Origin: a virus
Virus record (IMG/VR): IMGVR_UViG_3300004463_001172
Coordinates: 45,137-109,136 of that record
DNA length: 64,000 nucleotides
Reading direction: 5' to 3' (one strand)
Below, piece by piece: positions 1 through 64,000 of the stretch. The position numbers and the translations under genes are program-made. The first letter of the stretch is position 1, and each line of letters starts with the position of its first letter. Under the pieces are notes generated by a model. The model had not been told where the DNA came from, made no database searches, and saw only the letters and a program-made list of their open reading frames with translations.

Positions 1-179
1 ACAAATTCTTGTGTAGTGCGGTTCCAGGCCGTGGTATGCACGTGCCACCGCGTCTGCTGACAGACAATCCGTGCGCCCGGCATATAGGTCTCGTAGAGGG
101 CTAAGCGCTCTTCTGCCGCAAACTCTTGGGTTTCAATCGTGTGACCATTGTCGCGGTTGCGGATTGTGAGGTGTGCCAT
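1..179 (-). CDS. Hypothetical protein, C-terminus cut by window edge
   Basis: An open frame runs from ATG at 179 off the left edge, giving 59 or more residues. It begins MAHLTIRNRDNG and has no recognisable domain. The radical SAM gene stops at 190 and the sequence AGGATGCG precedes this ATG, so the two are probably co-transcribed. Function unknown. Confidence 0.6.
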   Translation of the reverse strand, partial: MAHLTIRNRDNGHTIETQEFAAEERLALYETYMPGARIVCQQTRWHVHTTAWNRTTQEF

Positions 180-189
180 CGCATCCTAC

Positions 190-1299
190 TTAGACAAAGT
201 TCACGTGGGCCGGCGCCGGGTGAATAGCGTCAACAATCGCCCGATTCTTTTGATTGAACTGGCAGACCTGACAACTCGTGGCCTTGAAGTCGCCATAGGC
301 GGCGTGTTTTTGCTCGGAATGAAACCAGTCGATGAAGCGCTGGTGCGTAAGGTCGCCGACTTCGCCATGCTTGGTATAGGCGGTTGAGCAGCACCTATAA
401 ATTCGTAAATCTCCACCGATATACATATTGAATTGCTGATACCCGCAGAACTCGTAATCGGGGGCATGTTGCTGGAGGTCGCGAATCCGGTCGCCAAACA
501 TATTCACGAGACGAAAGGTATCATCCTGCAGTGTCATGGCCTTCTCAATCGCTTCGCCAATCACGGCAATCATCTCGCCATAGTACGCATCTCCCGCCTG
601 GCTAAACATGGCCGAGAGCCGCACATTATGCGCGCCAGCGTCCTTCATCTGCCGTACTCCGTCGCACAACTCAGCCCAGTTTTCCAGCGTAATCACGTAC
701 CCACAGCCCAGGAGACAGGGACTGTGCGCCAAGTCAATTTGGGTTCGGATCGCCATCACATGGCGCAAGGCCGTGCTAAAGTATCGTGGGTTGACCTGGC
801 GGATGGCGGCATAGGTCTCGGGGCTTCCCGCATCAATCGAGACGCGAATCCACGCCATTGCGGCATAGACCGATTCCCAACCTGGTCGTAAGACCACCCC
901 ATTGGTCACAAGCGCTGTTTCCATCCCTAACCGCTGTGCGTTGGTAAAGAGGTGTAAGTGGTCCGGATGGACGGTCGGCTCCCCACCACCCGTAAATTGG
1001 ATCGCCTTGACACCCAGTGTGGCGCAATCCTGAAGAATTTCGAGGGCCTTAACCGTCGGAATCATCCGGTTCGGATTGACATTGAGCTGGCCATGTTCAT
1101 AGACGCCAAACTGTTCCGAGGATAGGCCATCTGGACGCCTGTACGCACAGAAACGGCAGCTTTGCTGGCAAAAATCGCTCAAAATTATTTGACATTGCGT
1201 CGGAATGATTTGTTGTCCTTGACGTAATTCAGCAATCTTCTCTATATGCCATAACGCTTTCTCGCTTGAATAGGCTTGATCGGATCGAGAAATACTCAT
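190..1299 (-). CDS. Radical SAM protein with SPASM-like auxiliary cluster
   Basis: This 369-residue protein has the radical SAM 4Fe-4S motif at C44, C48 and C51 (CxxxCxxC), followed by a GGGEPT motif typical of SAM binding. Extra cysteines at about 285, 303/304, 343 and 346 resemble a SPASM or twitch auxiliary iron-sulfur site, as in enzymes acting on peptides or carbohydrates. The substrate is not visible. It is the distal member of a minus-strand block of methyltransferases, glycosyltransferases and a second radical SAM enzyme, but a pentamer repeat and a hairpin separate it from them, so it may be expressed separately. Confidence 0.85.
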   Translation of the reverse strand: MSISRSDQAYSSEKALWHIEKIAELRQGQQIIPTQCQIILSDFCQQSCRFCAYRRPDGLSSEQFGVYEHGQLNVNPNRMIPTVKALEILQDCATLGVKAIQFTGGGEPTVHPDHLHLFTNAQRLGMETALVTNGVVLRPGWESVYAAMAWIRVSIDAGSPETYAAIRQVNPRYFSTALRHVMAIRTQIDLAHSPCLLGCGYVITLENWAELCDGVRQMKDAGAHNVRLSAMFSQAGDAYYGEMIAVIGEAIEKAMTLQDDTFRLVNMFGDRIRDLQQHAPDYEFCGYQQFNMYIGGDLRIYRCCSTAYTKHGEVGDLTHQRFIDWFHSEQKHAAYGDFKATSCQVCQFNQKNRAIVDAIHPAPAHVNFV

Positions 1300-1315
1300 C
1301 TATCCCTCAAAGAGG

Positions 1316-1380
1316 CTAGTCAAGCGGAGCGGTGCTTAGCTGAGTCAAGCCAAGTCGAGCAAAGCCCAGCATAGCAAAGG
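1316..1380 (-). repeat. Degenerate pentanucleotide tandem array (TNNRC)
   Basis: Read on the minus strand this stretch is 13 consecutive 5-base units: TTTGC TATGC TGGGC and so on, each T-N-N-G/A-C apart from two variants. It lies immediately upstream of the radical SAM gene and downstream of a hairpin. A second array with a different consensus lies at 21420-21499. Function unknown. Confidence 0.7.
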
Positions 1381-1385
1381 ATATT

Positions 1386-1424
1386 ACGTATAGGCTGGCA
1401 ATCGGTATTTGCTAGCCTATACGT
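1386..1424 (-). terminator. Long hairpin, possible terminator
   Basis: An 11-bp perfect inverted repeat (ACGTATAGGCT at 1386-1396 with its complement at 1414-1424) encloses a 17-nt loop that can add a 4-bp inner stem. It directly follows the methyltransferase stop at 1426. No strong U-tract follows, so it could be a rho-independent terminator without tail, a processing site or an mRNA stabiliser. Confidence 0.5.
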
Positions 1425-1425
1425 T

Positions 1426-2007
1426 TCATGTCCTAGTCCAAATAGCATAAAAAGCACCAAACGGCTCTACCTTTCGCCCATGGTCATCGGTATCATGATA
1501 TTTTTCACAGCAAAGACATACCCACTTATCACCATTAAAATCATTTGGCTCCCAGCCACTTAGATGATTTTGCCAGTGACCTCCGCCCATACCCCACGCA
1601 TCTGGACGACCATCATAATTCTGTTCATGAAACCCTAATGGTGTAAACACACAAATTTGTTGTCGTGCCAGGCGTTCGGCTTCACGGAGTAACCGTCGAC
1701 CCTCGGGTTTCTCTAAATGCTCAATCACATCACCTGCCACGACCGTATCCACCGACTGATCGGGAAAGATCCGCATCACCTGATCCCATGTTCCATGTAA
1801 CAACACATGATGTGGGACATCGGGGCAGGCCTCGCGCAGCCGAGCAATATACGGCGCATACGGCTCAATGCCGATATGGAGTTGACAGCGCACCAGCTGC
1901 TGGGGGCGAATGCCAATGCCCACATCAAGCACTACTGGCGCTGGCCGCAACTGCGCTTGCGCCGCATCTACCAATGCATCTGCCGAATACCAGGTTATGG
2001 CCGACAT
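1426..2007 (-). CDS. Class I SAM-dependent methyltransferase
   Basis: The 193-residue product has a methyltransferase motif I (VVLDVGIGIRP, about residues 25-35), an acidic end of strand 2 (GIEPY) and a motif GDVIEHLEKPEG like UbiE/COQ5-type enzymes. The substrate is unknown. Its start overlaps the end of the next upstream gene. The position among glycosyltransferases suggests sugar or small-molecule O/N-methylation, which is inference. Confidence 0.8.
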   Translation of the reverse strand: MSAITWYSADALVDAAQAQLRPAPVVLDVGIGIRPQQLVRCQLHIGIEPYAPYIARLREACPDVPHHVLLHGTWDQVMRIFPDQSVDTVVAGDVIEHLEKPEGRRLLREAERLARQQICVFTPLGFHEQNYDGRPDAWGMGGGHWQNHLSGWEPNDFNGDKWVCLCCEKYHDTDDHGRKVEPFGAFYAIWTRT

Positions 2008-2594
2008 CTACCTTTCTCTAGATCCACCAGGCACACATGCATCGGGCGGTCCTGCCGTGCGCCGAGGCGTGAGGTGAGCCCGGTTAGCAACGGCTCTTTG
2101 CGTTCACAGGTGGCCCCGAGCCAATCTTCTAAGACCGGAATACTGACCGATGGCCCATACAGCCGCTCGACATCACACGTGATCATCAGTCGGCCGCCCG
2201 GTTCGACTTGCGCCCACAGATGGTTCAACACGGTCGGATGCCATGCGGGTGGAATCTCTTCCAGGTAACTAATGGCGAGTACCATCGCAAAGGCTTGGTG
2301 AAAGGGCTGACGGATGTCATGCTGACGAAAGTTGGGCATCACTGAAAAGGTTGGCGTGGCCTGACTATCGCTATGCAGCACTTGCGGTACGAGAGCTTCG
2401 ATGGCCTCAGCAAAGGGGCGCTGAAAGGCTTCAAAGCCACACCCGGTATTATGGAGGCTGTGAGGCTTCACCGCTTCAATGACCGCGAGTGCGTAGGGCC
2501 ACTCATAGGCCCGTGACCAATCCTGCCACTGTGGGTCAAAGAGGTCATCTGAGCGAAGTAATCGAAAGGCGTGAATCATGGCATCAGTCGGCAT
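1995..2594 (-). CDS. Methyltransferase-like protein, weak SAM motif
   Basis: The protein (199 aa) has a degenerate motif I (HNTGCGFEAF), then VLAISYLEEIP and a motif EPGGRLMITCDV that matches the post-motif region of class I methyltransferases. The glycine-rich loop is poorer than usual, so catalysis is uncertain. Its ATG overlaps the stop of the GT2 gene as TAATG, showing translational coupling. Confidence 0.6.
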   Translation of the reverse strand: MPTDAMIHAFRLLRSDDLFDPQWQDWSRAYEWPYALAVIEAVKPHSLHNTGCGFEAFQRPFAEAIEALVPQVLHSDSQATPTFSVMPNFRQHDIRQPFHQAFAMVLAISYLEEIPPAWHPTVLNHLWAQVEPGGRLMITCDVERLYGPSVSIPVLEDWLGATCERKEPLLTGLTSRLGARQDRPMHVCLVDLEKGRCRP

Positions 2595-3415
2595 TAATCT
2601 TCATAGCTCCCCAGCGGTAATTGGCCCCAGCTCTGGTGGTTGCGTACTACATCTTCCGGACGGCCGTCATAGGTCGCCCCCGCATGGGGCCATGTGCCCG
2701 ATTTCGTCCAGAGTGGACAGGGACATCCGCGATAACACAGCGGATCGTGTTGGTCGTGGTATTGATGGGCTCCCCAGATATCAGGCGCATTGATGGCATA
2801 GACACCTTGGGTCTGTAATCTGACCCACGCATCCTCGTCCTCTGGCCAGGGCTCCGTGTAGCTTTCATCATATCCGCCAATCTCTAGCAGGCGCTGTTTG
2901 TGAATCGCAGCGAGCATCGGCACATGCCAGTAGCTGGAATGATGAAAGGGCGAGACAAATAACTCCTCAATCCGCGAAAAATCCTGCGTCCAGGGAATAT
3001 GATCCAGGAGCGCTTCCGTCATTGGTGAATGCACCCGGTAGCAATTGGCGAAGATATACGCCTGCACGTCTGCATCCGCGAGATAACTGGCAAACAGTTC
3101 CAAGGCATTCGGCGCGGCCATGACATCAGCCCCCTGAAAGACGAGGATTTCCGCCTGGGCTCGCTGAATCCCCACGTTCCAGGCTAATGCTGGGTTGCAG
3201 TAATAGGGTCGATGGAGATAGATATAGCGCAGCGGGAAGGCATCTGACTTTCGGGCCTCATCCACCACACGCTTGGTGTCATCGGTCGAGCCGTCATCGA
3301 TCACGATGGCCTCAAAACGGCTGTGTGCGTAGGTCTGCACGCTCAGTGACAAGAGATTCCGTCGTAGGTGCGCCGCCCGATTAAAGCTTGGAATAATGAC
3401 GGAAAAGTCCGGCAT
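2594..3415 (-). CDS. Family 2 glycosyltransferase
   Basis: This is a 273-residue GT-A fold protein. The N-terminus FSVIIPSFNRA and IDDGSTDDT are the nucleotide-sugar binding motifs; QGADV occupies the DXD position, and GGYDESYTEPWPEDEDAW resembles the acceptor/galactosyltransferase-like C-terminal motif. It probably transfers a hexose to a glycan or modified base. It is coupled to the gene at 3415-3852 (shared base) and to the downstream methyltransferase-like gene. Confidence 0.88.
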   Translation of the reverse strand: MPDFSVIIPSFNRAAHLRRNLLSLSVQTYAHSRFEAIVIDDGSTDDTKRVVDEARKSDAFPLRYIYLHRPYYCNPALAWNVGIQRAQAEILVFQGADVMAAPNALELFASYLADADVQAYIFANCYRVHSPMTEALLDHIPWTQDFSRIEELFVSPFHHSSYWHVPMLAAIHKQRLLEIGGYDESYTEPWPEDEDAWVRLQTQGVYAINAPDIWGAHQYHDQHDPLCYRGCPCPLWTKSGTWPHAGATYDGRPEDVVRNHQSWGQLPLGSYED

Positions 3416-3852
3416 TACGTTGCGTCCTCCCCCTCTGCTTCCGTCGGTGGCTCCGGGATCGGCAGGGTCATCGGGTCTGCACTATACTGCGCCTGGCGGG
3501 AGCGAAAGAGATTACCGACGACGTTTAATTCATCGGTTACTTGATCGGCCTGGGCTTTAACTTGCTCTCGGTTCGTCTCAAGCCATTCCTGGATTTCCTG
3601 CTGCACCAGCTCCGACGGTTCCACCAGCATCTCTGGGTAGCCATCGGCTTCCAGCGCGTCATAGGCTTGCACCATCGTATCCATTAGGGCTAAGCGCGTG
3701 CGATGGCGGCCGATCTGCGCATTCACTGTGGCCTTGGCCTCATCGCTGATATTCATGGTTAAGAGGCGTTGCAAGCCATTGAGCTGGGCCAGCATCTGCG
3801 CCCGGTCCTGCTCGACGTGCTCATAATTACGTGGGTGGCGCTCCTGCTCCAT
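3415..3852 (-). CDS. Hypothetical coiled-coil protein
   Basis: The product is 145 aa, highly charged and mostly helical, with heptad-like stretches (residues 15-60 and 85-115) and a Pro/Glu-rich tail ending EGEDAT. No enzymatic motif is visible. It sits in the glycosyltransferase operon and abuts the GT2 gene, so it could be a scaffold or structural partner. Function unknown. Confidence 0.65.
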   Translation of the reverse strand: MEQERHPRNYEHVEQDRAQMLAQLNGLQRLLTMNISDEAKATVNAQIGRHRTRLALMDTMVQAYDALEADGYPEMLVEPSELVQQEIQEWLETNREQVKAQADQVTDELNVVGNLFRSRQAQYSADPMTLPIPEPPTEAEGEDAT

Positions 3853-3869
3853 CGTGCACTCCTCCCGGG

Positions 3870-4190
3870 CTAGGTTCGTCGAATGGTGACTAAGGCGCGT
3901 TCGCCGATAATGCGTGCCGTATCCTCGCCATACGCGGCTTTGATCCGGCTCAACTCGGCAATCACCATGTTGAGCGCTGCGGCCACATCAGCATCCCGGT
4001 CAGGGGGTTCTGGCGCGGCTGGGGCGTCTGGTGTCTCAACCGGCCAATCGAGAGTATCTGTGCTGAGCGTGGCATCAGGCATGGGTTCCCCATGGCCTAC
4101 GGCGTGAATCGTGGCGAGGTCTGGTGTCACGCCTTCTGACACCTCTGGTTCATCGCCTTTACTGCGGTCGCGTGATCCGGGGTCTCTCAT
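3870..4190 (-). CDS. Hypothetical acidic/proline-rich protein
   Basis: I place the start at ATG 4190, which overlaps the stop of the B12 radical SAM gene as ATGA and has GGAGGTG seven bases upstream; the longer frame to 4220 lies inside the other gene. The 106-residue product has a disordered N-terminal half rich in D, E and P and a helical C-terminal half. No family recognised. Confidence 0.65.
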   Translation of the reverse strand: MRDPGSRDRSKGDEPEVSEGVTPDLATIHAVGHGEPMPDATLSTDTLDWPVETPDAPAAPEPPDRDADVAAALNMVIAELSRIKAAYGEDTARIIGERALVTIRRT

Positions 4191-5518
4191 GAATTCACCT
4201 CCGTTAAGGTGTTTGGACATTGTACCGATGGCTGCTTTGTGGCATAAAACGCTTCAATCCAGGCGAGGAGTTCATCGCGGAGGACCAACGTCTCATCGGT
4301 CCACCACGGCAACCTCTGATCGCCGCCTTTCCCTTGTACTCCGTTATGGTACAACTGCTCGTAGTGCGGTACCCAGCCGAGGTCAATAGCACGCTGGTAG
4401 ATGGGCGTGCCTGGCAGTGGGATGAGGGTAGAAATCTGTGCGGAATCGGGCTGGGCGTCTTCAATCCAGCGCCTCGTGGCTTCCATACTCTGCCGATCAT
4501 CCCCTTCCATGCCAAAGATGAGATAGGCTTTCACGGCAATGCCCACGTCATGGCAGGCCTGCACCGCTTTGGTATTCAGCTCAACCGTATTTTTGCTAAT
4601 GGCGTCGAGGATCCGCTGGTCTCCGCTTTCAAACCCGAACGAAATGCAATCAATTCCCGCCCGTTTCATCTCAGGTAACAGATCATAGTGCAACACATTC
4701 GCTCGCATGTTGACTCGGAAATGATATGACTCTTTAGCCAACACACGGCAAAACTCTTCCACCCACGACCGCTTCAAACCCCAGAGATCATCAACCGCGA
4801 CAAACCGTTTCAATCCATAGGTACATTCCAGGTCTTGTAGTTCTTCAACCACCAAGCGTACAGACCGCACGCGAAGCTTCCGGGCCGCGTCCCCCAATGT
4901 CCTGACGCAATATGCGCAATTGAACGGACAGCCTCTTGAGCATAACAGTGTGCTACTGAAGCCGTTTCCAACTGTCAAATTACTGCAATAACTACTGAGA
5001 TCCACTAAATCTCTGGCCGGCAGCGGTAACACATCAAGGTTCTGCGGTGCCGACGCATGGAACACCCCAGGCGACCCGCCTTCCTGAATCCAGCGCGGGA
5101 GCACATGATCGGCTTCCCCGACAAACACGGCGTCAAAGCCATCCTGCAGGCATTCATGCGGTAGTGCACTGGCATGGGGCCCACCAATAATGATTCTCCA
5201 ATGTGGATTCTTCCATTTAAGAGCTGTCTGAACGTTGATAGCACTGGAATATTGGGCCGAGGTACAGGTCAAACCAAATACTGTATTATCTGGCTGCTCT
5301 TCAATCCATGCTGGCAACCTGAGATAGCCTTGTCGGACAAAAGCGTCTGGCATGACCCCGAACTGTCGTGCGAGAAAGTCATCCCCTGTCATATCCCAGA
5401 ATGCCACATCTCCACCAGAGGCCCGGACTTCCGCCGCGAGCATGAGTAGCCCTAATGGCGGTGCTCCCTTATCTGAGACCAAGAACGGCGAACATGGGTT
5501 AATAAAAATGATGCGCAA
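4187..5518 (-). CDS. B12-binding-type radical SAM protein
   Basis: The 443-residue protein has an N-terminal Rossmann-like cobalamin-binding region (INPCSP, then IIIGGPHASALP near 110-120 and GEADHVLPRW) followed by a radical SAM core with C197, C201 and C204. Members of this class methylate unactivated carbons or rearrange substrates. The canonical DxHxxG cobalamin ligand is not obvious, so cobalamin use is uncertain. The neighbours are glycosyltransferases, suggesting a modified-sugar or base-modification pathway. Confidence 0.85.
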   Translation of the reverse strand: MRIIFINPCSPFLVSDKGAPPLGLLMLAAEVRASGGDVAFWDMTGDDFLARQFGVMPDAFVRQGYLRLPAWIEEQPDNTVFGLTCTSAQYSSAINVQTALKWKNPHWRIIIGGPHASALPHECLQDGFDAVFVGEADHVLPRWIQEGGSPGVFHASAPQNLDVLPLPARDLVDLSSYCSNLTVGNGFSSTLLCSRGCPFNCAYCVRTLGDAARKLRVRSVRLVVEELQDLECTYGLKRFVAVDDLWGLKRSWVEEFCRVLAKESYHFRVNMRANVLHYDLLPEMKRAGIDCISFGFESGDQRILDAISKNTVELNTKAVQACHDVGIAVKAYLIFGMEGDDRQSMEATRRWIEDAQPDSAQISTLIPLPGTPIYQRAIDLGWVPHYEQLYHNGVQGKGGDQRLPWWTDETLVLRDELLAWIEAFYATKQPSVQCPNTLTEVNS

Positions 5519-5538
5519 TGCTTCTTATCCTCGTTTAG

Positions 5539-6453
5539 TCATGCCAGCGCCTTCGCCACGACGTCGAGGAACGTGGCACATTGGGTTTGGTACTGGTACT
5601 GTTGATGCACCAGTCGATACCCTGTATCCGCGAAGTCCTGATATGCATCTGCCGCCAGTCCCAGAATCGTTTCCATCTGTGTGGCCAAGGCTTCCGGTGT
5701 CTCCCCATACGCGACCCCTCGCCCGATGGGGAAGAGTTCCGGCATGCTAATCGGTTCACTCACCACCGGCACGCCACACCCCAAGGCTTCGTACAAGCGG
5801 GTCTCGGTATTTGGGCTGCTGGAATAGTGGCAATTGAGCACCACCCGACAGCGGTTGAGGTACTGCACGAGCGCCGCCCCATAACACCGATCAGCAATCG
5901 CATCGGGCCAGGCCCACCGAAACCCGCGTGGCAGGCAGGCGAGTGTATCTTGAATCCACTGAATCCGCCGCGCGCTGGCATAGCCATACACACCGATATC
6001 GATCTCCTTCTCGACCGCGAGTCGCCGATGAACGGTGGCATCGACCCCACTACTCGGACACCAGGCCACCCGGCGCGCGCCTAATGCTGTCACCGTGGAC
6101 AGACAGCAGGAGCAATGGTGCACAACGAGATCAAACGCTGCGGCATTGCGGCTTAGCGCATTGGCTTTGGCGAGCACCACTTCATCCATTGTTGGCCACT
6201 CCGGCGACATGACCTCGGCGTGCCAACAAATCGTGGGGGCTCCCGTGGTCTTGCGGAGGTGCTGAATCGCCACACGGCTCAAGCCATACCCTTGTGATAT
6301 GACATTCAGGTCTGCCGGTGGCAGTCCAGTGAGGTCTTCATCACGCATATTGGCAAAGGTGACCTGATGCCCCAAGGTCTCGAAGCCCCGGTGCATCATG
6401 GACTCACAGCCCCACGCAAGATTTGCTGCTTTGCCAATCAGGTTGATCTTCAT
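5539..6453 (-). CDS. CgeB-like glycosyltransferase
   Basis: A 304-residue GT-B type protein. The C-terminal motif TETRLYEALGCGVPVVSEP is the signature of CgeB/Glyco_trans_1_2 enzymes that bind the NDP-sugar; the N-terminal half carries the acceptor domain. The ATG overlaps the stop of the small upstream gene (ATGA). The acceptor is unknown. Confidence 0.8.
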   Translation of the reverse strand: MKINLIGKAANLAWGCESMMHRGFETLGHQVTFANMRDEDLTGLPPADLNVISQGYGLSRVAIQHLRKTTGAPTICWHAEVMSPEWPTMDEVVLAKANALSRNAAAFDLVVHHCSCCLSTVTALGARRVAWCPSSGVDATVHRRLAVEKEIDIGVYGYASARRIQWIQDTLACLPRGFRWAWPDAIADRCYGAALVQYLNRCRVVLNCHYSSSPNTETRLYEALGCGVPVVSEPISMPELFPIGRGVAYGETPEALATQMETILGLAADAYQDFADTGYRLVHQQYQYQTQCATFLDVVAKALA

Positions 6454-6626
6454 TTCACTCTCTGTGCCCGTTTGAGCGCAGGCGTTCGCTGGAGTGCTTC
6501 AGCCAAATATTCTGCAACAGGATAAAGATCATCTGAATGCAGCAGATAAATTATCTCTGTGTCTTCATACGCGGGACGTTTATACGCCGGTAAGCAGAGC
6601 TTGAGCCATTCATAGAGTGAGTTCAC
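6450..6626 (-). CDS. Small hypothetical protein
   Basis: The frame stays open far upstream into the GT4 gene, but a GTG at 6626, eight bases after the GT4 stop, gives a sensible 58-residue product; a TTG near 6641 is an alternative. The product is helical (YEWLKLCLPAYKRP) with a basic C-terminus. Its stop overlaps the CgeB-like gene start. Function unknown. Confidence 0.5.
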   Translation of the reverse strand: MNSLYEWLKLCLPAYKRPAYEDTEIIYLLHSDDLYPVAEYLAEALQRTPALKRAQRVK

Positions 6627-6633
6627 TAAGTCT

Positions 6634-7740
6634 CTATCCAAGTCCAATCCTCTCCAACCCTGTTGCGAGCCGCTGGGTAAAGCCCTGCCAGTGGAAGTGC
6701 GAGGTGGCTCGTCTGAGCGCCTGCAGGGCTTTCTCATGCACGATGTCATCACACGTGGCCTGGGCTTCTTGCATGGTCTTCCAAAGGATTTCCGGCCGAA
6801 TGATCGCTTGCTGGTAACAACTGCCATCCGGGTGTGGCTTGGAACCCTCTGGGTCAATCATCCACCCGCAGGACGAATCCACCCACTCATTCATCGGTGC
6901 AGCATTGAGGGTGATCACGGGTCGGCCATTGACGAGCGCCTCAATAAGGCTCAACCCTAAACCTTCCATTTTACTCGGCTGTACCACGACACGCCCTAAT
7001 CCATAGACCCCTCGCGGCGGTGGATAATCCCCTGATTCCCAGACGATATGTGGTGGGAGGGGCTGCTCCCAGCCAATGATCTTCACCGCCACCTCTTGGG
7101 GGAGTTGGCAATGGATCAACACTTCAGGCGGATTCCCCTCCAGCGGTTGACAGGCCAGCGCCGCGAGCAGCGTATCCAACCCTTTCCTGGCGTCGATGCC
7201 AATCCACCCTTGCGAACTGACAAAATCAAACCGCCGGTCCAGGGTCAGCGTTGAGGCCTCGACCAAGTGCTCATCCGGCACGCCCCAGCCGATATAGTGT
7301 GTCTGGGCCTCCTTCCCCCACTCTTGTAAGAGGGTGTACGCTCGTGCCGTGACACAGAGGAGCAGGTCATTAAAGCGTAGATAGGGCTTCTGGGGGAAGC
7401 TCAGGTAATTATCGATTTGTTGAACCGTTTTGATCCCAGCCTTTTGCAACGTCATAGGGAGCTCGGCTTGCAGCTCTTCGACAAACACCACCGCCTCAAG
7501 TCGGTGAAAACTGGCCCATTGCAAGAGCGCCAACGGTGGAATGACCGCATCGGGATAGTCCGTGCGGTTCGGCCAGTCCCATTCCCCAGTGGTTTCCCGC
7601 ATGGGCTGCCCGTAAATCATCCCCTGCCGCACAAACATGAAACACTCGTGATGGAGGTCGACACAGGCCCGACGTAGTGTCTGGGTAACATAGGGAACCC
7701 CACGCGCAAATGAGGTCGTGACAAATCCAAGCCTCGCCAT
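6634..7740 (-). CDS. Family 4-like glycosyltransferase
   Basis: This is a 368-residue GT-B enzyme. The C-terminal half contains SKMEGLGLSLIEALVNGRPVITL, the E-x7-E-type motif of GT4 enzymes that holds the donor sugar nucleotide. The N-terminal half is the acceptor domain. It starts right after a 27-bp repeat that also precedes the gene at 7741-8052, so its 5' end was the target of a small-gene insertion. Confidence 0.85.
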   Translation of the reverse strand: MARLGFVTTSFARGVPYVTQTLRRACVDLHHECFMFVRQGMIYGQPMRETTGEWDWPNRTDYPDAVIPPLALLQWASFHRLEAVVFVEELQAELPMTLQKAGIKTVQQIDNYLSFPQKPYLRFNDLLLCVTARAYTLLQEWGKEAQTHYIGWGVPDEHLVEASTLTLDRRFDFVSSQGWIGIDARKGLDTLLAALACQPLEGNPPEVLIHCQLPQEVAVKIIGWEQPLPPHIVWESGDYPPPRGVYGLGRVVVQPSKMEGLGLSLIEALVNGRPVITLNAAPMNEWVDSSCGWMIDPEGSKPHPDGSCYQQAIIRPEILWKTMQEAQATCDDIVHEKALQALRRATSHFHWQGFTQRLATGLERIGLG

Positions 7741-7761
7741 TTACCAGCGCCTCCGGGTCCA
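7735..7761 (-). repeat. 27-bp direct repeat, copy 1
   Basis: Perfect match to 8047-8073, exactly 312 bases (104 codons) apart. On the minus strand the unit reads WTRRRW, stop, then ATG GCG. It therefore ends the 7741-8052 gene and begins the glycosyltransferase. Confidence 0.9.
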
Positions 7762-8052
7762 GGGGTGTGTTTCTTTGAGTCTGTGTATCTCTGCGAGCGC
7801 TCGAAAGGGGCAGATATCTGATACCGTATCAGCTGCGATCTGGGCTCCTATGGTATGGACATGCTGTACTGGCTGTTCATATGTCACTGTATTTCTATTG
7901 AAATCATAAGTGGCCGTAATCGGTGGCGGCTCAAGACAGAGATCAAACCCATGTGCAATGTAGATCTCTTCATAACAGAGATATTGATCGATGCTATACG
8001 GGTGGCCGTAGGGTCGGAGTGAGAGTGTCGCAGATTTCATCACGGGCGCCAT
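7741..8052 (-). CDS. Hypothetical protein bounded by direct repeats
   Basis: The 103-residue product has no recognised domain. Its first two codons (ATG GCG) and its last seven codons lie in 27-bp perfect direct repeats, so the whole ORF looks like a cassette added between the 8053-8769 gene and the glycosyltransferase. Its C-terminus HPWTRRRW is copied from the upstream gene. Tyr, His and Cys are frequent (IDQYLCYEEIYIAHGF). Function unknown. Confidence 0.65.
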   Translation of the reverse strand: MAPVMKSATLSLRPYGHPYSIDQYLCYEEIYIAHGFDLCLEPPPITATYDFNRNTVTYEQPVQHVHTIGAQIAADTVSDICPFRALAEIHRLKETHPWTRRRW

Positions 8053-8073
8053 TTACCAGCGCCTCCGGGTCCA
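8047..8073 (-). repeat. 27-bp direct repeat, copy 2
   Basis: Second copy of the 7735-7761 repeat. Here it ends the connector-like gene at 8053 and supplies the start codon of the inserted ORF at 8052. Confidence 0.9.
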
Positions 8074-8769
8074 TGGATGTAAAAGAAAGCGTTCACCCCA
8101 CTGATAGGTTTGGCTCGGCACATCGGCGAACACGCCCGCCGCGATCACATCAGCGCCTTGGTCTTCAGGGCCTAACCCGATCATGAGTCGGTAGCGGCTC
8201 CGGTATTCCTTCGCCAGTTCTCGATAGTCGCGCGCTTTACTGGGGGCACTCTGCGAGTCAATGCTAATCATCGGGTCGCCAGATTGGGTGAAGTAGCCGG
8301 CCAGCGCGAGACAGGCATAGGACGCGCCCAGCGTAGCCACGGCCCGATAGATGGGATCTGCAATCGTGCCTGTCGTTTCACTAACGACATGTGGTACAGT
8401 CCATTCCAGGTTCAGCCGTTGGCTCGTGGCAATGCTGCCGCCTAAGTAGCGAATCTGATAGGTGGTACTGCTGGTCGGACTACTGATCAGGAGCCAGTCT
8501 TCGGCCTCTAAGTAGTGCGGGATGTCTGCTCCGACCGGGTATTCGATCTGGCGCACGCTGGAGAACTCATCCACCCAGCCGGTCGGTGTCCCCAGGACGG
8601 CGGTGCCACTCCCGGCTAAGGACCGTCGCCGGGTGAGGGGAAACAATCGGCTATGCTCCGCGACGGCATTCTGGATGGCTTCTTGACGGGCCTCAATGGT
8701 CAGCTTCTGTGCGCTATCCTGAATTAAGGCCGCGAGCACGACTTCATAATCACTGAGGACCTTGGCCAT
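8053..8769 (-). CDS. Putative head-tail connector/adaptor protein
   Basis: The 238-residue protein has an N-terminal helical segment (VVLAALIQDSAQKLTIEAR) with the layout of phage adaptor proteins that follow capsid genes, a central beta-rich part, and a C-terminal helix pair (YRELAKEYRSRYRLMIGLG) seen in such connectors. The position between virion surface genes and modification genes fits. The assignment rests on pattern and context only. Confidence 0.45.
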   Translation of the reverse strand: MAKVLSDYEVVLAALIQDSAQKLTIEARQEAIQNAVAEHSRLFPLTRRRSLAGSGTAVLGTPTGWVDEFSSVRQIEYPVGADIPHYLEAEDWLLISSPTSSTTYQIRYLGGSIATSQRLNLEWTVPHVVSETTGTIADPIYRAVATLGASYACLALAGYFTQSGDPMISIDSQSAPSKARDYRELAKEYRSRYRLMIGLGPEDQGADVIAAGVFADVPSQTYQWGERFLLHPWTRRRW

Positions 8770-9125
8770 CAGTAACTACCCTTCCCAACAAAATAGGCGG
8801 AAAAATTCAGGTTCGGACTACTCCCAGCCAAGGTATAATTTAGGCGCCCCCATTTACCAAAAGGGGGTAACGTCAAGACGGCGAGCCCGGTTGCCGTGAG
8901 CGCCGCCATGCTTTTGAGGGTCAGGAACGCCCCGCCCGTGCCATAGGTGGCATTGGGGGACCATTGCCAGCGCGGCGTCACGGATGCCCCCGTGCCAGAT
9001 TTGCCCCGCACATAGATCCAGAGTTGTGCTTGGATGTACTCACCCACCGCGATATTCGCGCTGTTGCCAGAACTCGTGCGCGTGGCTTGACTCAACAGTG
9101 GAATACTATCGGCGCGTGAGGACAT
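8769..9125 (-). CDS. Putative virion beta-sandwich protein
   Basis: The protein is 118 aa and mostly beta strands. The C-terminal pattern FGKWGRLNYTLAGSSPNLNFSAYF resembles phage head or tail surface proteins in which a strand-turn-strand motif precedes a FxVxLVAK-like end. The next gene upstream has a related C-terminus, so the two may be paralogs. The start shares a base with the downstream gene. Confidence 0.5.
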   Translation of the reverse strand: MSSRADSIPLLSQATRTSSGNSANIAVGEYIQAQLWIYVRGKSGTGASVTPRWQWSPNATYGTGGAFLTLKSMAALTATGLAVLTLPPFGKWGRLNYTLAGSSPNLNFSAYFVGKGSY

Positions 9126-9516
9126 CCCCAGGGTTCTCCGGTCCTACGATATAGGATTTACCCACCCATTCCATCCCAAAGGAAAGGCTCCCCTGAATGC
9201 GATAGGATACGCGCAGGAACGCCCCGAGATGACTGACGGGGATGCGATAAAATCCGATGTCGGTCAATGGCACTCCGACGACATGCTCGGCCCACCGCTG
9301 CACATCAGGGCTCACTTCCACGATGGGCCAGAGACAGGCGCCCTCGGGCCCGACCCCGTAGACATCGAGAAACACGAGTCCTTCCGCCCAGGTGGTGACG
9401 TTGCGAGGGCTCGTGCAGCCATCCACTTGGCGCCACGCGAGATCGAGGAGGGTCACTCGTTCACAGTGACCCTCCAGTCTCGGAGAGTGTCTGCGCAGCC
9501 GCCCCGGCCGATACAT
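9106..9516 (-). CDS. Putative virion beta-sandwich protein, paralog
   Basis: A protein of 136 aa. Residues near the C-terminus (LGAFLRVSYRIQGSLSFGM, then WVGKSY) match the end of the 8769-9125 product in order of motifs, suggesting duplication and divergence. Its 3' end overlaps that gene by 20 bases. Probable capsid or tail decoration protein by context. Confidence 0.5.
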   Translation of the reverse strand: MYRPGRLRRHSPRLEGHCERVTLLDLAWRQVDGCTSPRNVTTWAEGLVFLDVYGVGPEGACLWPIVEVSPDVQRWAEHVVGVPLTDIGFYRIPVSHLGAFLRVSYRIQGSLSFGMEWVGKSYIVGPENPGDVLTRR

Positions 9517-9519
9517 GCG

Positions 9520-9960
9520 CTAGAGCGTCCAGCCGTGCTGATACATGGCGGCGAACGTCAACCCAGCGGGGAGACCCGTGGCGAGCCCTGCCGCACTCGT
9601 CATCACCCCCACGGTCCACCATGCATTAGCCGGCGCCGTCATGACGCCTGACAGCGTGTAGGCTTTGGCCTTAGTCGCCCCCGCAGGACAGGTCGCGGCC
9701 CCTTTGACGCTGCCATTGACCCAGACGCGCAGGCGCGGGGCATTGAGGGCGCCACCGGCTGTCGCGGCGTAATGCCGCAGCTGCAAGAGCCGCGATGGCT
9801 TCGCCACAAAGAATTTAAGAGCGCGCTCGGTCGCCGTTTGTGCGGCCAGCACCCCAGGTAAAGCGTTATAGACTTGAAACACATGCGAGGGGGCCCCGGT
9901 CGCCCCGGCGGCCATCCCAGGATACCCCGCTACGATTGGCCCAGAGAGATGTGTTGCCAT
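9520..9960 (-). CDS. Putative virion decoration protein (RLRVWVN family)
   Basis: The 146-residue, Ala/Gly-rich beta protein contains PRLRVWVNGSVKGA and ends MYQHGWTL. The gene upstream (9975-10358) has RLRVWVNDVRKG and ends RYHHGFKA, so these are clear paralogs. Short Ala/Gly/Thr-rich beta proteins downstream of the capsid gene usually decorate heads or form fibres. Confidence 0.5.
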   Translation of the reverse strand: MATHLSGPIVAGYPGMAAGATGAPSHVFQVYNALPGVLAAQTATERALKFFVAKPSRLLQLRHYAATAGGALNAPRLRVWVNGSVKGAATCPAGATKAKAYTLSGVMTAPANAWWTVGVMTSAAGLATGLPAGLTFAAMYQHGWTL

Positions 9961-9974
9961 CGCGCCTCCTCCCC

Positions 9975-10358
9975 CTAAGCCTTAAAGCCATGATGATACC
10001 GATATTGAAAACGAATCCCCGCCCCTGCGGTGCCAGGGGCTGACGCCACCGACAGCCCTAGCACGGAGTTAGCCGGGCCAGTAATGGCAAAGCGATTACC
10101 GACGCTGACCGCCCCACCCGCCCCAGGGGTCATGGTAATTTGCCCGGTGCCTTTGCGCACATCGTTCACCCAGACGCGCAGGCGTGCGGTCTGACCGGCT
10201 GGATACGTGGTCGCGCCATAGACCGCCACGCCTACGAGCGTAAAGGGCTTAAACATCAAGATCCGGGTCGTCGGTTGCTGCACCGTACTGGCCGCCGCCA
10301 TCGTGGCTAGCGTGCCCCAGGTATCGGCGGTGCGAATCCCTGCAATGTCTTCAAACAT
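9975..10358 (-). CDS. Putative virion decoration protein (RLRVWVN family)
   Basis: A 127-residue paralog of the 9520-9960 product, sharing RLRVWVN plus a basic residue and a His-Gly-aromatic C-terminus. AAGGAG lies upstream of its ATG. It is the first gene of the leftward block after the HNH insertion and was probably once adjacent to the capsid gene at 12310. Confidence 0.5.
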   Translation of the reverse strand: MFEDIAGIRTADTWGTLATMAAASTVQQPTTRILMFKPFTLVGVAVYGATTYPAGQTARLRVWVNDVRKGTGQITMTPGAGGAVSVGNRFAITGPANSVLGLSVASAPGTAGAGIRFQYRYHHGFKA

Positions 10359-10423
10359 CGAGTCTCCTTTTCACGCCGGTTCTTTGTCCTGTCTGCCCGT
10401 AGCGTGAAGGATTGTGACTTGCC

Positions 10424-10452
10424 TTGACATTAGCAAATCTTTTAGGTATACT
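10424..10452 (+). promoter_or_regulatory. Sigma-70 type promoter for HNH block
   Basis: TTGACA at 10424-10429, a 17-bp spacer, and TATACT at 10447-10452. It precedes the rightward gene at 10496 and faces away from the leftward gene starting at 10358. Confidence 0.75.
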
Positions 10453-10495
10453 TATAACATCAACTACTAAACTCACCATTCTGAGAGGGGTCATG

Positions 10496-10750
10496 ATGGA
10501 AACGAACTTCGACGTCACACGTGATGCCCGCCTACATCAGGCGGCTGATGCCCTGCTCAGTGCCGCTATGGCGTACTGGCAGGAATACCGACGGGTCACC
10601 GGTGGTGCCGCCGTCATTTGGGTATCCGATACGGATGGACGCTTGGTCATTCTCACCCGCGGGGAATACCGTGAAACGCTCTTCCGCAACATCGACGCAC
10701 TCAAGCAGGACACCCAATTCCTCAAACCCTTTGAGGAGCCTACGTCATAA
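10496..10750 (+). CDS. Small hypothetical protein
   Basis: The frame opens at 10424 but that TTG is the promoter -35, so the start is ATG 10496 (or 10493) after GAGAGGGG. The product of about 84 aa begins METNFDVTRD and includes AVIWVSDTDGRLVILTRGEY. The stop overlaps the next start as TAATG. Function unknown; first gene of the inserted rightward operon. Confidence 0.65.
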   Translation: METNFDVTRDARLHQAADALLSAAMAYWQEYRRVTGGAAVIWVSDTDGRLVILTRGEYRETLFRNIDALKQDTQFLKPFEEPTS

Positions 10751-11244
10751 TGGCAGCCAACTGGAGCGATGACACGAATCAGAAACGGAGTAAAGCCCTC
10801 AAAGGCCGTAAGCAGACGCCGAAGCATATTATGGCCCGTGTAGCAGCTCGGAAGGCCAAAGGTCCATGGTTTCCGAAGAAGATGAGTCCTCCATCGAGTG
10901 CCGATACCCCACCACGCACGGTGTGTGATATAGGATTTTATCGAGGACATCCCACGATCACGTTTAAAGAAGAGCAAGAATCTGAAGAGTACCCAGTGAA
11001 ATGGCGTTACGCTGATACGTTGGAGCAGACGCCCCAAGATGGCGAGGGGATCGAGCGGCCCTGTATTGCCTGTCATCGCCGGGCAGCAATTGATGGTCCT
11101 GATCCATGTCTGGGATGGATTCCAGAGGTGACCTTTGCCTGTTGTGGGCATGGGAATGTAAGCCAAGCGTATGTCGTGTTTGACGCCGGTCATTGCCTCA
11201 GAGGACCAGAGGCAGTCGCTTTCTTTGAAACGCTGCACGAATAA
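10750..11244 (+). CDS. NUMOD3-like N-terminus with zinc-binding C-terminus
   Basis: The 164-residue product has a basic N-terminus (GRKQTPKHIMARVAARKAKGP) that closely matches part of the HNH protein encoded next. Its C-terminal half carries CIACHRRAA and CLGWIPEVTFACCGHG, a Cys/His pattern common in small phage zinc proteins. It looks like a DNA-binding segment of the homing endonuclease joined to a different domain. Role unknown. Confidence 0.6.
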   Translation: MAANWSDDTNQKRSKALKGRKQTPKHIMARVAARKAKGPWFPKKMSPPSSADTPPRTVCDIGFYRGHPTITFKEEQESEEYPVKWRYADTLEQTPQDGEGIERPCIACHRRAAIDGPDPCLGWIPEVTFACCGHGNVSQAYVVFDAGHCLRGPEAVAFFETLHE

Positions 11245-11253
11245 GGGAGCCCC

Positions 11254-12291
11254 ATGGCCAAACGAGTCTTTACCGACGAATGGCGTCGCAAGATTAGCGA
11301 GGCGGCGAAGGCCAGAGCGCAGACGCCCGAAGGGAAAGCCTTGCTGAGCCGGATGAGCAAGGGCAAGAGTCCCTTGGCTGAGACACGGCAGAAGATTAGT
11401 GACGCTGGGAAGGGTCGTGTGCAATCGGAGGAAACCAAGGCCAAGCGTGTGGCGTCGAGACAGGGGTATTCGCATTCGGAGGAGACCAAGCGTAAGATTA
11501 GTACGGCGAATAGTGGCAAAGTTCGAACCGACGAAACGCGGCAGAAGTTGAGTGCTGCGGGTAAGGGACGTCCGCATACGCTGGAGCATATTGCCGCTCA
11601 GGTCAACGCCAGAAAAACCAATGGTCCGTGGTTTAAAATCGATGACATCGGTGAGCGTATTAGTCATGGCAAGAAAGCTGCATTTGATGCTTTGAGCGAA
11701 CCAGCAAAAGAGATGATCCGCGCCCATGCGAGAACTATCGGTAAAGCTCGACAAGTCTGGTCTGATATCAACTGCGAGGTTTGTCATGCTGTTGTGCCTG
11801 GGCATTTGAAGCGCTTGCGCTTTTGCTCTGATGAGTGTAAAGCCCTCGGCTTGTCGGGTGCTGGTGCGCCGAATTGGCAAGGTGGGAAGACGGACGAAAG
11901 TACGAAACAACGCCATAGCTTTGAAGCAGGTATGTGGCGTTACCTCGTCTTGCACCGAGACGAGCTGCAATGTCAAATATGTGGGACTCGTGAAAATTTG
12001 CATGCACACCATATCAAATCGTGGAGTCAGTATCCCGATCTTCGCTTTGATCTAGAAAACGGGATAACCCTCTGCATCGACTGTCATGAAACCACGCATG
12101 GCCGAAGCCTCAATGGTAAAAATACAGGCACGTATCAAGTACAATGTCAGTGTGCCTGGTGTGATACGGTGTTCCCTCGTGAAAAGAACCGCGTCCGGGA
12201 CTTGAACTATTGTGACCGGGTCTGCTCTGCACAACATATGCGTGTGAAAGCCCTACTTAAGCATTATGGGAGGGCCAAGGCACTCGCTTGA
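11254..12291 (+). CDS. HNH homing endonuclease with NUMOD3 repeats
   Basis: The first 130 residues hold four or five NUMOD3-like DNA-binding repeats (RRKISEAAKA, RQKISDAGKG, KRKISTANSG, RQKLSAAGKG). A Cys-rich segment follows (CEVCHAVV, CSDECKAL), then the HNH core: CQICGTRENLHAHHIKSW and LCIDCHETTHG. A further C-terminal zinc finger has CAWCDTVF. Such enzymes nick or cut intronless alleles and spread their own gene. It lies on the opposite strand between the capsid and decoration genes. Confidence 0.9.
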   Translation: MAKRVFTDEWRRKISEAAKARAQTPEGKALLSRMSKGKSPLAETRQKISDAGKGRVQSEETKAKRVASRQGYSHSEETKRKISTANSGKVRTDETRQKLSAAGKGRPHTLEHIAAQVNARKTNGPWFKIDDIGERISHGKKAAFDALSEPAKEMIRAHARTIGKARQVWSDINCEVCHAVVPGHLKRLRFCSDECKALGLSGAGAPNWQGGKTDESTKQRHSFEAGMWRYLVLHRDELQCQICGTRENLHAHHIKSWSQYPDLRFDLENGITLCIDCHETTHGRSLNGKNTGTYQVQCQCAWCDTVFPREKNRVRDLNYCDRVCSAQHMRVKALLKHYGRAKALA

Positions 12292-12309
12292 CCCACCCAT
12301 ATTATTAGA

Positions 12310-14178
12310 CTATATAGTGAGAGAAGAAGCAGAAGTTGATGCAACAAATCCACGATAGTCTAATATTGATAAACCCCATATGTGCCGTATTTTATACGTT
12401 ATTTTATCTGCGTCCATCATTGCAGATCCACTGACGTTCTCTTGATCGCTCACAAAGATTTCCGGGTCTTCGTTACCTCTGAAGAATCCGACTTCAAACG
12501 TGGGCACGTCCCGAGGGTCAGCAATGAGGTACCATCGGTTTCCGTTCGTCCAATAGGGGATTTGGACCGGTACCATGCCGAACCGTTGAAACAGGTTGGC
12601 ATCGTTATCTGTGGTAAATGGCTCTCCCCGTGTGGTTTCAGTAAGCTTCCCTGCCGCTCTCCAGAGCTGCCGAGGATGAATCAGGAAGCGTGGGGTTAAG
12701 CCTAAGAGTTCCACGCTATTGCCATAGGCGGTTTGTCCACCCAAGAGCTGAATCGCGGCGTCGAGACCATCCGCATTCAGCGGGTTATTGACCGCCAAGT
12801 TCGCATGTCCTGTGGTAAATACAGAGGTCGTATCTCCGTCAAACGCCAGGGCAATATTCTGATCCAACATATCGAAGAACCCACGGAATAAGGTTTGTGC
12901 TGCCGCACGGCCTAGACGCTGAGGAATCCGACGAATGACTTGGATGTCGTCGTTCGCCATGGCTTCCATGGTGATGGTCTCTAGCCCACCACGTTTGACC
13001 AGCCGATAGGTGGACTCCTCATCATCAGGCGTCGGCAGTGGTGTGTAGCTGATCCCTTCAGGCACGACGGGTAGTACCCCATAGCCCCCGAAGCGGAGCC
13101 GGCGTTGCAGCCGGAAATCATTGATGGTACTAATTTCCGAGGTGAGCTGGCGCCATAGCTGCAATTCAGGAATGCGATACTCGGCGAGGACACGCCTGGT
13201 AATACTGTCCCCCATCATCTGCGCCCAGGTCGTGGTCGAGATCGCTTCTGTTAAGCGGCCATCCGCCTGTGCTCCATAGCGGCCATGAGAATCGTACTTG
13301 CCGCCTTCAATGGGCACCTGCATTTCGCGCATGACTCGTAGCGGATCCCACCGCTTGCCCATCATGCGCTCATAGGCTTCTTGGAGCGACCGGAAGCGCT
13401 TGACCGCACTTCCATCCTTACCCTTTTGATCTTCACCTGCCCAGAAGCCGTCAAAGGCAGTACAGAGCTTATCGAACTCGCTCTCGATGATCTTTGCCCG
13501 CAGCCGCTCTTGCCCGGGGAGGTAGACTTCCCCATCGCCATTGGTGCCGAGGGGGCCAATCACGTCCCAGTAATCGTTGATCGCTTCTTCCAAGGCGGCT
13601 TCGCTAAAGACCTGCCCCTTGAATTGTTTCTCTAGCTTTTGCTGCGCCTTGGGAGGCAAGCCCGAGTCCATCAGCTTTTCCTTCAGCATGACGGTACACT
13701 CCGCGAGCTTGACCCGATGCTCCCAGCGCTCTTCAATCGCTTCAATGGCGGTTTGGCGGGTTTTATTGGTTTGGGAAAGCTGTAAGTCTGCCACGGCTTC
13801 CGCCTCATCTTGTGTGGCACAATTGGCAATCAAGTTGCCTTCCTGCAAGACAATCCAGCGATCCTGGCGGGGTTTCACTTCGATACCGGCTTGCAAGCGG
13901 CTGAGATTCGGCGCGACGTCGTCTTCGCTGCGCTTGGCGGGTAGGGTTTCAGGCTTGGCCGATTCCTTGAGAGACTTCTCGGCTTCGGCAATGGCATCTT
14001 CGAGTTTGTCGAGATCAAAGGCTACGTCTTTGAAGGCCTTTTTGAGGGCTCGTTGGGTATCGAGCGGCAGGCTACTTTCGCGGAGCCGTTCGCTCATCAG
14101 CATCTGAGCGCGGAGCGCGTCTTGCTCGGTTTTCATCTGCTGCAACAGCTCTAAGACATTGGTATCCGTTCCTGGCAT
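12310..14178 (-). CDS. Major capsid protein with N-terminal scaffold-like domain
   Basis: The 622-residue protein is about twice the size of an HK97-fold core. Residues 1 to about 290 are charged and helical, like a scaffold (delta) domain. From about residue 310 come SITRRVLAEYRIPELQLWRQ, RLVKRGGLETITMEAMANDD, RIPQRLGRAAAQTLF and a TTGHANLAVNN segment, the order seen in Mu-like and related capsid proteins. The N-terminal part is probably removed by the protease encoded upstream. The gene ends convergently against the HNH gene. Confidence 0.88.
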   Translation of the reverse strand: MPGTDTNVLELLQQMKTEQDALRAQMLMSERLRESSLPLDTQRALKKAFKDVAFDLDKLEDAIAEAEKSLKESAKPETLPAKRSEDDVAPNLSRLQAGIEVKPRQDRWIVLQEGNLIANCATQDEAEAVADLQLSQTNKTRQTAIEAIEERWEHRVKLAECTVMLKEKLMDSGLPPKAQQKLEKQFKGQVFSEAALEEAINDYWDVIGPLGTNGDGEVYLPGQERLRAKIIESEFDKLCTAFDGFWAGEDQKGKDGSAVKRFRSLQEAYERMMGKRWDPLRVMREMQVPIEGGKYDSHGRYGAQADGRLTEAISTTTWAQMMGDSITRRVLAEYRIPELQLWRQLTSEISTINDFRLQRRLRFGGYGVLPVVPEGISYTPLPTPDDEESTYRLVKRGGLETITMEAMANDDIQVIRRIPQRLGRAAAQTLFRGFFDMLDQNIALAFDGDTTSVFTTGHANLAVNNPLNADGLDAAIQLLGGQTAYGNSVELLGLTPRFLIHPRQLWRAAGKLTETTRGEPFTTDNDANLFQRFGMVPVQIPYWTNGNRWYLIADPRDVPTFEVGFFRGNEDPEIFVSDQENVSGSAMMDADKITYKIRHIWGLSILDYRGFVASTSASSLTI

Positions 14179-14407
14179 GTACGGCGATCCTCATGCATCG
14201 AGGACTGGTCAGCGACTGACAATGTGGCGCTCCGCTGACGAGCGCAGGGTAAAGAAAGGGGAGGGGCCTCTCCCTCTTCCCTAGTCACTACTTATGGATG
14301 TCTTCTCTTCCATTCTATGCCGTCCATGCTATAATCTTAGATAGCCAATGAGATGAGCTGCGGCATGATGGCACAAACTGAGACATCTCATGATGAGACC
14401 TTACAAG

Positions 14408-15910
14408 CTAAGACCTGTTACCTTCTGGGATCACCGCGAGAATCCTGCTGGAGACGGCTCGTTTCTCCGCTGTGGTACCTGGAAGGTCATCGAGTGCTTC
14501 CTTGATCGTCATCTCAACTGTCATCCGCCGTAAATCTCTTCGTAGCCCTTCAATGAGTGCCATCTGTGTTTGCTCAGCTTCCCGCTCACGTTCAGCCTGG
14601 GCAATCGCTACACTTGCGACGATTCGTAGGAACTGTCCACCAGCTGCGGCGTGGGTTACGAGATCGACACTATTGACCTGACGAATGGCATCGACATGCA
14701 AGACTTGCTTTCCACCCGATTCTGTATGATGGGCGTCCCCAGATGAATCAATACTCAGCCCGTAAGGGAAGACGTACCCTTTCTCCGCTAGGTAGCGTAA
14801 ATTGTTGCGAAGCCAATCGGCGGAAGGTAAGAGCCGTAATGTCCCCACGAGTCGAGAGCCCTCAATCATTGGTTGGGTGAGCACACCAATCAGGTCACGG
14901 CTATAACCTTTTGGATTGACACGATACTCTTCATCACTCAGATGATCAAAGACCGGCTTTCCCTTTAAAGTCCGGTCATACGCATAACAGCGTGCTCCTT
15001 CAAACAATGGCGCCGCTTTCCGCAGCACATCGAGTGAATACAGCCGATCATTCTTCGATATGCCTGCTTCGATAATCGCCACTTTCCACTCGCGGCCATC
15101 TGCACCAGACTCTTGCAGAATCGTCATCGTTTCATGGAGCGCTAACGGTTCGCCGTCGATATAGGATTCTGTAATACTGACCGTCTCGGCTGGCTCTCCA
15201 TGATACCCTTGCAACATTTGCTGTTGCGGGTCATTTGCTTGGGCTTCTTCAGCTTGTTTCTGCTGTTCGGCCTGAATCTCTTTGGGTGACTGCCCGCGTA
15301 ACCGCTTCAGAATATCTAAGACCGTATCAAACTCTTGATAATCCGAATCTTTATGGCGTTGTCCGGCCTCTTGAAGCGCATCCTCGACCTTTATGGCTTC
15401 GATCGCTTCTTGTATCGTATCGTACCGTACCGATTCCTCCATCTCCTGTGCCGCACCAATCTTTGGCACCAAGCGATTAATCAGGCTCGTCAAGGCATCA
15501 CGCTCGCCCGAGGTCATTTCTAATTCCCGGCGTCCCAGGAGGTTCAGTGCTGAGTAAATGGCTTCCTTGTAGCACTCTTCATGGTGCTGCCTGACAGGTT
15601 CAGGCATGTCATACTGTTCGGTGAGCGGAACAGGATCTACCGCTGTCAGTGCCGCGACTGTTGCATCCACCCATGCTTGCGCCGCCGCATCTAAGATCAC
15701 ATCTGGCTCGGACTCTTTGATCCGGTGCCACTTTCCCTCTTTGTCTTGTTCGTAGAGCTTCTTCACGGCGGCGAATGCCACCGCAAATTGTCGAGACTCA
15801 TCATCATACGACTTCGCCGCACTGTTAAAGGCCGCCATAAAAATACGCTTAGCATGCGCTGGCATATCCTTTGTGCTGGCAGGAAGCTCTTTGACGCTTT
15901 TATAAGGCAT
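14408..15910 (-). CDS. ChaB domain fused to prohead protease-like domain
   Basis: Residues 1-62 (MPYKSVKELPAS to KWHRI) match ChaB proteins. A long Glu/Gln-rich linker follows. From about residue 275, WKVAIIEAGISKNDRLYSLDVL, FEGARCYAY, GVLTQPMIEGSRLVGTLRLL, YGLSIDSSGD and VNSVDLVTHAAAGGQF match capsid maturation proteases/scaffolds. It lies just upstream of the capsid gene in transcription order, which is typical. I did not identify catalytic residues with certainty. Confidence 0.75.
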   Translation of the reverse strand: MPYKSVKELPASTKDMPAHAKRIFMAAFNSAAKSYDDESRQFAVAFAAVKKLYEQDKEGKWHRIKESEPDVILDAAAQAWVDATVAALTAVDPVPLTEQYDMPEPVRQHHEECYKEAIYSALNLLGRRELEMTSGERDALTSLINRLVPKIGAAQEMEESVRYDTIQEAIEAIKVEDALQEAGQRHKDSDYQEFDTVLDILKRLRGQSPKEIQAEQQKQAEEAQANDPQQQMLQGYHGEPAETVSITESYIDGEPLALHETMTILQESGADGREWKVAIIEAGISKNDRLYSLDVLRKAAPLFEGARCYAYDRTLKGKPVFDHLSDEEYRVNPKGYSRDLIGVLTQPMIEGSRLVGTLRLLPSADWLRNNLRYLAEKGYVFPYGLSIDSSGDAHHTESGGKQVLHVDAIRQVNSVDLVTHAAAGGQFLRIVASVAIAQAEREREAEQTQMALIEGLRRDLRRMTVEMTIKEALDDLPGTTAEKRAVSSRILAVIPEGNRS

Positions 15911-15913
15911 ACG

Positions 15914-16042
15914 CTATGCCTCCACTTCTTCTTTCTCATCGTCGTCGGGCTTCTCGGCGGGTGTTTGCTCGGTATGCTCGACGTGATGCTCTTCATGATG
16001 CGTTTCGTGGGTTTCTTCCTGGGGATATTCGTGCTCAGGCAT
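15914..16042 (-). CDS. Tiny acidic His/Glu-rich peptide
   Basis: A 42-residue gene with a perfect AGGAGG seven bases before its ATG. The product begins MPEHEYPQEE and is dominated by Glu, His and Asp; it has no hydrophobic core. It ends three bases before the protease gene starts, so the two are coupled. The composition suggests metal or protein binding, or scaffold electrostatics. Function unknown. Confidence 0.7.
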   Translation of the reverse strand: MPEHEYPQEETHETHHEEHHVEHTEQTPAEKPDDDEKEEVEA

Positions 16043-16068
16043 GAGCGGCCTCCTTACAGGCTAGACAT

Positions 16069-16114
16069 AAAAAAAGGGGCGATGCGTCCTGATAACTCAG
16101 GAAAACATCGCCCC
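16069..16114 (-). terminator. Rho-independent terminator
   Basis: On the minus strand a 9-bp perfect stem (GGGGCGATG with CATCGCCCC) encloses a loop that can form an inner stem (CCTGA/TCAGG) and is followed by seven T residues (16075-16069). It ends the transcript of the small gene at 16140-16319 and separates it from the capsid operon. Confidence 0.85.
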
Positions 16115-16139
16115 TCGGTTCTTCCGTTAGGCGTGAAAG

Positions 16140-16319
16140 CTAATCGAATTTAATCGTTTGGGTCACTTCCTCGACAAATGCCGGCAGTCCATCCCGAACC
16201 ACCAGCCGCTGAATCGTGCCGAACCGGAGCTGCCGCACTAGTGCTAAGAGCTTCTGCTCCGCGGGATGCAGCCCCAAGACTTGCAATTCTAGCGGAATCT
16301 CGATTGGACACGGCTTCAG
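16140..16319 (-). CDS. DUF2292-like small protein, possible CTG start
   Basis: The 59-codon frame contains LHPAEQKLLALVRQLRFG and RLVVRDGLPAFVEE, close to small DUF2292-like proteins. No ATG, GTG or TTG is available at the N-terminal end; AAGGGGA lies seven bases before an in-frame CTG at 16319, and a TAA lies just upstream in frame. I infer initiation at CTG, or at ATT a few codons later. A minus-strand promoter and a strong terminator flank it, so it is a single-gene unit. Confidence 0.6.
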   Translation of the reverse strand: MKPCPIEIPLELQVLGLHPAEQKLLALVRQLRFGTIQRLVVRDGLPAFVEEVTQTIKFD

Positions 16320-16333
16320 TGGATATCCCCTTT

Positions 16334-16363
16334 AGTAAAGAGGTATAACCGTTAATTTGTCAA
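16334..16363 (-). promoter_or_regulatory. Promoter for DUF2292-like gene
   Basis: On the minus strand TTGACA (16363-16358), an 18-bp spacer and TTTACT (16339-16334). The predicted transcript start falls only about 8-10 bases before the CTG codon. Confidence 0.6.
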
Positions 16364-16384
16364 GGAGTATTTTCAACAATACTC

Positions 16385-17290
16385 TTATGCTGCCTGAGAA
16401 TGATCGATCTCGTCCTCTAAGGGAATCGGCAACCCTGATACGACAGGGAACCGTTCTGCGTTCGAAGCCGGCCAGCGTATCTGCCTCACATTTTCACCAC
16501 AGAAATACGCATTCCACCCTTTGATCACCAACGCCCAGAGATATTTGGGCGGTAATTTTGCTGTAGCATTTGCATTATCTTGCAACCGTTCCCGCAGCGC
16601 ATAAATGGCATTACCTTTTTGGAGATTTTCACCTGAGATCAGAAACTCGAAAAACTCATCTGCAAGTTCGGCATCGGCACGCTTAAACAAGTAATACAGA
16701 AAGGCTGCATGCGACGGTTGCAGAAGATGTTTTTTGGAGACAGCATACCCAATTCGAATACTCTCGTGGATGCTAGGATTCCCCCGTAAGCACTCAAATA
16801 ACTGCGGGATACTCCCTCGCTGAAAGATATCTGGCCATGTGCCTTGCTTAAATGCCCATAAGAGCTTTGTCGCCGCTCCAGTTGGGCTTGCGTTATTATA
16901 TCCCTGGATTGCAATTGCGTCGGCGAATGTCCGACTCTTCCCTGAATCAGCAATCAACCGAGCTTCAGATGGATAGCCACGCCCGACGAGCATTTCTACT
17001 TCAATACCAGGCTGCAACTTATCCGCTTCAGAGACAGCATTAAGGCGATGGAATCCATCAATCAACTCTTCCTTCCCAGCGTCATCGAATGAGAACTTAA
17101 TGATCGATTCATAGGGTACCCACGGCCCCTCCACCATCATTTCCGCTAGGCGTCTAACCCGTGCTTTCTCTAAATATCGATTCTTTCCTCCAGAGGTTAG
17201 ATACTTTTGTGCAGTGGCTGCATTGATACGCTCTAGCTGTAGGTTTTGCAGGTTTTGTAACGCTTCTTGCGCATCGATTACTTTAGGCAT
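16385..17290 (-). CDS. ParB/DGQHR-like protein
   Basis: I choose ATG 17290 (GAGGGTAAAG upstream) over the longer frame. The 301-residue product has an N-terminal region with ARVRRLAEMMVEGPWVP and ELIDGFHRLNAV, matching the ParB-fold GxHR motif (here DGFHR), followed by a helical domain. Such proteins bind DNA or nucleotides. It follows the degenerate recombinase gene on the same strand, and both look like a later acquisition in the head operon. Confidence 0.65.
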   Translation of the reverse strand: MPKVIDAQEALQNLQNLQLERINAATAQKYLTSGGKNRYLEKARVRRLAEMMVEGPWVPYESIIKFSFDDAGKEELIDGFHRLNAVSEADKLQPGIEVEMLVGRGYPSEARLIADSGKSRTFADAIAIQGYNNASPTGAATKLLWAFKQGTWPDIFQRGSIPQLFECLRGNPSIHESIRIGYAVSKKHLLQPSHAAFLYYLFKRADAELADEFFEFLISGENLQKGNAIYALRERLQDNANATAKLPPKYLWALVIKGWNAYFCGENVRQIRWPASNAERFPVVSGLPIPLEDEIDHSQAA

Positions 17291-17322
17291 ATCTTTACCC
17301 TCACGCAACGAGTTTAACCCTT

Positions 17323-17356
17323 GAGCCCACTGAATGTGCTAGCATTCAATGGGCTC
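17323..17356 (-). terminator. Hairpin across recombinase stop codon
   Basis: Arms 17323-17336 and 17343-17356 pair over 14 positions with one mismatch around a 6-nt loop. The structure includes the stop codon of the recombinase-like gene. A T-rich run follows only on the plus strand, so it could be an attenuator for the minus transcript or a terminator for opposing transcription. Confidence 0.45.
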
Positions 17357-17929
17357 TCTTATTTTAGGGACTTCCTCTTCTAGGCTCATTAAGAACCCAA
17401 GGGTTGTTTCAAGTCTTGTATGCCCCATTTCCCTCTGTAATAGACGGAGTACTCTCAGCATAAATTTGAGGTCCATGCCCTCCTTTCTCGCCAGCCGAAT
17501 GGCTCGCGTTTTCAGTAGAGACATTGGCACCACGCGCCCAGATAACCCAGAAGCCTTCGCTGCACTTGATACAATCTGCCATATCTGAGTTCGGCTTATA
17601 GGTGCCGAAAACCGGCCTTTACGGCTACCCGCCATAAACGTCTTTGGGCCAAACCCTGCACCAACCCGTTTCCGTAACTCCGTAATCCATGTATGTGTTA
17701 CAAGTATTCCATCCGGTGATAGTGTGACAAAAGGCTGCATGAGCCCATCAGTATTTATGACGTCTCCAACCTGAATTTTGGCTACCTCGCTATTCCGATA
17801 TCCCAATTCCAGCATCACATGAATAATCCATTGATCTCGCCGCCAATATTCAGAAGACTTTACGCTTGAGAGAACTGACTTAACCTCTAGACGTGTAAGG
17901 CTTTTAGCTGGACCAGGAAGGTTCTTCAT
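17339..17929 (-). CDS. Tyrosine recombinase-like protein lacking catalytic residues
   Basis: I place the start at ATG 17929 (AGGAGG upstream). The catalytic-domain pattern is visible: LELGYRNSEVAKIQVGDV has the first Arg, and MGHTRLETTLGFL is the C-terminal H/W-to-Tyr box. However, the HxLR box reads PMSLLKTRA, so His and Arg are replaced, and the nucleophile Tyr is Phe. About 196 residues remain, without the usual arm-binding domain. It is unlikely to recombine DNA; a DNA-binding regulator is possible. Confidence 0.6.
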   Translation of the reverse strand: MKNLPGPAKSLTRLEVKSVLSSVKSSEYWRRDQWIIHVMLELGYRNSEVAKIQVGDVINTDGLMQPFVTLSPDGILVTHTWITELRKRVGAGFGPKTFMAGSRKGRFSAPISRTQIWQIVSSAAKASGLSGRVVPMSLLKTRAIRLARKEGMDLKFMLRVLRLLQREMGHTRLETTLGFLMSLEEEVPKIREPIEC

Positions 17930-18037
17930 GACATTTAGTTTCCTCCTATGTGTGATATAGGGCAACTAGTTATATTCACAGCAAACCAGTAGAATAACCG
18001 TAATCTCATGCGCGTTGTACCGCACACTCACTGGCCT

Positions 18038-18352
18038 TTATCGCCCCTCACGTCGATAAGCCTGCTCTCGCCGCCACGCGGCTTCCATTTGCCGAAAGAG
18101 GGGTTGCGATACTAAGACATAGTCACCGACGGGCGTCCCAATGACACTGCTGGCATCCATCACCTCGACAAAGATCGGCCAGCCGAATTGCTGCGGGGGG
18201 TCCAAGAGGACTTGCGTGCGCTCGCTCGCGGCGGCCACGACCGTCAGGCGCCGCAGCCATAAGGGCTCCCCATCCAACTGAATGCTTGTGCGGGTTCCAT
18301 AATTGCCAATCTGGATCCGGATGCATCCCTCAGCCATTATTCCCTCGGTCAT
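18038..18352 (-). CDS. Hypothetical protein
   Basis: 104 aa; the ATG overlaps the upstream stop as ATGA, with a second in-frame ATG after GAGGGA six codons later. Beta-rich N-terminus (CIRIQIGNYGTRTSIQLDG) and a basic helical end. Family unknown. Member of the small-gene run between the recombinase-like and Mu-F genes. Confidence 0.6.
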   Translation of the reverse strand: MTEGIMAEGCIRIQIGNYGTRTSIQLDGEPLWLRRLTVVAAASERTQVLLDPPQQFGWPIFVEVMDASSVIGTPVGDYVLVSQPLFRQMEAAWRREQAYRREGR

Positions 18353-18627
18353 GACGTAAAGAGTGTGTCGAGATCACCTTCCCCCAACCGGCTCAGATCT
18401 GGATTATATGCCACCAACCGGTTCCATTCGGGTCCTGGGCGTACAGCATCGGCTTTCATCAGGAGCCGTAAGTCTTCCTTCGCGTCTGGTCCCAATGGCG
18501 GTCCTATCGGGCGTACCTCCTCCCAGCGTGGCCCTACCTGAAGGATGCCTACCGCCAGGCAGTAATGAAGGAGGAGCATCCCCTGATATGGAATATGGGG
18601 TATCGGCGTCTTCCACGTCGGATTCAT
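18349..18627 (-). CDS. Hypothetical protein
   Basis: 92 aa from ATG 18627, five bases after GAGGAG. The product has a hydrophobic segment (GMLLLHYCLAVGILQVG) that may be a membrane-associated helix, then a charged C-terminus. Coupled to the downstream gene through ATGA. Function unknown. Confidence 0.6.
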   Translation of the reverse strand: MNPTWKTPIPHIPYQGMLLLHYCLAVGILQVGPRWEEVRPIGPPLGPDAKEDLRLLMKADAVRPGPEWNRLVAYNPDLSRLGEGDLDTLFTS

Positions 18628-18663
18628 CGCCACTCCTCTGCATAGTGCATAGAGCCTAGCCCT

Positions 18664-18912
18664 TCACATGCATCTCGCGTCAGGCGTCTTGGTGAGCGTG
18701 CAGGCCTTCTGGAGCTGATTCACGATCCGCAACAGGAACGTCACATCTTCCGCATAACATTGTGGCCAATTGCCATCGTCCGCTAACGCTCGTGCCTGAA
18801 TCGCTAAGGCCTTTATCTCAGTTAAGCGCTGTACTTTATCCTTCAAACGGCCTATGACTAATGGCTGCATAATACGTTTTCCTGCGGAGGTCATCCCATT
18901 ATTCCGAGCCAT
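18664..18912 (-). CDS. Hypothetical helical protein
   Basis: 82 aa from ATG 18912, preceded by AGAGGA. The frame extends 17 codons further upstream, but that part reads out of frame through a duplicated copy of a neighbour's 3' end, so I exclude it. The product is a basic, helical protein (LTEIKALAIQARALADD). Function unknown. Confidence 0.55.
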   Translation of the reverse strand: MARNNGMTSAGKRIMQPLVIGRLKDKVQRLTEIKALAIQARALADDGNWPQCYAEDVTFLLRIVNQLQKACTLTKTPDARCM

Positions 18913-18922
18913 CGTCCACGTC

Positions 18923-18961
18923 CTCTTCATCCCGGACATAGCCAAGTGCATTAAACTCGTC
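18923..18961 (-). repeat. 39-bp direct repeat, copy 1 (gene remnant)
   Basis: 35 of 39 bases match 19316-19354, with the copies 393 bases (131 codons) apart and in frame. It encodes DEFNALGYVRDEE and continues to a stop at 18899, but has no start of its own, so it is the stranded 3' end of the gene now ending at 19304. Confidence 0.75.
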
Positions 18962-18974
18962 ATCAGATTCTCTA

Positions 18975-19307
18975 CTATGTGGGCAGTGGGTGTGTGCCGG
19001 TCACTCCCACCGTGACCCCTTCCCGCGAGCCATCTTCGCTTGCCCCTAACGCCTTGACCAGAACGGTGATTAGTCCCTCTCCCGGCTGAGGGAGCGCCTC
19101 AAGGTTCTGGGGATCATCTGGTGCATAGCGCCGCGGCTGGGAATCAATGGTGATGTCTACATAGACACCAGTTCTCCATCGTGTGATCATATAGACATGG
19201 CCTACATAGCCATTGACCGTGACCTCACACCCTTCACGAAGGTCCTGAAGCCATCTCGAGGTTGGCTTGAACGCCAACTGAAGGCTTCCTGCAATCATGT
19301 GACTCAT
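18975..19307 (-). CDS. Hypothetical protein between direct repeats
   Basis: 110 aa, with ATG at 19307 (an ATG also lies three codons later). It lies between 39-bp direct repeats of its upstream neighbour's 3' end, the same architecture as 7741-8052. The sequence is beta-rich in the middle (GYVGHVYMITRWRTGVYVDI). Function unknown. Confidence 0.6.
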   Translation of the reverse strand: MSHMIAGSLQLAFKPTSRWLQDLREGCEVTVNGYVGHVYMITRWRTGVYVDITIDSQPRRYAPDDPQNLEALPQPGEGLITVLVKALGASEDGSREGVTVGVTGTHPLPT

Positions 19308-19555
19308 TCTAGGTTCTCTTCATACCGGATATACCCGAGTGCATTAAACTCGTCAGCCGTTAGTGTCCGGCGGACACTATTATAGACTGGCGGTTCGGTC
19401 GATAGTATGAGTTGTCCAACTGACGCATCCGTCGGGCCACTGATCCATGTGATCCGCATGGGGCGATAGGGTGGCTTGGGCAGGCAATAAAGGTCACTGG
19501 TGCCTTGGCCAGATAGCCATCGTTGTAAGATCTCATCATAGCTCACGGGAGTCAT
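19304..19555 (-). CDS. Hypothetical protein
   Basis: 83 aa from ATG 19555, which follows AAGGAG and overlaps the previous stop as ATGA. The C-terminus (DEFNALGYIRYEENLE) is one copy of the 39-bp repeat; the homologous tail at 18899-18961 was probably its original end. The body is a beta-rich small protein (MRITWISGP). Function unknown. Confidence 0.6.
   Translation of the reverse strand: MTPVSYDEILQRWLSGQGTSDLYCLPKPPYRPMRITWISGPTDASVGQLILSTEPPVYNSVRRTLTADEFNALGYIRYEENLE
19316..19354 (-). repeat. 39-bp direct repeat, copy 2
   Basis: Partner of 18923-18961; it lies within the 3' end of the 19304-19555 gene. Confidence 0.75.
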
Positions 19556-19755
19556 GATAGGCTCCTTTGCACTAACGCCCACTGTTCTGGTGTGAGGTCG
19601 GTCTCATCAACATAGAAGACTAATTCCCACCCTAGCGTCTCCCCAGGTGTCTGTTCGAGGCACAATCGACCTGGGACCGTCCACGTCGGCCCAACTGCAG
19701 GCGTATGGAAGGTCACCAAGGCTTCAGGGTCACGGATCACGAATCGATGGAGCAT
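19552..19755 (-). CDS. Hypothetical protein
   Basis: 67 aa from ATG 19755, after GAGGGGG and ten bases past the preceding stop. Contains LGWELVFYVDETDLTPEQW. Coupled downstream through ATGA. No family recognised. Confidence 0.6.
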   Translation of the reverse strand: MLHRFVIRDPEALVTFHTPAVGPTWTVPGRLCLEQTPGETLGWELVFYVDETDLTPEQWALVQRSLS

Positions 19756-19765
19756 TCGATCCCCC

Positions 19766-20218
19766 TCAGAACGGCACATCATAAGGTGCGATCTCAACAC
19801 TCAGCCGCCCATGATCCATCTCAGTGGTTTCCTCCCAGGCCCGTTTTAAGCGACGATAGGGCGATAACTGACACCAGTCACAATGACAGGAATCCGCGCT
19901 TTCCTGCTCGGTATCCCCGTCATTTTTTGCCACTATTCCTGCCGCTGTTGATATCGTACAGGCCTTGGCTGGAGCCGGTTCAGACTGGAATATCGCGGAA
20001 AAGTTCGCGGAATGATGTGATGGGGATGCCTCCGCGTTATGTTCCGCGATATTCCGCGTTATTTTCCGCGATATTTTCCGCGATTGATGGGTCGTTAAAT
20101 GCCGGTGGAGCGCATCGGCCGAGACCTGATACCGCTGCGCAATCTCTTTCGCAGTACCGCGTGCCCGCTCCATCGTAGCTCGATTCGGATGTCGACAAAT
20201 GGAGCATGGGCGTCCCAT
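19766..20218 (-). CDS. CxxC zinc and HTH-like protein with internal repeats
   Basis: 150 aa from ATG 20218 after GAGAGAGGGA. The N-terminus CSICRHPNRATMERA and EIAQRYQVSADALHRHL match small phage proteins with a CxxC knuckle and a helix-turn-helix (VSxxALxRH). The middle is a repetitive RKISRKITRNIAEH region encoded by at least six TTCCGCG-type repeats (plus strand 19990-20090). The C-terminal CHCDWC may bind zinc. Probably a DNA-binding regulator or packaging accessory. Confidence 0.6.
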   Translation of the reverse strand: MGRPCSICRHPNRATMERARGTAKEIAQRYQVSADALHRHLTTHQSRKISRKITRNIAEHNAEASPSHHSANFSAIFQSEPAPAKACTISTAAGIVAKNDGDTEQESADSCHCDWCQLSPYRRLKRAWEETTEMDHGRLSVEIAPYDVPF

Positions 20219-20340
20219 CCCGTTCCCTCTCTCACACCCGCTAGGTGACCCGATCTCGGGTGACCCTGGCTCTTGGTATGTCCCAAGGCCTAATCGTGTC
20301 ACCTGGCGTCTCTATGACCATATACTCTACGTCATTCCCG

Positions 20341-20398
20341 ATGCATACTTTGCGCGTGTGCGCTATTCATACATAGCGCTATTGCGCAAAGTATGCAT
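20341..20398. repeat. Nested inverted repeat
   Basis: A perfect 15-bp inverted repeat (20341-20355 and 20384-20398, ATGCATACTTTGCGC and its complement) encloses a second 7-bp inverted repeat (GCGCTAT 20360-20366 with 20373-20379). It lies in the 279-bp non-coding gap between the Mu-F gene and the zinc/HTH gene. It could form a cruciform or long RNA hairpin. Confidence 0.8.
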
Positions 20399-20426
20399 TC
20401 TCTCTGGGTATCTGACACCCACACCA

Positions 20427-20454
20427 TCTCTCTAACATATTGTTCATAGAGAGA
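20427..20454. repeat. Inverted repeat, 8-bp arms
   Basis: TCTCTCTA at 20427-20434 pairs with TAGAGAGA at 20447-20454 around a 12-nt loop, just downstream of the Mu-F gene on the minus strand. With the neighbouring nested repeat it may terminate or stabilise the head transcript. Confidence 0.6.
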
Positions 20455-20497
20455 ATAATCGACTATTTCCCATAATATGTATTCTGTTACGTCGTCC

Positions 20498-21409
20498 TTA
20501 CTCCCCGTCGAGGGCCGGTCGCAAGGATTCGACATCCACGACGCTTCGGCATCGACAGCTAATGGCGAGTGCGGCCGGTAATCTAGGATCGTGAGGCCCC
20601 TTCGCTTGATAGGTCGCTCCATCCGTATCCTGCAAGGTAAAGTCGCCCGTCAGCACCGGACGTTGGGCTAACAACGCCGGTCGGCGGTGTGCCGGTCTCA
20701 CCCGCGCATCGCCCGCATTGAGCCATTGCTTGCGCGGGGTGAGTTCCGGAAAGACCTGAGAGGCTCGCTGCTGTAGTTGCTCCTGTCGGCTCTGGGTGGC
20801 CAAGCTGAACGACCGATTGAGTTCCGTGCGGGTTATCACCTCCGCACGTGTGGCGATAGACCCGAAGCGTCCCGCCGCATCAGCTTGGGTCCGCAGCACC
20901 TCGGCCACCTCACGCTGGATCTGAAACGGGGTTCGCCCGCCAAGTGTCCCTAATTGTAGTTCGGTTGAAATTTTTCGGATGGCATCAGCACTCATGTTCG
21001 TAATAAGCTCTGCTTGATACCCCTGAAGAATACTGACGAGCCTTGGTTCAATGCTCGGAATCGCCGCCATGATATCTAAACCAACAGCCACGAGCGGCTG
21101 ATCAACACTTGTCAGACCGAAGTCCCACATGTGGCGTGATTGCTCATCAAAATAACGATGGTACGTGCGGGAAAATTCGGCCATAGTTTCTTCAACTGAT
21201 CGTTGTAGTCGTGGCAGGAATTGGGCAAGATAGCTGCTTTCATCAACTTCACTGATGGCATCGATAATCCGCCGCCTCGCATCGGCCAATAGTTGTAAAA
21301 CTCGTTTAACGGATGCCTCTTCAAGGTTATCAACCTCCTTAAGCAGCGCTGCCAATGTATCAGCATAACGCTGCTCAGGAGATTGAGCCGCAAGTAAGCG
21401 GTTAGTCAA
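20498..21409 (-). CDS. Mu F / SPP1 gp7-like head morphogenesis protein
   Basis: 303 aa. The start is TTG at 21409, after TAGGGG. The C-terminal half carries RAEVITRTELNRSFSLATQSRQ, then KQWLNAGDARVRPAHR and GPHDPRLPAALAISCRCRS, the minor head protein signature with a final C-x-C. Such proteins bind the portal and act early in head assembly. A GGTNN pentamer array occupies the 80 bases directly upstream. Confidence 0.85.
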   Translation of the reverse strand: MTNRLLAAQSPEQRYADTLAALLKEVDNLEEASVKRVLQLLADARRRIIDAISEVDESSYLAQFLPRLQRSVEETMAEFSRTYHRYFDEQSRHMWDFGLTSVDQPLVAVGLDIMAAIPSIEPRLVSILQGYQAELITNMSADAIRKISTELQLGTLGGRTPFQIQREVAEVLRTQADAAGRFGSIATRAEVITRTELNRSFSLATQSRQEQLQQRASQVFPELTPRKQWLNAGDARVRPAHRRPALLAQRPVLTGDFTLQDTDGATYQAKGPHDPRLPAALAISCRCRSVVDVESLRPALDGE

Positions 21410-21419
21410 AGTAAAACCC

Positions 21420-21499
21420 CTAGCTCACCTCACCATAACTAACCATACCCCACCCCAACTAACCCAACCTCGCCAAAGCCGACCGCACCAACCCTCACC
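21420..21499 (-). repeat. Degenerate pentanucleotide tandem array (GGTNN)
   Basis: Minus-strand sequence of 16 consecutive 5-base units: GGTGA GGGTT GGTGC GGTCG and so on to GCTAG, nearly all beginning GG or GT/GC with T third. It starts inside the stop codon of the RHH gene and ends ten bases before the Mu-F TTG start. The mRNA-sense strand is very G-rich, so two-tier G-quadruplexes are possible. Function unknown. Confidence 0.8.
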
Positions 21500-21650
21500 G
21501 GATTTTCTGTCGTTCCGCTTTTTCTCGTATCGATAACTCAATAATAGCCGTCATTGAGATACCATTTGCTTCAGCTAACGCTTTTAAGAGCCGTTGCGCT
21601 TCAGCACTCAAACGGAACGTCATGGGCTTAGATTCACCAGTCTCAGCCAT
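21495..21650 (-). CDS. Ribbon-helix-helix regulator, leaderless
   Basis: 51 aa from ATG 21650. The product MTFRLSAEAQRLLKALAEA with NGISMTAIIELSIREKA fits the RHH fold (strand, helix, turn, helix) used by antitoxins and phage repressors. The longer frame to 21686 begins in the -35 box. TATAAT ends six bases before the ATG, so the mRNA should have no leader. No toxin partner is evident next to it. Confidence 0.7.
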   Translation of the reverse strand: MAETGESKPMTFRLSAEAQRLLKALAEANGISMTAIIELSIREKAERQKIR

Positions 21651-21656
21651 ACCAAT

Positions 21657-21686
21657 ATTATACATACTGAGACTGTACAACGTCAA
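21657..21686 (-). promoter_or_regulatory. Promoter of RHH gene
   Basis: On the minus strand TTGACG (21686-21681), an 18-bp spacer and a perfect TATAAT (21662-21657), then six bases to the ATG. It could also drive the downstream Mu-F gene through the pentamer array. Confidence 0.8.
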
Positions 21687-21725
21687 TACAATTCTTGCGG
21701 TGTCAAGGCTTCACGGATCAGCAGC

Positions 21726-23252
21726 CTACCGGCTATAGCGCTGTTCCCGTTCGGTGACGTCTCGCCCCAGCACTCCTCCTGGCCGCTGTCGTGACGCGGC
21801 CGCCAAGCCCCGCGCCTGGTCTAGCTGGAGTGGTGTCTGGGGCTCCGGTAATATTTCTGGTTTAGGAGCCTCGGGAATCGTCTGGGCCTCCTCGGGGAGT
21901 CCTTCGGGTAAGGGCGGTAGCTCAATCCCCAGTTCCGCCGCCACGCGCCGGGCCAGACTGGCCGCCTCCGCTTTCGTAAAGTAGTGCTGTTGCTCCCCGA
22001 CCAGCACCGCCGCCGTTACATCTTTGAGCGTCGTCGCCGCTTGCGCGAGGTCTGGCGTACTAACTTCCGAGGCTTCAACCGTAATCTGCTTGGCCTCGTT
22101 ATTCAGTGTTTTGGGCAGACGTCCGGCCAGTATGGCTTGATCCCGCACAAACTCCAAGATCGATTGCATCATTGCCTTCACTTCTTTTTGGCGCTTACTG
22201 AGGGACTTTAGAATGGGCAGGGATTGGGAGTCGAGGGTGGATCGATTCGTATCGGCTCCAGAAAATACCCATGCCTCTGGGAACCCATTGGAAATCATGG
22301 TTTGCATCCGCATCGTGCGGGCTTGCTCGCTGATATCCGTGGCATGGAGGTCAGGCGCAATCGCTTGCCAGTGCACATTCTGGTTATGGGCGCGCATGCT
22401 ACTGCCCCGAGGAATCGAGTTGCGCGCGAGCCAGGCTTTGATCTGGTCTTCGCTCATATTATCAAGCGTCACATCCCAGAGCATATCCGTATAGTAAGTA
22501 GCGCGTTCGGCCTGTCCGAACAAGAACCGGTCGTAGAGGTCGAGCCAATCAAAGCTACAGAGGAGGTCCGAGCGCCCCCGGGCCGCATTGCTCAGGTTAT
22601 TAATCGCAAAGAAGAAGGTTCCGACCGGCCGCTCGTCACTGACCCCTCGCGTGCCGATGAGCAAGCCGTGCGTGGGCGAGCGCTCTTGCTCATCCACATG
22701 AATAATAGGGATGGGTGGGGGCTCAAGGCCTTGGCGTGATTTGAGGTGCACGGCGGTGAGGATTTCGGCGTTATTCGGGTCTATCGCCACATGCTTGACA
22801 TTGGCAGGGTCGATATAGCCCAGCCGTACCCGGCCATCCGATGCCCGGACAAAGGCCGGCCAGATACTTTCCCCAAAGATAAAGAGCTGCCGCACTCGCT
22901 TGAATTGCTTGATCGGCCAGGCGTTGATGGGGTCATGCCAGAACTCGTCCAAAACCTCCTGGAGCGCGTCATTCCCGGCTTTATAGGTAAAGCCTTCGCC
23001 GACGACAAAATCCACTAAGATTTCGATCATCCGGTGCGCGAGGGGGTTGCTATCATACTGCCAGGCCGCAATCTCGAACATGCGGTCTTGCTCAAGAGGC
23101 TCTAAGCTGCGGTCCCCTTGGCTGGTGAGGCTCCGGTACGCCCGTGCGGGATTAAAGTTATCGCCCGCCCAATCTGGATCAGGTCCCAGCAGTGGCCCCG
23201 CTTCGGTCAGCCGCACGCCTTGGGACGTGAGCCACGTCTGCATCCAACTCAT
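21726..23252 (-). CDS. Portal protein
   Basis: 508 aa, the usual size for phage portals. Motifs in order: NPLAHRMIEILVDFVVGEG near residue 70, FIFGESIWPAFV, the helical stem and crown with GRSDLLCSFDWLDLYDRF, ISNGFPEAWVFSGADTNRST and a C-terminal Pro/Glu-rich tail. It forms the dodecameric gateway for DNA packaging. It overlaps the 23249 gene by four bases and lies between terminase and head morphogenesis genes, the standard order. Confidence 0.92.
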   Translation of the reverse strand: MSWMQTWLTSQGVRLTEAGPLLGPDPDWAGDNFNPARAYRSLTSQGDRSLEPLEQDRMFEIAAWQYDSNPLAHRMIEILVDFVVGEGFTYKAGNDALQEVLDEFWHDPINAWPIKQFKRVRQLFIFGESIWPAFVRASDGRVRLGYIDPANVKHVAIDPNNAEILTAVHLKSRQGLEPPPIPIIHVDEQERSPTHGLLIGTRGVSDERPVGTFFFAINNLSNAARGRSDLLCSFDWLDLYDRFLFGQAERATYYTDMLWDVTLDNMSEDQIKAWLARNSIPRGSSMRAHNQNVHWQAIAPDLHATDISEQARTMRMQTMISNGFPEAWVFSGADTNRSTLDSQSLPILKSLSKRQKEVKAMMQSILEFVRDQAILAGRLPKTLNNEAKQITVEASEVSTPDLAQAATTLKDVTAAVLVGEQQHYFTKAEAASLARRVAAELGIELPPLPEGLPEEAQTIPEAPKPEILPEPQTPLQLDQARGLAAASRQRPGGVLGRDVTEREQRYSR

Positions 23253-23602
23253 GCTTTACTCCGACTTCCCGGCGCAAGGCCGAAGAGAGGTTGTGGGACT
23301 TCTTGGGTATAGATCCCATGTTCCTGTTGCGCACTGAGATCCTGCCCCATGATGGCCTTGAGCCAGGCATACCCATCTGCGGTGATTTGTGACAGATTGC
23401 CTTGTGCGTCCGCGCGGTGCCAATCCTCCCAAGTACTGAGCTGGCGGAGACATTCGGCTTCATCGAACACCTCACGCCAGCGCCCACCCCAAAAGACGGG
23501 ATCATAGAGCCCATAGCGTGGGGGCTCATCAGGGACAGAGACCAGATCGGTATACTCAGCATGGAGGCGCTCCCGGCCCTTCCGGTCCTTCAGCGTGTGC
23601 AT
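23249..23602 (-). CDS. Hypothetical protein between terminase and portal
   Basis: 117 aa from ATG 23602 (GTG 23608 is an alternative; the ribosome site is weak). It includes PPRYGLYDPVFWGGRWREVF and ITADGYAWLKAIMGQ. Its stop overlaps the portal start. Position suggests a packaging or head accessory role. Family unknown. Confidence 0.6.
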   Translation of the reverse strand: MHTLKDRKGRERLHAEYTDLVSVPDEPPRYGLYDPVFWGGRWREVFDEAECLRQLSTWEDWHRADAQGNLSQITADGYAWLKAIMGQDLSAQQEHGIYTQEVPQPLFGLAPGSRSKA

Positions 23603-23625
23603 CGTCACCCGTCGAGCATAAATAA

Positions 23626-23862
23626 TCAGAGGATGACCCTCCAAGCGATCCGCAGTACTGTTAAAGCCCCAGCAAGCGCTACGACCAGGACCAATGCAAC
23701 TGAGACGCCAACCCCATGCCAAAATAAGCATTTAACGACCCATGGCGCCTGATCTTGCTTCTGAATATCCCTAATATGGATCATGGTCCAAAAAGAGAAC
23801 CCTGCCAATCCTGCATAAGCGAGCATGCCGAGGCAGAGCGCGAATTGCACGGGAAACGTCAT
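23626..23862 (-). CDS. Small two-helix membrane protein
   Basis: 78 aa with two transmembrane segments (about 6-28 and 45-70) separated by a charged loop (HIRDIQKQDQ). The ATG at 23862 overlaps the terminase stop as TGATG. A holin-like role is conceivable from topology but its place beside terminase is not typical. Confidence 0.65.
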   Translation of the reverse strand: MTFPVQFALCLGMLAYAGLAGFSFWTMIHIRDIQKQDQAPWVVKCLFWHGVGVSVALVLVVALAGALTVLRIAWRVIL

Positions 23863-25439
23863 CACATCCCTCGACGGAAGAAACTGCGCCCTCGGTTGAT
23901 CTCTGGCTCAGGGCGCGGTTGTGAGGTCTGCGCTTCACGCCAGATGCGCTGCATCTCGTCAGGGCTCACATCCTGGGCCGGGCCGCCATCTTCCGTGAGC
24001 GCTAAAAACCCATGCCACGCACCTTCGATTTGATCATCATGGCCGCCGGGGAAGCCATCCGCCTCAGTTAACCAGGCCGCATTCCATGCCCCGGCGACTA
24101 ATCGCACATTGCCCGCCTCGGCTTGGGACGCAAAGGGCCTCGCGGTGGTTTCTTTGTTGATCGTTTGTGGCCGCATCACAACCGTATACCCGGCGAGTTG
24201 ACGGACGTGATATTCCACCTCCATTTTTCCCGCTTGGCCAGGGTCTTTGAGCAACACAATCCGAACATCATGGCCGTCTTGTGCGGCCGTATGGTGAATC
24301 ATCGCCTCAACGCCAGACGAGGAGACGCGATCCCGCTGGACATCGGCCACATAGATATAGCCGGCGGGGTCCCGGCCTACGAGCACGCCCGCCGTGTAAT
24401 CCGGGTCTGGATTCTGTGGGCTGGGCTCCGTCCCCGCCCGATCCCAGACCCGCACCCACTGGCAATCGGCTGGCGCGGCTGGAACAACATCAAACCAATG
24501 TCGCTTAAAAAATTGTCCAGCAGTGGGCCGCGCTTTCCAGTTCCCATAACGGAGGCGCTCCCGGAGATACCCCACTTGAAGCATCAGGTTGGATTCATAG
24601 TGTGGGTCGCGCTCGCGCCCCACCGGGTTATCTTCGAGCGTGCCAGGGATAAACGCGACAGACTTAGGAAAGATGCCCGGTCCATACGTTTCATAGAGCT
24701 CCGTATCGGTGTTTGCCCAGGCGAAGTCATCATTGGGCGTGCGAATAAACCACCGCGTGCAGCCCGCCCGTGCCGCAATGGGAAACCCCTCCGCATCAAT
24801 CCACCATGATAAAAATGTGGCCAACCATGAATCCGGATCAGGGTTGCACGTCGCCCGACAATACGGGCGCACGCCACAGGTGGACCGATTGCGGCCAAGC
24901 ATATAAAAGAATTGACTACTCGAAAACTCTTCGAGCTGATCAAAACAGAGGAGACAAATCTGTGAACCATAGTAGGCAAACTCATCGCCCGCGTGCTGCA
25001 GATGGGCAAAGTTGACGGACGCGCCCTGCGGAAAGGTCCAATTCATTTTTGAAGGTACCGCGCCCAGCGGCCGATACAGCTTTTGGCTCTCATCCCACAT
25101 ACCGCCTTCGACGGTAATCCGTGAGTACGTTCGGCGGAAAATCGTCGCACCAAAATCGCGGTTCGCAATATGGTGGAGCGGTTCAAGTAAGAGCGCAAAG
25201 GTCTTGCCAGCGTAGGCCGCCCCGCCAAAGATGACAATGTCCGCCGTCTCGTGGAGTACCTGGACTTGCTTCGGTTGTGGCGTAATCCCTAAGCGCTGCA
25301 GGCTCTCCGATAAACTATCGAGCGGTAGCGCTGCTCGATCCGGCTCTGGCGGCACCAACTGCTCAGAAAATCTCTGCCGCCAGCGATCCATCACCGACAG
25401 CTTGCGCGCCACCCCAGGCCCCAGGCTATTCATACCCAT
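23862..25439 (-). CDS. Terminase large subunit
   Basis: 525 aa. The ATPase domain has Walker A GGAAYAGKT (72-80) and Walker B ICLLCFDQLEEF (161-172). The nuclease domain shows WDRAGT, DPDYTAGVLVG and GHDDQIEGAW, supplying the acidic metal ligands. It cuts concatemeric DNA and drives packaging through the portal. ATG 25439 overlaps the small subunit-like gene by 14 bases. Confidence 0.93.
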   Translation of the reverse strand: MGMNSLGPGVARKLSVMDRWRQRFSEQLVPPEPDRAALPLDSLSESLQRLGITPQPKQVQVLHETADIVIFGGAAYAGKTFALLLEPLHHIANRDFGATIFRRTYSRITVEGGMWDESQKLYRPLGAVPSKMNWTFPQGASVNFAHLQHAGDEFAYYGSQICLLCFDQLEEFSSSQFFYMLGRNRSTCGVRPYCRATCNPDPDSWLATFLSWWIDAEGFPIAARAGCTRWFIRTPNDDFAWANTDTELYETYGPGIFPKSVAFIPGTLEDNPVGRERDPHYESNLMLQVGYLRERLRYGNWKARPTAGQFFKRHWFDVVPAAPADCQWVRVWDRAGTEPSPQNPDPDYTAGVLVGRDPAGYIYVADVQRDRVSSSGVEAMIHHTAAQDGHDVRIVLLKDPGQAGKMEVEYHVRQLAGYTVVMRPQTINKETTARPFASQAEAGNVRLVAGAWNAAWLTEADGFPGGHDDQIEGAWHGFLALTEDGGPAQDVSPDEMQRIWREAQTSQPRPEPEINRGRSFFRRGM

Positions 25440-26073
25440 TCTGTCCCTGCCGCATCAGCACCGTCCCTTGCATATCCGCGGCAATCGCCGCTAAGACTTT
25501 TCGGTCGGTCACATGGCGCTGAATAATCTGAACCGTCTGTGTCAGCAGGAGCATGGCTTGATCCATATTCAGCACTTCATGGGCTTGCGTGAGCCGGCGA
25601 TTCTCACTATCACAGAGCTTGCGCCGCAGCTCAAATTGCTTACTGAGCTCATCCCAGGCGGCATAGTCATTGGCGCCTTGACTGACGTAGCGCTCGGCCT
25701 GCGACAACGCGATCATCATCCCATCAATGTTCTTGCGAGATTCTTCCATCCGCATCTTCGCAAAGGCCTCTTGAGCCTGGCGCCAGAGGCTCCCGGCTTC
25801 CCCGGCATCCACACGCTTGAGCAAATCGATAATGCGGGCATCGGTCGCCGCAATCGCATCGCGGAGTTCGAGGAGGGTCTCATCCTTGAGCGACGCTTCC
25901 GCATCAGCAGCCATGCGCGAGGGAAGAAATTTAGAATATTTCCCGGTGCGGAAATGGGGCGAGCCTGGCCCTATCGGTGATTTACCACCATGGATATAAC
26001 AGACTTCACGGCCTCGTGAGGCGCGGCGTTGACAGGGTTGCTGAGAGCGTTTCGATTTCGCCTTACACTGCAT
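25426..26073 (-). CDS. Putative terminase small subunit
   Basis: 215 aa from ATG 26073; the longer GTG start at 26094 lacks a ribosome site. The N-terminus CKAKSKRSQQPCQRRASRG followed by CYIHGGKSPIGPGSPHF and GKYSKF is a Cys/His-rich pattern recurrent in phage proteins encoded upstream of TerL. The rest is helical and could oligomerise. Called from pattern and position. Confidence 0.65.
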   Translation of the reverse strand: MQCKAKSKRSQQPCQRRASRGREVCYIHGGKSPIGPGSPHFRTGKYSKFLPSRMAADAEASLKDETLLELRDAIAATDARIIDLLKRVDAGEAGSLWRQAQEAFAKMRMEESRKNIDGMMIALSQAERYVSQGANDYAAWDELSKQFELRRKLCDSENRRLTQAHEVLNMDQAMLLLTQTVQIIQRHVTDRKVLAAIAADMQGTVLMRQGQNGYE

Positions 26074-26114
26074 CTCGGCTATCCATAAGGTCACTAAAAA
26101 CCAAGAGGTTATAT

Positions 26115-26510
26115 CTAACGCTTCGGTACAAGCGTCATCCCATAGTCATTGATCCCGCGAGGAATCTCCAACCCTGGCTTACGAATGAGTTGGTTATGCT
26201 TGAAAGGTCGATAATCCACTTGATGCAGCCAGCGCTGCCATTTCCTCGTAATCTTCACGACGTCAGGATGTTGCTGTTGCAGAGAACGCGCCATTTCGAG
26301 TCGGCCATCAAAGTCAAGTGTTTTGCGATACAGTTCATCAGTATTCCCACCACGGATCGTCATAGTTGGTAGTTTTGCTGCTAAAAACGCATTAAACAAG
26401 ATAGTGCAGTAGCCATCTTTGAGAAACCGTAGCGACAAATCCGTATCTTCGTTATACCGTCCTCTCCAGCGATACGTAACTGTGTTACTGTTGAATTTGC
26501 GGATGCACAC
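26115..26510 (-). pseudogene. C-terminal fragment of TET-associated glycosyltransferase (TAGT)
   Basis: The 131-codon frame matches only the C-terminal half of TAGT-type glycosyltransferases: RYNEDTDLSLRFLKDGYCT, FNAFLAAKLPTMTIRGGNTD, QQHPDVVKITRKWQRWLHQV, DYRPF and NDYGMTLV. The N-terminal half is missing and the apparent GTG start lies inside another gene remnant, so this is probably a deletion product. Family members modify oxidised or hydroxymethylated pyrimidines in phage DNA. Identification is from memory of the family pattern. Confidence 0.65.
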
Positions 26511-26711
26511 GAATGTTCATCGGGTGCGCGAGGAAATCCTTCGCGGGCAGGACATCATGCTTTACGATGCGATTTTCCCAGGCCATCCAACCTCCGCCAA
26601 TAACGTGGTTCCCATCGCCCCAAGATCCTCCATCGCATGGTTATTATTACATAAATGACAGAGCGAATCCGCCACGTCAAGTCCGACCACACGCCAGCAG
26701 CGGAGCCGCCA
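26485..26711 (-). pseudogene. Frame-shifted remnant of a zinc/ParB-like gene
   Basis: Two overlapping minus-strand frames together give a sensible protein: WRLRCWRVVGLDVADSLCHL and CNNNHAMEDLG in one frame, then GGGWMAWENRIVKHD and HPMNIRVHPQIQQ in another, ending at a TAA at 26485. The second part resembles the N-terminal NxRxHP region of phage ParB-like proteins. A frameshift near 26590-26640 and truncation into the TAGT fragment show decay. Confidence 0.5.
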
Positions 26712-26741
26712 ACTCTTTTTTCAGAGACGTGTCATATTTAC

Positions 26742-26770
26742 TTGACAAATTTGCTATCATGAGATACATT
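26742..26770 (+). promoter_or_regulatory. Promoter of early rightward block
   Basis: TTGACA (26742-26747), 17-bp spacer, TACATT (26765-26770), 43 bases before the HNH gene at 26814 with GAGAGGAG as ribosome site. Confidence 0.75.
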
Positions 26771-26813
26771 ATAACTATCAGATACAGGGTCATCACACGA
26801 GAGAGGAGCGCAC

Positions 26814-27218
26814 ATGGCCGCACGAGGGTTAGGCAGTAAGTACCAGGGCTCGAAGTGGATCACTCGCGAGCGGCGATTAGGTATTTATCTGCGAGATGGG
26901 CTGGCATGTGCGTACTGCGGTCAGGGGTTGGAAGATGGCATCCTACTGACGCTGGATCACCTTGTCCCTCATATTGCTGGGGGTAGCAACGACTCCGCGA
27001 ACTTAGTGACAGCCTGCAGAACGTGCAATAGCGCCCGCGCCGAGCGCCCGATTGAAGAGTTTGCCGCACGAGTCGCCGGATACCTGAATCATGGCATCAC
27101 GGCTGAATCGATCGTGAAACACATTACCACCACGACGCAACGCCCCGTTGATCTTGCTGCGGCCAAGGCGCTCATTGCGGCTCGCGGGAGCTTTCGCAAC
27201 GCCTTATACGGAGCGTAA
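26814..27218 (+). CDS. HNH endonuclease
   Basis: 134 aa. The HNH core is complete: CAYCGQGLEDGILLTLDHL, then GGSNDSANLVTACRTCNSAR. The N-terminus is short and basic. Free-standing small HNH proteins in phages serve as homing or packaging-associated nickases. First gene after the promoter at 26742 and four bases from the next start. Confidence 0.85.
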   Translation: MAARGLGSKYQGSKWITRERRLGIYLRDGLACAYCGQGLEDGILLTLDHLVPHIAGGSNDSANLVTACRTCNSARAERPIEEFAARVAGYLNHGITAESIVKHITTTTQRPVDLAAAKALIAARGSFRNALYGA

Positions 27219-27222
27219 TCCG

Positions 27223-27702
27223 ATGGACCCGTCGCAGACGCACCCATGGCTGGCCTTGCGACTACAAGGCTGGACCTATCGACAAATCGGCAACAAATTT
27301 GGTGTAAGCGGTCAAGCCGTCCATCAGGTTCTCACTCCCCCACCACCGATTCGAGCCGTTGTCGCGCAGCGGGCGCACGAACGCTGTGACGTCTGTCGTG
27401 TGGACCTCGGCCTGACCGGTGAGGTGCATCATCCCAGTGGCGATGATCCCCACCATTGGCAAGATCTCGACCAGCTTCAATACCTCTGTAGGAACCATCA
27501 CTGGGAAGCCCACGGATTGTGCCTCCCCAGTCGCCAACCTCCTAAAGGGCTCCTGCTTCGGTTATCTCCAGCATTGATGGCTCGCCTGAAACGCGCTTCG
27601 ACCGCTCATCACCAATCCCTCCAAGCCATCGGGATACAAGCGCTAGAAGCCTGGCTCGCCAGGCAAGAACCCCCACCGAAGTACCAGCCGGGTGAATCTT
27701 GA
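27223..27702 (+). CDS. HTH plus HNH-like zinc protein
   Basis: 159 aa from ATG 27223, after GGAG. Residues 5-40 contain a helix-turn-helix (GWTYRQIGNKFGVSGQAVHQ). A zinc/HNH-like segment follows: CDVCRVDLGLTGEVHHP and LCRNHHWEAHG. The C-terminus (LSPALMARLKRASTAHHQSL) resembles an RHH or CopG-like helix pair. A DNA-binding protein; nuclease activity is uncertain because the central His-Asn pattern is incomplete. Confidence 0.6.
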   Translation: MDPSQTHPWLALRLQGWTYRQIGNKFGVSGQAVHQVLTPPPPIRAVVAQRAHERCDVCRVDLGLTGEVHHPSGDDPHHWQDLDQLQYLCRNHHWEAHGLCLPSRQPPKGLLLRLSPALMARLKRASTAHHQSLQAIGIQALEAWLARQEPPPKYQPGES

Positions 27703-27758
27703 CAGATATGATTGCAACGATCCTTACGCACCGTTTAGAAAAACTCTCTCAGGCATAT

Positions 27759-27790
27759 ATGGGCGAGAAATCTTTTGACGACTCACCCAT
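27759..27790 (+). terminator. Intergenic hairpin
   Basis: ATGGGCGAG (27759-27767) pairs with CTCACCCAT (27782-27790) with one G-T pair. It separates the HNH gene pair from the next promoter. No T-run follows. Confidence 0.45.
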
Positions 27791-27806
27791 AAACATAAAA
27801 TAAGCC

Positions 27807-27835
27807 TTGACTAAAACATAACTTTAGAATATATT
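27807..27835 (+). promoter_or_regulatory. Early promoter with conserved upstream box
   Basis: TTGACT (27807-27812), 17 bp, TATATT (27830-27835). The preceding ATAAAATAAGCC is shared with the promoter at 30747, so the two are copies or co-regulated. Confidence 0.75.
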
Positions 27836-27891
27836 AACTAGTGACAACAGAGAGAGGAGAACCCCACACGAATAGGAGCGCACACATAGAG

Positions 27892-28086
27892 ATGATACCA
27901 TTACCACCACCTGATCAAATTGCTCAACGCCACCACGGCAGCCAAGATCGATCGCTCACACGTCAAGAGCTTCACCCCAGGCCTCATTATACGCGGACCG
28001 TCTGTGGTCTCGTTGTGCTGACCATGGAGTTATTAGCGCCCTATGTCGCCAGTCAACCAAATTGTAAAATCTGCTATCCCAAATGA
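27892..28086 (+). CDS. Small zinc-knuckle protein
   Basis: 64 aa. The frame opens at a GTG inside the promoter; ATG 27892 is the only usable ATG but AGGAG lies 14 bases upstream, farther than ideal. The product has TRTVCGLVVL and ends NCKICYPK, so a CxxC plus a single Cys could bind zinc. Function unknown. Confidence 0.55.
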   Translation: MIPLPPPDQIAQRHHGSQDRSLTRQELHPRPHYTRTVCGLVVLTMELLAPYVASQPNCKICYPK

Positions 28087-28134
28087 TTAAAGGAATACAG
28101 TCCATAGCCTCAGAGACATCACCATGAAAGACAA

Positions 28135-28168
28135 AGGCCTTACCAGTGTTCCTGCACTAGTAAGGCCT
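28135..28168 (+). other. Intergenic hairpin, 14-bp arms
   Basis: AGGCCTTACCAGTG pairs with CACTAGTAAGGCCT with one mismatch and a 6-nt loop. It falls just after an ATG at 28124 whose frame stays open into the next gene, so it either lies in that gene's leader or inside an extended N-terminus. Confidence 0.5.
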
Positions 28169-28348
28169 CATACGCTCATAGGCTGTGGTACCCAGACGTT
28201 AGAAGCGTCCGGTCTCCTCGAATCACCACATTTTCTCATCATCCGCTCGCTTCGTGATACCTTTGCGACCTGTCGGTGTGGTGCCTGGGAACTCACCCGA
28301 CCGACAGGAAGCCTTTCATCACCACATCTCCACGAAAGGAGCTACCCG

Positions 28349-28633
28349 ATGCCCACAGTGAAAGAACTCGCCTTGGGAATTGACCCCAATGGTGAATGGG
28401 ACTTTTTTTACATGGCCGATTCGCCAGCATCCGCGCTGTATTACGCTGGCCCGTCCGCCTGTGAGCCAGAGCAGGAGCGCTACTGTGAGGCCTGCCGCCG
28501 TGTCCGTGAAGATGGCTGGCCCTACATCACAGAGTCTAAGCAGGAATATGTCATTATCAGGGAAGATGAGGAAGCCTGGCACACTGCCGTAGAGGCCATG
28601 CTCCACCGCATGGCCGAAGAGGACGCTGAATAA
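28349..28633 (+). CDS. Hypothetical protein
   Basis: 94 aa from ATG 28349, eight bases after AAAGGAG. The frame is open back to ATG 28124 and that part contains FATCRCGAWELTRPTG, which looks protein-like, so a 169-residue version is possible. The shorter product has CEPEQERYCEACRR, a possible zinc motif, and an acidic C-terminus. Function unknown. Confidence 0.6.
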   Translation: MPTVKELALGIDPNGEWDFFYMADSPASALYYAGPSACEPEQERYCEACRRVREDGWPYITESKQEYVIIREDEEAWHTAVEAMLHRMAEEDAE

Positions 28634-28640
28634 CACAAAA

Positions 28641-28671
28641 GGCCTGCCGAGACCGAGCATCTCGACAGGCC
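28641..28671 (+). other. Intergenic hairpin, 12-bp arms
   Basis: GGCCTGCCGAGA (28641-28652) pairs with TCTCGACAGGCC (28660-28671) with one mismatch. No T-tract. One of several unique hairpins between early genes. Confidence 0.5.
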
Positions 28672-28708
28672 CATCCGACACCCAAGCACGATAGCAGGAG
28701 TCTACCAT

Positions 28709-29068
28709 ATGCGCGCCTCCACAGGCAATGGTTCAGTGACGTTACTCTGCTCTGGGTCACTTGGTCAACGCTTTGCTGATCGACTAGGCCCTGCACTCGC
28801 CGCCAATGGCGTCACCTATCGCTCAGACTATACCGACGATCTCACGCCGTCGCTCACCATTCAACAACACACGTACAAGGAATGGCGCCGGATTAAGCGA
28901 TTGGTTCGGGAAATCCGCGCCACGTTAGACTACGTGCGCTGCCGCTGTGGTCACACGAAGCCGGAACATCCTCGCATCCCACGGGGGACCCATCCACTTT
29001 ATAAGTGCATCGAGTCATGTACCTGCAACGGTTACCGCGAAGCATACAACACTCCAGAGGAAAATTAA
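28709..29068 (+). CDS. Hypothetical protein with Cys-rich C-terminus
   Basis: 119 aa; CAGGAG precedes the ATG. C-terminal cysteines (RCRCGHTKPEH, CIESCTCNG) suggest a zinc ribbon. The N-terminal half has EWRRIKRLVREIRATLDYV. Function unknown. Confidence 0.6.
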   Translation: MRASTGNGSVTLLCSGSLGQRFADRLGPALAANGVTYRSDYTDDLTPSLTIQQHTYKEWRRIKRLVREIRATLDYVRCRCGHTKPEHPRIPRGTHPLYKCIESCTCNGYREAYNTPEEN

Positions 29069-29070
29069 CC

Positions 29071-29337
29071 ATGCCCATCTCTCTCCGTGCGCTCAATCGC
29101 ACCTATGCCCGATATAAGGCATCTTGGCCCAGCAGTGTCCCTACTCGTTTTGTCGCTGTCACCGATCCGTCTACTGTTCAACGCATGCTCGCGTCTACGA
29201 TGTCTTGTTGCTGGGGCGCTGGCCAGACCATTGATGACACGGGCTGGGTTCAACTCTGTAGTCCTAGTCCCAGTCACAAGCATGATCCTCGTATAATCTT
29301 CGTCTGTCGGCAGCATTTACTGCCAAACAAAGACTAG
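29071..29337 (+). CDS. Hypothetical protein
   Basis: 88 aa from ATG 29071, after AGAGGA and two bases past the previous stop. Contains SCCWGAGQTIDDTGW. Conserved features unknown. Confidence 0.55.
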   Translation: MPISLRALNRTYARYKASWPSSVPTRFVAVTDPSTVQRMLASTMSCCWGAGQTIDDTGWVQLCSPSPSHKHDPRIIFVCRQHLLPNKD

Positions 29338-29398
29338 GCTACTGATCGTAACGAGACTCTCTCGTCTTAATCGGTGGCAACTTAACGGAGAAACAACA

Positions 29399-29818
29399 TT
29401 GAACGAGCACGTAAGTTTTCAAAAAGAACTGACAGCACTCATTAATAAGCACAGCTTAGAAAACGGCTCGAACACGCCGGATTTTCTTCTGGCTGGATAC
29501 CTTCATGAATGTCTCCTCGCATTTAACTCCGCCACCCGCACGCGAGAGGATTGGTATGGTCGTACATATGATTCACCAGCATCCACACCCGCTGGATCAT
29601 CACTCGAACACATACCTTTCAACCAGAGTCAATCCATCGTGGTGAGTTGGGATTACCGCGAGCAACCCAATTGGATCGATATTCAGGCAGCACTACGGGC
29701 GTTTGACCACCCACAGATAACCACAGTTGAACATACAGGAGATGACCAAATCGCCGTGATTATCAGCAATCGACTGTTTACCCAAGAGGAAGCCGCCGCA
29801 CGATATTCCCTCGAATAA
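29399..29818 (+). CDS. Conserved phage protein, TTG start
   Basis: 139 aa. TTG 29399 is preceded by CGGAG at eight bases; no ATG fits. The N-terminus ELTALINKHSLENGSNTPDF then LAGYLHECLLAFN is a recurrent helical module in phage early proteins of unknown function. The C-terminal half is beta-rich (QIAVIISNRLFT). Confidence 0.65.
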   Translation: MNEHVSFQKELTALINKHSLENGSNTPDFLLAGYLHECLLAFNSATRTREDWYGRTYDSPASTPAGSSLEHIPFNQSQSIVVSWDYREQPNWIDIQAALRAFDHPQITTVEHTGDDQIAVIISNRLFTQEEAAARYSLE

Positions 29819-29827
29819 GGAGCCCCC

Positions 29828-30181
29828 ATGGACGAGCAGATTAAAGATCAATGGATTCAAGCCTTACGCTCTGGAGTCTATCACCAAACGACCAAGACCC
29901 TCAAAGATGCGGCCGGATTTTGTTGTCTCGGGGTCCTGTGTGAGCTCCATCGCCAGATGACAGGCCGTGGTCGCTGGGATACCAACGGAGACTATATTGC
30001 AAACGGCGAGCGAAGCGACGGCGGATTACCCATCCCCGTTGTGCAGTGGGCCGGTGTCAGTAGTAAAAACCCCCTCTTATGGACCAGCCCAGGCCGCTGG
30101 GAAACCGCCGCCGCCTTAAATGACCAGGGCATGTCCTTCCTAGACATCGCGTCGTGTATTGAGGCTGAGCCTCACGTCTGA
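29828..30181 (+). CDS. Conserved phage hypothetical protein
   Basis: 117 aa. The pattern KDQWIQALRSGVYHQ then GFCCLGVLCELH is common to a family of phage early proteins, ending with a helix (ALNDQGMSFLDIASCIE) like an NDxGxxFxxIAxxIE motif. Function unknown. Confidence 0.7.
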   Translation: MDEQIKDQWIQALRSGVYHQTTKTLKDAAGFCCLGVLCELHRQMTGRGRWDTNGDYIANGERSDGGLPIPVVQWAGVSSKNPLLWTSPGRWETAAALNDQGMSFLDIASCIEAEPHV

Positions 30182-30207
30182 GAGCCCAACGCCCCATAGC
30201 CCTAGTT

Positions 30208-30236
30208 GCCCCCAGGAGCCACGATCACCTGGGGGC
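30208..30236 (+). other. Intergenic GC hairpin
   Basis: GCCCCCAGG (30208-30216) pairs perfectly with CCTGGGGGC (30228-30236). It lies between early genes without a T-tract. Confidence 0.5.
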
Positions 30237-30263
30237 CTGACCCGTTCCCTTGGAGGTGTCTCA

Positions 30264-30446
30264 ATGCCCACACCCCTTGAGGTCGTCGTCAGCGCCGCCA
30301 AGAACGTGGCGTTGACGGCCGATATGGTGGCAAATGGCTATGCCCTCATGGCGGCCCTGGAAGCGGACCTCGAAGCGCTTGAAGAGGCGCTCGCGGCCTG
30401 GCGCCAAGCGACCGCCCTGGACGACACGACCCGTTCGCGTCCATAA
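30264..30446 (+). CDS. Small helical Ala-rich protein
   Basis: 60 aa, after TTGGAGGTG. A single long helix is predicted (ALEADLEALEEALAAWRQ). GC-rich relative to neighbours. The last codons contain the TCGCGTCC octamer. Function unknown. Confidence 0.55.
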   Translation: MPTPLEVVVSAAKNVALTADMVANGYALMAALEADLEALEEALAAWRQATALDDTTRSRP

Positions 30447-30477
30447 CCTTCTCGCGTCCGTGAAAGGAGTGGTACAT

Positions 30478-30696
30478 ATGGTGTTAGTCACTCGCACCAG
30501 ACGACTCTTGCTGGCTCGTGGGTGGATGCACGACCCCTATACTACCCATTATCGCATCACCAAGCGCCAAGCCCGGGGGCTTACCGTCCAAGATATCCCT
30601 CGTGGCGTGTCCCTGCATATCGACACCCCGGAGGATACCGATTGCCCGCATTGCTCGACACACATCCACCCCGTGCTTACTGGACTCATGTCTTGA
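30478..30696 (+). CDS. Small basic protein with C-terminal CxxC
   Basis: 72 aa from ATG 30478, following AAAGGAG. The N-terminus RTRRLLLARGWMHDP is basic and the C-terminus has CPHCSTHIHP, a zinc-type knuckle. Function unknown. Confidence 0.6.
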   Translation: MVLVTRTRRLLLARGWMHDPYTTHYRITKRQARGLTVQDIPRGVSLHIDTPEDTDCPHCSTHIHPVLTGLMS

Positions 30697-30746
30697 TCGG
30701 TCGCGTCCATCACCTGCTCGCGTCCCTCATTAATATAAAATAAGCC

Positions 30747-30775
30747 TTGACATATACATCATCATGGTATATATT
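30747..30775 (+). promoter_or_regulatory. Early promoter with conserved upstream box
   Basis: TTGACA (30747-30752), 17 bp, TATATT (30770-30775). Shares ATAAAATAAGCC with 27807 and GGTATATATT with 31980. Drives genes from 30829. Confidence 0.8.
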
Positions 30776-30828
30776 AAACACCGTGAAATACACAGACAAT
30801 AACTCATAAATAATGAAGATCACCACCC

Positions 30829-30990
30829 ATGAGAACACTATCGAAACGTGTACATCGGTGCCCAACTCAGGCGTGTTGCCGATGTGAGGGGCACCAAGGC
30901 AATCATTGGTGCTCCGTCTGTAACTCTCAAGATTTATCAGGCAAAGCCTACGAGGCACACGAATGTTATCAAGCCCCCGATGCTCAATAA
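30829..30990 (+). CDS. Tiny zinc-ribbon protein
   Basis: 53 aa from ATG 30829. The product has CPTQACCRCEGHQGNHWCSV then C, a four-cysteine ribbon with His residues, and a second Cys/His stretch (HECYQAP). The ribosome site is weak (GAAGA). First gene after the promoter. Confidence 0.6.
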   Translation: MRTLSKRVHRCPTQACCRCEGHQGNHWCSVCNSQDLSGKAYEAHECYQAPDAQ

Positions 30991-31001
30991 TGAGGTGTCA
31001 T

Positions 31002-31499
31002 ATGCCACTAATTCACCACAAGGCCACCAACCTCCCCCAGAGGCTGGTGCGGCTCCTGGAATTTTTGAAGGATACCAAGCGGACCACGGAAGAGATTCGC
31101 GTCCATGGGGGGCCAACAGGAAAACCATATAAAAATGCCCACACCGCCAAGAATGTGTGTTATGACGCGGCTAAGCTGGGCTTCAACCTCCACCATGATC
31201 TCACCAGTGATCAGTGGTGGATTAACTCAGATGACCTCCCCAAGGACCTGAACACCCTGGGTGTCCGCCAGCCTCGGCTTTTTAAACCCACGGCGCAGAT
31301 CAGAAAGCTGCGAAAGCTGCTCATGGTCAGGCCTCGTTCGGCGGAAGAAATCGCCGAGGTGCTCGGGTATTACCAAGTGTCCTCAGCACGGGACTTGTGC
31401 TACCGAGCCCGGCGGCCGCCATATAACTTGCCGCTCGTCCGTGACGCCAACACCAAGCTCTGGACCATCGACCAGGAGAAGGGGACAAACCATGACTAA
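31002..31499 (+). CDS. Protein with two winged-helix-like repeats
   Basis: 165 aa from ATG 31002 after GAGGTG. Two similar modules: RLVRLLEFLKDTKRTTEEIR with AKNVCYDAAKLGFNLHH, and IRKLRKLLMVRPRSAEEIA with ARDLCYRARRPPYNLPLV. Each looks like a winged helix (helix, turn, wing), so the protein is probably a DNA-binding regulator built by duplication. Confidence 0.55.
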   Translation: MPLIHHKATNLPQRLVRLLEFLKDTKRTTEEIRVHGGPTGKPYKNAHTAKNVCYDAAKLGFNLHHDLTSDQWWINSDDLPKDLNTLGVRQPRLFKPTAQIRKLRKLLMVRPRSAEEIAEVLGYYQVSSARDLCYRARRPPYNLPLVRDANTKLWTIDQEKGTNHD

Positions 31500-31707
31500 A
31501 GCCGAAGCCATCCGACAAGTCACTGCCCTCAATATCCCTTTTATAAATCTGGTCGATGGCCAATGTAGCCCAGAGGCCACCCGGCGATCGATGTCCGAGG
31601 ATCATTTTGCCTGTATGACCCCTCGCTGCGGCGGAGAACTACTGGTCGTCTCCACCGATGCCCGCACGATCGACACCTTCGGCAGTGGGACTTTCACGTG
31701 CCCATGA
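31492..31707 (+). CDS. Hypothetical protein
   Basis: 71 aa from ATG 31492, overlapping the previous gene by eight bases and preceded by AGGAGAAGGGG. Contains CMTPRCGGEL, a CxxxxC pair. Function unknown. Confidence 0.6.
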   Translation: MTKAEAIRQVTALNIPFINLVDGQCSPEATRRSMSEDHFACMTPRCGGELLVVSTDARTIDTFGSGTFTCP

Positions 31708-31952
31708 TGCACCTCAGCGCCCGTGCTGCTGCGCGGCTTGGTGTCCCCTTCGGCACACCCGTCCCGCATTTGGAACCAGCATCCATGTGGGATGTCATGC
31801 AGCAACGCCGTCATGGTGATGCCGTAATCGCCCTCATCGGGGATGATCGTGGCTATGCCCCCGACTGGGAATATTTCATTGCTGTGGCCTGGGCACCTCA
31901 AGCAATTACCACAGAATATGGCGATCCGCATCATGTCCCAGGACTGTATTGA
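31704..31952 (+). CDS. Hypothetical protein
   Basis: 82 aa from ATG 31704, overlapping the previous stop as ATGATG. Contains YAPDWEYFIAVAWAPQ. No family recognised. Confidence 0.55.
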   Translation: MMHLSARAAARLGVPFGTPVPHLEPASMWDVMQQRRHGDAVIALIGDDRGYAPDWEYFIAVAWAPQAITTEYGDPHHVPGLY

Positions 31953-31979
31953 AAACACCAAAAAAACATAATATATACC

Positions 31980-32008
31980 TTTACAAAAACACAGTTATGG
32001 TATATATT
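31980..32008 (+). promoter_or_regulatory. Early promoter
   Basis: TTTACA (31980-31985), 17 bp, TATATT (32003-32008), with ATGGTATATATTAAA identical to the stretch at the 30747 promoter. Confidence 0.75.
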
Positions 32009-32054
32009 AAATATCAATGAATCACATCAATAACTACAACAAGGAGAACACATC

Positions 32055-32327
32055 ATGGTACCCATCGACATTCCAGAACAGAGCGGCTTGAGATGGTTAA
32101 AAACCGCTCAAGATTTTCAGGTGTTAAAAGGAATCACCTTCGCTGCCATGTCGCCTGACGCGGAAACGGCCCGCGTCCTCGGCAGCTCGGCTCAACTTAT
32201 TCCTGATTCCATGGCCGTCAGTGTTGTCGCCTACGGCCACTATTGGTCCAGGGAAGCAAGGCCCTGGATTGATAAGGGCCAGGGCATCCGTGCCGACTTC
32301 TGGCGCGGGAAACGTCTCGAAGGCTAA
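32055..32327 (+). CDS. Hypothetical protein
   Basis: 90 aa; AAGGAG at the right distance. A mixed alpha/beta small protein (SVVAYGHYWSREARPW). First gene after the 31980 promoter. Confidence 0.6.
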   Translation: MVPIDIPEQSGLRWLKTAQDFQVLKGITFAAMSPDAETARVLGSSAQLIPDSMAVSVVAYGHYWSREARPWIDKGQGIRADFWRGKRLEG

Positions 32328-32354
32328 CCCTAATCGCACCCAACAAGGAGCATC

Positions 32355-32705
32355 ATGAAAATCTACTCAGAGTTTTTAAGAGGGTATCTCTCGCCTCTCA
32401 CCAAAGCCGAGAAAAGGCGTGTCCGCCAAGCCGCGCAGCACATGGCGCGCGAGGGGAGAATCTTGGCGCACGCTAACCCGAGGGGCTTTTCCCCAGTCTA
32501 TCCATCAGGCCCAGGGTTCAAATATACGATTAAGGCATATTACCCTGCCGAAGCTGACGAGGCAGGAGGCTATCAGGCCGCCGCGCCTGATCTCAGGTAT
32601 GTCAAGTGCTGGGAGTTCATCACGGTCGATGAACTCTACTGCCGCGCCCCCGGTGCCGACATCTTCGCGGCTGCAAAGGCCGGCGAGGTCTATCGGGAGG
32701 AGTAA
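32355..32705 (+). CDS. Hypothetical protein
   Basis: 116 aa; AAGGAG precedes ATG. N-terminus basic and helical (PLTKAEKRRVRQAAQHMA), C-terminus with Tyr-rich strands. Function unknown. Confidence 0.6.
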   Translation: MKIYSEFLRGYLSPLTKAEKRRVRQAAQHMAREGRILAHANPRGFSPVYPSGPGFKYTIKAYYPAEADEAGGYQAAAPDLRYVKCWEFITVDELYCRAPGADIFAAAKAGEVYREE

Positions 32706-32718
32706 CCCTAAGTGTGCG

Positions 32719-32768
32719 AGAGGGCTCCGGCCCTCTACCTGAAATAACAGGCCTGGCACGGTGCCAGG
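32719..32768 (+). other. Pair of intergenic hairpins
   Basis: AGAGGGC/GCCCTCT (32719-32736) and CCTGGC/GCCAGG (32752-32768) occupy the 119-bp gap before the 32825 gene. Confidence 0.5.
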
Positions 32769-32824
32769 GAGGCATAGGGGTTTAGCACCCATCACCGCCA
32801 ATGGGGCGGTAGAGGAGAGACATC

Positions 32825-33817
32825 ATGACCGGCCATCCCACCCGCACATTAACGTGTGCCATTACCTTCCATTTAAGCCAGTTTGGGCAGAAACACGCAC
32901 TCGCCAATGGCTTCGATGCCAGCACCCCACAAACCCGTACCGTGGAGATCACTACGGACGATCTCCCATGGGTTGAGGTGTCCGCTGACGGCTCCCTCGC
33001 TGCCATGCTATTTACCTATCGTCCTGATACGTGGGGCCAACTCCTCCGTGACCCTCTCGCTCTCGACGCCTACCCTTCAGATGAGACATTACTCGACCTC
33101 TGCCGGGCCATGGCGGCCGACAAGGCTGCTATCAAAGCCTCGATTAAGGCGGACGCTGCCGCCAAAGCTGAGCAACAAGCGGCGGAGCAGCGAGCGCTCC
33201 AAGCCAAACGGTCTGCCGTGGCCGCTGCGTTCTTCGCCAACCCCGCTGCCAGAGGCTCCTTTGCCATTGGCGGCAACGTCTGGATTGAGGATGGCACAGA
33301 CACGAGGCTGGAATTTCCCCAAACCGATGAAGTCTATCAAGAAGCCGCTCGCCGCCAAGCGGCCGACGAAGAGGCTGCCCGGCAACGTGAGGCCCTCCGA
33401 CAAGAAGAGATTGCAAAGTTTCTCGATGAGTATGCTGACACCAATGTTTTGGCTAGGTACCGAGCGGGCGTCCTTGACGCGAAGGAACTCATCGAAACGG
33501 TGTCAGACGTTATCTTCCAGGTGCTCGATTCAGGGTATCCCCACTATCGCCGCCTGACGCCAGAAGACGTATTACATGACGAGGCGTGCTATACCGCTGC
33601 CGAACCCACCTTTCACCGGAGCCCCCCATCCACCCTTACGGCGGCGCAGTGGGAGCGGCTGCAAGTCATCACGGCGCTCACGCCCCAAGGGGCCAGCGTT
33701 GAATACCGGCGGCATGTTGGCCTCTGTAAAGCCTGTGGTGCCACCGTGGAGCGGTTCGGGGTCTTTATCAAACTGGAGTGGAATGGCCTGACGCTTCGGC
33801 GTGAGTACGAAGGTTAA
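32825..33817 (+). CDS. Hypothetical protein with central coiled coil
   Basis: 330 aa. N-terminal beta-rich domain (1-90), a long Ala/Lys/Glu coiled coil (about 95-145 and again 175-215), and a C-terminal domain with CKACGATVERFGVF. Largest gene of the early block. Ribosome site GAGGAGAG. The coiled coil suggests a multimeric structural or DNA-tethering role. Family unknown. Confidence 0.6.
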   Translation: MTGHPTRTLTCAITFHLSQFGQKHALANGFDASTPQTRTVEITTDDLPWVEVSADGSLAAMLFTYRPDTWGQLLRDPLALDAYPSDETLLDLCRAMAADKAAIKASIKADAAAKAEQQAAEQRALQAKRSAVAAAFFANPAARGSFAIGGNVWIEDGTDTRLEFPQTDEVYQEAARRQAADEEAARQREALRQEEIAKFLDEYADTNVLARYRAGVLDAKELIETVSDVIFQVLDSGYPHYRRLTPEDVLHDEACYTAAEPTFHRSPPSTLTAAQWERLQVITALTPQGASVEYRRHVGLCKACGATVERFGVFIKLEWNGLTLRREYEG

Positions 33818-33827
33818 CTAATGCGCC

Positions 33828-33849
33828 CAAGCCTGCCGAAACAGGCTTG
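33828..33849 (+). other. Intergenic hairpin
   Basis: CAAGCCTG (33828-33835) pairs perfectly with CAGGCTTG (33842-33849) across a 6-nt loop; a TCGCATCC box follows a few bases later. Confidence 0.55.
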
Positions 33850-33902
33850 GGTTCTCGCATCCTGGAGTCACCCACGCGGCTGGAGCCGCAGAAAGGTCTC
33901 AC

Positions 33903-34154
33903 ATGCGCACCGGCAATCTTCGCAACTGGCGGCCCCTCACCATTTGTGTTCAGCTCACCACGGCCGCTCAAGGAAATCTCGCAACGAATGCCGCCGGGGA
34001 AACGTATCTCGCATCGTTTCTCGGCTGGCATCGCGGCACGAAAATCGTGGCCGATGGGCCAACGGAGGCTGCCGCGATCAGGCGTCTCGGCCAACTCACT
34101 GAGATCCCCTCAGCTTCCCTCGCCACGTGCCCCATACTCCACGACGAGCCCTAA
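33903..34154 (+). CDS. Hypothetical protein
   Basis: 83 aa after AAAGG. Beta-rich start (NWRPLTICVQLTTAAQG). Function unknown. Confidence 0.55.
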   Translation: MRTGNLRNWRPLTICVQLTTAAQGNLATNAAGETYLASFLGWHRGTKIVADGPTEAAAIRRLGQLTEIPSASLATCPILHDEP

Positions 34155-34270
34155 CCTCTTTCCCTCGTGCCCATCCATCAGCCCTGCGAGGCTGTGGGTG
34201 GGCCATCGACCCCCGTGGCGCGAAGTGGGATGCTCTAGCAATCCCCGCAGCGCCTAGAAAGGCCAAATCG

Positions 34271-34570
34271 ATGACGCCTAACAAGGCTTGCTCAGTGGTT
34301 CCCCCGATCGGCACGGCTAAGAGCGCCATCACCGAGATCATTGCTCAGCTCCGGGCGCATCCCCCCGCGCCCTCTCCGGTAGACGATACCGTTACGCTCT
34401 ACGTCGGCCCAGGGTCCAGCCAGCTCACACCAAAGCAGGCTGATCTCGTGGCCGCGTATCAATATTGTCGCTATCACCTTAGTGATGGTGTGACCTGGGC
34501 CGTCGTACTCCCGTCCAGTCGCCTCCCAGAGATTCAGGCGGCCGGTTCCTCAAACCCTTCGCATCCCTGA
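34271..34570 (+). CDS. Hypothetical protein
   Basis: 99 aa from ATG 34271 (AAAGG ten bases upstream). Proline-rich centre; C-terminal part LTPKQADLVAAYQYCRYHL. The last codons contain TCGCATCC. Function unknown. Confidence 0.5.
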   Translation: MTPNKACSVVPPIGTAKSAITEIIAQLRAHPPAPSPVDDTVTLYVGPGSSQLTPKQADLVAAYQYCRYHLSDGVTWAVVLPSSRLPEIQAAGSSNPSHP

Positions 34571-34582
34571 CAGGAGTGCATC

Positions 34583-34822
34583 ATGAATACTGCTCAACGC
34601 CCTGACCCTTTACGAATCCGCCGTGCTTTCTACCAGGGCTACCATGACGGCCGCTTCTGGAGAGCCCAAGGCTGCCGATTCGATGCGCACGACCTGCGCA
34701 TCTGCCCCTATTCGACGTTTATGCCGGGTGTGCAGTGTCGCGTGGCCTGGAAACTCGGCTATGAGCAGGCGTATCAACTCGGCCGCAACTCATGGTCGCT
34801 CCGGCGGCTCTATGCTATCTAA
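34583..34822 (+). CDS. RMF-like small protein
   Basis: 79 aa, after CAGGAG. The arrangement YQGYHDGRFW, CPYS, then VAWKLGYEQAYQLGR resembles ribosome modulation factor-like proteins (Gly-aromatic repeats, CPY, W-x3-G). The family link is tentative. Confidence 0.5.
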   Translation: MNTAQRPDPLRIRRAFYQGYHDGRFWRAQGCRFDAHDLRICPYSTFMPGVQCRVAWKLGYEQAYQLGRNSWSLRRLYAI

Positions 34823-34851
34823 CCTCGTCGCATCCTTGAAAGGATCGAGTC

Positions 34852-34992
34852 ATGAAACTCCAGCTCCCCTCACCACGTCGGAAGCGAAAGCCAGCAAAGA
34901 CTGCACCACAACAGGCCCAGGCGCTGCTCCGCTTGGCCTTTGGCCCACGACCGCCGAGACGCGGTTTCCGGGCAAACCCTTCGCGTCCATAA
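34852..34992 (+). CDS. Tiny basic protein
   Basis: 46 aa from ATG 34852, eight bases after AAAGGA. Arg/Lys/Pro-rich (PSPRRKRKPAK), probably nucleic-acid binding. It ends with TCGCGTCC immediately before the ribosome site of the next gene. Confidence 0.55.
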   Translation: MKLQLPSPRRKRKPAKTAPQQAQALLRLAFGPRPPRRGFRANPSRP

Positions 34993-35002
34993 GAGGAGAG
35001 TC

Positions 35003-35266
35003 ATGACTACTTCGCCAGCAGAACCTTTGGATGATCTGTACTGTTTTTCCCTGTACTGTGAAGGGCACGGTGTCACGAAATCCAAGCCCTTCGCCACGAT
35101 TCGGCCCTCAGCTGAGGAGGCCACGGCACAAGCCTTCCGCGTGTGGCTTGAGGAATTCCCCCAAGCCGCGGGCTGGTGTAACCATCAAGTTGCGCTATTA
35201 CTCATTCCCCGTGACCGAATTCTCCAACTCGTACAGTCATGGTCTGTGACCCCCTCGCACCTGTGA
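35003..35266 (+). CDS. Hypothetical protein
   Basis: 87 aa from ATG 35003 after AAGAGGAG. Contains CFSLYCEGHGVTKSKPF and a Trp-rich helix (FRVWLEEFPQAAGW). Last gene of the rightward early block. Function unknown. Confidence 0.6.
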   Translation: MTTSPAEPLDDLYCFSLYCEGHGVTKSKPFATIRPSAEEATAQAFRVWLEEFPQAAGWCNHQVALLLIPRDRILQLVQSWSVTPSHL

Positions 35267-35307
35267 AAGAGTCGTATGGCCGGGCAGAAATATCTTCCTA
35301 GTGTCTG

Positions 35308-35530
35308 CTATAACTCGCGTCCTTGCTGTCGGGTGTGGTAGCTCTCTAATACAGTACGAAGGGGTTCCTGACTTGCGAGCGGCGTGTGTTCGAGGTGAGC
35401 AATGCAGGGGGCCAACTGGGCGAGATCAAGTGAGGTCACGAGGTGCAGGACTTGCGCCAGCACGCCAGGAGGCCACGGCGCCCCCTGGCGAATCCTCCGA
35501 TTCCATGGGTTGTCGGTCGATGTAAGTCAT
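35308..35530 (-). pseudogene. Frame-shifted small gene
   Basis: From 35520 to the TAG at 35308 one minus frame reads a convincing protein (GAPWPPGVLAQVLHLVTSL, AQLAPCIAHLEHTPLASQ) but has no start codon. An ATG at 35530 begins MTYIDRQPMESED in another frame. A one-base frameshift near 35495-35505 would join them. It follows the XRE gene in the same direction and is the only content of this 320-bp gap. Confidence 0.5.
35508..35520. repeat. 13-bp direct repeat, left copy
   Basis: GGTTGTCGGTCGA, repeated exactly at 35576-35588, 68 bases away, at the point where the rightward and leftward blocks meet. Confidence 0.8.
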
Positions 35531-35575
35531 GAGGAATAAAGCGTTTAATATTCTTCGCAGTGAGAAATGACGGTA

Positions 35576-35588
35576 GGTTGTCGGTCGA
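35576..35588. repeat. 13-bp direct repeat, right copy
   Basis: Second copy of GGTTGTCGGTCGA, directly next to the stop of the XRE gene. Possibly an insertion footprint or recombination core. Confidence 0.8.
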
Positions 35589-35951
35589 CTACTGATCTAA
35601 CGGATAATGCTCATGAGCCCACTCCACCAATCCCGCAATGGCGCTCGCGTCCAATTGCAGGGCGATCACCACCAGCCGCCGCAATACTGGGTTGCGCAGT
35701 TCCGGCTCAATGCGTCCCGCGGCTGCCAGCAACTCCGTGCGCTCTTCCGGCGTACACCCAATGCCCGTGGCAAAGGCTTCGATCTGGGCGCGACTGGGCA
35801 GGCTCTCCGTGGCGCCCGTTTCGATCTTGGAGATATACGCGGTGTCGCGGTGGATGGCGCGGCAGAAGGCTCGCTGGCTCAGGCCATGGGTCTGCCGGAT
35901 ACGTCGTAGGGTGGTGCCAAAGGGCTCGACGACAGGCTCGTGTGTCGTCAT
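35589..35951 (-). CDS. XRE-family regulator
   Basis: 120 aa. A helix-turn-helix occupies residues 12-60 (TLRRIRQTHGLSQRAFCRAI, then ISKIETG), the lambda-repressor-like fold. The C-terminal half is helical with LVVIALQLDASAIAGLVEW. Its start overlaps the 35948 gene as ATGA. A candidate regulator of the flanking blocks. Confidence 0.8.
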   Translation of the reverse strand: MTTHEPVVEPFGTTLRRIRQTHGLSQRAFCRAIHRDTAYISKIETGATESLPSRAQIEAFATGIGCTPEERTELLAAAGRIEPELRNPVLRRLVVIALQLDASAIAGLVEWAHEHYPLDQ

Positions 35952-36181
35952 GTGCTCGCGTCCTCCACTGATCCAACGCCTCGGAGCATGCCCCAGCCCT
36001 CGCGTCCAAAGACCTCAATACCCTCAGAGTCCATCGACGGCCCCTCGGGGTATTGCTGCTCATAGGCTGCGACCTGCCGCATGAGTCGTTGCAGCTTCGC
36101 TTGGCAGGTGATCATGTCCGCATGCAGATACCATCTCTCTACCCACCGTTGGTGCGTTTCTTCCCAGTCCTCATCTGTCAT
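35948..36181 (-). CDS. Hypothetical helical protein
   Basis: 77 aa, Trp/Glu-rich helical N-terminus (EDWEETHQRWVERW). ATGA-coupled on both sides. GAGGACGCGA precedes the ATG. Function unknown. Confidence 0.6.
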   Translation of the reverse strand: MTDEDWEETHQRWVERWYLHADMITCQAKLQRLMRQVAAYEQQYPEGPSMDSEGIEVFGREGWGMLRGVGSVEDAST

Positions 36182-36378
36182 AGTTCTCTCGCGTCCTCAA
36201 CCATCAAGGCTCGTTCCAGTGCCTGTTGCTTCTGCCGCAACCCGCCGTCAGGATCTCCGTCAATCTGGTCCCAATACGGGCGCTTCGCGTTCTCATCCTC
36301 AAGATCGGCAAAATATTGCTTGATCTCTGCCAGTAACACGACCCTCCTAGCCCTCAGTGCCTGCCGTGCTTCATCCAT
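36178..36378 (-). CDS. Hypothetical helical protein
   Basis: 66 aa, charged and helical (ALRARRVVLLAEIKQYFADL). Coupled to the 35948 gene. Function unknown. Confidence 0.6.
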   Translation of the reverse strand: MDEARQALRARRVVLLAEIKQYFADLEDENAKRPYWDQIDGDPDGGLRQKQQALERALMVEDAREL

Positions 36379-36397
36379 CGTGAGCCCCTCGTCCTAC

Positions 36398-36823
36398 TTA
36401 CTGATAATGTGCCCGCTGGCAAAACGTCGCCAACAGTAAGGCATCTGCAATGGTATGGGTAATTTTGAGATAGGGATACAGTTCCTGCGCCCGTCGTTTG
36501 GTGATATTCTTGTCACCCTTGGTGAGACAGCCCAAGCCGCGTTGCCAGACGCCCGGTGGCACCATCTCAAAAGGAATATCGCAGGCATGGAGTGCCATCC
36601 GCAGGCCATGATAACTACCAGAAAACCCCCACACGCTGACCACCCCTTGCTTCGGCATCGGCCCCACTTTTTCCAAGATCGCCCGACACGGCTGCACACT
36701 CAGTTCGCGGAGCAAGTCCAAAATATCGCGTTCCGTCCCAGGCATCGCCCAGGCCTGCGCTTTCCCATCCTGAATGCGGGCGATGCCCCCAGATTGACCA
36801 GGATCGATGCCAAGAAAGACCAC
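36398..36823 (-). CDS. RuvC-like Holliday junction resolvase
   Basis: 141 aa. RNase H fold: D7 in FLGIDPGQSGGIA, E51 in ILEKVGPMP, and D127 in HTIADALLLA give the acidic triad. GPMPKQGVVSVWGFSGSYHG is typical of phage RuvC-like enzymes. It would cut branched replication or recombination intermediates before packaging and could act with the RecT-like protein at 38462. Confidence 0.82.
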   Translation of the reverse strand: MVFLGIDPGQSGGIARIQDGKAQAWAMPGTERDILDLLRELSVQPCRAILEKVGPMPKQGVVSVWGFSGSYHGLRMALHACDIPFEMVPPGVWQRGLGCLTKGDKNITKRRAQELYPYLKITHTIADALLLATFCQRAHYQ

Positions 36824-36852
36824 AGCTCACCCCTCCTCGCGCCCACCGCTTC

Positions 36853-37608
36853 TTAGGCTGTCGGAAATGCTTTCAACGCCCATAGGTCGTCAGGTAGGCG
36901 CCCCTGCTGACCGGGATAGCGCCCCCTGTCTTGCTTCACAAAGAGTTGGCACCCAGCCCCCTGTGCTTGTGTCACAATGCTTTGTACCCAGGCGATTTCC
37001 ATTGGTCGCGCCTTGGCTCCTGTTTCTCCGCCGATAATGACGAGGTCGATGCCTCGTACATCCATCTCCCCTAAATCTTCGAGTAATGGCTCACAAGAGA
37101 GAAATCGTTTAGCGACCCTGGACTGCTTCAGCAGGTCAATGCGTCCCATCGTGGCTCGGTTCTCCACCGTGACCCCGACGAAAAGGTTATTCGGTGCTGG
37201 AACTCGAAATGGATGGAAATAGTCTGGAAGGCGCTCGGCTCGCTTCGTCAGCGTCATCACTCGATGCCGTGGGTTGAGTGTCGCCGCTAGGAGTATCATA
37301 TCAATCCATTGATCTGGCACTCGCTCATGCCAGATATCTGTCATACTACCGAGAAAAATTGTGGCGGGTCCCCGATGCGTGCGGAGTTTCTGCAACTCTG
37401 GCTCATAGAGTTCCCAGGTCACGACATCTTCGCTGGCGCGGTTGTAGGGGAGCCTTGTCCCCAGCCGGAGATTCAATTCCTCGGCATAACATGCAGTGCA
37501 CCCATCACTAATTCGCGTGCAAACCCACCCACGTTTCCCTGTCTCGTGGTGTCTTCCGATAATTGGATTCGCTGTATGTGAACACCAGCCGATGTTCGTC
37601 TTCTGCAT
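36853..37608 (-). CDS. DUF5131 (phage Gp37/Gp68) family protein
   Basis: 251 aa from ATG 37608, after GAGGAG. Motifs TNIGWCSHTANPIIG, CTRISDGCTACYAE, FLGSMTDIWHE, LTKRAERL, VGVTVENR and IIGGETGAKARPM are diagnostic of the family. The cysteine cluster (CxxxxxxCxxCY) suggests a radical SAM-like metal centre. The biochemical role is not established. Common in phage early regions. Confidence 0.88.
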   Translation of the reverse strand: MQKTNIGWCSHTANPIIGRHHETGKRGWVCTRISDGCTACYAEELNLRLGTRLPYNRASEDVVTWELYEPELQKLRTHRGPATIFLGSMTDIWHERVPDQWIDMILLAATLNPRHRVMTLTKRAERLPDYFHPFRVPAPNNLFVGVTVENRATMGRIDLLKQSRVAKRFLSCEPLLEDLGEMDVRGIDLVIIGGETGAKARPMEIAWVQSIVTQAQGAGCQLFVKQDRGRYPGQQGRLPDDLWALKAFPTA

Positions 37609-37620
37609 GAGGCTCCTCAC

Positions 37621-37944
37621 CTAGAATGGCACGCCAGCATCCAAAAAGGTCTCCACCGGGACGCCAAACTTTTCGAAAAAGGTTTTCGCTAAGTTCCACC
37701 GGTGCTCCATGCCTGCGATCGACCGTTCTAGGTCACGCTTTTTCGATTCAAGGGTATAGATCTCTTTGCGCAGCCCTTCATGGTACGGCACCACGCGCAA
37801 TTGGCTCTCCACAAATACTTGTAAAGCTGCTAACGCCGCTTCTGGGGTCTCTCCCACGTCCACCTGGGCCACCCCACCGATCTGTTCATTCTCGTAATTC
37901 CCGAATGATTGGAGCCGTGTGTACGTCACCGACGTGATATGCAT
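37621..37944 (-). CDS. Conserved phage hypothetical protein
   Basis: 107 aa from ATG 37944 after GGAGGGGG. The N-terminal pattern VTYTRLQSFGNYENEQIG and the spacing GETPEAALAALQVFV match a widespread phage protein; the C-terminus is coiled coil (IYTLESKKRDLERS). Function unknown. Confidence 0.7.
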   Translation of the reverse strand: MHITSVTYTRLQSFGNYENEQIGGVAQVDVGETPEAALAALQVFVESQLRVVPYHEGLRKEIYTLESKKRDLERSIAGMEHRWNLAKTFFEKFGVPVETFLDAGVPF

Positions 37945-37971
37945 AGTTACCCCCTCCATCGTGTCCAGTCC

Positions 37972-38006
37972 CCCGCCCTAGCTCGCCAATCACCAGGGCG
38001 GGGGCA
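37972..38006 (-). terminator. GC-rich hairpin
   Basis: CCCCCGCCCT (37972-37981) pairs perfectly with AGGGCGGGGG (37997-38006). It sits upstream of the 37621 gene in the 187-bp gap before 38132. No T-tract is seen. Confidence 0.5.
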
Positions 38007-38131
38007 CGCTCTCTACGATAGCCACTGACTACTCGCTTACACCCTGCGCAGCATTCCGCTGCTCATCTGGGTCCAATGCCACCTCCCTTCTCTGAGTCTG
38101 CTTATTCATTAAAATCTTCATCGGCGTGGAG

Positions 38132-38311
38132 TTATGGTGTCATGCGCTCCGCTTCCGCTGATAACTGCTCGATCAACGCCTTGATCTGTTGTTCTACCGC
38201 CACGGCCCGGCGTTCATCAAATTCCCCCAACATCTCCCCACTGGCGAGCCCTTGCTGAATGGCCTGGATGGCCAACCAATAGGCACATTGTTTGGCATGC
38301 TCTTGTTGCAC
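38132..38311 (-). CDS. Small helical protein, GTG start
   Basis: 59 aa. GTG 38311 follows GGAGGTG and lies four bases after the 38316 gene stop. The product is helical (KQCAYWLAIQAIQQGLASGE, then EQQIKALIEQL). Function unknown. Confidence 0.65.
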   Translation of the reverse strand: MQQEHAKQCAYWLAIQAIQQGLASGEMLGEFDERRAVAVEQQIKALIEQLSAEAERMTP

Positions 38312-38315
38312 GGCC

Positions 38316-38465
38316 TCACACCTCCCCTCCCTGCGTCGGTCGATTCGGTACTGGTTTGGGTTCCCACCAGCCCTGTTTCGGAAAGGGCCAGCGCTCCCGC
38401 ATGCGCACGCGCCTGGCCTCCCGAGCGGCTTTCACGGTATTCTGTGGCTTCGCGGTCGAGGTCAT
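38316..38465 (-). CDS. Tiny basic protein
   Basis: 49 aa; its ATG overlaps the RecT-like stop as ATGA. Basic (KAAREARRVRMRERWPFPKQ) and Pro-rich. Probably nucleic-acid binding. Function unknown. Confidence 0.6.
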   Translation of the reverse strand: MTSTAKPQNTVKAAREARRVRMRERWPFPKQGWWEPKPVPNRPTQGGEV

Positions 38466-39601
38466 CCAGCCACCTCTACCGCCTTCTCCGTTTTCGGTAG
38501 GCGTCCTTCGAGCCGCATCTTCACCATGTCATAGGTCTGGAGCGACACTCCGGCTGGATAATGATCGAGCAGATCTTGGACATCCACCTCAGCATCCGTG
38601 CCTACGCGCTTCGCTAATCGCCTCAAGGCGGCAATTTGTTCAGGTGTGGCATAACCCGTTCGTGTCGTGGCGGCGGCTGTCCCTGTGCTCACCGCTGGTT
38701 CTTGCTCCTGCTGACGAGGTTCCCCCGTCGTGGCCGGGTCAATCAACTCGTCAATCTCCGGCATCAGCTCTTCTCCGGTCTCCAGCGCTCCTGGTGTTTC
38801 GACCCACTGCATGTACGTCTTGTAACCTTCCTGAAGGTCAGCGAGTGATTTCCCTTTCAGCTCCGCATTGCGCGTAATCTGAAAGGCGCTTTTATAGGCC
38901 TCCATCTGCCGTGTTTTGGCATCACCCTTCGGCAGGGCCAACACTTCCGCCCATTTCGCCTGAATCGTGTTTATCAAGCTATTCCATCTGGCGGTCTCCG
39001 GCGGGGTCATTTCCGGACGCTTCGGTTCCTCTTTGAGCTCCTCCTCGTGATTTGCTTCCTTCAAGACACTCCCCAGTAATGGCGTGCCGAGGCGTGGATC
39101 CCGGTCCTCTTCCCCAACAATCCCCTTCGCCACTGTCGGAATCGCCTCGACTTCGGTTTCGTCCAACATTCCTAATCCACAAATTGATAAGGTCGTGCGG
39201 TTTTTCCCTTTCGTAATAGCTTTCAGCACCGCATTCCCTAGCGCCTCACCCTTGAGGTTGCCCACAATGGCAAATCCGTAATCTTCATCCTCACGTCCCA
39301 GCCGATCCTTCCCCCGGACATGTACCATCACGAGTTCTCGTTCAAACTTGGGTTCGTCGACCCAGAGCGACACGCCGTTCAGCTTCCGTAACTGCTCAGA
39401 GCACCCTTTCAGGGCATAGAGTTGTAGTTTGCCATTTAAGGCCAGCCATCGAAACGGCTGTGTCAGTGGATTCAATCCAAGGCTCCGACATTTCTCTTGG
39501 TAAAACCACTCTTTATCGTCTTCATTTACCGCTGTGAAATCTCCAAATGCCAGGGCATGAGCGACAGCTTTAGGCATTTGCACAGTCATTCGCTCGTCCA
39601 T
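38462..39601 (-). CDS. Putative single-strand annealing recombinase (RecT-like)
   Basis: 379 aa. The region FGDFTAVNEDDKEWFYQEKC then SLGLNPLTQPFRWLALNGK, ALKGCSEQLRKLNGVSLWV and AITKGKNRTTLSICGLGMLD follows the layout of RecT/Redbeta-like annealing proteins (NPL, LYAxKxxxxQLR, AETKAxxRTL-like). The C-terminal third is a linker plus a helical region. It would pair single strands during phage recombination with the RuvC-like resolvase. No exonuclease partner is obvious. Confidence 0.65.
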   Translation of the reverse strand: MDERMTVQMPKAVAHALAFGDFTAVNEDDKEWFYQEKCRSLGLNPLTQPFRWLALNGKLQLYALKGCSEQLRKLNGVSLWVDEPKFERELVMVHVRGKDRLGREDEDYGFAIVGNLKGEALGNAVLKAITKGKNRTTLSICGLGMLDETEVEAIPTVAKGIVGEEDRDPRLGTPLLGSVLKEANHEEELKEEPKRPEMTPPETARWNSLINTIQAKWAEVLALPKGDAKTRQMEAYKSAFQITRNAELKGKSLADLQEGYKTYMQWVETPGALETGEELMPEIDELIDPATTGEPRQQEQEPAVSTGTAAATTRTGYATPEQIAALRRLAKRVGTDAEVDVQDLLDHYPAGVSLQTYDMVKMRLEGRLPKTEKAVEVAG

Positions 39602-39604
39602 CCC

Positions 39605-40000
39605 CTACACCTCCCCGATCGAGGCATCATAGGCGCGCAACACCTGCGCTAACTGCTCCCAATTCGTCAGGTACTCTTCCGGTATCACCTGTGCCGGGAA
39701 GAGCCCCACACTGACGGCTACCCGCATGGCCGCCTGCATCCGAGCCGTATCCACCCGCTCCCCAGGCAAATCTCCTGCACCCTGGAGCCGCGCCCGCCGC
39801 TCCGCATCGAGCACGCCCCAGACCTTATCGCGCTCCTCGGGCGTCAACCCCCCAACCACCGGCCACTGAGCACCGTTATACGTGAGCCGCAGCCGCATCT
39901 CGCCAGGCTCCGGGCCATAGGGCGCTTCAATCGGTTCCAAGATCACCTCGAAGTGCTCCCGGCGGTGTTGTGATCGCTCTACACGTGACTGCTCATCCAT
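39605..40000 (-). CDS. Hypothetical protein
   Basis: 131 aa. Charged N-terminus, then YNGAQWPVVGGLTPEERDKVW. The start overlaps the broken zinc-ribbon gene as ATGGATGA. Sits just upstream of the RecT-like gene. Function unknown. Confidence 0.6.
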   Translation of the reverse strand: MDEQSRVERSQHRREHFEVILEPIEAPYGPEPGEMRLRLTYNGAQWPVVGGLTPEERDKVWGVLDAERRARLQGAGDLPGERVDTARMQAAMRVAVSVGLFPAQVIPEEYLTNWEQLAQVLRAYDASIGEV

Positions 40001-40196
40001 GACTTATGTCCCTTCCGTACGAGCAAGCCCGCCAGCGCATATGTGCCAACACACAAAACTCGTCACAGTACACCCAGCCCGTCGTGAGCTGATCAACCAT
40101 GACGCGCTCGCCATCCCGGTGCACGGTTCCACATCAGGTACAGCGCAGGGCCGGATCTGTGACGAGCGCCACGAATGGCTGTGTCCTCTCACCCAT
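39993..40196 (-). pseudogene. Zinc-ribbon gene with in-frame TGA
   Basis: A 67-codon frame starts at ATG 40196, four bases after the upstream stop, and ends in ATGGATGA overlapping the next gene, so both ends fit the operon. One in-frame TGA at 40136-40134 falls inside the ribbon: PALRCT, stop, CGTVHRDGERV, then YCDEFCVLAHM. Either it is a nonsense mutation, an error, or a readthrough site; CTWCG would be a normal knuckle. Confidence 0.65.
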
Positions 40197-40199
40197 GGC

Positions 40200-40802
40200 T
40201 TACCCCCACCACACAGCCACCCGAGCCCAGACTGGATCGGGTGGATAGGCCGCGATACACGCCCCACACAAATGTCCACAGGGATAGACATACTCCTCGG
40301 GATCAGGACTCATCTGGGCGGGTATTGGCCCCAGATAAGCCAGCGCCCCCGGATGCAACCACCCTGTACCAATCATCGGCGCTGTATAGTAGGGCCGTTC
40401 GACAATCAGATAGACGCCCTGGCGACTCTTGACCGCCTTAGCATCGATGACCACCAGGAGCCGATGCTGGTCGGCCGTGCGGGCATAGTCCCTACACTGA
40501 ATACAGAGAAAATCGAGCGCGTCATGCTCACACTCACTGCACCACCAGCAGAGATCGCCATCCTCATCTTCCACCGGATATGCCCGCTCGTCACTGGTGA
40601 GGGCTGTCCCACAGCCTTCACACTCCGTCCACGCCACCCGCGCATGTTGGCGGCAGAGCCGGATGTCCTCTCGCGGCAAAACGCCCCGGCGTCGACATTG
40701 ACGCATCCCCTCCTGCGCTTCCACCGCCCACTGGCAGGACGCCAGATCAATCGGTGCCTGCACCGCGCGCGTCGGTGTATAGAGTTTCAGGGTCTCACCC
40801 AT
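40200..40802 (-). CDS. Multi-zinc-finger hypothetical protein
   Basis: 200 aa with several Cys/His clusters: CQWAV, CRRRGVL, LCRQHARVAW then CEGCGTALTS, CWWCSECEHDALDFLCIQC and CGHLCGACIAAYPP. Probably binds three or four zinc ions and mediates protein or nucleic-acid contacts. The start overlaps the 40795 gene (ATGGGTGA). Function unknown. Confidence 0.65.
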   Translation of the reverse strand: MGETLKLYTPTRAVQAPIDLASCQWAVEAQEGMRQCRRRGVLPREDIRLCRQHARVAWTECEGCGTALTSDERAYPVEDEDGDLCWWCSECEHDALDFLCIQCRDYARTADQHRLLVVIDAKAVKSRQGVYLIVERPYYTAPMIGTGWLHPGALAYLGPIPAQMSPDPEEYVYPCGHLCGACIAAYPPDPVWARVAVWWG

Positions 40803-40992
40803 GGCCTACCCCCACCAGTTGACAGGCCTGCAAGGCCTCATTGTCAGCCACGAGCTGGAGGTTCATGCTCGTGAGCGTCTGGATACGGCGTTGGTAATAA
40901 GCAATGAGGCAGTCCCGGCAATAACCCAAGCCGCCCGCCAGGCGACTGGTATAAAAGGGGCAGCCTCGCGTGTGACACCGTTGCCATTCCAT
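40795..40992 (-). CDS. Small zinc-ribbon protein
   Basis: 65 aa with CHTRGCPFYTSRL and YCRDCLIAYYQRR, a CxxxxC...CxxC ribbon followed by a helix. Coupled on both sides. Function unknown. Confidence 0.65.
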   Translation of the reverse strand: MEWQRCHTRGCPFYTSRLAGGLGYCRDCLIAYYQRRIQTLTSMNLQLVADNEALQACQLVGVGHG

Positions 40993-41231
40993 TAGGCGTC
41001 CTCCCGTCCTTGGCGAATTTCGCGACGTACATAGCGCATGAAGTGCCGGCAGCAGCTCAACGCTAAGTCGTGGTCATAGACCACGTAGTAGGCTTCACCG
41101 AAGTCCAACCGCCGGCATCCACAATCCACGGGTAGCCGTACAAAGGGCAACCCCGGATAGAATCGCGCCTGCACCATCGGTCCCTCGGCGTCGAGATAGT
41201 CATGGTCGAGAACATCAAGCCCTCGCGTCAT
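40992..41231 (-). CDS. Small Cys-rich protein
   Basis: 79 aa, AGGAGG upstream of ATG 41231. Contains DCGCRRLDFGEAYYVVYDHD and SCCRHFMRYV. Probably zinc-binding. Its 5' end overlaps the 41215 gene by 17 bases. Confidence 0.6.
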   Translation of the reverse strand: MTRGLDVLDHDYLDAEGPMVQARFYPGLPFVRLPVDCGCRRLDFGEAYYVVYDHDLALSCCRHFMRYVRREIRQGREDA

Positions 41232-41658
41232 GGGACACCTCCTTGGGCAGCCCTGCCATCAGCAGCTCTCCCAACGGTGACAGCCGGTAAAAATACTCAC
41301 CGCCGCCATCTTTTAAGCCCACCCATCGCCGTTCGAGGAAGATATGCTCTTCCTCGTCAGTCACGGGGTTCTGGAGTGTTTCACGCCATAATTCCAGCAG
41401 GGCGCTTGATGTACTCGCAAGCCCCCGTTGCTCAACGACTTCAACCTCTCCAGAGGTGACTTCGCCATCCCCCAATGCCACCGTCCGCAAGACGCTCCCC
41501 AGGCGCCTATCCTGCCGGAACGCCTCACGTAAGATCGACAAGGCGCTCACCCGATTCTCCACCGCATTTTGGATCGAAAAGAAATCCCCAGGCTCCACGA
41601 CCTGGCAGAGCTTGCGATAGTAGGTCAGCGCCGTATAGGTTGCATCCTGTTCATGCAT
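41215..41658 (-). CDS. Hypothetical protein
   Basis: 147 aa, mostly helical with a winged-helix-like C-terminus (GEYFYRLSPLGELLMAGL). No diagnostic motif. Function unknown. Confidence 0.6.
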   Translation of the reverse strand: MHEQDATYTALTYYRKLCQVVEPGDFFSIQNAVENRVSALSILREAFRQDRRLGSVLRTVALGDGEVTSGEVEVVEQRGLASTSSALLELWRETLQNPVTDEEEHIFLERRWVGLKDGGGEYFYRLSPLGELLMAGLPKEVSHDARA

Positions 41659-41661
41659 CGC

Positions 41662-41976
41662 CTAGTCCCCCATCGTAGGATATTGATCCACCGCCGCCAT
41701 GATGTGCTCGGTAATCCCACGACACACCCGGATCGCATCAGACGGGGGCACCCGCGGCGTGAGCCCTCGTGCAGACGGCTGCCCTAACTCGTTGTCAATC
41801 AAGATATAGAGCGGAGAGTCATCGGCTCTCAGGCTTTGCAGAATCATTTCTAAAATGTCCTGGCGCGTTGCGGTGGTCTGCCCCACGGCTTCCTCAACCA
41901 CGTCATCCTCATCTTGCTCGAAATCGATAAGAGCCTGTGCTGATAATCCAATATGACTGTAATTTCCTATTGGCAT
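41662..41976 (-). CDS. Hypothetical protein
   Basis: 104 aa from ATG 41976, with AAAGGA upstream. An acidic N-terminus (FEQDEDDVVEEAVG) and a helical C-terminus. Function unknown. Confidence 0.55.
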   Translation of the reverse strand: MPIGNYSHIGLSAQALIDFEQDEDDVVEEAVGQTTATRQDILEMILQSLRADDSPLYILIDNELGQPSARGLTPRVPPSDAIRVCRGITEHIMAAVDQYPTMGD

Positions 41977-42062
41977 GACCCATGTCCTTTGGTACACTTT
42001 GGATTACGTGTAACTGCGCATGGCTCAATGGCACTACACGGTGGTTGCCCGTCGCAACCCAG

Positions 42063-42089
42063 AGGCTCCAGGCTCGCATCCTGGGGCCT
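42063..42089. other. Hairpin with TCGCATCC in loop
   Basis: AGGCTCCAGG (42063-42072) pairs with CCTGGGGCCT (42080-42089), one mismatch, loop CTCGCAT. It lies in the 124-bp gap between 41976 and 42101. A preceding 5-bp stem (GGTTG/CAACC) gives a superficial tRNA look, but no acceptor or D stem can be formed. Confidence 0.45.
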
Positions 42090-42100
42090 CACCTTACCCC

Positions 42101-42616
42101 CTATGACATCCTCCGTAACTGCTGCGCCAAGTAATGAAACTGCCCTGGCGCTCCATCAATGATCTCCCCATAGACATCAATTACTTCTGTCGCGAGTTTC
42201 CCTGCTACCGCTCGGAGACTGGCCACCCCACTATGTGTGCAGAAGACCGCCACATCCGCGTGAAGCTGGCCCACAAACTCTTCAGCCGCTCCGAACAAGT
42301 ACGAGACATGCTTTGACTTCACAGCCCAGAAGTGTGCCACAAAGAGTGACGCCCACACGGGATTGGCTTCAACGCAATACACCCGTGCCGCCACCTCTCC
42401 CAGGTGGAGCGACAATAAGCCGATCCCGCCCCCGACGTCGATGACCGTTTTACCCTCGATCCGAGGCCAGAGATATTTCGTGATTAGCGCGGCGGTCTCG
42501 TCATCCATCACCGTCAACCGAGAGGCCGATTCGATCCCATGCTGTGCTGCGTACTGCTGAAACAGTTCCAACCCTTCTAGTGCGCCCATCTGGTCAGAGA
42601 AGCCCTTCAAGTCCAT
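42101..42616 (-). CDS. Class I SAM methyltransferase
   Basis: 171 aa from ATG 42616, after GGAGGTG. Motif I is VIDVGGGIGLLSLHLGE, followed by VYCVEANP and AVFCTHSGVASLRAV. The fold is a small-molecule or protein methyltransferase type; no DNA-methylase catalytic motif (DPPY or PC) is present. Substrate unknown. Confidence 0.75.
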   Translation of the reverse strand: MDLKGFSDQMGALEGLELFQQYAAQHGIESASRLTVMDDETAALITKYLWPRIEGKTVIDVGGGIGLLSLHLGEVAARVYCVEANPVWASLFVAHFWAVKSKHVSYLFGAAEEFVGQLHADVAVFCTHSGVASLRAVAGKLATEVIDVYGEIIDGAPGQFHYLAQQLRRMS

Positions 42617-42634
42617 CACAACACCTCCAGCTCA

Positions 42635-42844
42635 CTAAAAAGGCACATCATCATCCGATGGTGCCGATTGGCGCCCCGACGCCCCTGATATGCCAATCCG
42701 GTAGAGGCTTACACCACTGTCGAAGGTCACCTCTAACTCCCCCACCATCTCGACTTTCTGAGCTCCACCCTTTTTGGTTACCGTGACTTGTGACCCTGGG
42801 GTGAGTCCACCTTCCACCCGCAAGCCCCAGTCCCCTGATTTCAC
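42635..42844 (-). CDS. Small beta protein with SSB-like acidic tip
   Basis: 69 aa from GTG 42844. The product has GLTPGSQVTVTKKGGAQKVE and LYRI, matching small phage beta-barrel domains, and ends SDDDVPF, the acidic tip found at the C-terminus of single-strand binding proteins that recruits partners. It may interact with replication proteins that recognise SSB tails. Inference from motif only. Confidence 0.6.
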   Translation of the reverse strand: MKSGDWGLRVEGGLTPGSQVTVTKKGGAQKVEMVGELEVTFDSGVSLYRIGISGASGRQSAPSDDDVPF

Positions 42845-42917
42845 CGGCCTTCTTCTCCATCGCTCACCTCCCCAATCTATCTACCTAAAATGTAATTCAT
42901 TATGTTGACATAAATAA

Positions 42918-42960
42918 TATACGTCATGCCCTTGAAAATGTCAACACTTTGGTATACATT
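42918..42960 (+). promoter_or_regulatory. Operator-like box and promoter of Cro-like gene
   Basis: TATACGTCAT (42918-42927) sits just before TTGAAA (42932-42937), a 17-bp spacer and TACATT (42955-42960). The same box recurs at 50625-50634, near the paralogous gene. ATG follows the -10 element by six bases. Confidence 0.65.
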
Positions 42961-42966
42961 TATTTT

Positions 42967-43233
42967 ATGGTGACAACAACGTATACTGGAGGGATGACAT
43001 TGCACGAACTCTTGCGCACGCATGGGATTCACCGCCCAGCCGATCTAACCACTCGCGTCACAGGCTTGTCCCGCCAACGAGCTTCCCTACTCTGGACCGG
43101 CCGACGGCCGCTGAGCCGCCGCCTGGGGCAGCTCCTCTCGGAGACACTGGGGATTCCCTTTGGAGACCTCATGGCCGCTGAGTCGAAGCCCCCTCCCACT
43201 CCAACGCCCCGCGGACGCCCAAAGAAAACGTAA
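42967..43233 (+). CDS. Cro-like HTH regulator A, leaderless
   Basis: 88 aa from ATG 42967, which falls at the predicted transcription start. A helix-turn-helix spans MTLHELLRTHGIHRPADLTT then VTGLSRQRASLLWTGRRPL. It is clearly paralogous to the 50700 product (LGLSRQQASGLWRGRDPL). The tail is Pro/Arg-rich (PTPTPRGRPKKT). An internal ATG at 42994 after GGAGGG gives a shorter form. Confidence 0.75.
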   Translation: MVTTTYTGGMTLHELLRTHGIHRPADLTTRVTGLSRQRASLLWTGRRPLSRRLGQLLSETLGIPFGDLMAAESKPPPTPTPRGRPKKT

Positions 43234-43443
43234 ACCCGTCATCGCCTCTTCGGCCGCCTGCTTCAGCGTCGGCCACCCATTCTCATCGCAGAGCTGGCAC
43301 TTGACGCACTAGCTCTCCCAGCGAAATTCCCCACGCCCCTCCCAATCAATCCACACCTCCCCACCACAGTTGATATGCTCTAACCCGACGACCTTGTAGC
43401 GTCCTGCTCGAATCTTCTCTAGCCTAACCGTTCCCATAACCAT
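43234..43443 (-). pseudogene. Zinc-ribbon gene with in-frame TAG
   Basis: The frame starts at ATG 43443, overlapping the upstream stop as TGATG, and reads VRLEKIRAGRYKVVGLEHIN, CGGEVWIDWEGRGEFRWES, then TAG (43311-43309), then CVKCQLCDENGWPTLKQAAE. The stop falls directly before the CxxC knuckle. The frame then runs into the convergent Cro-like gene without its own end, so the 3' end is probably lost. The lower limit is approximate. Confidence 0.55.
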
Positions 43444-43676
43444 CACCCCACCTCATCATCCCACCGCGCCCTCGAAGCTGGATAGTCTGGTAACTCCAAC
43501 GGGTCCATATCTTCTTCGGCCCGCACCCTCGCCAGCACATCATCCAGGTCCCCTGAATGCTCCCGCTCAGCATGCGCTTTTGTAGACCCTGGCCGTCTCG
43601 TCCCATCACTCCGAGTGACCCACCGAGGCCCCCGGTAGTCACACCATCGACATTTGAGCCGTCTCTCACTCGCCAT
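43443..43676 (-). CDS. C2H2 zinc-finger protein
   Basis: 77 aa. CRWCDYRGPRWVTRSDGTRR followed by HAEREH gives a CxxC...HxxxxH zinc finger; the C-terminus is acidic. Coupled downstream to the broken ribbon gene. Probably binds DNA or protein. Function unknown. Confidence 0.65.
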   Translation of the reverse strand: MASERRLKCRWCDYRGPRWVTRSDGTRRPGSTKAHAEREHSGDLDDVLARVRAEEDMDPLELPDYPASRARWDDEVG

Positions 43677-44088
43677 GACTTGTCACCCTCCGGTACGCCT
43701 CCATCAAGCACAGGAGAAACGCTGATTCCGTCCCCACCCCTTCCCAGCGCCCGCCATTCACCTTATGCCGACAGGTCTCTAGCCACGCAACACCACCCTG
43801 CCGACGGATCGCCCGCACCAGGCGCGGATACTGAATCAGCTTCGCCACCAGGACCTCGATCATGATTTCTTGCAGCGCTTCAAAGCTCAAGCGCGGCTGC
43901 CCCCGCTTCTGCGCCTGATACGCCGCTTCAGCATCTGGGTAAGTCACCCCCCGATACCGCACCGGATAGCCCTGCTGAAGTCGACCTTTGCGCTGCGCCA
44001 GGGCGGTTGGATTCGTCAGCGCCGCCGCTAACCCGTTCCCCTCCTCCGACCCGGAGTAAATATTCATCCCCACACTCGTGCCTCTCAT
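43666..44088 (-). CDS. NADAR/YbiA-like protein
   Basis: 140 aa (ATG 44088 overlaps the upstream stop; MNIYSG at 44067 is an alternative). Motifs NIYSGSEEGNGLAAALTNPT, RYRGVTYPDAEAAYQAQK, LETCRHKVNGGRWEGVG and ESAFLLCLMEAY match YbiA/NADAR proteins, which remove ADP-ribose from guanine in DNA or act on ADP-ribose compounds. In a phage this could counter DarT-type ADP-ribosylating defences. Identification is by motif. Confidence 0.65.
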   Translation of the reverse strand: MRGTSVGMNIYSGSEEGNGLAAALTNPTALAQRKGRLQQGYPVRYRGVTYPDAEAAYQAQKRGQPRLSFEALQEIMIEVLVAKLIQYPRLVRAIRRQGGVAWLETCRHKVNGGRWEGVGTESAFLLCLMEAYRRVTSHGE

Positions 44089-44330
44089 CGTGACTGCTCG
44101 ATAAACTCTCGGAGGTTCTGGAGGTCTTCTGCCGAGAGGTCATCACCCGGATCGGCTTCCCACCACGGCCCATCCCATGCCTCCCGACAATATTCCCTAA
44201 CCAGCTCCCGTTGCTCAGGGGTTGCACCGCCTGCCAGCCAGGCCCTCACTGCCTCTGACAGCGCCCCTGATGGTGCACCGGCCCACACCACCGGGGTCTG
44301 GTACGGTCGGACATCGATGGCCTGTGACAT
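44085..44330 (-). CDS. Hypothetical helical protein
   Basis: 81 aa from ATG 44330 after GAGAGGGG. Helical with EQRELVREYCREAWDGPWWE. Coupled to the NADAR-like gene by ATGA. Function unknown. Confidence 0.6.
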   Translation of the reverse strand: MSQAIDVRPYQTPVVWAGAPSGALSEAVRAWLAGGATPEQRELVREYCREAWDGPWWEADPGDDLSAEDLQNLREFIEQSR

Positions 44331-44495
44331 CACACGTCCCCTCTCGAAGCGACAACGGAGCGACCCCGTACCACCTACGCTCACACCACCACTACACAAA
44401 CCATTTCACCCGACCCGCTCCTCGCTCCCCCCTGGGGCGGGGAGGGCTGAAATGTATGCCTGACCCTTGTCCACTGACCGTCCATGGCTCTGACG

Positions 44496-44789
44496 TCACG
44501 CCCCCACCTCGCGCGCAGGGTCTAGTGCCGTCGCGGTTGACGGCACGGCCCTGCTACTGGAAGCACTCGCGCCTACATTCTCGACCGTTCGTTCCACCCA
44601 TAGGAGCGTGCCATCTGCGCTACGGCACATGACTTCGGGATGCCCCTGTGGGAGTGCACACCGGATAATCGTCCAGCGCGGCCAGCGAATGGTGTTCGGG
44701 CAGGTGGCTTCACTGGTCTGTGATGGCTCAGGCATCTTTTCCCCTATCGTCTTAGCCATCGATACGATGGCTGCTCGTGTCCAGCTCAT
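44496..44789 (-). CDS. Zinc-knuckle hypothetical protein
   Basis: 97 aa; ATG 44789 overlaps the 44786 stop as ATGA. A Cys/His set (CPNTIRWPRW, CALPQGHPEVMC) is typical of small phage zinc proteins. Low-complexity Ser/Ala C-terminus. The 165 bases after it, before 44330, hold no gene I can see. Confidence 0.55.
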   Translation of the reverse strand: MSWTRAAIVSMAKTIGEKMPEPSQTSEATCPNTIRWPRWTIIRCALPQGHPEVMCRSADGTLLWVERTVENVGASASSSRAVPSTATALDPAREVGA

Positions 44790-45013
44790 GACGCTTGCCG
44801 TGCCTGTGGGTGATGGGCTTCGTAATGCCGCACGCGCCACCCGTCCTCGCGCCAGGTTTGCTGTGCGCGAGGACGATGATGTGGATTGAGGAGCTGGGCT
44901 TTGAACCGGGTCAACGCATTCACCGGTTGCCCTGGGATGCGCTGGAGCTGCTCTTGCAACCAGTGCAGCAACACGGGGATATCCTGCTCAGGGATGTCAA
45001 TGGTCTGCGCCAT
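44786..45013 (-). CDS. Hypothetical protein
   Basis: 75 aa from ATG 45013 (GTG three bases upstream). N-terminal helix IPVLLHWLQEQLQRIP resembles EDIPVLLxWLx modules; the C-terminus is His/Arg-rich. Overlaps the 44997 gene by 17 bases. Confidence 0.6.
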   Translation of the reverse strand: MAQTIDIPEQDIPVLLHWLQEQLQRIPGQPVNALTRFKAQLLNPHHRPRAQQTWREDGWRVRHYEAHHPQARQAS

Positions 45014-45170
45014 CACGGCCCCTTTCTATGGGTTCCATCAGTAGCGCCCCCTCAAGCGCTCTCCAAATTTCCCGTAAATCCAGGTCGTGAATGGTCTCCG
45101 GAGACACGAGGGTCACTCCCATGGCAGCCTCGATCCCATCGATGGCTTCTTGGCGTGTGCAATACCGCAT
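44997..45170 (-). CDS. Small hypothetical protein
   Basis: 57 aa from ATG 45170, preceded by GAGAGGGTGGG. Reads MRYCTRQEAIDGIEAAMG and IWRALEGALLMEP. Function unknown. Confidence 0.6.
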   Translation of the reverse strand: MRYCTRQEAIDGIEAAMGVTLVSPETIHDLDLREIWRALEGALLMEPIERGRDGADH

Positions 45171-45240
45171 CCCACCCTCTCTTTCTCGTTGTCCTCAAAC
45201 GCACCAGTTTGCCCCAGGTTATCCGTTCGTGTCCTCATGA

Positions 45241-45663
45241 CTACCAAACATCACCTTTTCTAGCCGCGTGTCTCCTTGCGGCTGCCAGATGCCTTTGTTT
45301 TGATGTACGCCGAACATCCCAAAATTTTGGTGGTTGAACCGGCTGGTGCATCCATTTGTGGAGCTTGGTGGTGAGGAGCGCGATCTCCTCAGCAGTGAAT
45401 TCGGCGATCCCACGCACGGCGTGTTGATACGGGAGGGTCGCGAGTAAGGGCTCACGGCTCGTGTGTTCGATGGTCGCCCCACCCTGGCGAATCTTGGGCG
45501 CGTAGGTATGCTCCGGGGTCGGTTGGCTCTGGAGCGCTTCTTGACACGCTTGGCAGAGCCGGTTGCTGAGGCCCTGCCCGACGAATTTCTTATCGCACCG
45601 CAAGCACTCGCGCTTGTAGGCTTTGCCCCGTCGCCTGACCGTTCGCCCCCGCGCATTACCCAT
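45241..45663 (-). CDS. Zinc-finger hypothetical protein
   Basis: 140 aa. CLRCDKKFVGQGLSNRLCQA then C forms a treble-clef-like CxxC...CxxC ribbon after a basic N-terminus; the C-terminus is basic (HLAAARRHAARKGDVW). Likely DNA or RNA binding. The start overlaps the 45656 gene. Confidence 0.65.
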   Translation of the reverse strand: MGNARGRTVRRRGKAYKRECLRCDKKFVGQGLSNRLCQACQEALQSQPTPEHTYAPKIRQGGATIEHTSREPLLATLPYQHAVRGIAEFTAEEIALLTTKLHKWMHQPVQPPKFWDVRRTSKQRHLAAARRHAARKGDVW

Positions 45664-45874
45664 GATGCCCCTCCCGATGATTCACTTTACTGACAAGGTC
45701 TTCCTTCTCCTGCCGGGTCAGGTTCTCGCCAGGTTCTTGGATCGTTCCCCGATAGACTTGGAGGTTCGGCGGGCGTGTCCAGCGCCGCCGTTCCAGGAGA
45801 TGCGTGGTGATGACCCACACTACAGCTAATCCAAAAACCACTCCGATCACCACCCACACCAGCATGCCCTTCAT
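45656..45874 (-). CDS. Small membrane protein
   Basis: 72 aa from ATG 45874, seven bases after GAAGG. One N-terminal transmembrane helix (MLVWVVIGVVFGLAVVWVIT) followed by a basic cytoplasmic tail. Function unknown. Confidence 0.6.
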   Translation of the reverse strand: MKGMLVWVVIGVVFGLAVVWVITTHLLERRRWTRPPNLQVYRGTIQEPGENLTRQEKEDLVSKVNHREGHHG

Positions 45875-45995
45875 CGCCGCCTTCCTTCTCGCTGCAGGCC
45901 ATGCAGCGCTTTGTGGTGAACACATAACTCGTGCCTAACATCCCAGAAACCCTTGTGTAAATGCGCCGGGTATCCCGACACTGGGTGCACCTCAT
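45687..45995 (-). CDS. Zinc-ribbon protein, 3' end overlaps next gene
   Basis: ATG 45995 has AAGGA upstream and overlaps the previous stop as ATGA. Residues 1-36 form a clean ribbon (CTQCRDTRRIYTR, then CMACSEKE). The rest (188 bases) overlaps the 45656 membrane gene in another frame and looks non-protein-like, so the true end has probably been lost by frameshift or a stop mutation near 45885. Confidence 0.45.
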   Translation of the reverse strand: MRCTQCRDTRRIYTRVSGMLGTSYVFTTKRCMACSEKEGGDEGHAGVGGDRSGFWISCSVGHHHASPGTAALDTPAEPPSLSGNDPRTWREPDPAGEGRPCQ

Positions 45996-46156
45996 TTCGC
46001 GTCCTTGTTGTAGCCTGCCGCCGCATCGCAGATCGCCACGATGGTGGCTCGCGGGAGGTGCGCGGCCATCCAGATCAGCACCTCGGCTTGGGCAAAGCTC
46101 GTGTCGTGCTCACGGCGAAATGTACGCCAGGCATACTGTTGCTCTGATGTCATCAT
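45992..46156 (-). CDS. Small hypothetical protein
   Basis: 54 aa from ATG 46156 after AAAGGAG. Helical, reads EQQYAWRTFRREHDTSFAQA then EVLIWMAAHLPRATIVAICD. Function unknown. Confidence 0.6.
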   Translation of the reverse strand: MMTSEQQYAWRTFRREHDTSFAQAEVLIWMAAHLPRATIVAICDAAAGYNKDAK

Positions 46157-46170
46157 TGGTGTGCTCCTTT

Positions 46171-46440
46171 CTATTCGTGCTGCTCATCGGCTTGGCGAAA
46201 GAGTACGTCAACCTGCGCACTCATCAGCCCTTCTTCTTGTTCCAATTCCGCACGACGAATGATCGATCGCATCTCCGTGATCTCTGTGCGTAGAGCTCCG
46301 AGATGCTCCTTATGGGCTTTCTTTGCCTCTTCAAATGCGCATACCGCGATATCGACTGCTTCCAGCAATTTAGCCATCCGATAGGCTGAGGTATTGAGTT
46401 CCGCTTGTGAGATTGGGATGAGTTGCATCTGACGGTCCAT
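46171..46440 (-). CDS. Coiled-coil hypothetical protein
   Basis: 89 aa after AAAGGAG. Long helix with heptads (AFEEAKKAHKEHLGALRTEI). Lies just downstream of the helicase gene. Function unknown. Confidence 0.6.
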   Translation of the reverse strand: MDRQMQLIPISQAELNTSAYRMAKLLEAVDIAVCAFEEAKKAHKEHLGALRTEITEMRSIIRRAELEQEEGLMSAQVDVLFRQADEQHE

Positions 46441-46485
46441 TGTTGTCTCTCCTTTCCTGGTAATCAGCCCTATACCTAGTGATCG

Positions 46486-48591
46486 TTAGCATGTCTCAAA
46501 AAAGTGCTGTACCTCTTTCAGGTCTCCCACGAGTGGTGCTGGCGGTAACCCTTTCAACAGCCACGTGCCATAGGATTTGCTTCGTAACCTCGTATCGAGT
46601 ATGGCCACGACCCCGATATCATCCATGCGCCGCATCAAGCGTCCAAAGGCTTGTTTGAGGGCGAGTAACGTCGTGGGTAACGCCAAGTCGCTAAACCACG
46701 CTTCGCCGACATCCTTGCAGCGGGCCTCCCACAAGGGATCGTCAGGCACGCCAAAGGGGATCCGGTCGATGATGACGAGTTGGAGCGCTTCTCCGGGGAC
46801 GTCGACCCCTTCCCAAAAGGTTCGCGTGCCAATGAGCACACCCTCACCGTCGTGCTTGAATTGCCGTAAGAGTTCTATCGGTGGCGCTTGCCCTTGGACA
46901 TAGATTGTGTGCGCGCTGGTCTCGTGCAGTCGCTCAGCCACCAACCGGAGCATCCGGTGAGACGTACAGAGTACAAACGCGCCTCCCCGTTTGATGGCCA
47001 ATAATGCCTCGGTCTCATCGATGACTCGGGTGTGATAGTGCTCTTGCGCTTCGGTATCATTCCACCGGGCTTTGGTAGGATCGAACGCTTCTACATCCCT
47101 CGGCACATAGAGCCGCGTCGCCACCCGAAAGGGAAAGGGCGAGGGCAACACCAGTGAAGTGCCACCCTCGGCTCCCACCCGATCGCGCCAGTAGGTAAAG
47201 GGATCACCGCCCTGATAAGACTGTTTCCCTGTTGCCAGCGTGGCTGAGGTCGCCAGGACAATCCGCTCATTCCAGAGATACTCTTCTAAGAGCTGACTGA
47301 CCCGAATCGGCTTGACGTGGAGGGTGACTCCCTGCCGCCCTCGACCTTCGCTGCGCTCGATATACCGCACCATTGGTGTCTCAGCCTCGGCGTCTCCCGT
47401 CCCGAGCGCGAGATCGATCCACGCGGCGGTGCGTTCGCACAAGTCCGCCAGCTTGCCCCAGCGCTCCGCATCGATGGCATCCGCTTCATCTGTGCCGGAT
47501 TTGAGCGATTCCTTGACGGTTTCCATGGTGCGTCCCAGCGTCCTAGTGCTCTGGTAGAGGGCTACGCCCGCTTGACTCAAGGCTTCATGGAGAAAGCCTT
47601 CGAGGTTGCGCACCTTGGCGTCTTGCATCTCCTCCGTGAGCCGGGCATACCAGGCTTCGGCCTGTGCGGTGAGGGCTGCCGCTTTAGGCTCCAGCCCGAC
47701 AATACGGTCAAGGACAATCTCACCAAAGGCGGTGCCGCGCAGGCGTTCACGGGTATGATCGGCGAGCGCTCCGACTTTGCGTTCGATCACTCGCCAGCGC
47801 CCAGCGGTGAGTTCGGCACCAAAGACTTGGGTCGCGGTTTGCTCAAGAGCGTGTGCCTCGTCGACGACCACCACCGGATGGGTCGGAAGCAAGCCCACGG
47901 ATTTCCCAAGGAAGAGGTCGAGGAGGAGCAAGCTGTGATTCACAATGACGATCTGCGCTTGTGCCGCGTGCTCTTTGGCTTGTTGGCTATAGCACTCGGC
48001 TAGGAACGGACATTTACGGCCCAGGCACCCATATCCATCCACGGTCACTTTTTCGCGTAATTCGTCGCTAATCCCGAAGGGGAGCTGGTCGAGATCGCCA
48101 TGGGTGCCGTCGGTGCTCAGCCACTCCAGCAACTTGGTATACTCGACGGCGGCACTTTGGGTGACAAATAGGTCTTTCTGGCGCTCGTCGGTCTGCACGC
48201 GGTGCATGTGCTCTACACACGCATAGTTGCTGCGCCCCTTGAGCACTGCCGCTTTGAGATCGGGGAAGACGTGCTGCAGTCGGGGGATTTCCTGCTCGGC
48301 CAATTGCTGCTGCAGCGCCTTCGTGTGGGTGCTAACAATCGCTTTGGCGCCAGATGCGGCAATCGCCATGAGATACGCGAGCGCCTTCCCGGTGCCGGTT
48401 CCGGCCTCTCCTATGAGGTGTTGCTTGGTGGTGATTGCATCGGCCATGGCTTGCGCAAGCTGTACCTGGCCTTCACGGGGTTCATAGCCAGGGATGACGC
48501 GGGCTAATAGGCTTGTGGGGGAGAAATAGTCAGCCATGTGAGGCATGGTGAGTGCTGGGGTGGTGTGGCGTGTCTTGGCTTGTCGTTTCAT
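46486..48591 (-). CDS. DinG/XPD-like helicase with iron-sulfur cluster
   Basis: 701 aa. Walker A GEAGTGTGK (61-69), IVSTHTKALQQQL (motif Ia), cysteines C125, C189, C194 and C200 that would hold a 4Fe-4S cluster, DEAH (244-247), and a C-terminal RecA domain with AFGRLMRRMDDIGVVAILD. A superfamily 2 5'-3' helicase. In this phage it could unwind replication or recombination intermediates. Its ATG overlaps the loader gene's stop as ATGA. No replicative DnaB is in the window. Confidence 0.9.
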   Translation of the reverse strand: MKRQAKTRHTTPALTMPHMADYFSPTSLLARVIPGYEPREGQVQLAQAMADAITTKQHLIGEAGTGTGKALAYLMAIAASGAKAIVSTHTKALQQQLAEQEIPRLQHVFPDLKAAVLKGRSNYACVEHMHRVQTDERQKDLFVTQSAAVEYTKLLEWLSTDGTHGDLDQLPFGISDELREKVTVDGYGCLGRKCPFLAECYSQQAKEHAAQAQIVIVNHSLLLLDLFLGKSVGLLPTHPVVVVDEAHALEQTATQVFGAELTAGRWRVIERKVGALADHTRERLRGTAFGEIVLDRIVGLEPKAAALTAQAEAWYARLTEEMQDAKVRNLEGFLHEALSQAGVALYQSTRTLGRTMETVKESLKSGTDEADAIDAERWGKLADLCERTAAWIDLALGTGDAEAETPMVRYIERSEGRGRQGVTLHVKPIRVSQLLEEYLWNERIVLATSATLATGKQSYQGGDPFTYWRDRVGAEGGTSLVLPSPFPFRVATRLYVPRDVEAFDPTKARWNDTEAQEHYHTRVIDETEALLAIKRGGAFVLCTSHRMLRLVAERLHETSAHTIYVQGQAPPIELLRQFKHDGEGVLIGTRTFWEGVDVPGEALQLVIIDRIPFGVPDDPLWEARCKDVGEAWFSDLALPTTLLALKQAFGRLMRRMDDIGVVAILDTRLRSKSYGTWLLKGLPPAPLVGDLKEVQHFFETC

Positions 48592-49376
48592 CCGCGTCCT
48601 TTCGCAAACTGGGTGAGTAATTCGAGGCTCGGAAACCCGTCAATCTGTTCTTCCGTCAGCCGCTGCCGTTTTCGGACCCAGACCGCATTTTCGGCGTCAT
48701 AGTGATAGCCCCCGGCCCGGACGATTTCCCGACGAGCTTTGTGATTGTCCATCCAACTACGATCCTCGGTGACTTTGCCGTTGAGGAAGACACTAGGATT
48801 CACGCCAGGCCCCGTGGCGGTGGCTTCAAAGACTTTGGCACGTAGGGGAACGGCGTCAGCATCGGTGATCGCCTGCTCTTCTGGGGTGATGGGGATATCT
48901 TCCATCAGCTGCGGGAGCACTCCTCGCAAAAAGGCTCGTCCGCTTGGTGTCGCTTCTTCGAGGATCTCGTGTTTTTCTGCTGGTGTGACTCGATTGGCTC
49001 GATGTTTTTCATCGGACCATTCGGCTTGCCAGGCAGGCTTATGACGCGGACAGTAATAGCTATGCTCACTGATCAGGCCCGCCGGCGGCCAGGCTAACAA
49101 TCCTTCACAACCCTGATGTTGGCAGGGGAGATAGCGTTGGATATCTGTGGATTCCAAGTGCTGCGCTAGGGCTTTAATCTCGGCTGCCGTCGGCATGATT
49201 TGTCGGCGGCCATCATCGCCCAGGATGCGCAGCATCGCCTTACTGACCGCTTCGAAACTATACGTTTTCAGCACCCGGTAGTAGGCGTGAACCAGCACCT
49301 CGCTAAAGGGCCTGCTGTAAATGGCGCACACCTCTTCGAGCATCTGGGCGAGTTTGGGTTGTTCCTGGAGATTCAT
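48588..49376 (-). CDS. Helicase-loader-like replication protein
   Basis: 262 aa from ATG 49376, ATGA-coupled to the O-like initiator. The N-terminus LAQMLEEVCAIYSRPFSEVL then VHAYYRVLKTYSFEAVSKAM and MPTAAEIKALAQ follows the helical pattern of phage G40P-type loader domains. A zinc site follows (CQHQGCEGLLAWPP, YYCPRHKPAW). It likely bridges the initiator and a host helicase, equivalent to lambda P. Confidence 0.7.
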   Translation of the reverse strand: MNLQEQPKLAQMLEEVCAIYSRPFSEVLVHAYYRVLKTYSFEAVSKAMLRILGDDGRRQIMPTAAEIKALAQHLESTDIQRYLPCQHQGCEGLLAWPPAGLISEHSYYCPRHKPAWQAEWSDEKHRANRVTPAEKHEILEEATPSGRAFLRGVLPQLMEDIPITPEEQAITDADAVPLRAKVFEATATGPGVNPSVFLNGKVTEDRSWMDNHKARREIVRAGGYHYDAENAVWVRKRQRLTEEQIDGFPSLELLTQFAKGRG

Positions 49377-50407
49377 GGGTTCTCCCACTCGACATAGGGC
49401 CTTGCGGTGGATTCCGTGTCGTCTTTCCACTCGCCCGATACGACTAAGACATAGTTGGCCGTGCCTTTCGTGTGATGTTGGCTCAGCAGCCAGGGCAGGC
49501 TTGCTTTAAAGCGTCTTTTCCCTGGGGGAGGCTGGCATTCCCCCCGGAGGAACTGTGATTCCTGAAAGCCGAGTCTGACGCGATCCCAATACCCTTTTGA
49601 ACTTTTGGCCTGTATGGCTTTATTGGCTTTTGCGATGAACTTGTCATCGGCATCGTCCAGCGCAAACGGCCGTCCCCCGAGTGGCACAATCTGCTCGTTC
49701 CACCACAAGACAAATTTTGCTGCCGGCGTATCGATGCTGATGGGTTCCCCCAACGGGGGAACTAAAGGGGGAGATCCTTGGTTTTTGTTTTTCTTTCTTT
49801 CTTTATCTTTATTTTGTTGGTTCACTTTCTGAACCATTTCCGGTTCACTTTCTAAACCATTCTTTAATGGTTCACTTTCTAAACCATTTCCTTCTTGTGC
49901 CTTGAGTTTCTTGGCTTCTCGTCGTATTTGGTTCACTTTCTGAACCATTAATCTTTTTTGGTTTAGATACTGAACCATTTCATCCCTAGCCGTTTCAGGG
50001 TTTTCGAGACAATGGTTTAGTTTGTAAACCATTTCACAATGGCGATTCAGTCGGTAGAGTCCTGTGCCCCCACGCCCTGGATGTGTTTTCCCGGCCGCAG
50101 CATCGAGCCGTTGGATAATGCCCGTGGCTTGATGAAAGGCTAATGCCTCTGTCAGCTTGGCCCGGCTGACCCCGCATCCAAAGTTTAGTAGACGTCCATC
50201 CTGGGAGACTTTTCCGCCAATGAATTGCGAGAAACTGATATAGTCCTGCTCTTTCTCGTTTCCCTCTTTATCGCGATAGCCGAATGTACTTCGGAGCACG
50301 TAGAGCAAGACCTTTTCTTCGGATTCGCGCAGCAATGGAATGATGTAGTCGATGAGTTTGTTGGGAAGCTGCGTAAAGTTCGGAAAGAGGTCTTGTTCAG
50401 ATGACAT
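49373..50407 (-). CDS. O-like replication initiator carrying iterons
   Basis: 344 aa. N-terminal FTQLPNKLIDYIIPLLRESE and KVLLYVLRSTFGYRDKEGNE match phage replication protein O-type winged-helix domains. The centre is low complexity (EMVQKVNQ, NGLESEP) because the DNA there is the iteron array, exactly as in lambda O. The C-terminus carries a helical domain with KFVLWWNEQIVPLGGRPF. It should bind the iterons and start replication with the loader. Confidence 0.82.
   Translation of the reverse strand: MSSEQDLFPNFTQLPNKLIDYIIPLLRESEEKVLLYVLRSTFGYRDKEGNEKEQDYISFSQFIGGKVSQDGRLLNFGCGVSRAKLTEALAFHQATGIIQRLDAAAGKTHPGRGGTGLYRLNRHCEMVYKLNHCLENPETARDEMVQYLNQKRLMVQKVNQIRREAKKLKAQEGNGLESEPLKNGLESEPEMVQKVNQQNKDKERKKNKNQGSPPLVPPLGEPISIDTPAAKFVLWWNEQIVPLGGRPFALDDADDKFIAKANKAIQAKSSKGYWDRVRLGFQESQFLRGECQPPPGKRRFKASLPWLLSQHHTKGTANYVLVVSGEWKDDTESTARPYVEWENP
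49786..50031. other. Probable replication origin: six palindromic iterons
   Basis: Six 19-bp sites of form TGGTTYA-N5-TRAACCA at 49818, 49841 (first base changed), 49868, 49929, 49959 and 50013, each an inverted repeat. A T-rich/A-rich tract (49786-49817) adjoins them on one side, like a DNA unwinding element. The sites lie inside the initiator gene, matching the lambda ori layout. Confidence 0.85.
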
Positions 50408-50419
50408 GGTTGTTCCAAC

Positions 50420-50569
50420 CTATGTTTCGAACTTACCAAGGAATATGACTGGATCGGTCTGTTCGTCCAGCCATGTCAGCCATCGGGTGGGTGATCGGTT
50501 CATGTATGGACGACACGGTAATTCCAACTCATTCGAGGGCATCCACGATGTCAGGATCGTTTTGGTCAT
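50420..50569 (-). CDS. Small protein upstream of O-like initiator
   Basis: 49 aa from ATG 50569. Reads SPTRWLTWLDEQTDPVIFLG, a well-formed small helical protein, and stops 12 bases before the initiator ATG. Ribosome site GGAGAG is rather far (14 bases). First gene of the replication operon. Function unknown. Confidence 0.55.
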   Translation of the reverse strand: MTKTILTSWMPSNELELPCRPYMNRSPTRWLTWLDEQTDPVIFLGKFET

Positions 50570-50699
50570 CTCTTGACGACTGCTCTCCCCTGTGATATAG
50601 TTATATCCGTCATACGAGATACACTATACGTCATGAATTGATCGTTGTAAAGATATATCTTCGGGTTACTTGAAAGAAAAATCTTGCAGGAGATGACTC
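50570..50699. promoter_or_regulatory. Divergent control region
   Basis: A 130-bp AT-rich gap between the leftward replication operon and the rightward Cro-like gene. It contains TATCCGTCAT (50604-50613) and TATACGTCAT (50625-50634), and ATATAGTTATAT. The box also occurs before the paralogous regulator at 42918. Probable operators for one or both Cro-like proteins. Confidence 0.6.
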
Positions 50700-50981
50700 G
50701 TGGCCCTTATTATTTCGTGCATGACCTTACGTGACCTCCTCCAAGAAAAAGCTGGCGTCCAATCGAGTCAGGAACTGGCCAAGAAACTTGGGCTCTCTCG
50801 CCAACAGGCGTCCGGGTTATGGCGCGGCCGCGACCCCTTGGGTTTACGGTTGATGCGTCAGATCAAAAAAGCCTATGGCCTCTCACTCGACGAGTTGGCG
50901 GAAGTGGCCGAGGCGGTGCCTGGAGAACCTCGCCAGCGCCCGGAGAAACCCCCTACGTCCCCGTCATCTCAGGAGCTGTGA
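50700..50981 (+). CDS. Cro-like HTH regulator B
   Basis: 93 aa from GTG 50700 with AGGAG seven bases upstream. HTH in SSQELAKKLGLSRQQASGLW then GRDPL and IKKAYGLSLDELAEV. Paralog of the 42967 product. The tail is Pro-rich. Transcribed away from the replication genes, in the position of lambda cro/repressor. Confidence 0.75.
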   Translation: MALIISCMTLRDLLQEKAGVQSSQELAKKLGLSRQQASGLWRGRDPLGLRLMRQIKKAYGLSLDELAEVAEAVPGEPRQRPEKPPTSPSSQEL

Positions 50982-50984
50982 CAT

Positions 50985-51218
50985 ATGTCTCGTCGTCATG
51001 ACCCTTACTACGATCACAAGGTCTATCACTTTGCGGCACTCTTCTCGTCCAATGGGGATGTCTCCGCCTCGTGTTACGCACGACCCCGCCGCATCAACTT
51101 GGCGCGAGGCCAGAGCTGGACGATCACTGAGCGCTTTGTGACGTGCCCACGTTGTCGGAAACTGCTGCCTGAGACTGGTCTTTACCGACCTAGTCACACC
51201 TCACCTCAAGAGCTGTGA
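50985..51218 (+). CDS. Small zinc-knuckle protein
   Basis: 77 aa after CAGGAG, four bases from the HTH gene. Contains FVTCPRCRKLLPE, a CxxC knuckle, and a His/Tyr-rich N-terminus. Probably co-expressed with regulator B. Function unknown. Confidence 0.6.
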   Translation: MSRRHDPYYDHKVYHFAALFSSNGDVSASCYARPRRINLARGQSWTITERFVTCPRCRKLLPETGLYRPSHTSPQEL

Positions 51219-51282
51219 GGTGGGTGATCATGTTCGTACCCCCACCGATTTGGTGCATCAGCTGGTGCACACAATGGATCTC

Positions 51283-51483
51283 CTACGACAGCGCGCGGAT
51301 ACCTCTGTCCGTCTCTGTTGATTTGGTCGCTGGCCAGGTGTCATGCTTGGTCCCGCACCAGGGACACCACCAATACCGATGGGTTGGGGAAATGTCTCCT
51401 GTGGTAGACCACCAGAGATGACACCAGCTGCACTGAAAATGAGTTAATATTTCGACCGCGATATGAAGCGGTGTCGTGGCCAT
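51283..51483 (-). CDS. Small zinc-ribbon protein
   Basis: 66 aa from ATG 51483 after GAGGAG. CSWCHLWWSTTGDISPTHRY then WWCPWCGTKHDT form a CxxC...CxxC ribbon. Converges with the 50985 gene. The opposite-strand frame at 51215-51421 is rejected. Confidence 0.65.
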   Translation of the reverse strand: MATTPLHIAVEILTHFQCSWCHLWWSTTGDISPTHRYWWCPWCGTKHDTWPATKSTETDRGIRALS

Positions 51484-51511
51484 CGGTGGACTCCTCTCTT
51501 GCTTCTTGGCC

Positions 51512-51748
51512 TTACCGCTTCTTGGTATCCCCTCCACAGCTACTACAATCGCATTTGTCCTCTACCAATCTGGTGACTTGTGTGCCATCAATTCGTAGTC
51601 GTTTATCCATGCGCCGGTAGTCATGAATCCCGCCGTTTTTCACCGCGATGATCAGACACCCCCCGACCTCATCAGTGATGGTTCCCGTGCGCCATAGCTT
51701 GTCAATCGGCGGACGCTTCTCGGATGTCTTCCGTTTGTGGGTTTCCAT
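51512..51748 (-). CDS. Small basic Cys-containing protein
   Basis: 78 aa from ATG 51748 after AAGGAG. Basic N-terminus (HKRKTSEKRPP), central beta region and a C-terminal CDCSSCGGD cluster. Function unknown. Confidence 0.6.
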   Translation of the reverse strand: METHKRKTSEKRPPIDKLWRTGTITDEVGGCLIIAVKNGGIHDYRRMDKRLRIDGTQVTRLVEDKCDCSSCGGDTKKR

Positions 51749-51816
51749 AGGTCTCCTTGTGCACACGACCTGGACACACCATCCCAGGGCTGAGTTGGCT
51801 ATAGATCGCGCACGGC

Positions 51817-51987
51817 TCAGGTGTCATGCTGCGCTCCATCGCTGTGCCCAACGGCCAGCAGCGCATTGATCAGCGCTGAGACCGCCTCAGCCTCGCACTC
51901 CCAGACCTGGCGCTCTGGTTGCCAGCTCAGCTGCTGGATTAACCACTGTGCCGCAATAATTAAGTCGGTTTGTTGGGCTGACGTCAT
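51817..51987 (-). CDS. Small hypothetical protein
   Basis: 56 aa; ATG 51987 overlaps the previous stop as ATGA. Helical with IIAAQWLIQQLSWQPERQVW. Function unknown. Part of a run of tightly coupled tiny genes. Confidence 0.6.
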   Translation of the reverse strand: MTSAQQTDLIIAAQWLIQQLSWQPERQVWECEAEAVSALINALLAVGHSDGAQHDT

Positions 51988-52349
51988 CGCTCTGGCTCCT
52001 CAGCGCCTCGGCCGGGACGCTGCACTGTCCAGAGCCCCCTACCACCTAGCGCTGTATAAATCTTGGCGGCAAGCTGATCATCCTCTGGTGTGCCATAGGC
52101 TGGATCAGTTTGTTGCAGGGCCTCGTACCATCGCCGAATCAGGTGCAGCTCTTCGGTGGTCAGCACATGACCCTGGACCTGGCTCGGGTGGGGTTGCTGC
52201 GCATACGCCCGGAGAAAGCGCATGGTTTGCTGCAAGGCGGCGGGATTCTGGTCTGCATCGCCCAGGTGCTCGACTTGATACCAGAGGCTCTGCAGGAGCT
52301 GCGACAGCCATTGGTCAATGATGGTGATGGGGTCGTGCGGTTCAGCCAT
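51984..52349 (-). CDS. Hypothetical helical protein
   Basis: 121 aa, helical (IIDQWLSQLLQSLWYQVEHL, EELHLIRRWYEALQQ). Coupled both sides. Function unknown. Confidence 0.6.
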   Translation of the reverse strand: MAEPHDPITIIDQWLSQLLQSLWYQVEHLGDADQNPAALQQTMRFLRAYAQQPHPSQVQGHVLTTEELHLIRRWYEALQQTDPAYGTPEDDQLAAKIYTALGGRGLWTVQRPGRGAEEPER

Positions 52350-52512
52350 GGTGTGGTCCTTTCACCTCCCCTTGCGCGTGCTCATAGGCGTTCAAGGCCT
52401 TTAGCGCTTCTAGGAAGGCTGCAGCATTGCCTTCGATAGGGAGTGAGATCTGCTGCGCCGCGATCCAGAGGTTGAACAGTAGGGTATAGAGGTCACTATC
52501 GATTGGTCGCAT
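52342..52512 (-). CDS. Small hypothetical protein
   Basis: 56 aa from ATG 52512. Helical, LLFNLWIAAQQISLPIEG and EALKALNAYEHAQ. Ends overlapping the next start (ATGGCTGA). The upstream ribosome site is weak. Confidence 0.55.
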   Translation of the reverse strand: MRPIDSDLYTLLFNLWIAAQQISLPIEGNAAAFLEALKALNAYEHAQGEVKGPHHG

Positions 52513-52515
52513 CGG

Positions 52516-52722
52516 CTAGTCCTTTGCCCATGGGCTGCACTCAATCAGCCGCGCCAGGCTCAACTCGGCGCAGCGCAAGAGTGCGACCCATTCTTTGGGG
52601 GCGTGGGTCAGCATCTCGGGCTGATCTTTAATCATTTTGCAGAGGTGGACGAGCTGGTGTAATTCTTCAGCGGTCGCTTCTACACGCTTTAGATAGGCGT
52701 GATACTGCTCCGTTAACGTCAT
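52516..52722 (-). CDS. Small helical protein
   Basis: 68 aa, LTEQYHAYLKRVEATAEELH. Overlaps the 52719 gene as ATGA. Function unknown. Confidence 0.6.
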   Translation of the reverse strand: MTLTEQYHAYLKRVEATAEELHQLVHLCKMIKDQPEMLTHAPKEWVALLRCAELSLARLIECSPWAKD

Positions 52723-52919
52723 GGAGCCTCCTCATGATGATGCAGCGCCTCTGACTCCGCATCCCAGGGAATCACCACCTGGGCCTTATCATGCATGCCC
52801 CATATACCCGGACAGGTGCGGCAGCCGAGCTTCCGGCTATACGGACTGAAGGTTTCAATGACGTACCACCGATGATCACGACGCAACCAGCACCAGAAAC
52901 GAGCTAATGCTTGGATCAT
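52719..52919 (-). CDS. Small Cys-containing protein
   Basis: 66 aa with Trp-rich basic N-terminus (FWCWLRRDHRWYVIETF) and LGCRTCPGIWG. Coupled by ATGA. Function unknown. Confidence 0.6.
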   Translation of the reverse strand: MIQALARFWCWLRRDHRWYVIETFSPYSRKLGCRTCPGIWGMHDKAQVVIPWDAESEALHHHEEAP

Positions 52920-53098
52920 GAGCGTTTCTGCGCGTTCTCACGTTGCCGCAAGATGTGCCCGCTATGCCCCCACAGATACCGTAGGGGTTGTCCCTTGACC
53001 CAGCCGCGTTTGGTATCGGTTTGCCGGGCTAGCTTGGTAGGGTCGCCACAGCCACAAGCACATAATGGCATTGGTAGGCTCGACTCCTCAGCACGCAT
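52916..53098 (-). CDS. CxCGC zinc-finger protein
   Basis: 60 aa from ATG 53098 after GGAGG. The motif CACGCGDPTKLARQTDTKRG then GQPLRYLWGHSGH is a known small phage zinc finger (CxCGC...RxxxGH) also fused to HNH enzymes. Overlaps the previous gene by 11 bases. Confidence 0.65.
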   Translation of the reverse strand: MRAEESSLPMPLCACGCGDPTKLARQTDTKRGWVKGQPLRYLWGHSGHILRQRENAQKRS

Positions 53099-53339
53099 CG
53101 GATTGCCTCCATACCCAGATTGTGTCACCTTTGCTGTTGAGCTGATATTCATGGCCATGTCGGTATATCCAGTTTTTCAGCGCTTGAATCGTTTTCCGTG
53201 ACACTGGATGTACACACTTGGCTTGCCCTGTGGGAAGCGCTTGCACGCTCCGCAGAATGGCTTGGGCGTCGAGGTCTAAAAGCTTGTTGCCTGCGGTAAA
53301 GACCGGGCGTGGCACATCTTCGATGTCAATCGTCGTCAT
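53088..53339 (-). CDS. Hypothetical protein
   Basis: 83 aa from ATG 53339 after AGGAGG. Contains VSRKTIQALKNWIYRHGHEY then KGDTIWVWR, a possible small winged-helix. Function unknown. Confidence 0.6.
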   Translation of the reverse strand: MTTIDIEDVPRPVFTAGNKLLDLDAQAILRSVQALPTGQAKCVHPVSRKTIQALKNWIYRHGHEYQLNSKGDTIWVWRQSDAC

Positions 53340-53589
53340 GGCGCACCTCCTCATATTGGGTCTGTTGGAGTGCCATCAGGTGATTCGCTGGATGTCCCAA
53401 GGCCAGCCCAAGATAGGAGGCTGTCACCAAGTCGATCCACATCTCCGGGTCGTCCATTTGCCGACACATCGTGACTATGAACAGATGAAAGCCGGGCATC
53501 GGCTCTGGTCCCATACGCTGGGCAATATCCTCATCCGTCCAGACCCGCCGATCGAGTTCGGCTTCAATGAAGCGCTGCAGTTGATTCAA
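53326..53589 (-). CDS. Hypothetical protein, TTG start
   Basis: 87 aa from TTG 53589, which overlaps the previous stop as TTGA and has GGAGGAG six bases upstream; an earlier ATG in the frame lies inside the other gene. Helical (RFIEAELDRRVWTDEDIAQR). Function unknown. Confidence 0.6.
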   Translation of the reverse strand: MNQLQRFIEAELDRRVWTDEDIAQRMGPEPMPGFHLFIVTMCRQMDDPEMWIDLVTASYLGLALGHPANHLMALQQTQYEEVRHDDD

Positions 53590-53885
53590 GGCATCTCCTC
53601 CGGTGGTGGGGTGGCCAGCCATGCCCAGATCACGCGCTTGAGTGCGGTGCCACAAGTATTGCGGTGGCGCAGCGCCGCCTGGTATTGCGCTAACACGTCA
53701 TGCCGGACGGCCTGTACCAGCCAGTATTGGACCATGGCCTCGGCTTGGGTATAGGCATCGAAGGTCGGATGGCCATCCATCCAGCGCTGCAGAGCCTGGG
53801 AACAACGCTCACAAATGCTGGTGTCATAAACTCCACCCAGTTGGCCCCAGATGCCTGGGGCCTGGCAGCGTTCACAGAGATGCAC
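53586..53885 (-). CDS. Zinc-ribbon protein
   Basis: 99 aa with CERCQAPGIWGQLGGVYDTS then ICERCSQALQ, a CxxC...CxxC ribbon, and a helical C-terminal half. Function unknown. Confidence 0.65.
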   Translation of the reverse strand: MHLCERCQAPGIWGQLGGVYDTSICERCSQALQRWMDGHPTFDAYTQAEAMVQYWLVQAVRHDVLAQYQAALRHRNTCGTALKRVIWAWLATPPPEEMP

Positions 53886-54192
53886 TGGTTTCCTCCTGAC
53901 TCTCCACCTTGCACGGCCCTCCGAGCAGGCGTGGGCGTCGTGTCTGGCGTCGAGCTGTGCGTGTTGGTGGTGCTGGGGGTGTTTCTGGTAGCCGCAGCAT
54001 CTCTAAGACCAAGCCATGCGCCCGGTCTAGGCTATGGCGTTGACGTTCGATCAACTGCTCCAGCGTTTTGCGACTATGCGGACTTGACCCTGCCTCATCG
54101 AGCCATTGCAGCCAGGCGGCCATCGTGTCACTGGCAACCGTCCACTGCCGCTGCAGCTCTGTGAGTCGTGCACGATCAATAGGGGTGGGCAT
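53872..54192 (-). CDS. Helical protein with basic tail
   Basis: 106 aa. Helical hairpin (LTELQRQWTVASDTMAAW, LEQLIERQRHSLDRAHG) and a Pro/Arg-rich tail. Function unknown. Confidence 0.6.
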   Translation of the reverse strand: MPTPIDRARLTELQRQWTVASDTMAAWLQWLDEAGSSPHSRKTLEQLIERQRHSLDRAHGLVLEMLRLPETPPAPPTRTARRQTRRPRLLGGPCKVESQEETSASL

Positions 54193-54222
54193 CGGGGGGT
54201 TCCTTTCTCTTCGTCATCTGCT

Positions 54223-54948
54223 TCATGGTGATGTTGTCCAGTCGAAGACGTCTTGTGCTGGGGCCCTACGGGCGCTCGTACCCTGCTGTAAGCGTTCTAC
54301 GGTGAGCGCACAATAGGCGGCTGACCGCTCAATCCCAATAGCCTGACGTCCCATATCTCTTGCTGCCTGTAAGAGCGTGCCTGTGCCACAGAAGGGATCA
54401 CAAATGATGTCTCTTGGTGCACTCAAGAGTCCTACCAGCCATCGCATCACCTTCAAGGGTTTCGGGCAAGGGTGGGGTCCCTTGAAGGGGTCGCCATGGA
54501 TTGCATTCACCACGAGAAAGTCTCTGCCTGCTTCACCAAAGATGGTTTGAAATGGTGGATGCATAACTCTGGTTGCCCAAATAATCGGCTCCCAAGAGAG
54601 CGGTGGTCCAGAGGTCCAACGATCTCCAGCGAACTCACGTTTATGCCAGCCGAGCTGCCGATATGGGCGTAGATCCGTCATCCGTAAAACAGTAGGGACG
54701 TCAAACGCATTCACGACACCAGGGAAGTACACCACGTTTTCTCCAGGGCACTGCTTCAAGATGTCGGCCAACCATACCTGATACGTTTCTCGTGGCATGT
54801 GGTCGTTGTGCTCGTCATACGACATCCCGACGTTGTAGGGCGGATCAGTAATCGTTACATCGGCGTGACACCTCGGGAGGAGGTCATTGGCGTCTCCATG
54901 CCAGAGCGTAATCCCCTCCTGCTGGTAGTAAGGTGTCTGAGGTGTCAT
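54223..54948 (-). CDS. DNA methyltransferase, N4/N6 type
   Basis: 241 aa. Catalytic motif DPPY at residues 35-38 (TITDPPYNVG) and the SAM-binding motif PFCGTGTLLQAARDMG near 195-210; the order DPPY then FxGxG is the beta class. PKPLKVMRWLVGLLS fits the region before motif I. It would methylate adenine or cytosine in phage DNA, possibly protecting it from restriction. No endonuclease partner is beside it. Confidence 0.88.
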   Translation of the reverse strand: MTPQTPYYQQEGITLWHGDANDLLPRCHADVTITDPPYNVGMSYDEHNDHMPRETYQVWLADILKQCPGENVVYFPGVVNAFDVPTVLRMTDLRPYRQLGWHKREFAGDRWTSGPPLSWEPIIWATRVMHPPFQTIFGEAGRDFLVVNAIHGDPFKGPHPCPKPLKVMRWLVGLLSAPRDIICDPFCGTGTLLQAARDMGRQAIGIERSAAYCALTVERLQQGTSARRAPAQDVFDWTTSP

Positions 54949-54978
54949 GCTCTCTCCCTTACGCTACGGACATACGAG

Positions 54979-55215
54979 CTACCAGACTTGATGATCCGCG
55001 GGGTGTAGATCCTCGAGCCGCAACACCTCCGCGCGTCTGGCTTCTGCTATGACCTCATGGGCTTGGTTCCAGGCGTCATAGACGACGCTCTCGCAGCGCC
55101 GGCAGAGGGTGACGATCAACAGCGGATGGTCCATACACGGACACTGGAGCAGCCGCTCGGCGCAGAGCCCACAGGTGAGATCGATATGGCCCGTCGTAGT
55201 AATATGGCCCTTCAT
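54979..55215 (-). CDS. Zinc-ribbon protein
   Basis: 78 aa. CGLCAERLLQCPC then TLCRRCESVV form a multi-Cys ribbon, followed by an acidic helix. ATGA-coupled to the 55212 gene. Function unknown. Confidence 0.65.
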   Translation of the reverse strand: MKGHITTTGHIDLTCGLCAERLLQCPCMDHPLLIVTLCRRCESVVYDAWNQAHEVIAEARRAEVLRLEDLHPADHQVW

Positions 55216-55484
55216 AGTGCCTCCTCTGCATTATGAGTGAGATAGGCCCATCCTCCACTGCCATCCAAGGGGTCTAATTGCCAGTGGTCGATCAGCATGC
55301 CATCGTCATAGGCGATGATCTCAATCAGACGTCCCCCCTGATAGTGCAACTCATAGCCGCGGGTTCCACGGGCATAACGCTGGCGCAGCTCGCCCGGGGT
55401 GAGCCCGATTTGTGTCTCGCCTGGCACCTTCGGCCAATGACAGAGATCCCTCGGGATACCTGGGGGCATCCAGTTGACGGACAT
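55212..55484 (-). CDS. Hypothetical protein
   Basis: 90 aa, beta-rich centre (YELHYQGGRLIEIIAYDDGM). Start adjoins the stop of the 55485 gene. Function unknown. Confidence 0.6.
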   Translation of the reverse strand: MSVNWMPPGIPRDLCHWPKVPGETQIGLTPGELRQRYARGTRGYELHYQGGRLIEIIAYDDGMLIDHWQLDPLDGSGGWAYLTHNAEEAL

Positions 55485-55667
55485 TTACCCTTCCTCCCCG
55501 TCATAGCAAAACGCCTGACGCGGCGAGCACGAGGCGCAGCGCTGGCGCCGATAGCTGGGCTGGGGGCAATCTGTCACGGTGCAGCGCCACGTCTGCCGGC
55601 AGGTCTGACAACGGTGATCGTGCCGTGTGCACTCTTCGGGCAGTATGGGACTCGGATCGAGATTCAG
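55485..55667 (-). CDS. Cys-rich zinc protein, possible CTG start
   Basis: 60 aa. The protein-like part CTRHDHRCQTCRQTWRCTVT, CPQPSYRRQRCASCS has at least seven Cys arranged for two zinc sites. The only start near the upstream stop is CTG 55667, which overlaps it as CTGA, in the same way ATGA and TTGA junctions do nearby. The longer frame to 56189 is rejected because it reads through another gene. Confidence 0.5.
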   Translation of the reverse strand: MNLDPSPILPEECTRHDHRCQTCRQTWRCTVTDCPQPSYRRQRCASCSPRQAFCYDGEEG

Positions 55668-56068
55668 GGACGTGTGGGGTCCTGCGGTGCCGCGAGCGAG
55701 CTGACTACGAGCATGAGGGTTTTGAGCTGCCCACCAGCCTGGCGTAATAACTCGTATAAATACTGGTGAGCTAAGGGGTCGCGGCTCTGATGCAGGAGGA
55801 GGCTGTCGAATTCGGTGAGCGTGCTTTTGATCTGGTTGGAGGTGAGCAGGATCCGGCTGCGCTGGCTTTCGATGGTTTGTGGCCCCACGCTCAAGGCTCC
55901 TACAATCCACTCCACCGGAAAGCCGAGAATCGTGGTGCCATCGAGCCGATACCGCATCAGGTCGGAGAGACTGTGATGAGTTAACGCGCGGAAGCGCTCG
56001 AAATTGTCTCGCGTCTGCCCACTGACCCGAGACTTGAACGTAAACGGAAACTCGGTGTCTTTGGGCAT
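55664..56068 (-). CDS. Putative RHH-type DNA-binding protein
   Basis: 134 aa after GGAG. The N-terminus FTFKSRVSGQTRDNFERF then HHSLSDLMRYRLDGTTILG resembles RHH/MobC-like proteins (strand, helix, helix). C-terminal half helical. First gene of this leftward run. Assignment tentative. Confidence 0.5.
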   Translation of the reverse strand: MPKDTEFPFTFKSRVSGQTRDNFERFRALTHHSLSDLMRYRLDGTTILGFPVEWIVGALSVGPQTIESQRSRILLTSNQIKSTLTEFDSLLLHQSRDPLAHQYLYELLRQAGGQLKTLMLVVSSLAAPQDPTRP

Positions 56069-56159
56069 ACGGCCTACTCCGCGTGTGGGTCCGCGCCCCA
56101 GCGTCTGCCCTTCCGCTCATGCCCGCTAGGGAGTCTGCTAAGAAACAAGTAGCGTTTAA

Positions 56160-56260
56160 TCTTTTTTTGTGGTACAGTACCTCTTGCATGATTGTTCTCC
56201 GGGGAAAGAGAACGAAGCTTCACGAACGGTCGTGGGTTGCCGCCTACGACCGTTTTTTTT
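56160..56260 (+). ncRNA. Possible small RNA ending in strong terminator
   Basis: Between the leftward 55664 and 56266 genes, the plus strand carries two hairpins (GTTCTC/GAGAAC near 56194-56213, and the terminator at 56225) and no ORF. A rightward terminator here has no rightward gene to serve, so a short RNA starting around 56160-56190 is likely. The promoter is not clear (TACAGT near 56174 as -10). The position next to the HTH gene recalls lambda OOP. Confidence 0.35.
56225..56260 (+). terminator. Rho-independent terminator, plus strand
   Basis: AACGGTCGT (56225-56233) pairs perfectly with ACGACCGTT (56246-56254), followed by an eight-T run to 56260. It faces the 3' end of the leftward HTH gene, six bases from its stop. 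Confidence 0.85.
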
Positions 56261-56265
56261 ATGGA

Positions 56266-56622
56266 CTACCCTGCTGGTGGTTCTACCTCACGACCGGCCT
56301 GCTTCTCGACGAGAGGTCTCCAGTGATGATGATTACCATTGATATTTTTTGATAAATCATGTAATATATGTTCAATCTTCGCTTGGCGCTGCTTGTGTGA
56401 CCGCCTCAAATACCGGATGAGCTGGTCGGTACTCTCCAGGATATGTTTGACGTCTGCTGATTGAATCTCTCGTGGGCAGACTTTCCCGCAGCGCCGTTTC
56501 AACGTCGTCGTGAAGTTATAGGGGGCTACCTGCAAGCGCCGAGCGATCTCACGCATGGACAATCCAGTGGTTTTGAGGAGGGTTTGGATCTCGGAATAAC
56601 TTGCAGTTTCCCACCTGATCAT
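56266..56622 (-). CDS. HTH regulator (Cro/CII-like position)
   Basis: 118 aa after AGGAG. HTH in YSEIQTLLKTTGLSMREIAR then RLQVAPYNF; the middle is helical and basic (LRRSHKQRQAK). Divergent from the 56703 repressor across a dyad operator, so this is the genetic switch arrangement. Precise family unknown. Confidence 0.65.
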   Translation of the reverse strand: MIRWETASYSEIQTLLKTTGLSMREIARRLQVAPYNFTTTLKRRCGKVCPREIQSADVKHILESTDQLIRYLRRSHKQRQAKIEHILHDLSKNINGNHHHWRPLVEKQAGREVEPPAG

Positions 56623-56643
56623 ATAAAGTCTCCTAACATGTTC

Positions 56644-56669
56644 TGGTATAGGGTCTATATACTATGCCA
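56644..56669. promoter_or_regulatory. Operator-like dyad
   Basis: TGGTATAG (56644-56651) and CTATGCCA (56662-56669) form an inverted repeat with 7 of 8 pairs, centred between the divergent HTH genes. Confidence 0.55.
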
Positions 56670-56702
56670 TTTGGCGCACGAAGTCAAGTACAATTTGGAC
56701 AT

Positions 56703-57182
56703 ATGGCCCATAATCACGCCAGACCTCGCCGAGACCTCACCCGCCATCCGACGCTACAGCGCTGTATGGACGCGGTTCAAGCCTATTTACACCGCGATTA
56801 TTTGACCGACCGAGAGTTTGCCGAGTGGTCAGGGATTGGGGTGCGGACGGTGAATCGTTATAAAAATCGGCATACACCACCGCCCCAAGCGACGGTCCGG
56901 CTGGTGGCAGCGGAGTGTGGGGTGTCATTGCATTGGTTGGAAACGGGGGAAGGTCCGCAATGGCGGGAGGCCAGCCCGGAGCTGGCAGAACTGCTCCGGC
57001 TGGCCCGAGAGTTACCCGTGGCTGATCAAGCGCATCTCCGCACGCTCGCCCGCGTGCTCTCCCATCGGGATCAGGCGAGCTGGAGAAATATGCTCATCCA
57101 ACTCGCGATTGCGATTGATGAGCATATCCGCGAGGGCCCAGCTGCTGATCGTGTGGTCCCCCGCCGATCCCCACCAGGCTGA
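56703..57182 (+). CDS. XRE-family repressor-like protein
   Basis: 159 aa from ATG 56703; TACAAT ends eight bases upstream, so the mRNA may be leaderless. HTH in YLTDREFAEWSGIGVRTVNR then HTPPPQATVRLVAAECGVSL and LETGEGPQW, a standard XRE domain. The C-terminus is helical with no LexA-like peptidase motif. It could be the lysogeny repressor. Its 3' end overlaps the leftward RadC-like gene by 112 bases. Confidence 0.75.
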   Translation: MAHNHARPRRDLTRHPTLQRCMDAVQAYLHRDYLTDREFAEWSGIGVRTVNRYKNRHTPPPQATVRLVAAECGVSLHWLETGEGPQWREASPELAELLRLARELPVADQAHLRTLARVLSHRDQASWRNMLIQLAIAIDEHIREGPAADRVVPRRSPPG

Positions 57183-57580
57183 TGCATCCGAAGCGGGTAC
57201 ATTGCTCCGGTCAAATCGACATGCAAATGCTGCCGCATGGGCACATTGGCGGCCGCTGCGGTCTCCCACATCCAATGAAAGCGCATGACGACGTCGTGAT
57301 CGGTGATCCAGCGGTGCGGATGGTACCGTAGGCTAAACAGGGTTGAGGCCCCCTGCGCTCGTGCGACCGCGAGCAGCGCCAACCAGCGATCCTGATAGTC
57401 AGGTATCTCACAGCGGATGCCATGCCAGAGCGGGATGGTCCGCATCGCCCGGCACTGCGCATCCAACAACGCAACCGTCCACCATTCTCCTTCCGCATCG
57501 CCTCCCATCGCGCGCTGCGCGTCCGTCAAGCGTTCCGTCCAAATCTGCTCATGTGAAGCCAAAGCCCCATTGGGCGTCAT
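57071..57580 (-). CDS. RadC/JAMM-like protein with altered metal motif
   Basis: 169 aa. The order EWWTVALLDAQCRAMRTIPL, AQGASTLFSLRYHPHRW, ITDHDVVMRFHWMWETA, then VPMRQHLHVDLTGAMYPL parallels RadC (JAMM HxHP, D, and LDH). The first His of HNHP is Arg (RYHP) while TDHD keeps the Asp. Metal binding is doubtful. Ends inside the convergent repressor gene. RadC-like proteins often accompany phage islands; the role is unknown. Confidence 0.5.
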   Translation of the reverse strand: MTPNGALASHEQIWTERLTDAQRAMGGDAEGEWWTVALLDAQCRAMRTIPLWHGIRCEIPDYQDRWLALLAVARAQGASTLFSLRYHPHRWITDHDVVMRFHWMWETAAAANVPMRQHLHVDLTGAMYPLRMHQPGGDRRGTTRSAAGPSRICSSIAIASWMSIFLQLA

Positions 57581-57648
57581 CGGTGACCAAGCTCCTCTCT
57601 AAGCCAGCATGCCTGCCAATTGTTCTGCGCAACCCCTAAAGTCTCTCT

Positions 57649-57681
57649 TTTATATCATACGTTCATTATTGCGTCAATAAT
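57649..57681 (-). promoter_or_regulatory. Promoter of RadC-like gene with operator dyad
   Basis: On the minus strand TTGACG (57677-57672), 17-bp spacer, TATAAA (57654-57649). A perfect 7-bp dyad ATTATTG-CGT-CAATAAT (57665-57681) covers the -35 box, a likely repressor site. Confidence 0.7.
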
Positions 57682-57782
57682 ACGACATACTATGATTAAT
57701 TATGACATTATGTATCAGTGTTACACTTGCGCAGCATGAGATGTGTGTTGCAGGTCTCGTTGGGTCATGGTCAGATGTGGTC

Positions 57783-57811
57783 TTGACACGTGGATAGCCA
57801 ATGGCTATAAT
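57783..57811 (+). promoter_or_regulatory. Consensus sigma-70 promoter
   Basis: Perfect TTGACA (57783-57788), 17-bp spacer, perfect TATAAT (57806-57811), seven bases before ATG 57819. Confidence 0.9.
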
Positions 57812-57818
57812 GATAAGC

Positions 57819-58076
57819 ATGGCACGCGATCAACAACTCAATGTGCGCCTCACCACAGAGGAACATCGGCTCTTGCAAGCGTTAATAGCTCGGACGGGAT
57901 TAACGAAGACGGGGGTGGTCAAGCTGGCATTGCGGCATCTGGCGCGCGAGGAGCATATTACTGAAGGAGTGATGAGGGATGACGCAAGAGATGTCGATCA
58001 AGGAAGGAACCCTCACGGCATGGCAGACTGCTACAATAGATCAGAATCTTTCTCCCCTGATGACCACCATCGGTGA
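57819..58076 (+). CDS. RHH regulator, leaderless
   Basis: 85 aa from ATG 57819; two earlier in-frame ATGs lie in or before the -10 box. MARDQQLNVRLTTEEHRLLQ then ALIARTGLTKTGVVKLALRH is a classic RHH (CopG/Arc-like). No ribosome site is present because the transcript should begin at or next to the ATG. The last third is unrelated low-complexity sequence. Candidate repressor of its own strong promoter. Confidence 0.72.
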   Translation: MARDQQLNVRLTTEEHRLLQALIARTGLTKTGVVKLALRHLAREEHITEGVMRDDARDVDQGRNPHGMADCYNRSESFSPDDHHR

Positions 58077-58147
58077 TAGCCGGCGGGCGAGGGCTGGGCG
58101 CTGATGGGCTATGCGCCGGTGGCTTCACCCGTGGAGGATTGAACCTC

Positions 58148-58684
58148 ATGGATCATTTTGGCATTGGCCTCACCCTCTATGGCATGGCCTTGAATTACAC
58201 GCTGGCCGCTCGGCAAACCGGACGGACCACCTCGTTAGTGGAGAGCGTGAAGGATGGCGATCGGATTGTATGTTATTCACCCCAGGAGGCTGCTCAGCTG
58301 AAGCGTCTCTGTCAGGCACGCGGGGTGACGGTTGACTGTGTGGTGATCAACCTGCGGTCTCCTGAGACGATATTTCAGTATCCAACCCCTTCTGGGCGGA
58401 CGATCTTTGACCATGTGTGGGTTGAGCACTATTATCTTCGTGTCCTCGCACAAGCGCAGCGCGACCTTGATTTCTGGGCCCGCGAAAGTTCTGCCAATGG
58501 CGCCGCGCACCGGGAGACTCGACAGGCGTATGAAGCCCTCGCGCGCTGGGGTCACTTAGGGACTCCTGCTGCAGAGCAAAACCGTGATGATGCTTGGTGG
58601 CCCTTGGACCCGCTGGAGTCCGCTTTGCTGCTCGCTCTTCGGACATCAAGCGCTGGGCTTGGTGACAGGCTTCCGGGCCTCTGA
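58148..58684 (+). CDS. Hypothetical P-loop-like protein
   Basis: 178 aa from ATG 58148 (GGAGG 11 bases upstream). NYTLAARQTGRTTSLVESVK has a weak P-loop-like GxxGRTT, then DGDRIVCYSPQEAAQLKRLC and TIFDHVWVEHYYLRVLAQAQ. It looks like a nucleotide-binding fold without complete motifs. Function unknown. Confidence 0.55.
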   Translation: MDHFGIGLTLYGMALNYTLAARQTGRTTSLVESVKDGDRIVCYSPQEAAQLKRLCQARGVTVDCVVINLRSPETIFQYPTPSGRTIFDHVWVEHYYLRVLAQAQRDLDFWARESSANGAAHRETRQAYEALARWGHLGTPAAEQNRDDAWWPLDPLESALLLALRTSSAGLGDRLPGL

Positions 58685-58691
58685 TGGCGCG

Positions 58692-58832
58692 ATGATCTCG
58701 CGCTGCGCCTGCTGTGGCGTGCCTGTTGTGTCCAAGCACTGGCGGGCTTCCCCAGCGCTCATGCTGCAGTTATATAGCGATAGCGCGCCCACGAGTGCGC
58801 AGGATGCGTCGGATGATGATACTAAGTCATAA
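58692..58832 (+). CDS. Tiny Cys-containing protein
   Basis: 46 aa from ATG 58692. Starts MISRCACCGVPVVSKHW and ends SDDDTKS; the tail is acidic. Overlaps the 5' end of the nuclease gene by 29 bases. The ribosome site is weak, so confidence is limited. Confidence 0.45.
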   Translation: MISRCACCGVPVVSKHWRASPALMLQLYSDSAPTSAQDASDDDTKS

Positions 58833-59505
58833 GAACATCTGCTTCCCTCTCATGGCCCTGATGGTCTTGCTATGGTCTGTCGTCTCGCCCACAGCGCACC
58901 AAGACGCCTGTCATACCCAGCATCGCTGTCCCTCTGATCATGACACGTATGTGTGTGGGGACACAGGCCACTGCGAGCAATGCCCTGATAACGACTTCTG
59001 CTTCTCCCATGCCCCACGTCAATCGAGCTCCGATCCTGCCCTTCCGGATGGGATGACGGTGTGCTTCACCCCAGGTGAGCCGTGCACTGATCAGATCGTT
59101 CAGGCGATTGCGAGCGCCCAGATGAGCATCTACGTCCAAGCCTATAGCTTCACCTCAGCCAAGATTGCCCAAGCACTGGTAGCCGCGTATCAACGCCAGG
59201 TGGAGGTGCGGGTGATCCTGGATAAGAGCCAGCGTACAGAGAAATACTCTTCAGCGGACTTCCTGGCGAATCATGGCATCCCGACGTTGATCGACGCCAG
59301 CCATGCCATCGCGCATAATAAGATTATTATCTTGGATCTACAGACGGTGCTCACCGGCTCGTTTAACCCTACAAAAGCAGCGCAGGAGAAGAATGCGGAG
59401 AATCTGCTGCGCGTCCAGGACTACGGCTTAGCGGCCCGCTATCTGCGCAACTGGCACGTCCACGCGGCGCATAGCCAGCCCTATGTAGGTAAGCTGCTAC
59501 CGTAG
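58804..59505 (+). CDS. Secreted phospholipase D-superfamily nuclease
   Basis: 233 aa from ATG 58804 (58813 and 58816 are alternatives). An N-terminal signal peptide (about residues 5-30), a Cys-rich insert (CRCPSDHD-like region, residues 36-66) and a PLD domain with one HKD motif: H171, K173, D178, then GSFN and E199. Single-HKD enzymes such as Nuc dimerise and cut DNA. Export suggests a role at the envelope, for example superinfection exclusion or degrading foreign DNA. Confidence 0.8.
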   Translation: MRRMMILSHKNICFPLMALMVLLWSVVSPTAHQDACHTQHRCPSDHDTYVCGDTGHCEQCPDNDFCFSHAPRQSSSDPALPDGMTVCFTPGEPCTDQIVQAIASAQMSIYVQAYSFTSAKIAQALVAAYQRQVEVRVILDKSQRTEKYSSADFLANHGIPTLIDASHAIAHNKIIILDLQTVLTGSFNPTKAAQEKNAENLLRVQDYGLAARYLRNWHVHAAHSQPYVGKLLP

Positions 59506-59677
59506 CTCTCACACCCATCAGCTCACTTCGAGCACACCCTCTCTTCGCCGTCTGACATACATCCCCGCAAAAATATTTGCCATGTGGCCGATTGGCTATG
59601 GCTCACTTCTGATGACAAACCATGATATTTTGATGAAGAATATCCTAATAACTGATGATGAAGTGTAAACTTTTCTC

Positions 59678-59740
59678 TTGACGTGGGGGATATGACGGTA
59701 TACATTATGTCTAGTACAGTCTAAAAGAGTCTAGTACAGT
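59678..59740 (+). promoter_or_regulatory. Promoter with tandem 20-bp operator repeats
   Basis: TTGACG (59678-59683), 17 bp, TACATT (59701-59706). GTCTAGTACAGT repeats at 59709-59720 and 59729-59740, two helical turns apart, just past the start site. ATGACGGTATA at 59692 is the complement of the TATACCGTCAT box. The 170 bases before it (from 59506) hold no gene. Confidence 0.65.
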
Positions 59741-59847
59741 TTAGCATAGGTGGTTACTGGTGAGGTTTTATTTTGATTTCAACCAATCCTCCTCTTATGA
59801 TACGCCCAGTGGTGTACGCACCCGGGCGTCTCAATGGGGGAGGGTTG

Positions 59848-60048
59848 ATGGAAGAATCAGGCGAGGTATTAACGCTCAAAGAAGTGGCTGCTAAGCTTCA
59901 GGTAAGTCTCCAAACTGTCTACCGGATGGTTTGGACTGGACGTCTCCAAGCCTTTCGCTTCGGCCGGATGTGGCGTGTGAGACGCAAAGATCTTGATCAG
60001 GCAATGGAACCCCATGGACCTTCACGCAACCGGGATTTACGCCATTGA
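59848..60048 (+). CDS. Excisionase-type HTH protein
   Basis: 66 aa from ATG 59848 after GGGGAGGG. LTLKEVAAKLQVSLQTVYRM then VWTGRLQAFRFGRMWRVRRK matches the HTH_17/excisionase DNA-binding fold. It could be a directionality factor or transcription regulator, but no active integrase is nearby. Overlaps the GIY-YIG gene by 35 bases. Confidence 0.82.
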   Translation: MEESGEVLTLKEVAAKLQVSLQTVYRMVWTGRLQAFRFGRMWRVRRKDLDQAMEPHGPSRNRDLRH

Positions 60049-60613
60049 AAATCTCTTGAACGGTCGGGTCTATGTCGGAGCTACTAAAGCTGGTTTACAG
60101 CAGCGATGGCATGCTCATCTTTCAATGTTATTTCAGCGCTCACACTATTGTAGCGAAGCTTTCCGAGCGGATGCTCATATCTACGGTGCGTGCGCGTTTC
60201 GATGTATCCTCTTGCAGTCTCTTCCTTCATCTACACAGATGGCTCCATTTGAAGCTTTCTGGATTCACTATATTCGATCGCTAGGTGTGGATTGTTATAA
60301 CAGTGCCCCACCATTTGAGCAGCGATTTCCTGCTAATCGTTGGCGTGCTGTACCACCAGTCTATCAGTACACTACACGTTCTGCCTATTCATATTGTCAG
60401 GCCCACCACGGATTAGAGTTTTGCGAAAATCGCCTACAGGCATTGGCTCGGATCGGCAAACTTCCAGCTTTTTTTGATGGCCAGAGGTGGTACTTTCGTG
60501 CTGATGACTTGGACTTCCTGTGCGCAGGCTATGAACCCGCCAAAAGTGGGCAACGCCGGGCCAGGAAAAAGCGCATCACTACTAGTTCTGGAGCCACATT
60601 ACAGAAGTTATGA
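60014..60613 (+). CDS. GIY-YIG endonuclease
   Basis: 199 aa from ATG 60014. GIY at residues 7-9 and YVG at 20-22, then R31 (QQRWHAHL) and further conserved SEAFRADAHIYG with FEAFWIHYIRSLG, the catalytic domain of homing or repair-type GIY-YIG nucleases. The C-terminal part may bind DNA (RRARKKR). The weak ribosome site suggests coupling to the HTH gene. Confidence 0.85.
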   Translation: MDLHATGIYAIENLLNGRVYVGATKAGLQQRWHAHLSMLFQRSHYCSEAFRADAHIYGACAFRCILLQSLPSSTQMAPFEAFWIHYIRSLGVDCYNSAPPFEQRFPANRWRAVPPVYQYTTRSAYSYCQAHHGLEFCENRLQALARIGKLPAFFDGQRWYFRADDLDFLCAGYEPAKSGQRRARKKRITTSSGATLQKL

Positions 60614-60673
60614 TGCCCTAGAAGAGATTGAAACATCTCTTATTACGCTTAGCGGTCCACAGTGGAGGCTGAT

Positions 60674-60967
60674 ATGCCTGTCACGATTGAAACGCTCCCT
60701 CCCTATCATCGGATTTATCATGTGCGGCCGCTCTTGGCGACGCGGGTGATGTTCTTTGCGAAGTGTGCTGATCCGAGCCCGCATGCATTAGCGGCGCTCA
60801 CGAGTTTTGGCCAGCGGATTCTCCCGATGCTGATGTCGATTCCTGGGGTGGATAATGTCAGCTTCGAGCGCTATAGCGTGACTCTCAAGCGGGCTCATGC
60901 CTTTACGTGGGACGAGTTAGAGCCCCAGATTCTGGAAGTCTTCCAACGGCTGCTCGACGGCGAATAA
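60674..60967 (+). CDS. Nfu N-terminal-like small protein
   Basis: 97 aa from ATG 60674 after GGAGG. The pattern RILPMLMSIPGVDNVSFERY, VTLKRAHAFTWDELEPQIL parallels the N-terminal domain of Nfu scaffold proteins (PL...I.GV..V, ITVxK, W..L.P.I). The iron-binding CxxC domain is absent. Function unknown. Confidence 0.5.
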   Translation: MPVTIETLPPYHRIYHVRPLLATRVMFFAKCADPSPHALAALTSFGQRILPMLMSIPGVDNVSFERYSVTLKRAHAFTWDELEPQILEVFQRLLDGE

Positions 60968-61037
60968 CCCCGCCAGTGCTGATGGTCAGGTGCCACGACC
61001 TTGTACCCATGTTTGGTAACCCATCGCGGTCGTAGAG

Positions 61038-61241
61038 ATATGGCATGACCCCTCGCGAGAACTGGATGAACATTTACGCACCGCGGCTCGAAAGCTTGGG
61101 CTGCATTCGATTGATGCGCCTGACTGGCCCACAGAAAAGCTCGCGGCGGTGGAGACGTTGCGGCGGCTCTGCCCCGAGGCGACGATTACCCTAGATGAAC
61201 CTTTAGATGAGGTCATTGCGCGGCTATGGCCAAAGGCATGA
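61038..61241 (+). pseudogene. Gene lacking a start codon
   Basis: The frame reads SRELDEHLRTAARKLGLHSI, WPTEKLAAVETLRRLC and LDEPLDEVIARLWPKA, clearly protein-like, and its stop overlaps the next start as ATGA. But a TAA lies in frame just before 61020 and no ATG, GTG or TTG is available at the N-terminus. A one-base frameshift near 61015-61030 joining an ATG at about 61009 would repair it. Confidence 0.45.
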
Positions 61242-61420
61242 TTGACCGTGTGCTATCCCTTGGATGTGGTTTTCTCGGGTCAGCCCTGAGTGGATGGTTG
61301 TTTGCTGATGCGCTATTTGGCCACGGCTTCTCATGGGTTCGGATGCTGCTGCTGATCTGGTTCATGGTCTGTTCTTTGACTTGGGTGGGTGGTTGGATGC
61401 CCTGGAGATCTGCGCGATGA
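61238..61420 (+). CDS. Small membrane protein
   Basis: 60 aa from ATG 61238. Two hydrophobic segments (VLSLGCGFLGSALSGWLF and WVRMLLLIWFMVCSLTWVG). Coupled on both sides by ATGA. Possibly lysis or envelope related by topology. Confidence 0.6.
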   Translation: MIDRVLSLGCGFLGSALSGWLFADALFGHGFSWVRMLLLIWFMVCSLTWVGGWMPWRSAR

Positions 61421-61644
61421 CTGTGCAAGCCTCCGTTGATCTGCTCCGCCAAACCTTCTGGTTGACGTGTTTCGTTTTCCGGTTCGTGTTCTGGTTCCAT
61501 GCGCTTGTATTTAGCTTGGTGCTGGTCTATTTCATCAACCTTCTGGTCCCTGCTTTCTGGCTTGATGACGATGCGCCCCTGGGTTATCTGGGCTACTACA
61601 CGCTGTGGGTGGTGCTCGCTGGGGTGTATCAGGGGATGTTCTAA
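61417..61644 (+). CDS. Small membrane protein
   Basis: 75 aa with two transmembrane helices (FWLTCFVFRFVFWFHALVFS and YLGYYTLWVVLAGVYQ). The arrangement of two helices with a short loop resembles holin-like proteins, but no lysozyme is adjacent. Function unknown. Confidence 0.6.
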   Translation: MTVQASVDLLRQTFWLTCFVFRFVFWFHALVFSLVLVYFINLLVPAFWLDDDAPLGYLGYYTLWVVLAGVYQGMF

Positions 61645-61685
61645 CCATCCGTTCTGAGAGAGCGTGTGTCGGAGAGAGGATGCCG

Positions 61686-61934
61686 ATGTGCTATTCGAAT
61701 GGGGCTCCGAGTATCAGTGATCAGGTCGATACCTTGCTCCGTGCGGCGCAACCTCAGATCCAATCGGCGCTGGTGGCGCTGAAGTCCTACACCCCAACCT
61801 CTCGGCAGGATTGTTCTGAGCTGCAAGCGCAGCAAGCGTTGCAGTATCTGCGCAATGCTCTGAGCGAATTACAGGAAGCGCAGGCGGTGCTGCATCGCCA
61901 TTTACCCCCATGGACTTCAGAAGAGTACCCCTGA
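61686..61934 (+). CDS. Hypothetical helical protein
   Basis: 82 aa from ATG 61686 (GAGAGG upstream; 61680 is an alternative). Helical, ISDQVDTLLRAAQPQIQSAL and LQYLRNALSELQEAQAVLHR. Function unknown. Confidence 0.6.
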   Translation: MCYSNGAPSISDQVDTLLRAAQPQIQSALVALKSYTPTSRQDCSELQAQQALQYLRNALSELQEAQAVLHRHLPPWTSEEYP

Positions 61935-61971
61935 TGCGCCTCATGGGTCGCACGGAAGGAGGGCTGCTGCC

Positions 61972-62223
61972 GTGGTTGAAATACTCTTGCTCTTTTGTTT
62001 TCTCGCATCGCCACCCTCTCAGCAATTGGGTGAAAGCCGATGGTTCGCTGTCGATGCCGATTCCCTACCAACCATTCAAGCCTGGCTTGACGATGCTCGG
62101 CTGAAAGAAGTCGGCATTGGACATAGTTATATTCAGTCGAACCCTCCTCATGTGCTCCCGGATACATATTATGATGCGGGCCCCTGTGATCTCCCAGACG
62201 ACGCATTCACACATGCCCCATAA
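61972..62223 (+). CDS. Small exported protein
   Basis: 83 aa from GTG 61972, after GGAGGG. The N-terminus VEILLLFCFLASPP is a short signal peptide or anchor; the remainder has QAWLDDARLKEVGIGHSY and an acidic, Pro-rich end. Function unknown. Confidence 0.55.
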   Translation: MVEILLLFCFLASPPSQQLGESRWFAVDADSLPTIQAWLDDARLKEVGIGHSYIQSNPPHVLPDTYYDAGPCDLPDDAFTHAP

Positions 62224-62242
62224 CTTTGCGCGAGGAATACCG

Positions 62243-62785
62243 ATGAAACGCACCGTGATTGAACCATGCCATGACTGTGGCTCTTTGGTCTTTCATGATG
62301 ATGCGATGGGTCTCGTCCCTGTGAACACCGTCTCGGCTCGCGTGTATATCGGCCTCGCGCTTCAAGCTATTCGGGCCGAGCCGGCGCTCCAAGATCATGG
62401 GGACATCATTGATTTCCTGACCCGCGCCCGTAATGAATTACCTGAAGGCTTTCCTCGCTTCCCGGCCCATCAGTCTCGTGTGCTGGTACTCACCCGCCGG
62501 GCGCTGCGCTGGGGTGTGAACCATCTAGGCGGTCTGGCCCTTGGGGTTATCGGGGGACTTCTGCTGACGTTTCAAGGGCTGGTCTGGCTCAACACCTACT
62601 ACGGAGATGTGGTGAAGGATACGTGGTCCTATACCGATGCCTCGGGGACGTGGGACTGCTCACGGTTGATCGGCCTGCCCCCGCACTGTTCTCGGATGGA
62701 GGCGGGCTACGTGACCTATCTGCATGAGGGTCGGCCCGAGTTCAGCGCGTGTACGGTCACTACCCAGTTTACGATGCCGGAATAG
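62243..62785 (+). CDS. Membrane protein with N-terminal zinc knuckle
   Basis: 180 aa from ATG 62243 after GAGGA. CHDCGSLVFHD near residue 8, a helical cytoplasmic region, then one transmembrane segment (HLGGLALGVIGGLLLTFQGLV) and a periplasmic C-terminal domain with three Cys (CSRLIGLPPHC, then C). Topology is clear; function unknown. Confidence 0.65.
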   Translation: MKRTVIEPCHDCGSLVFHDDAMGLVPVNTVSARVYIGLALQAIRAEPALQDHGDIIDFLTRARNELPEGFPRFPAHQSRVLVLTRRALRWGVNHLGGLALGVIGGLLLTFQGLVWLNTYYGDVVKDTWSYTDASGTWDCSRLIGLPPHCSRMEAGYVTYLHEGRPEFSACTVTTQFTMPE

Positions 62786-62814
62786 CTTCGGAGGATATAG
62801 AGAGGTATGCCACG

Positions 62815-62979
62815 ATGTGGCACGTCTTTGACATACTCTGCATATTCGTTGGGGGCGTACTCATGATCGGTGGCGTGGGTTACGTGACATTTGAGTCCCC
62901 TAGCTCGTGTATTGGGCCGCTCATGTGTCTAGCAGGTTGTGTGATCCTCCAGCTTCCACGGTATTTTCCTTTACGTTGA
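62815..62979 (+). CDS. Small membrane protein
   Basis: 54 aa from ATG 62815 after GAGAGG. Two hydrophobic helices (FDILCIFVGGVLMIGGVGYV and IGPLMCLAGCVILQL). Function unknown. Confidence 0.55.
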   Translation: MWHVFDILCIFVGGVLMIGGVGYVTFESPSSCIGPLMCLAGCVILQLPRYFPLR

Positions 62980-62993
62980 GGATTAATGCGAAG

Positions 62994-63383
62994 ATGCTGG
63001 GACTTCTCTGGTCTACCATTGTTCTTCTCGGGGCGATGTTACCACCGACGTTTCAGGGGCCTTCGTATGAGCCAGCCTATGTCACGTCTCGTCAGCTCAC
63101 TGAGGGCGATCCTCGTGTCGTGTCCTGTTCTGGCCTATTTCTTGATCACGATGGCGGTCTCTGGTTGCGCGCCCACTGGCCCCTCTGGTCGACTCGTGAG
63201 TTCCGACAAGATCCCGGACTGCTGATTCGGCGTGAGGGGTCTTCGCTCATTCTCGATCTGCGCCGGCAGTGTTCCTGTCGGTTTCAAGTGATCTCGTCGC
63301 CCCCAGAAGCCTTAGTGGCCATTGATCGTATCGAAGGGCTCGACATCTGTCAGCGGCCATGGTGGCGACGCTGGCTGCCTTAA
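62994..63383 (+). CDS. Small secreted protein
   Basis: 129 aa from ATG 62994. Signal peptide MLGLLWSTIVLLGAMLPPTF, then a beta-rich mature part (CSGLFLDHDGGLWLRAH, LILDLRRQCSCRFQVIS). Cysteines may form disulfides. Function unknown. Confidence 0.6.
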   Translation: MLGLLWSTIVLLGAMLPPTFQGPSYEPAYVTSRQLTEGDPRVVSCSGLFLDHDGGLWLRAHWPLWSTREFRQDPGLLIRREGSSLILDLRRQCSCRFQVISSPPEALVAIDRIEGLDICQRPWWRRWLP

Positions 63384-63408
63384 ATACCTCATACAGGTCT
63401 CGGAGCGC

Positions 63409-63552
63409 ATGATTCCGTCCTGGTCGGTCCTTGAAGCGTCCGTTGCTGCTATCCTGCTTCCCCATTGTGCGCATGATCAGCAGCACTTGACACGCATTGT
63501 GTTTTGGCTCCGGGAACACTGGGAGCTGATCGCTCGGGCCTGGTCTCATTAG
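63409..63552 (+). CDS. Tiny hypothetical protein
   Basis: 47 aa from ATG 63409 (GGAG immediately upstream). Reads SVAAILLPHCAHDQQHLTR then IVFWLREHWELIARAW, an amphipathic helix. Function unknown. Confidence 0.5.
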   Translation: MIPSWSVLEASVAAILLPHCAHDQQHLTRIVFWLREHWELIARAWSH

Positions 63553-63606
63553 CATGATGTGCGACCCGATGACCTCAGCGTACATTGCCTCCTTCAGGAG
63601 TTGTGC

Positions 63607-63747
63607 ATGGATAGGCCAGACGAGATTATTTTCGTGCTCAAACTCGCGACGCACCACTTTGATGCAGTGTTTCCTAGCGGTTCGCCACGTCAATATGCGG
63701 TAGTTGACAGTCCCGAGGACGCGGCGATTGTGCTCTGGCTCCGGTAG
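63607..63747 (+). CDS. Tiny hypothetical protein
   Basis: 46 aa from ATG 63607 after CAGGAG. Reads EIIFVLKLATHHFDAVF and ends AAIVLWLR. Function unknown. Confidence 0.55.
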   Translation: MDRPDEIIFVLKLATHHFDAVFPSGSPRQYAVVDSPEDAAIVLWLR

Positions 63748-63763
63748 CGAGAGGAGGATTGGC

Positions 63764-64000
63764 ATGGATGAGGATGCATCTATTTCGTATGCCGCGGCGT
63801 TTACCAGGGTGCGCGCTGGCGGGCTCGAATTTCTTTTTGTCTGCCCACTCTGTCAATGGATGCTGGTGGGTGGGGTTACTCCAGCACTTGGACCTGTCGC
63901 CCGATCAAGCGCATGGCTGGCTCAGGTCTCCTCGCATCTAAGAGGGCATCATGTGCCGGACTCAACGGAGGTGGTTCAGGAGTCCGACCATGGCCTCTAA
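63764..64000 (+). CDS. Small C2H2-type zinc protein
   Basis: 78 aa from ATG 63764 after GGAGG; its stop is the last codon of the window. FVCPLCQWMLVGG with HLRGHHV gives a CxxC...HxxxH finger. Function unknown. Confidence 0.6.
   Translation: MDEDASISYAAAFTRVRAGGLEFLFVCPLCQWMLVGGVTPALGPVARSSAWLAQVSSHLRGHHVPDSTEVVQESDHGL

What the first reader, a model, noticed from the sequence alone, without database searches (positions are those of the whole stretch)
21420..21499. Sixteen-unit GGTNN pentanucleotide array between the RHH and Mu-F genes
The whole 80-bp intergenic space on the mRNA-sense strand is a 5-base periodic sequence (consensus GGTNN) that starts in one stop codon and ends just before the next ribosome site. 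The period is not a codon multiple, so it is not a protein repeat. G-quadruplex, ribosome stand-by or RNA-binding roles are possible.
Basis: seen in the sequence. Interest (0 to 1): 0.75.

Follow-up and report, generated by a model that had tools for sequence, protein, structure and literature searches.

The report
Stray VIPR guide RNA in phage
The odd five-base repeat is almost certainly the gene of a guide RNA of the newly described CRISPR-like VIPR system that phages use against rival phages; unusually, it lies far from the rest of the system, in a small unit inserted at the start of a capsid-assembly gene.

Summary
The 80-bp GGTNN array is real and far beyond chance. It is not isolated: the 109-kb phage carries several period-5 arrays, and period 5 is the outlier among periods 4-13. 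The phage's first gene encodes a homologue of the solved SUSP1 Vipr protein (phmmer 3e-25), the RAMP-fold effector of VIPR (preprint PMC13142463), whose vrRNA guides are 9-16 YNNGG repeats plus a 3' tail. Among 120 GGTNNx6 loci from other viruses, a Vipr gene was found in 27 of 43 with degenerate arrays and 1 of 77 without. So the array is best read as a vrRNA guide. It is atypical in place: 66 kb from vipr on the opposite strand, whereas listed arrays of other VIPR phages lie beside vipr. It belongs to a unit [near-consensus promoter, inverted-repeat operator, RHH gene, guide, T-rich tail] inserted at the 5' end of the Mu-F gene; a remnant of the old Mu-F start survives upstream, and two relatives (81% identical portal) lack it. 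No target was found. Not shown: expression, Vipr binding, target. New variant of a known kind; G-quadruplex and ribosome stand-by have no support here.

The parts
21417..21504 (-). vrRNA variable region (array A4): 17 GGTNN/GGYNN units, plus TCC in front if read as YNNGG. NN series 5'-3': (CC) GA TT GC CG TT GA TG TA GG GG AT TA AT GA GA AG
   Evidence: matches the vrRNA definition in PMC13142463
21396..21417 (-). candidate 3' tail GGGTTTTACTTTGACTAACC; shared with the tail of the vipr-adjacent array A1 (GGGTTTTTCTT) and of array A6 (GGTTTTATTTTGA); contains the TTG start of Mu-F
   Evidence: A1-A4 score reached by 0.65% of GGG-starting genome 20-mers, A4-A6 by 0.05-0.08%; weaker support across other phages
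21495..21650 (-). RHH (CopG/Arc-like) gene, probable start ATG near 21650 (listed ORF 21495-21686); candidate regulator or accessory protein of the unit
   Evidence: Pfam RHH_1 1.1e-4 above its cut-off; PHROG Arc-like repressor
21657..21686 (-). promoter TTGACG-18-TATAAT in front of RHH + vrRNA (11 of 12 consensus bases)
21638..21675 (.). perfect 9-bp inverted repeat CAGTCTCAG/CTGAGACTG around the -10 box: candidate RHH operator
21683..21724 (-). remnant of the former Mu-F 5' end, LLIREALTPQELY*, left upstream of the inserted unit
   Evidence: local alignment score 44 against a maximum of 37 in 500 shuffles
20498..21409 (-). Mu-F-like head morphogenesis gene whose 5' end carries the insertion
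   Evidence: phrog_2468, 1.4e-21; relatives L002 and L140
1313..1424 (+). second distant array A3 (AGYNN, 14 units, 1313-1382) followed by a 16-bp hairpin (1386-1401/1409-1424); antisense to its neighbours; probable further vrRNA
   Evidence: and sequence inspection
48532..48581 (+). weaker array A5 (GGYNN-like, 10 units) antisense at the start of a DinG-like helicase gene; uncertain
59678..59770 (+). array A6 (AGYNN) with its own TTGACG-17-TACATT promoter and an A4-like tail; may instead be operator repeats (TCTAGTACAGT twice, 20 bp apart)

Best explanation
The array is the variable (guide) part of a VIPR vrRNA. It would be transcribed with the RHH gene from the promoter at 21686-21657 and end in a T-rich tail that overlaps the Mu-F start. 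The phage's own Vipr protein (gene at genome 1-570, outside the window) would assemble along it, one subunit per GGY-NN unit; the NN pairs would read double-stranded DNA by the 1-nt skip rule (CCxGAxTTxGCxCGxTTxGAxTGxTAxGGxGGxATxTAxATxGAxGA) and silence a competing element. The RHH gene probably controls, and may assist, this guide. The unit was inserted at the 5' end of the Mu-F gene. Shown here: the array and its statistics, the Vipr homologue in the same genome, the arrays next to it, the Vipr-array linkage across phages, the insertion. Inferred: transcription, loading onto Vipr, target, role of the RHH protein.
For: Array statistics. Vipr homologue: phmmer 3e-25 to PDB 36pp 'SUSP1 Vipr protein'; one copy in this genome; G-loop motif invariant in the family; a 44%-identical relative (L031) folds with pLDDT 94, and all 33 PDB matches at E<=1e-3 are CRISPR class 1 complexes. 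Two arrays directly follow vipr in this phage. Vipr in 27/43 degenerate-array loci versus 1/77 others, Fisher p about 1e-14. Unit number inside the range seen in Vipr loci. Tail shared with the vipr-adjacent array A1. vrRNA definition from PMC13142463.
Against: No target in the phage itself, in viral contigs or in genome contigs; the few partial hits are at chance level. The vipr-adjacent arrays A1/A2 read closer to GG[C/A]NN than to GGTNN, so the two guide sets could serve different Viprs. Tail evidence is modest. No expression data. The array is 66 kb from vipr, unlike the other VIPR phages examined.
Confidence: 0.86

Rival explanations
1. The array is a vrRNA acquired from another phage that works with a foreign Vipr, or acts as a decoy RNA that occupies a competitor's Vipr (an RNA 'anti-VIPR', by analogy with RNA anti-CRISPRs) rather than as a guide for this phage's own Vipr.
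For: Solitary position 66 kb from vipr on the other strand; arrived in an inserted unit with its own promoter; consensus differs from the vipr-adjacent arrays; two large contigs (105 and 67 kb) carry arrays without a detectable Vipr. Solitary CRISPR repeats are known RNA anti-CRISPRs (PMC10651486).
Against: Same genome encodes a Vipr; tail resembles that of A1; a decoy would not need 17 units with varied NN.
Confidence: 0.2
2. The array is a DNA operator: repeated binding sites for the neighbouring RHH protein, like the repeats bound by omega-type RHH repressors.
For: An RHH gene is directly adjacent; RHH proteins can bind arrays of short repeats (own knowledge).
Against: Period 5, not the 7 bp of omega heptads (own knowledge); a better operator, a perfect 9-bp inverted repeat, sits on the RHH promoter; similar arrays elsewhere in this phage and in others follow vipr, not RHH.
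Confidence: 0.06
3. RNA element acting in cis on Mu-F translation: G-quadruplex, ribosome stand-by or protein-bound leader.
For: Located in the leader of the Mu-F mRNA; many GG steps; GGTGAGGTGA resembles an extended ribosome site.
Against: Folding with the G-quadruplex option gives no gain; two arrays in this phage are antisense to genes; the relatives L002/L140 have Mu-F without it.
Confidence: 0.05
4. A decayed microsatellite without function.
For: Simple short period; mutated units.
Against: Only two of five positions vary freely while three are kept, which slippage plus random decay does not give; several unrelated arrays share the RGYNN frame in one genome; strong association with Vipr.
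Confidence: 0.03

Closest known systems
VIPR systems (Viral Interference Programmable Repeat; Vipr protein + vrRNA), PMC13142463, bioRxiv 2026
   Same: Vipr homologue in the same phage; GGY/NN pentanucleotide repeats with variable NN; 17 units; T-rich sequence after the array; phage-borne; further guides beside vipr.
   Different: This guide is 66 kb from vipr and on the opposite strand, linked to an RHH gene with its own promoter, inserted at the start of a structural gene; the paper describes vrRNAs flanking the vipr gene and names no RHH partner. Target unknown.
RNA anti-CRISPRs (Racrs), solitary CRISPR repeats in phages, PMC10651486
   Same: Solitary guide-like RNA unit in a phage genome away from an effector locus.
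   Different: CRISPR repeat mimics, not GGY/NN; here the effector is encoded by the same phage.
Omega-type RHH repressors with repeated operators (own knowledge)
   Same: RHH gene next to a short-period repeat.
   Different: Period 5 instead of 7; a separate inverted-repeat operator is present at the promoter.
TRAP-binding (N)AG-NN RNA repeats (own knowledge)
   Same: Triplet plus two free bases, period 5, RNA bound by an oligomeric protein.
   Different: GGY instead of GAG/UAG; a RAMP-fold protein instead of TRAP; no TRAP gene was looked for.

Membership tests
VIPR | Vipr protein (small RAMP homologue) in the same genome | tested here: met
   36pp match 3e-25; phrog_4652 2.4e-46; single copy at genome 1-570
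VIPR | RAMP fold with glycine-rich loop | tested here: met
   Fold tested on the 44%-identical relative L031: PDB matches with E<=1e-3 are all CRISPR class 1 complexes; G-loop residues G173, R178, G182 invariant in 24 sequences including ours
VIPR | vrRNA of about 9-16 tandem YNNGG (GGY/NN) repeats | tested here: met
   16-17 units; range 7-24 by the same measure in other array loci with Vipr
VIPR | NN positions hypervariable, GGY conserved | tested here: met
   11 of 16 exact GGY, the rest one change; NN series varied
VIPR | Invariable structured 3' tail | tested here: inconclusive
   Similar 3' flanks for A1, A4, A6 and weak similarity in other phages; no conserved structure shown
VIPR | vrRNA close to the vipr gene (typical, not defining) | tested here: not met
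   A4 is 66 kb from vipr; the listed arrays of six other VIPR records lie within about 1 kb of vipr on its strand. Arrays A1/A2 of this phage do meet it
VIPR | Target matching the 1-nt skip rule in a competing element | tested here: inconclusive
   No match in own genome, viral contigs or genome contigs beyond chance; only exact partial patterns could be scanned
VIPR | vrRNA transcribed and bound by Vipr; transcriptional repression | not testable with these tools
   Needs small-RNA sequencing and a binding or reporter assay; a promoter (11/12) is present
VIPR | vap accessory gene | tested here: inconclusive
   98-aa ORF before vipr (if the contig is circular) has no Pfam match; the RHH gene may play such a part but no such link was found in the paper
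Omega-type RHH operator array | 7-bp repeats bound by the RHH protein | tested here: not met
   Period is 5; lag 7 is below the shuffle mean
G-quadruplex leader | G-quadruplex more stable than ordinary folding | tested here: not met
   Same minimum energy (-17.4 kcal/mol) and structure with and without the G-quadruplex option; prediction only

The most novel reading that the evidence does not exclude
Phages carry VIPR guides as portable units away from the vipr gene: a promoter, a small RHH regulator and one vrRNA that can be inserted into new places, either arming the phage's own Vipr in trans or, as solitary vrRNAs, jamming a rival's Vipr (an RNA anti-VIPR).
Probability: 0.4. Interest if true: 0.85.

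Novelty: new variant of a known kind. Interest (0 to 1): 0.68.

Why it matters
VIPR was described only in 2026 as a possible forerunner of CRISPR, and how it gains new guides is open. A guide that travels as a small regulated unit, inserted into a structural gene cluster far from vipr, would be a concrete route of guide acquisition or of counter-attack, and can be tested at the bench. The survey here also points to many environmental phages with the system (27 degenerate-array loci with a Vipr homologue from one capped scan) and to large phages with guides but no detectable Vipr.

Tried and rejected
Period scan 4-13 showed that period 5 is special to non-coding arrays; high scores at periods 6 and 7 are long, weak, repetitive stretches that look like protein-coding repeats. 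Many of the 120 pattern hits are coding repeats or microsatellites and were set aside. Rfam has no match in the window; PADLOC and NCBIfam have no model that matches Vipr. blastn against phage records found no relative of the region. Target searches with the 1-nt skip code for A4, A3 and A1 were negative or at chance; skips 0, 2 and 3 were no better in own genome and loci. A divergent Vipr in array-bearing contigs without Vipr was sought with an HMM at full sensitivity in the stretches around the arrays; none was found.

Full report
OBSERVATION. The - strand from 21499 to 21420 reads GGTGA GGGTT GGTGC GGTCG GCTTT GGCGA GGTTG GGTTA GTTGG GGTGG GGTAT GGTTA GTTAT GGTGA GGTGA GCTAG. Lag-5, -10, -15 and -20 identities all exceed dinucleotide shuffles; information per phase of 5 is 45 bits against at most 29.5 in 5000 shuffles. 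A GGYNN segment score of 46.6 compares with at most 25.8 in 60 Markov surrogates of the whole genome.

IT IS ONE OF A CLASS. The window lies in a virus record of 109,136 bases, which I read completely in pieces. Scanning periods 4 to 13, period 5 (with its multiple 10) gives clear outliers: six arrays. Two follow the first gene of the genome (576-683 and 718-812, A1 and A2); the others are at window 1313-1382 (A3), 21417-21499 (A4, the finding), 48532-48581 (A5) and 59708-59752 (A6). On one strand all fit R-G-Y-N-N or a close variant. Four read so on the sense strand of a neighbouring gene and two on the antisense strand, which argues against a cis role in translation.

THE CLASS IS WIDESPREAD AND TIED TO ONE PROTEIN. 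Some are coding repeats or microsatellites, but dozens are long degenerate non-coding arrays. In L034 about a dozen arrays alternate with a constant linker, directly after a gene homologous to the first gene of our genome. That protein matches the solved structure 36pp, 'SUSP1 Vipr protein', at 3e-25 and phrog_4652 of unknown function at 2.4e-46. tblastn finds a Vipr homologue in 27 of 43 loci with degenerate arrays and in 1 of 77 of the others (Fisher p about 1e-14).

WHAT THE SYSTEM IS. The preprint PMC13142463 (read) describes VIPR: a RAMP-fold Vipr protein and vrRNAs of 9-16 YNNGG repeats with a constant 3' tail; the NN pairs read double-stranded DNA with one skipped base between pairs; the natural targets are mostly competing phages, prophages and satellites; the effect is transcriptional silencing. 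No other paper on it is in the library. The fold was checked independently: the closest relative, L031 (44% identical), folds with pLDDT 94.1 and all 33 PDB matches at E<=1e-3 are CRISPR class 1 complexes (Csm, Cmr, type VII and III-D). Residues of the glycine-rich loop are invariant across 24 sequences, ours included. The genome holds one Vipr.

WHY A4 IS A vrRNA. It has 17 units of GGY/NN with variable NN, inside the range of arrays in Vipr loci. What follows it, GGGTTTTACTTTGA, resembles what follows the vipr-adjacent array A1 (GGGTTTTTCTT; score reached by 0.65% of genome 20-mers that start with GGG) and A6 (GGTTTTATTTTGA; 0.05-0.08%). Similar T-rich tails occur after arrays in other VIPR phages, with weak significance. 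The six arrays were found by scanning, and the tail comparisons were made after looking at the sequence, so these p-values are indicative only.

WHERE IT SITS. In six other VIPR records the listed arrays are within about 1 kb of vipr and on its strand (for two of the seven other records searched not all matches were listed). Here A4 is 66 kb from vipr on the other strand (43 kb round the other way if the genome is circular; the contig starts with the ATG of vipr and ends with a stop codon, but has no end repeat). It is the last part of a compact unit: promoter TTGACG-18-TATAAT (11/12), perfect 9-bp inverted repeat across the -10 box, RHH gene, array, tail. Relatives L002 and L140 (portal 81% identical) have portal and Mu-F genes overlapping with nothing between. 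In our phage a fragment LLIREALTPQELY*, homologous to the Mu-F start of L002 (NIQVREALTPQERYA), lies between the portal stop and the promoter, and the Mu-F gene downstream has its own, more diverged N-terminus. So the unit was inserted at, or recombined into, the 5' end of Mu-F, probably together with a new Mu-F start. This reconstruction rests on one genome against two closely similar relatives.

MECHANISM (inferred). The RNA is transcribed with RHH, bound by Vipr along the GGY units, and searches DNA with the code CCxGAxTTxGCxCGxTTxGAxTGxTAxGGxGGxATxTAxATxGAxGA. If read in codon phase this would be P[DE][FL]AR[FL][DE][CW]YGG[IM]Y[IM][DE][DE], assuming the skipped base is the wobble position. 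Searches for it in own genome, viral contigs, genome contigs and phage records gave nothing beyond chance; the two Singulisphaera hits and two viral hits match only the nine pairs that were searched for, or one more. The target therefore remains unknown. The alternative that the RNA serves or jams a foreign Vipr stays open: the arrays beside our vipr read more like GG[C/A]NN, and two large contigs, 105 and 67 kb, carry good arrays with no Vipr that I could detect, although divergent Vipr types could escape the profile.

VERDICT. The thing is a member of a kind described in 2026 but placed and packaged in a way that the paper does not describe in its main text. Supplementary files of the paper could not be read, so dispersed guides may be mentioned there.

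Noticed in passing
L005:1-830 (genome 1-830, outside the window): vipr gene (1-570) followed by two arrays (A1 about 22 units, A2 about 19 units) that read closer to GG[C/A]NN than GGYNN; the phage's home VIPR locus.
   Followed up: yes
window 1313-1424: AGYNN array of 14 units followed by a 16-bp hairpin, antisense between a radical-SAM-like gene and a methyltransferase-like gene (functions guessed from sequence only); probable second distant guide.
   Followed up: partly
window 59678-59770: AGYNN array behind a TTGACG-17-TACATT promoter, upstream of an HTH_17 gene and a GIY-YIG endonuclease that itself carries an HTH_17-like domain; the 20-bp direct repeat TCTAGTACAGT could also be an operator.
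   Followed up: partly
L136 (105-kb contig IMGVR_UViG_3300028840_002691) 1244-1320 and 6863-6925: Two good GGYNN arrays 5.5 kb apart around SbcC/SbcD-like genes, with no detectable Vipr in 105 kb: candidate solitary guides.
   Followed up: partly
L137 (67-kb contig IMGVR_UViG_3300021090_001018): GGYNN arrays near 58.5 kb next to a uracil-DNA glycosylase/polymerase-like gene, no detectable Vipr in the contig.
   Followed up: partly
L034:2216-3405: About a dozen guide units separated by a constant TTTAATGAATTTAAT linker, like a CRISPR array in layout.
   Followed up: partly
L031:3470-5220: Closest Vipr relative (44%): long arrays on both sides, with an HNH-nuclease-like gene directly upstream of vipr.
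   Followed up: partly
PLSDB plasmids, e.g. NZ_CP054621.1 906417-906971: Vipr homologues up to 44% identical to ours on Azospirillum and Bradyrhizobium plasmids.
   Followed up: no
window 20031-20084: 22-bp and 12-bp tandem repeat TCCGCGTTATGTTCCGCGATAT inside an ORF.
   Followed up: no
window 49819-49891: Three copies of a 27-bp tandem repeat (GGTTCACTTTCTAAACCATTTCC-like) inside ORF 49373-50407.
   Followed up: no
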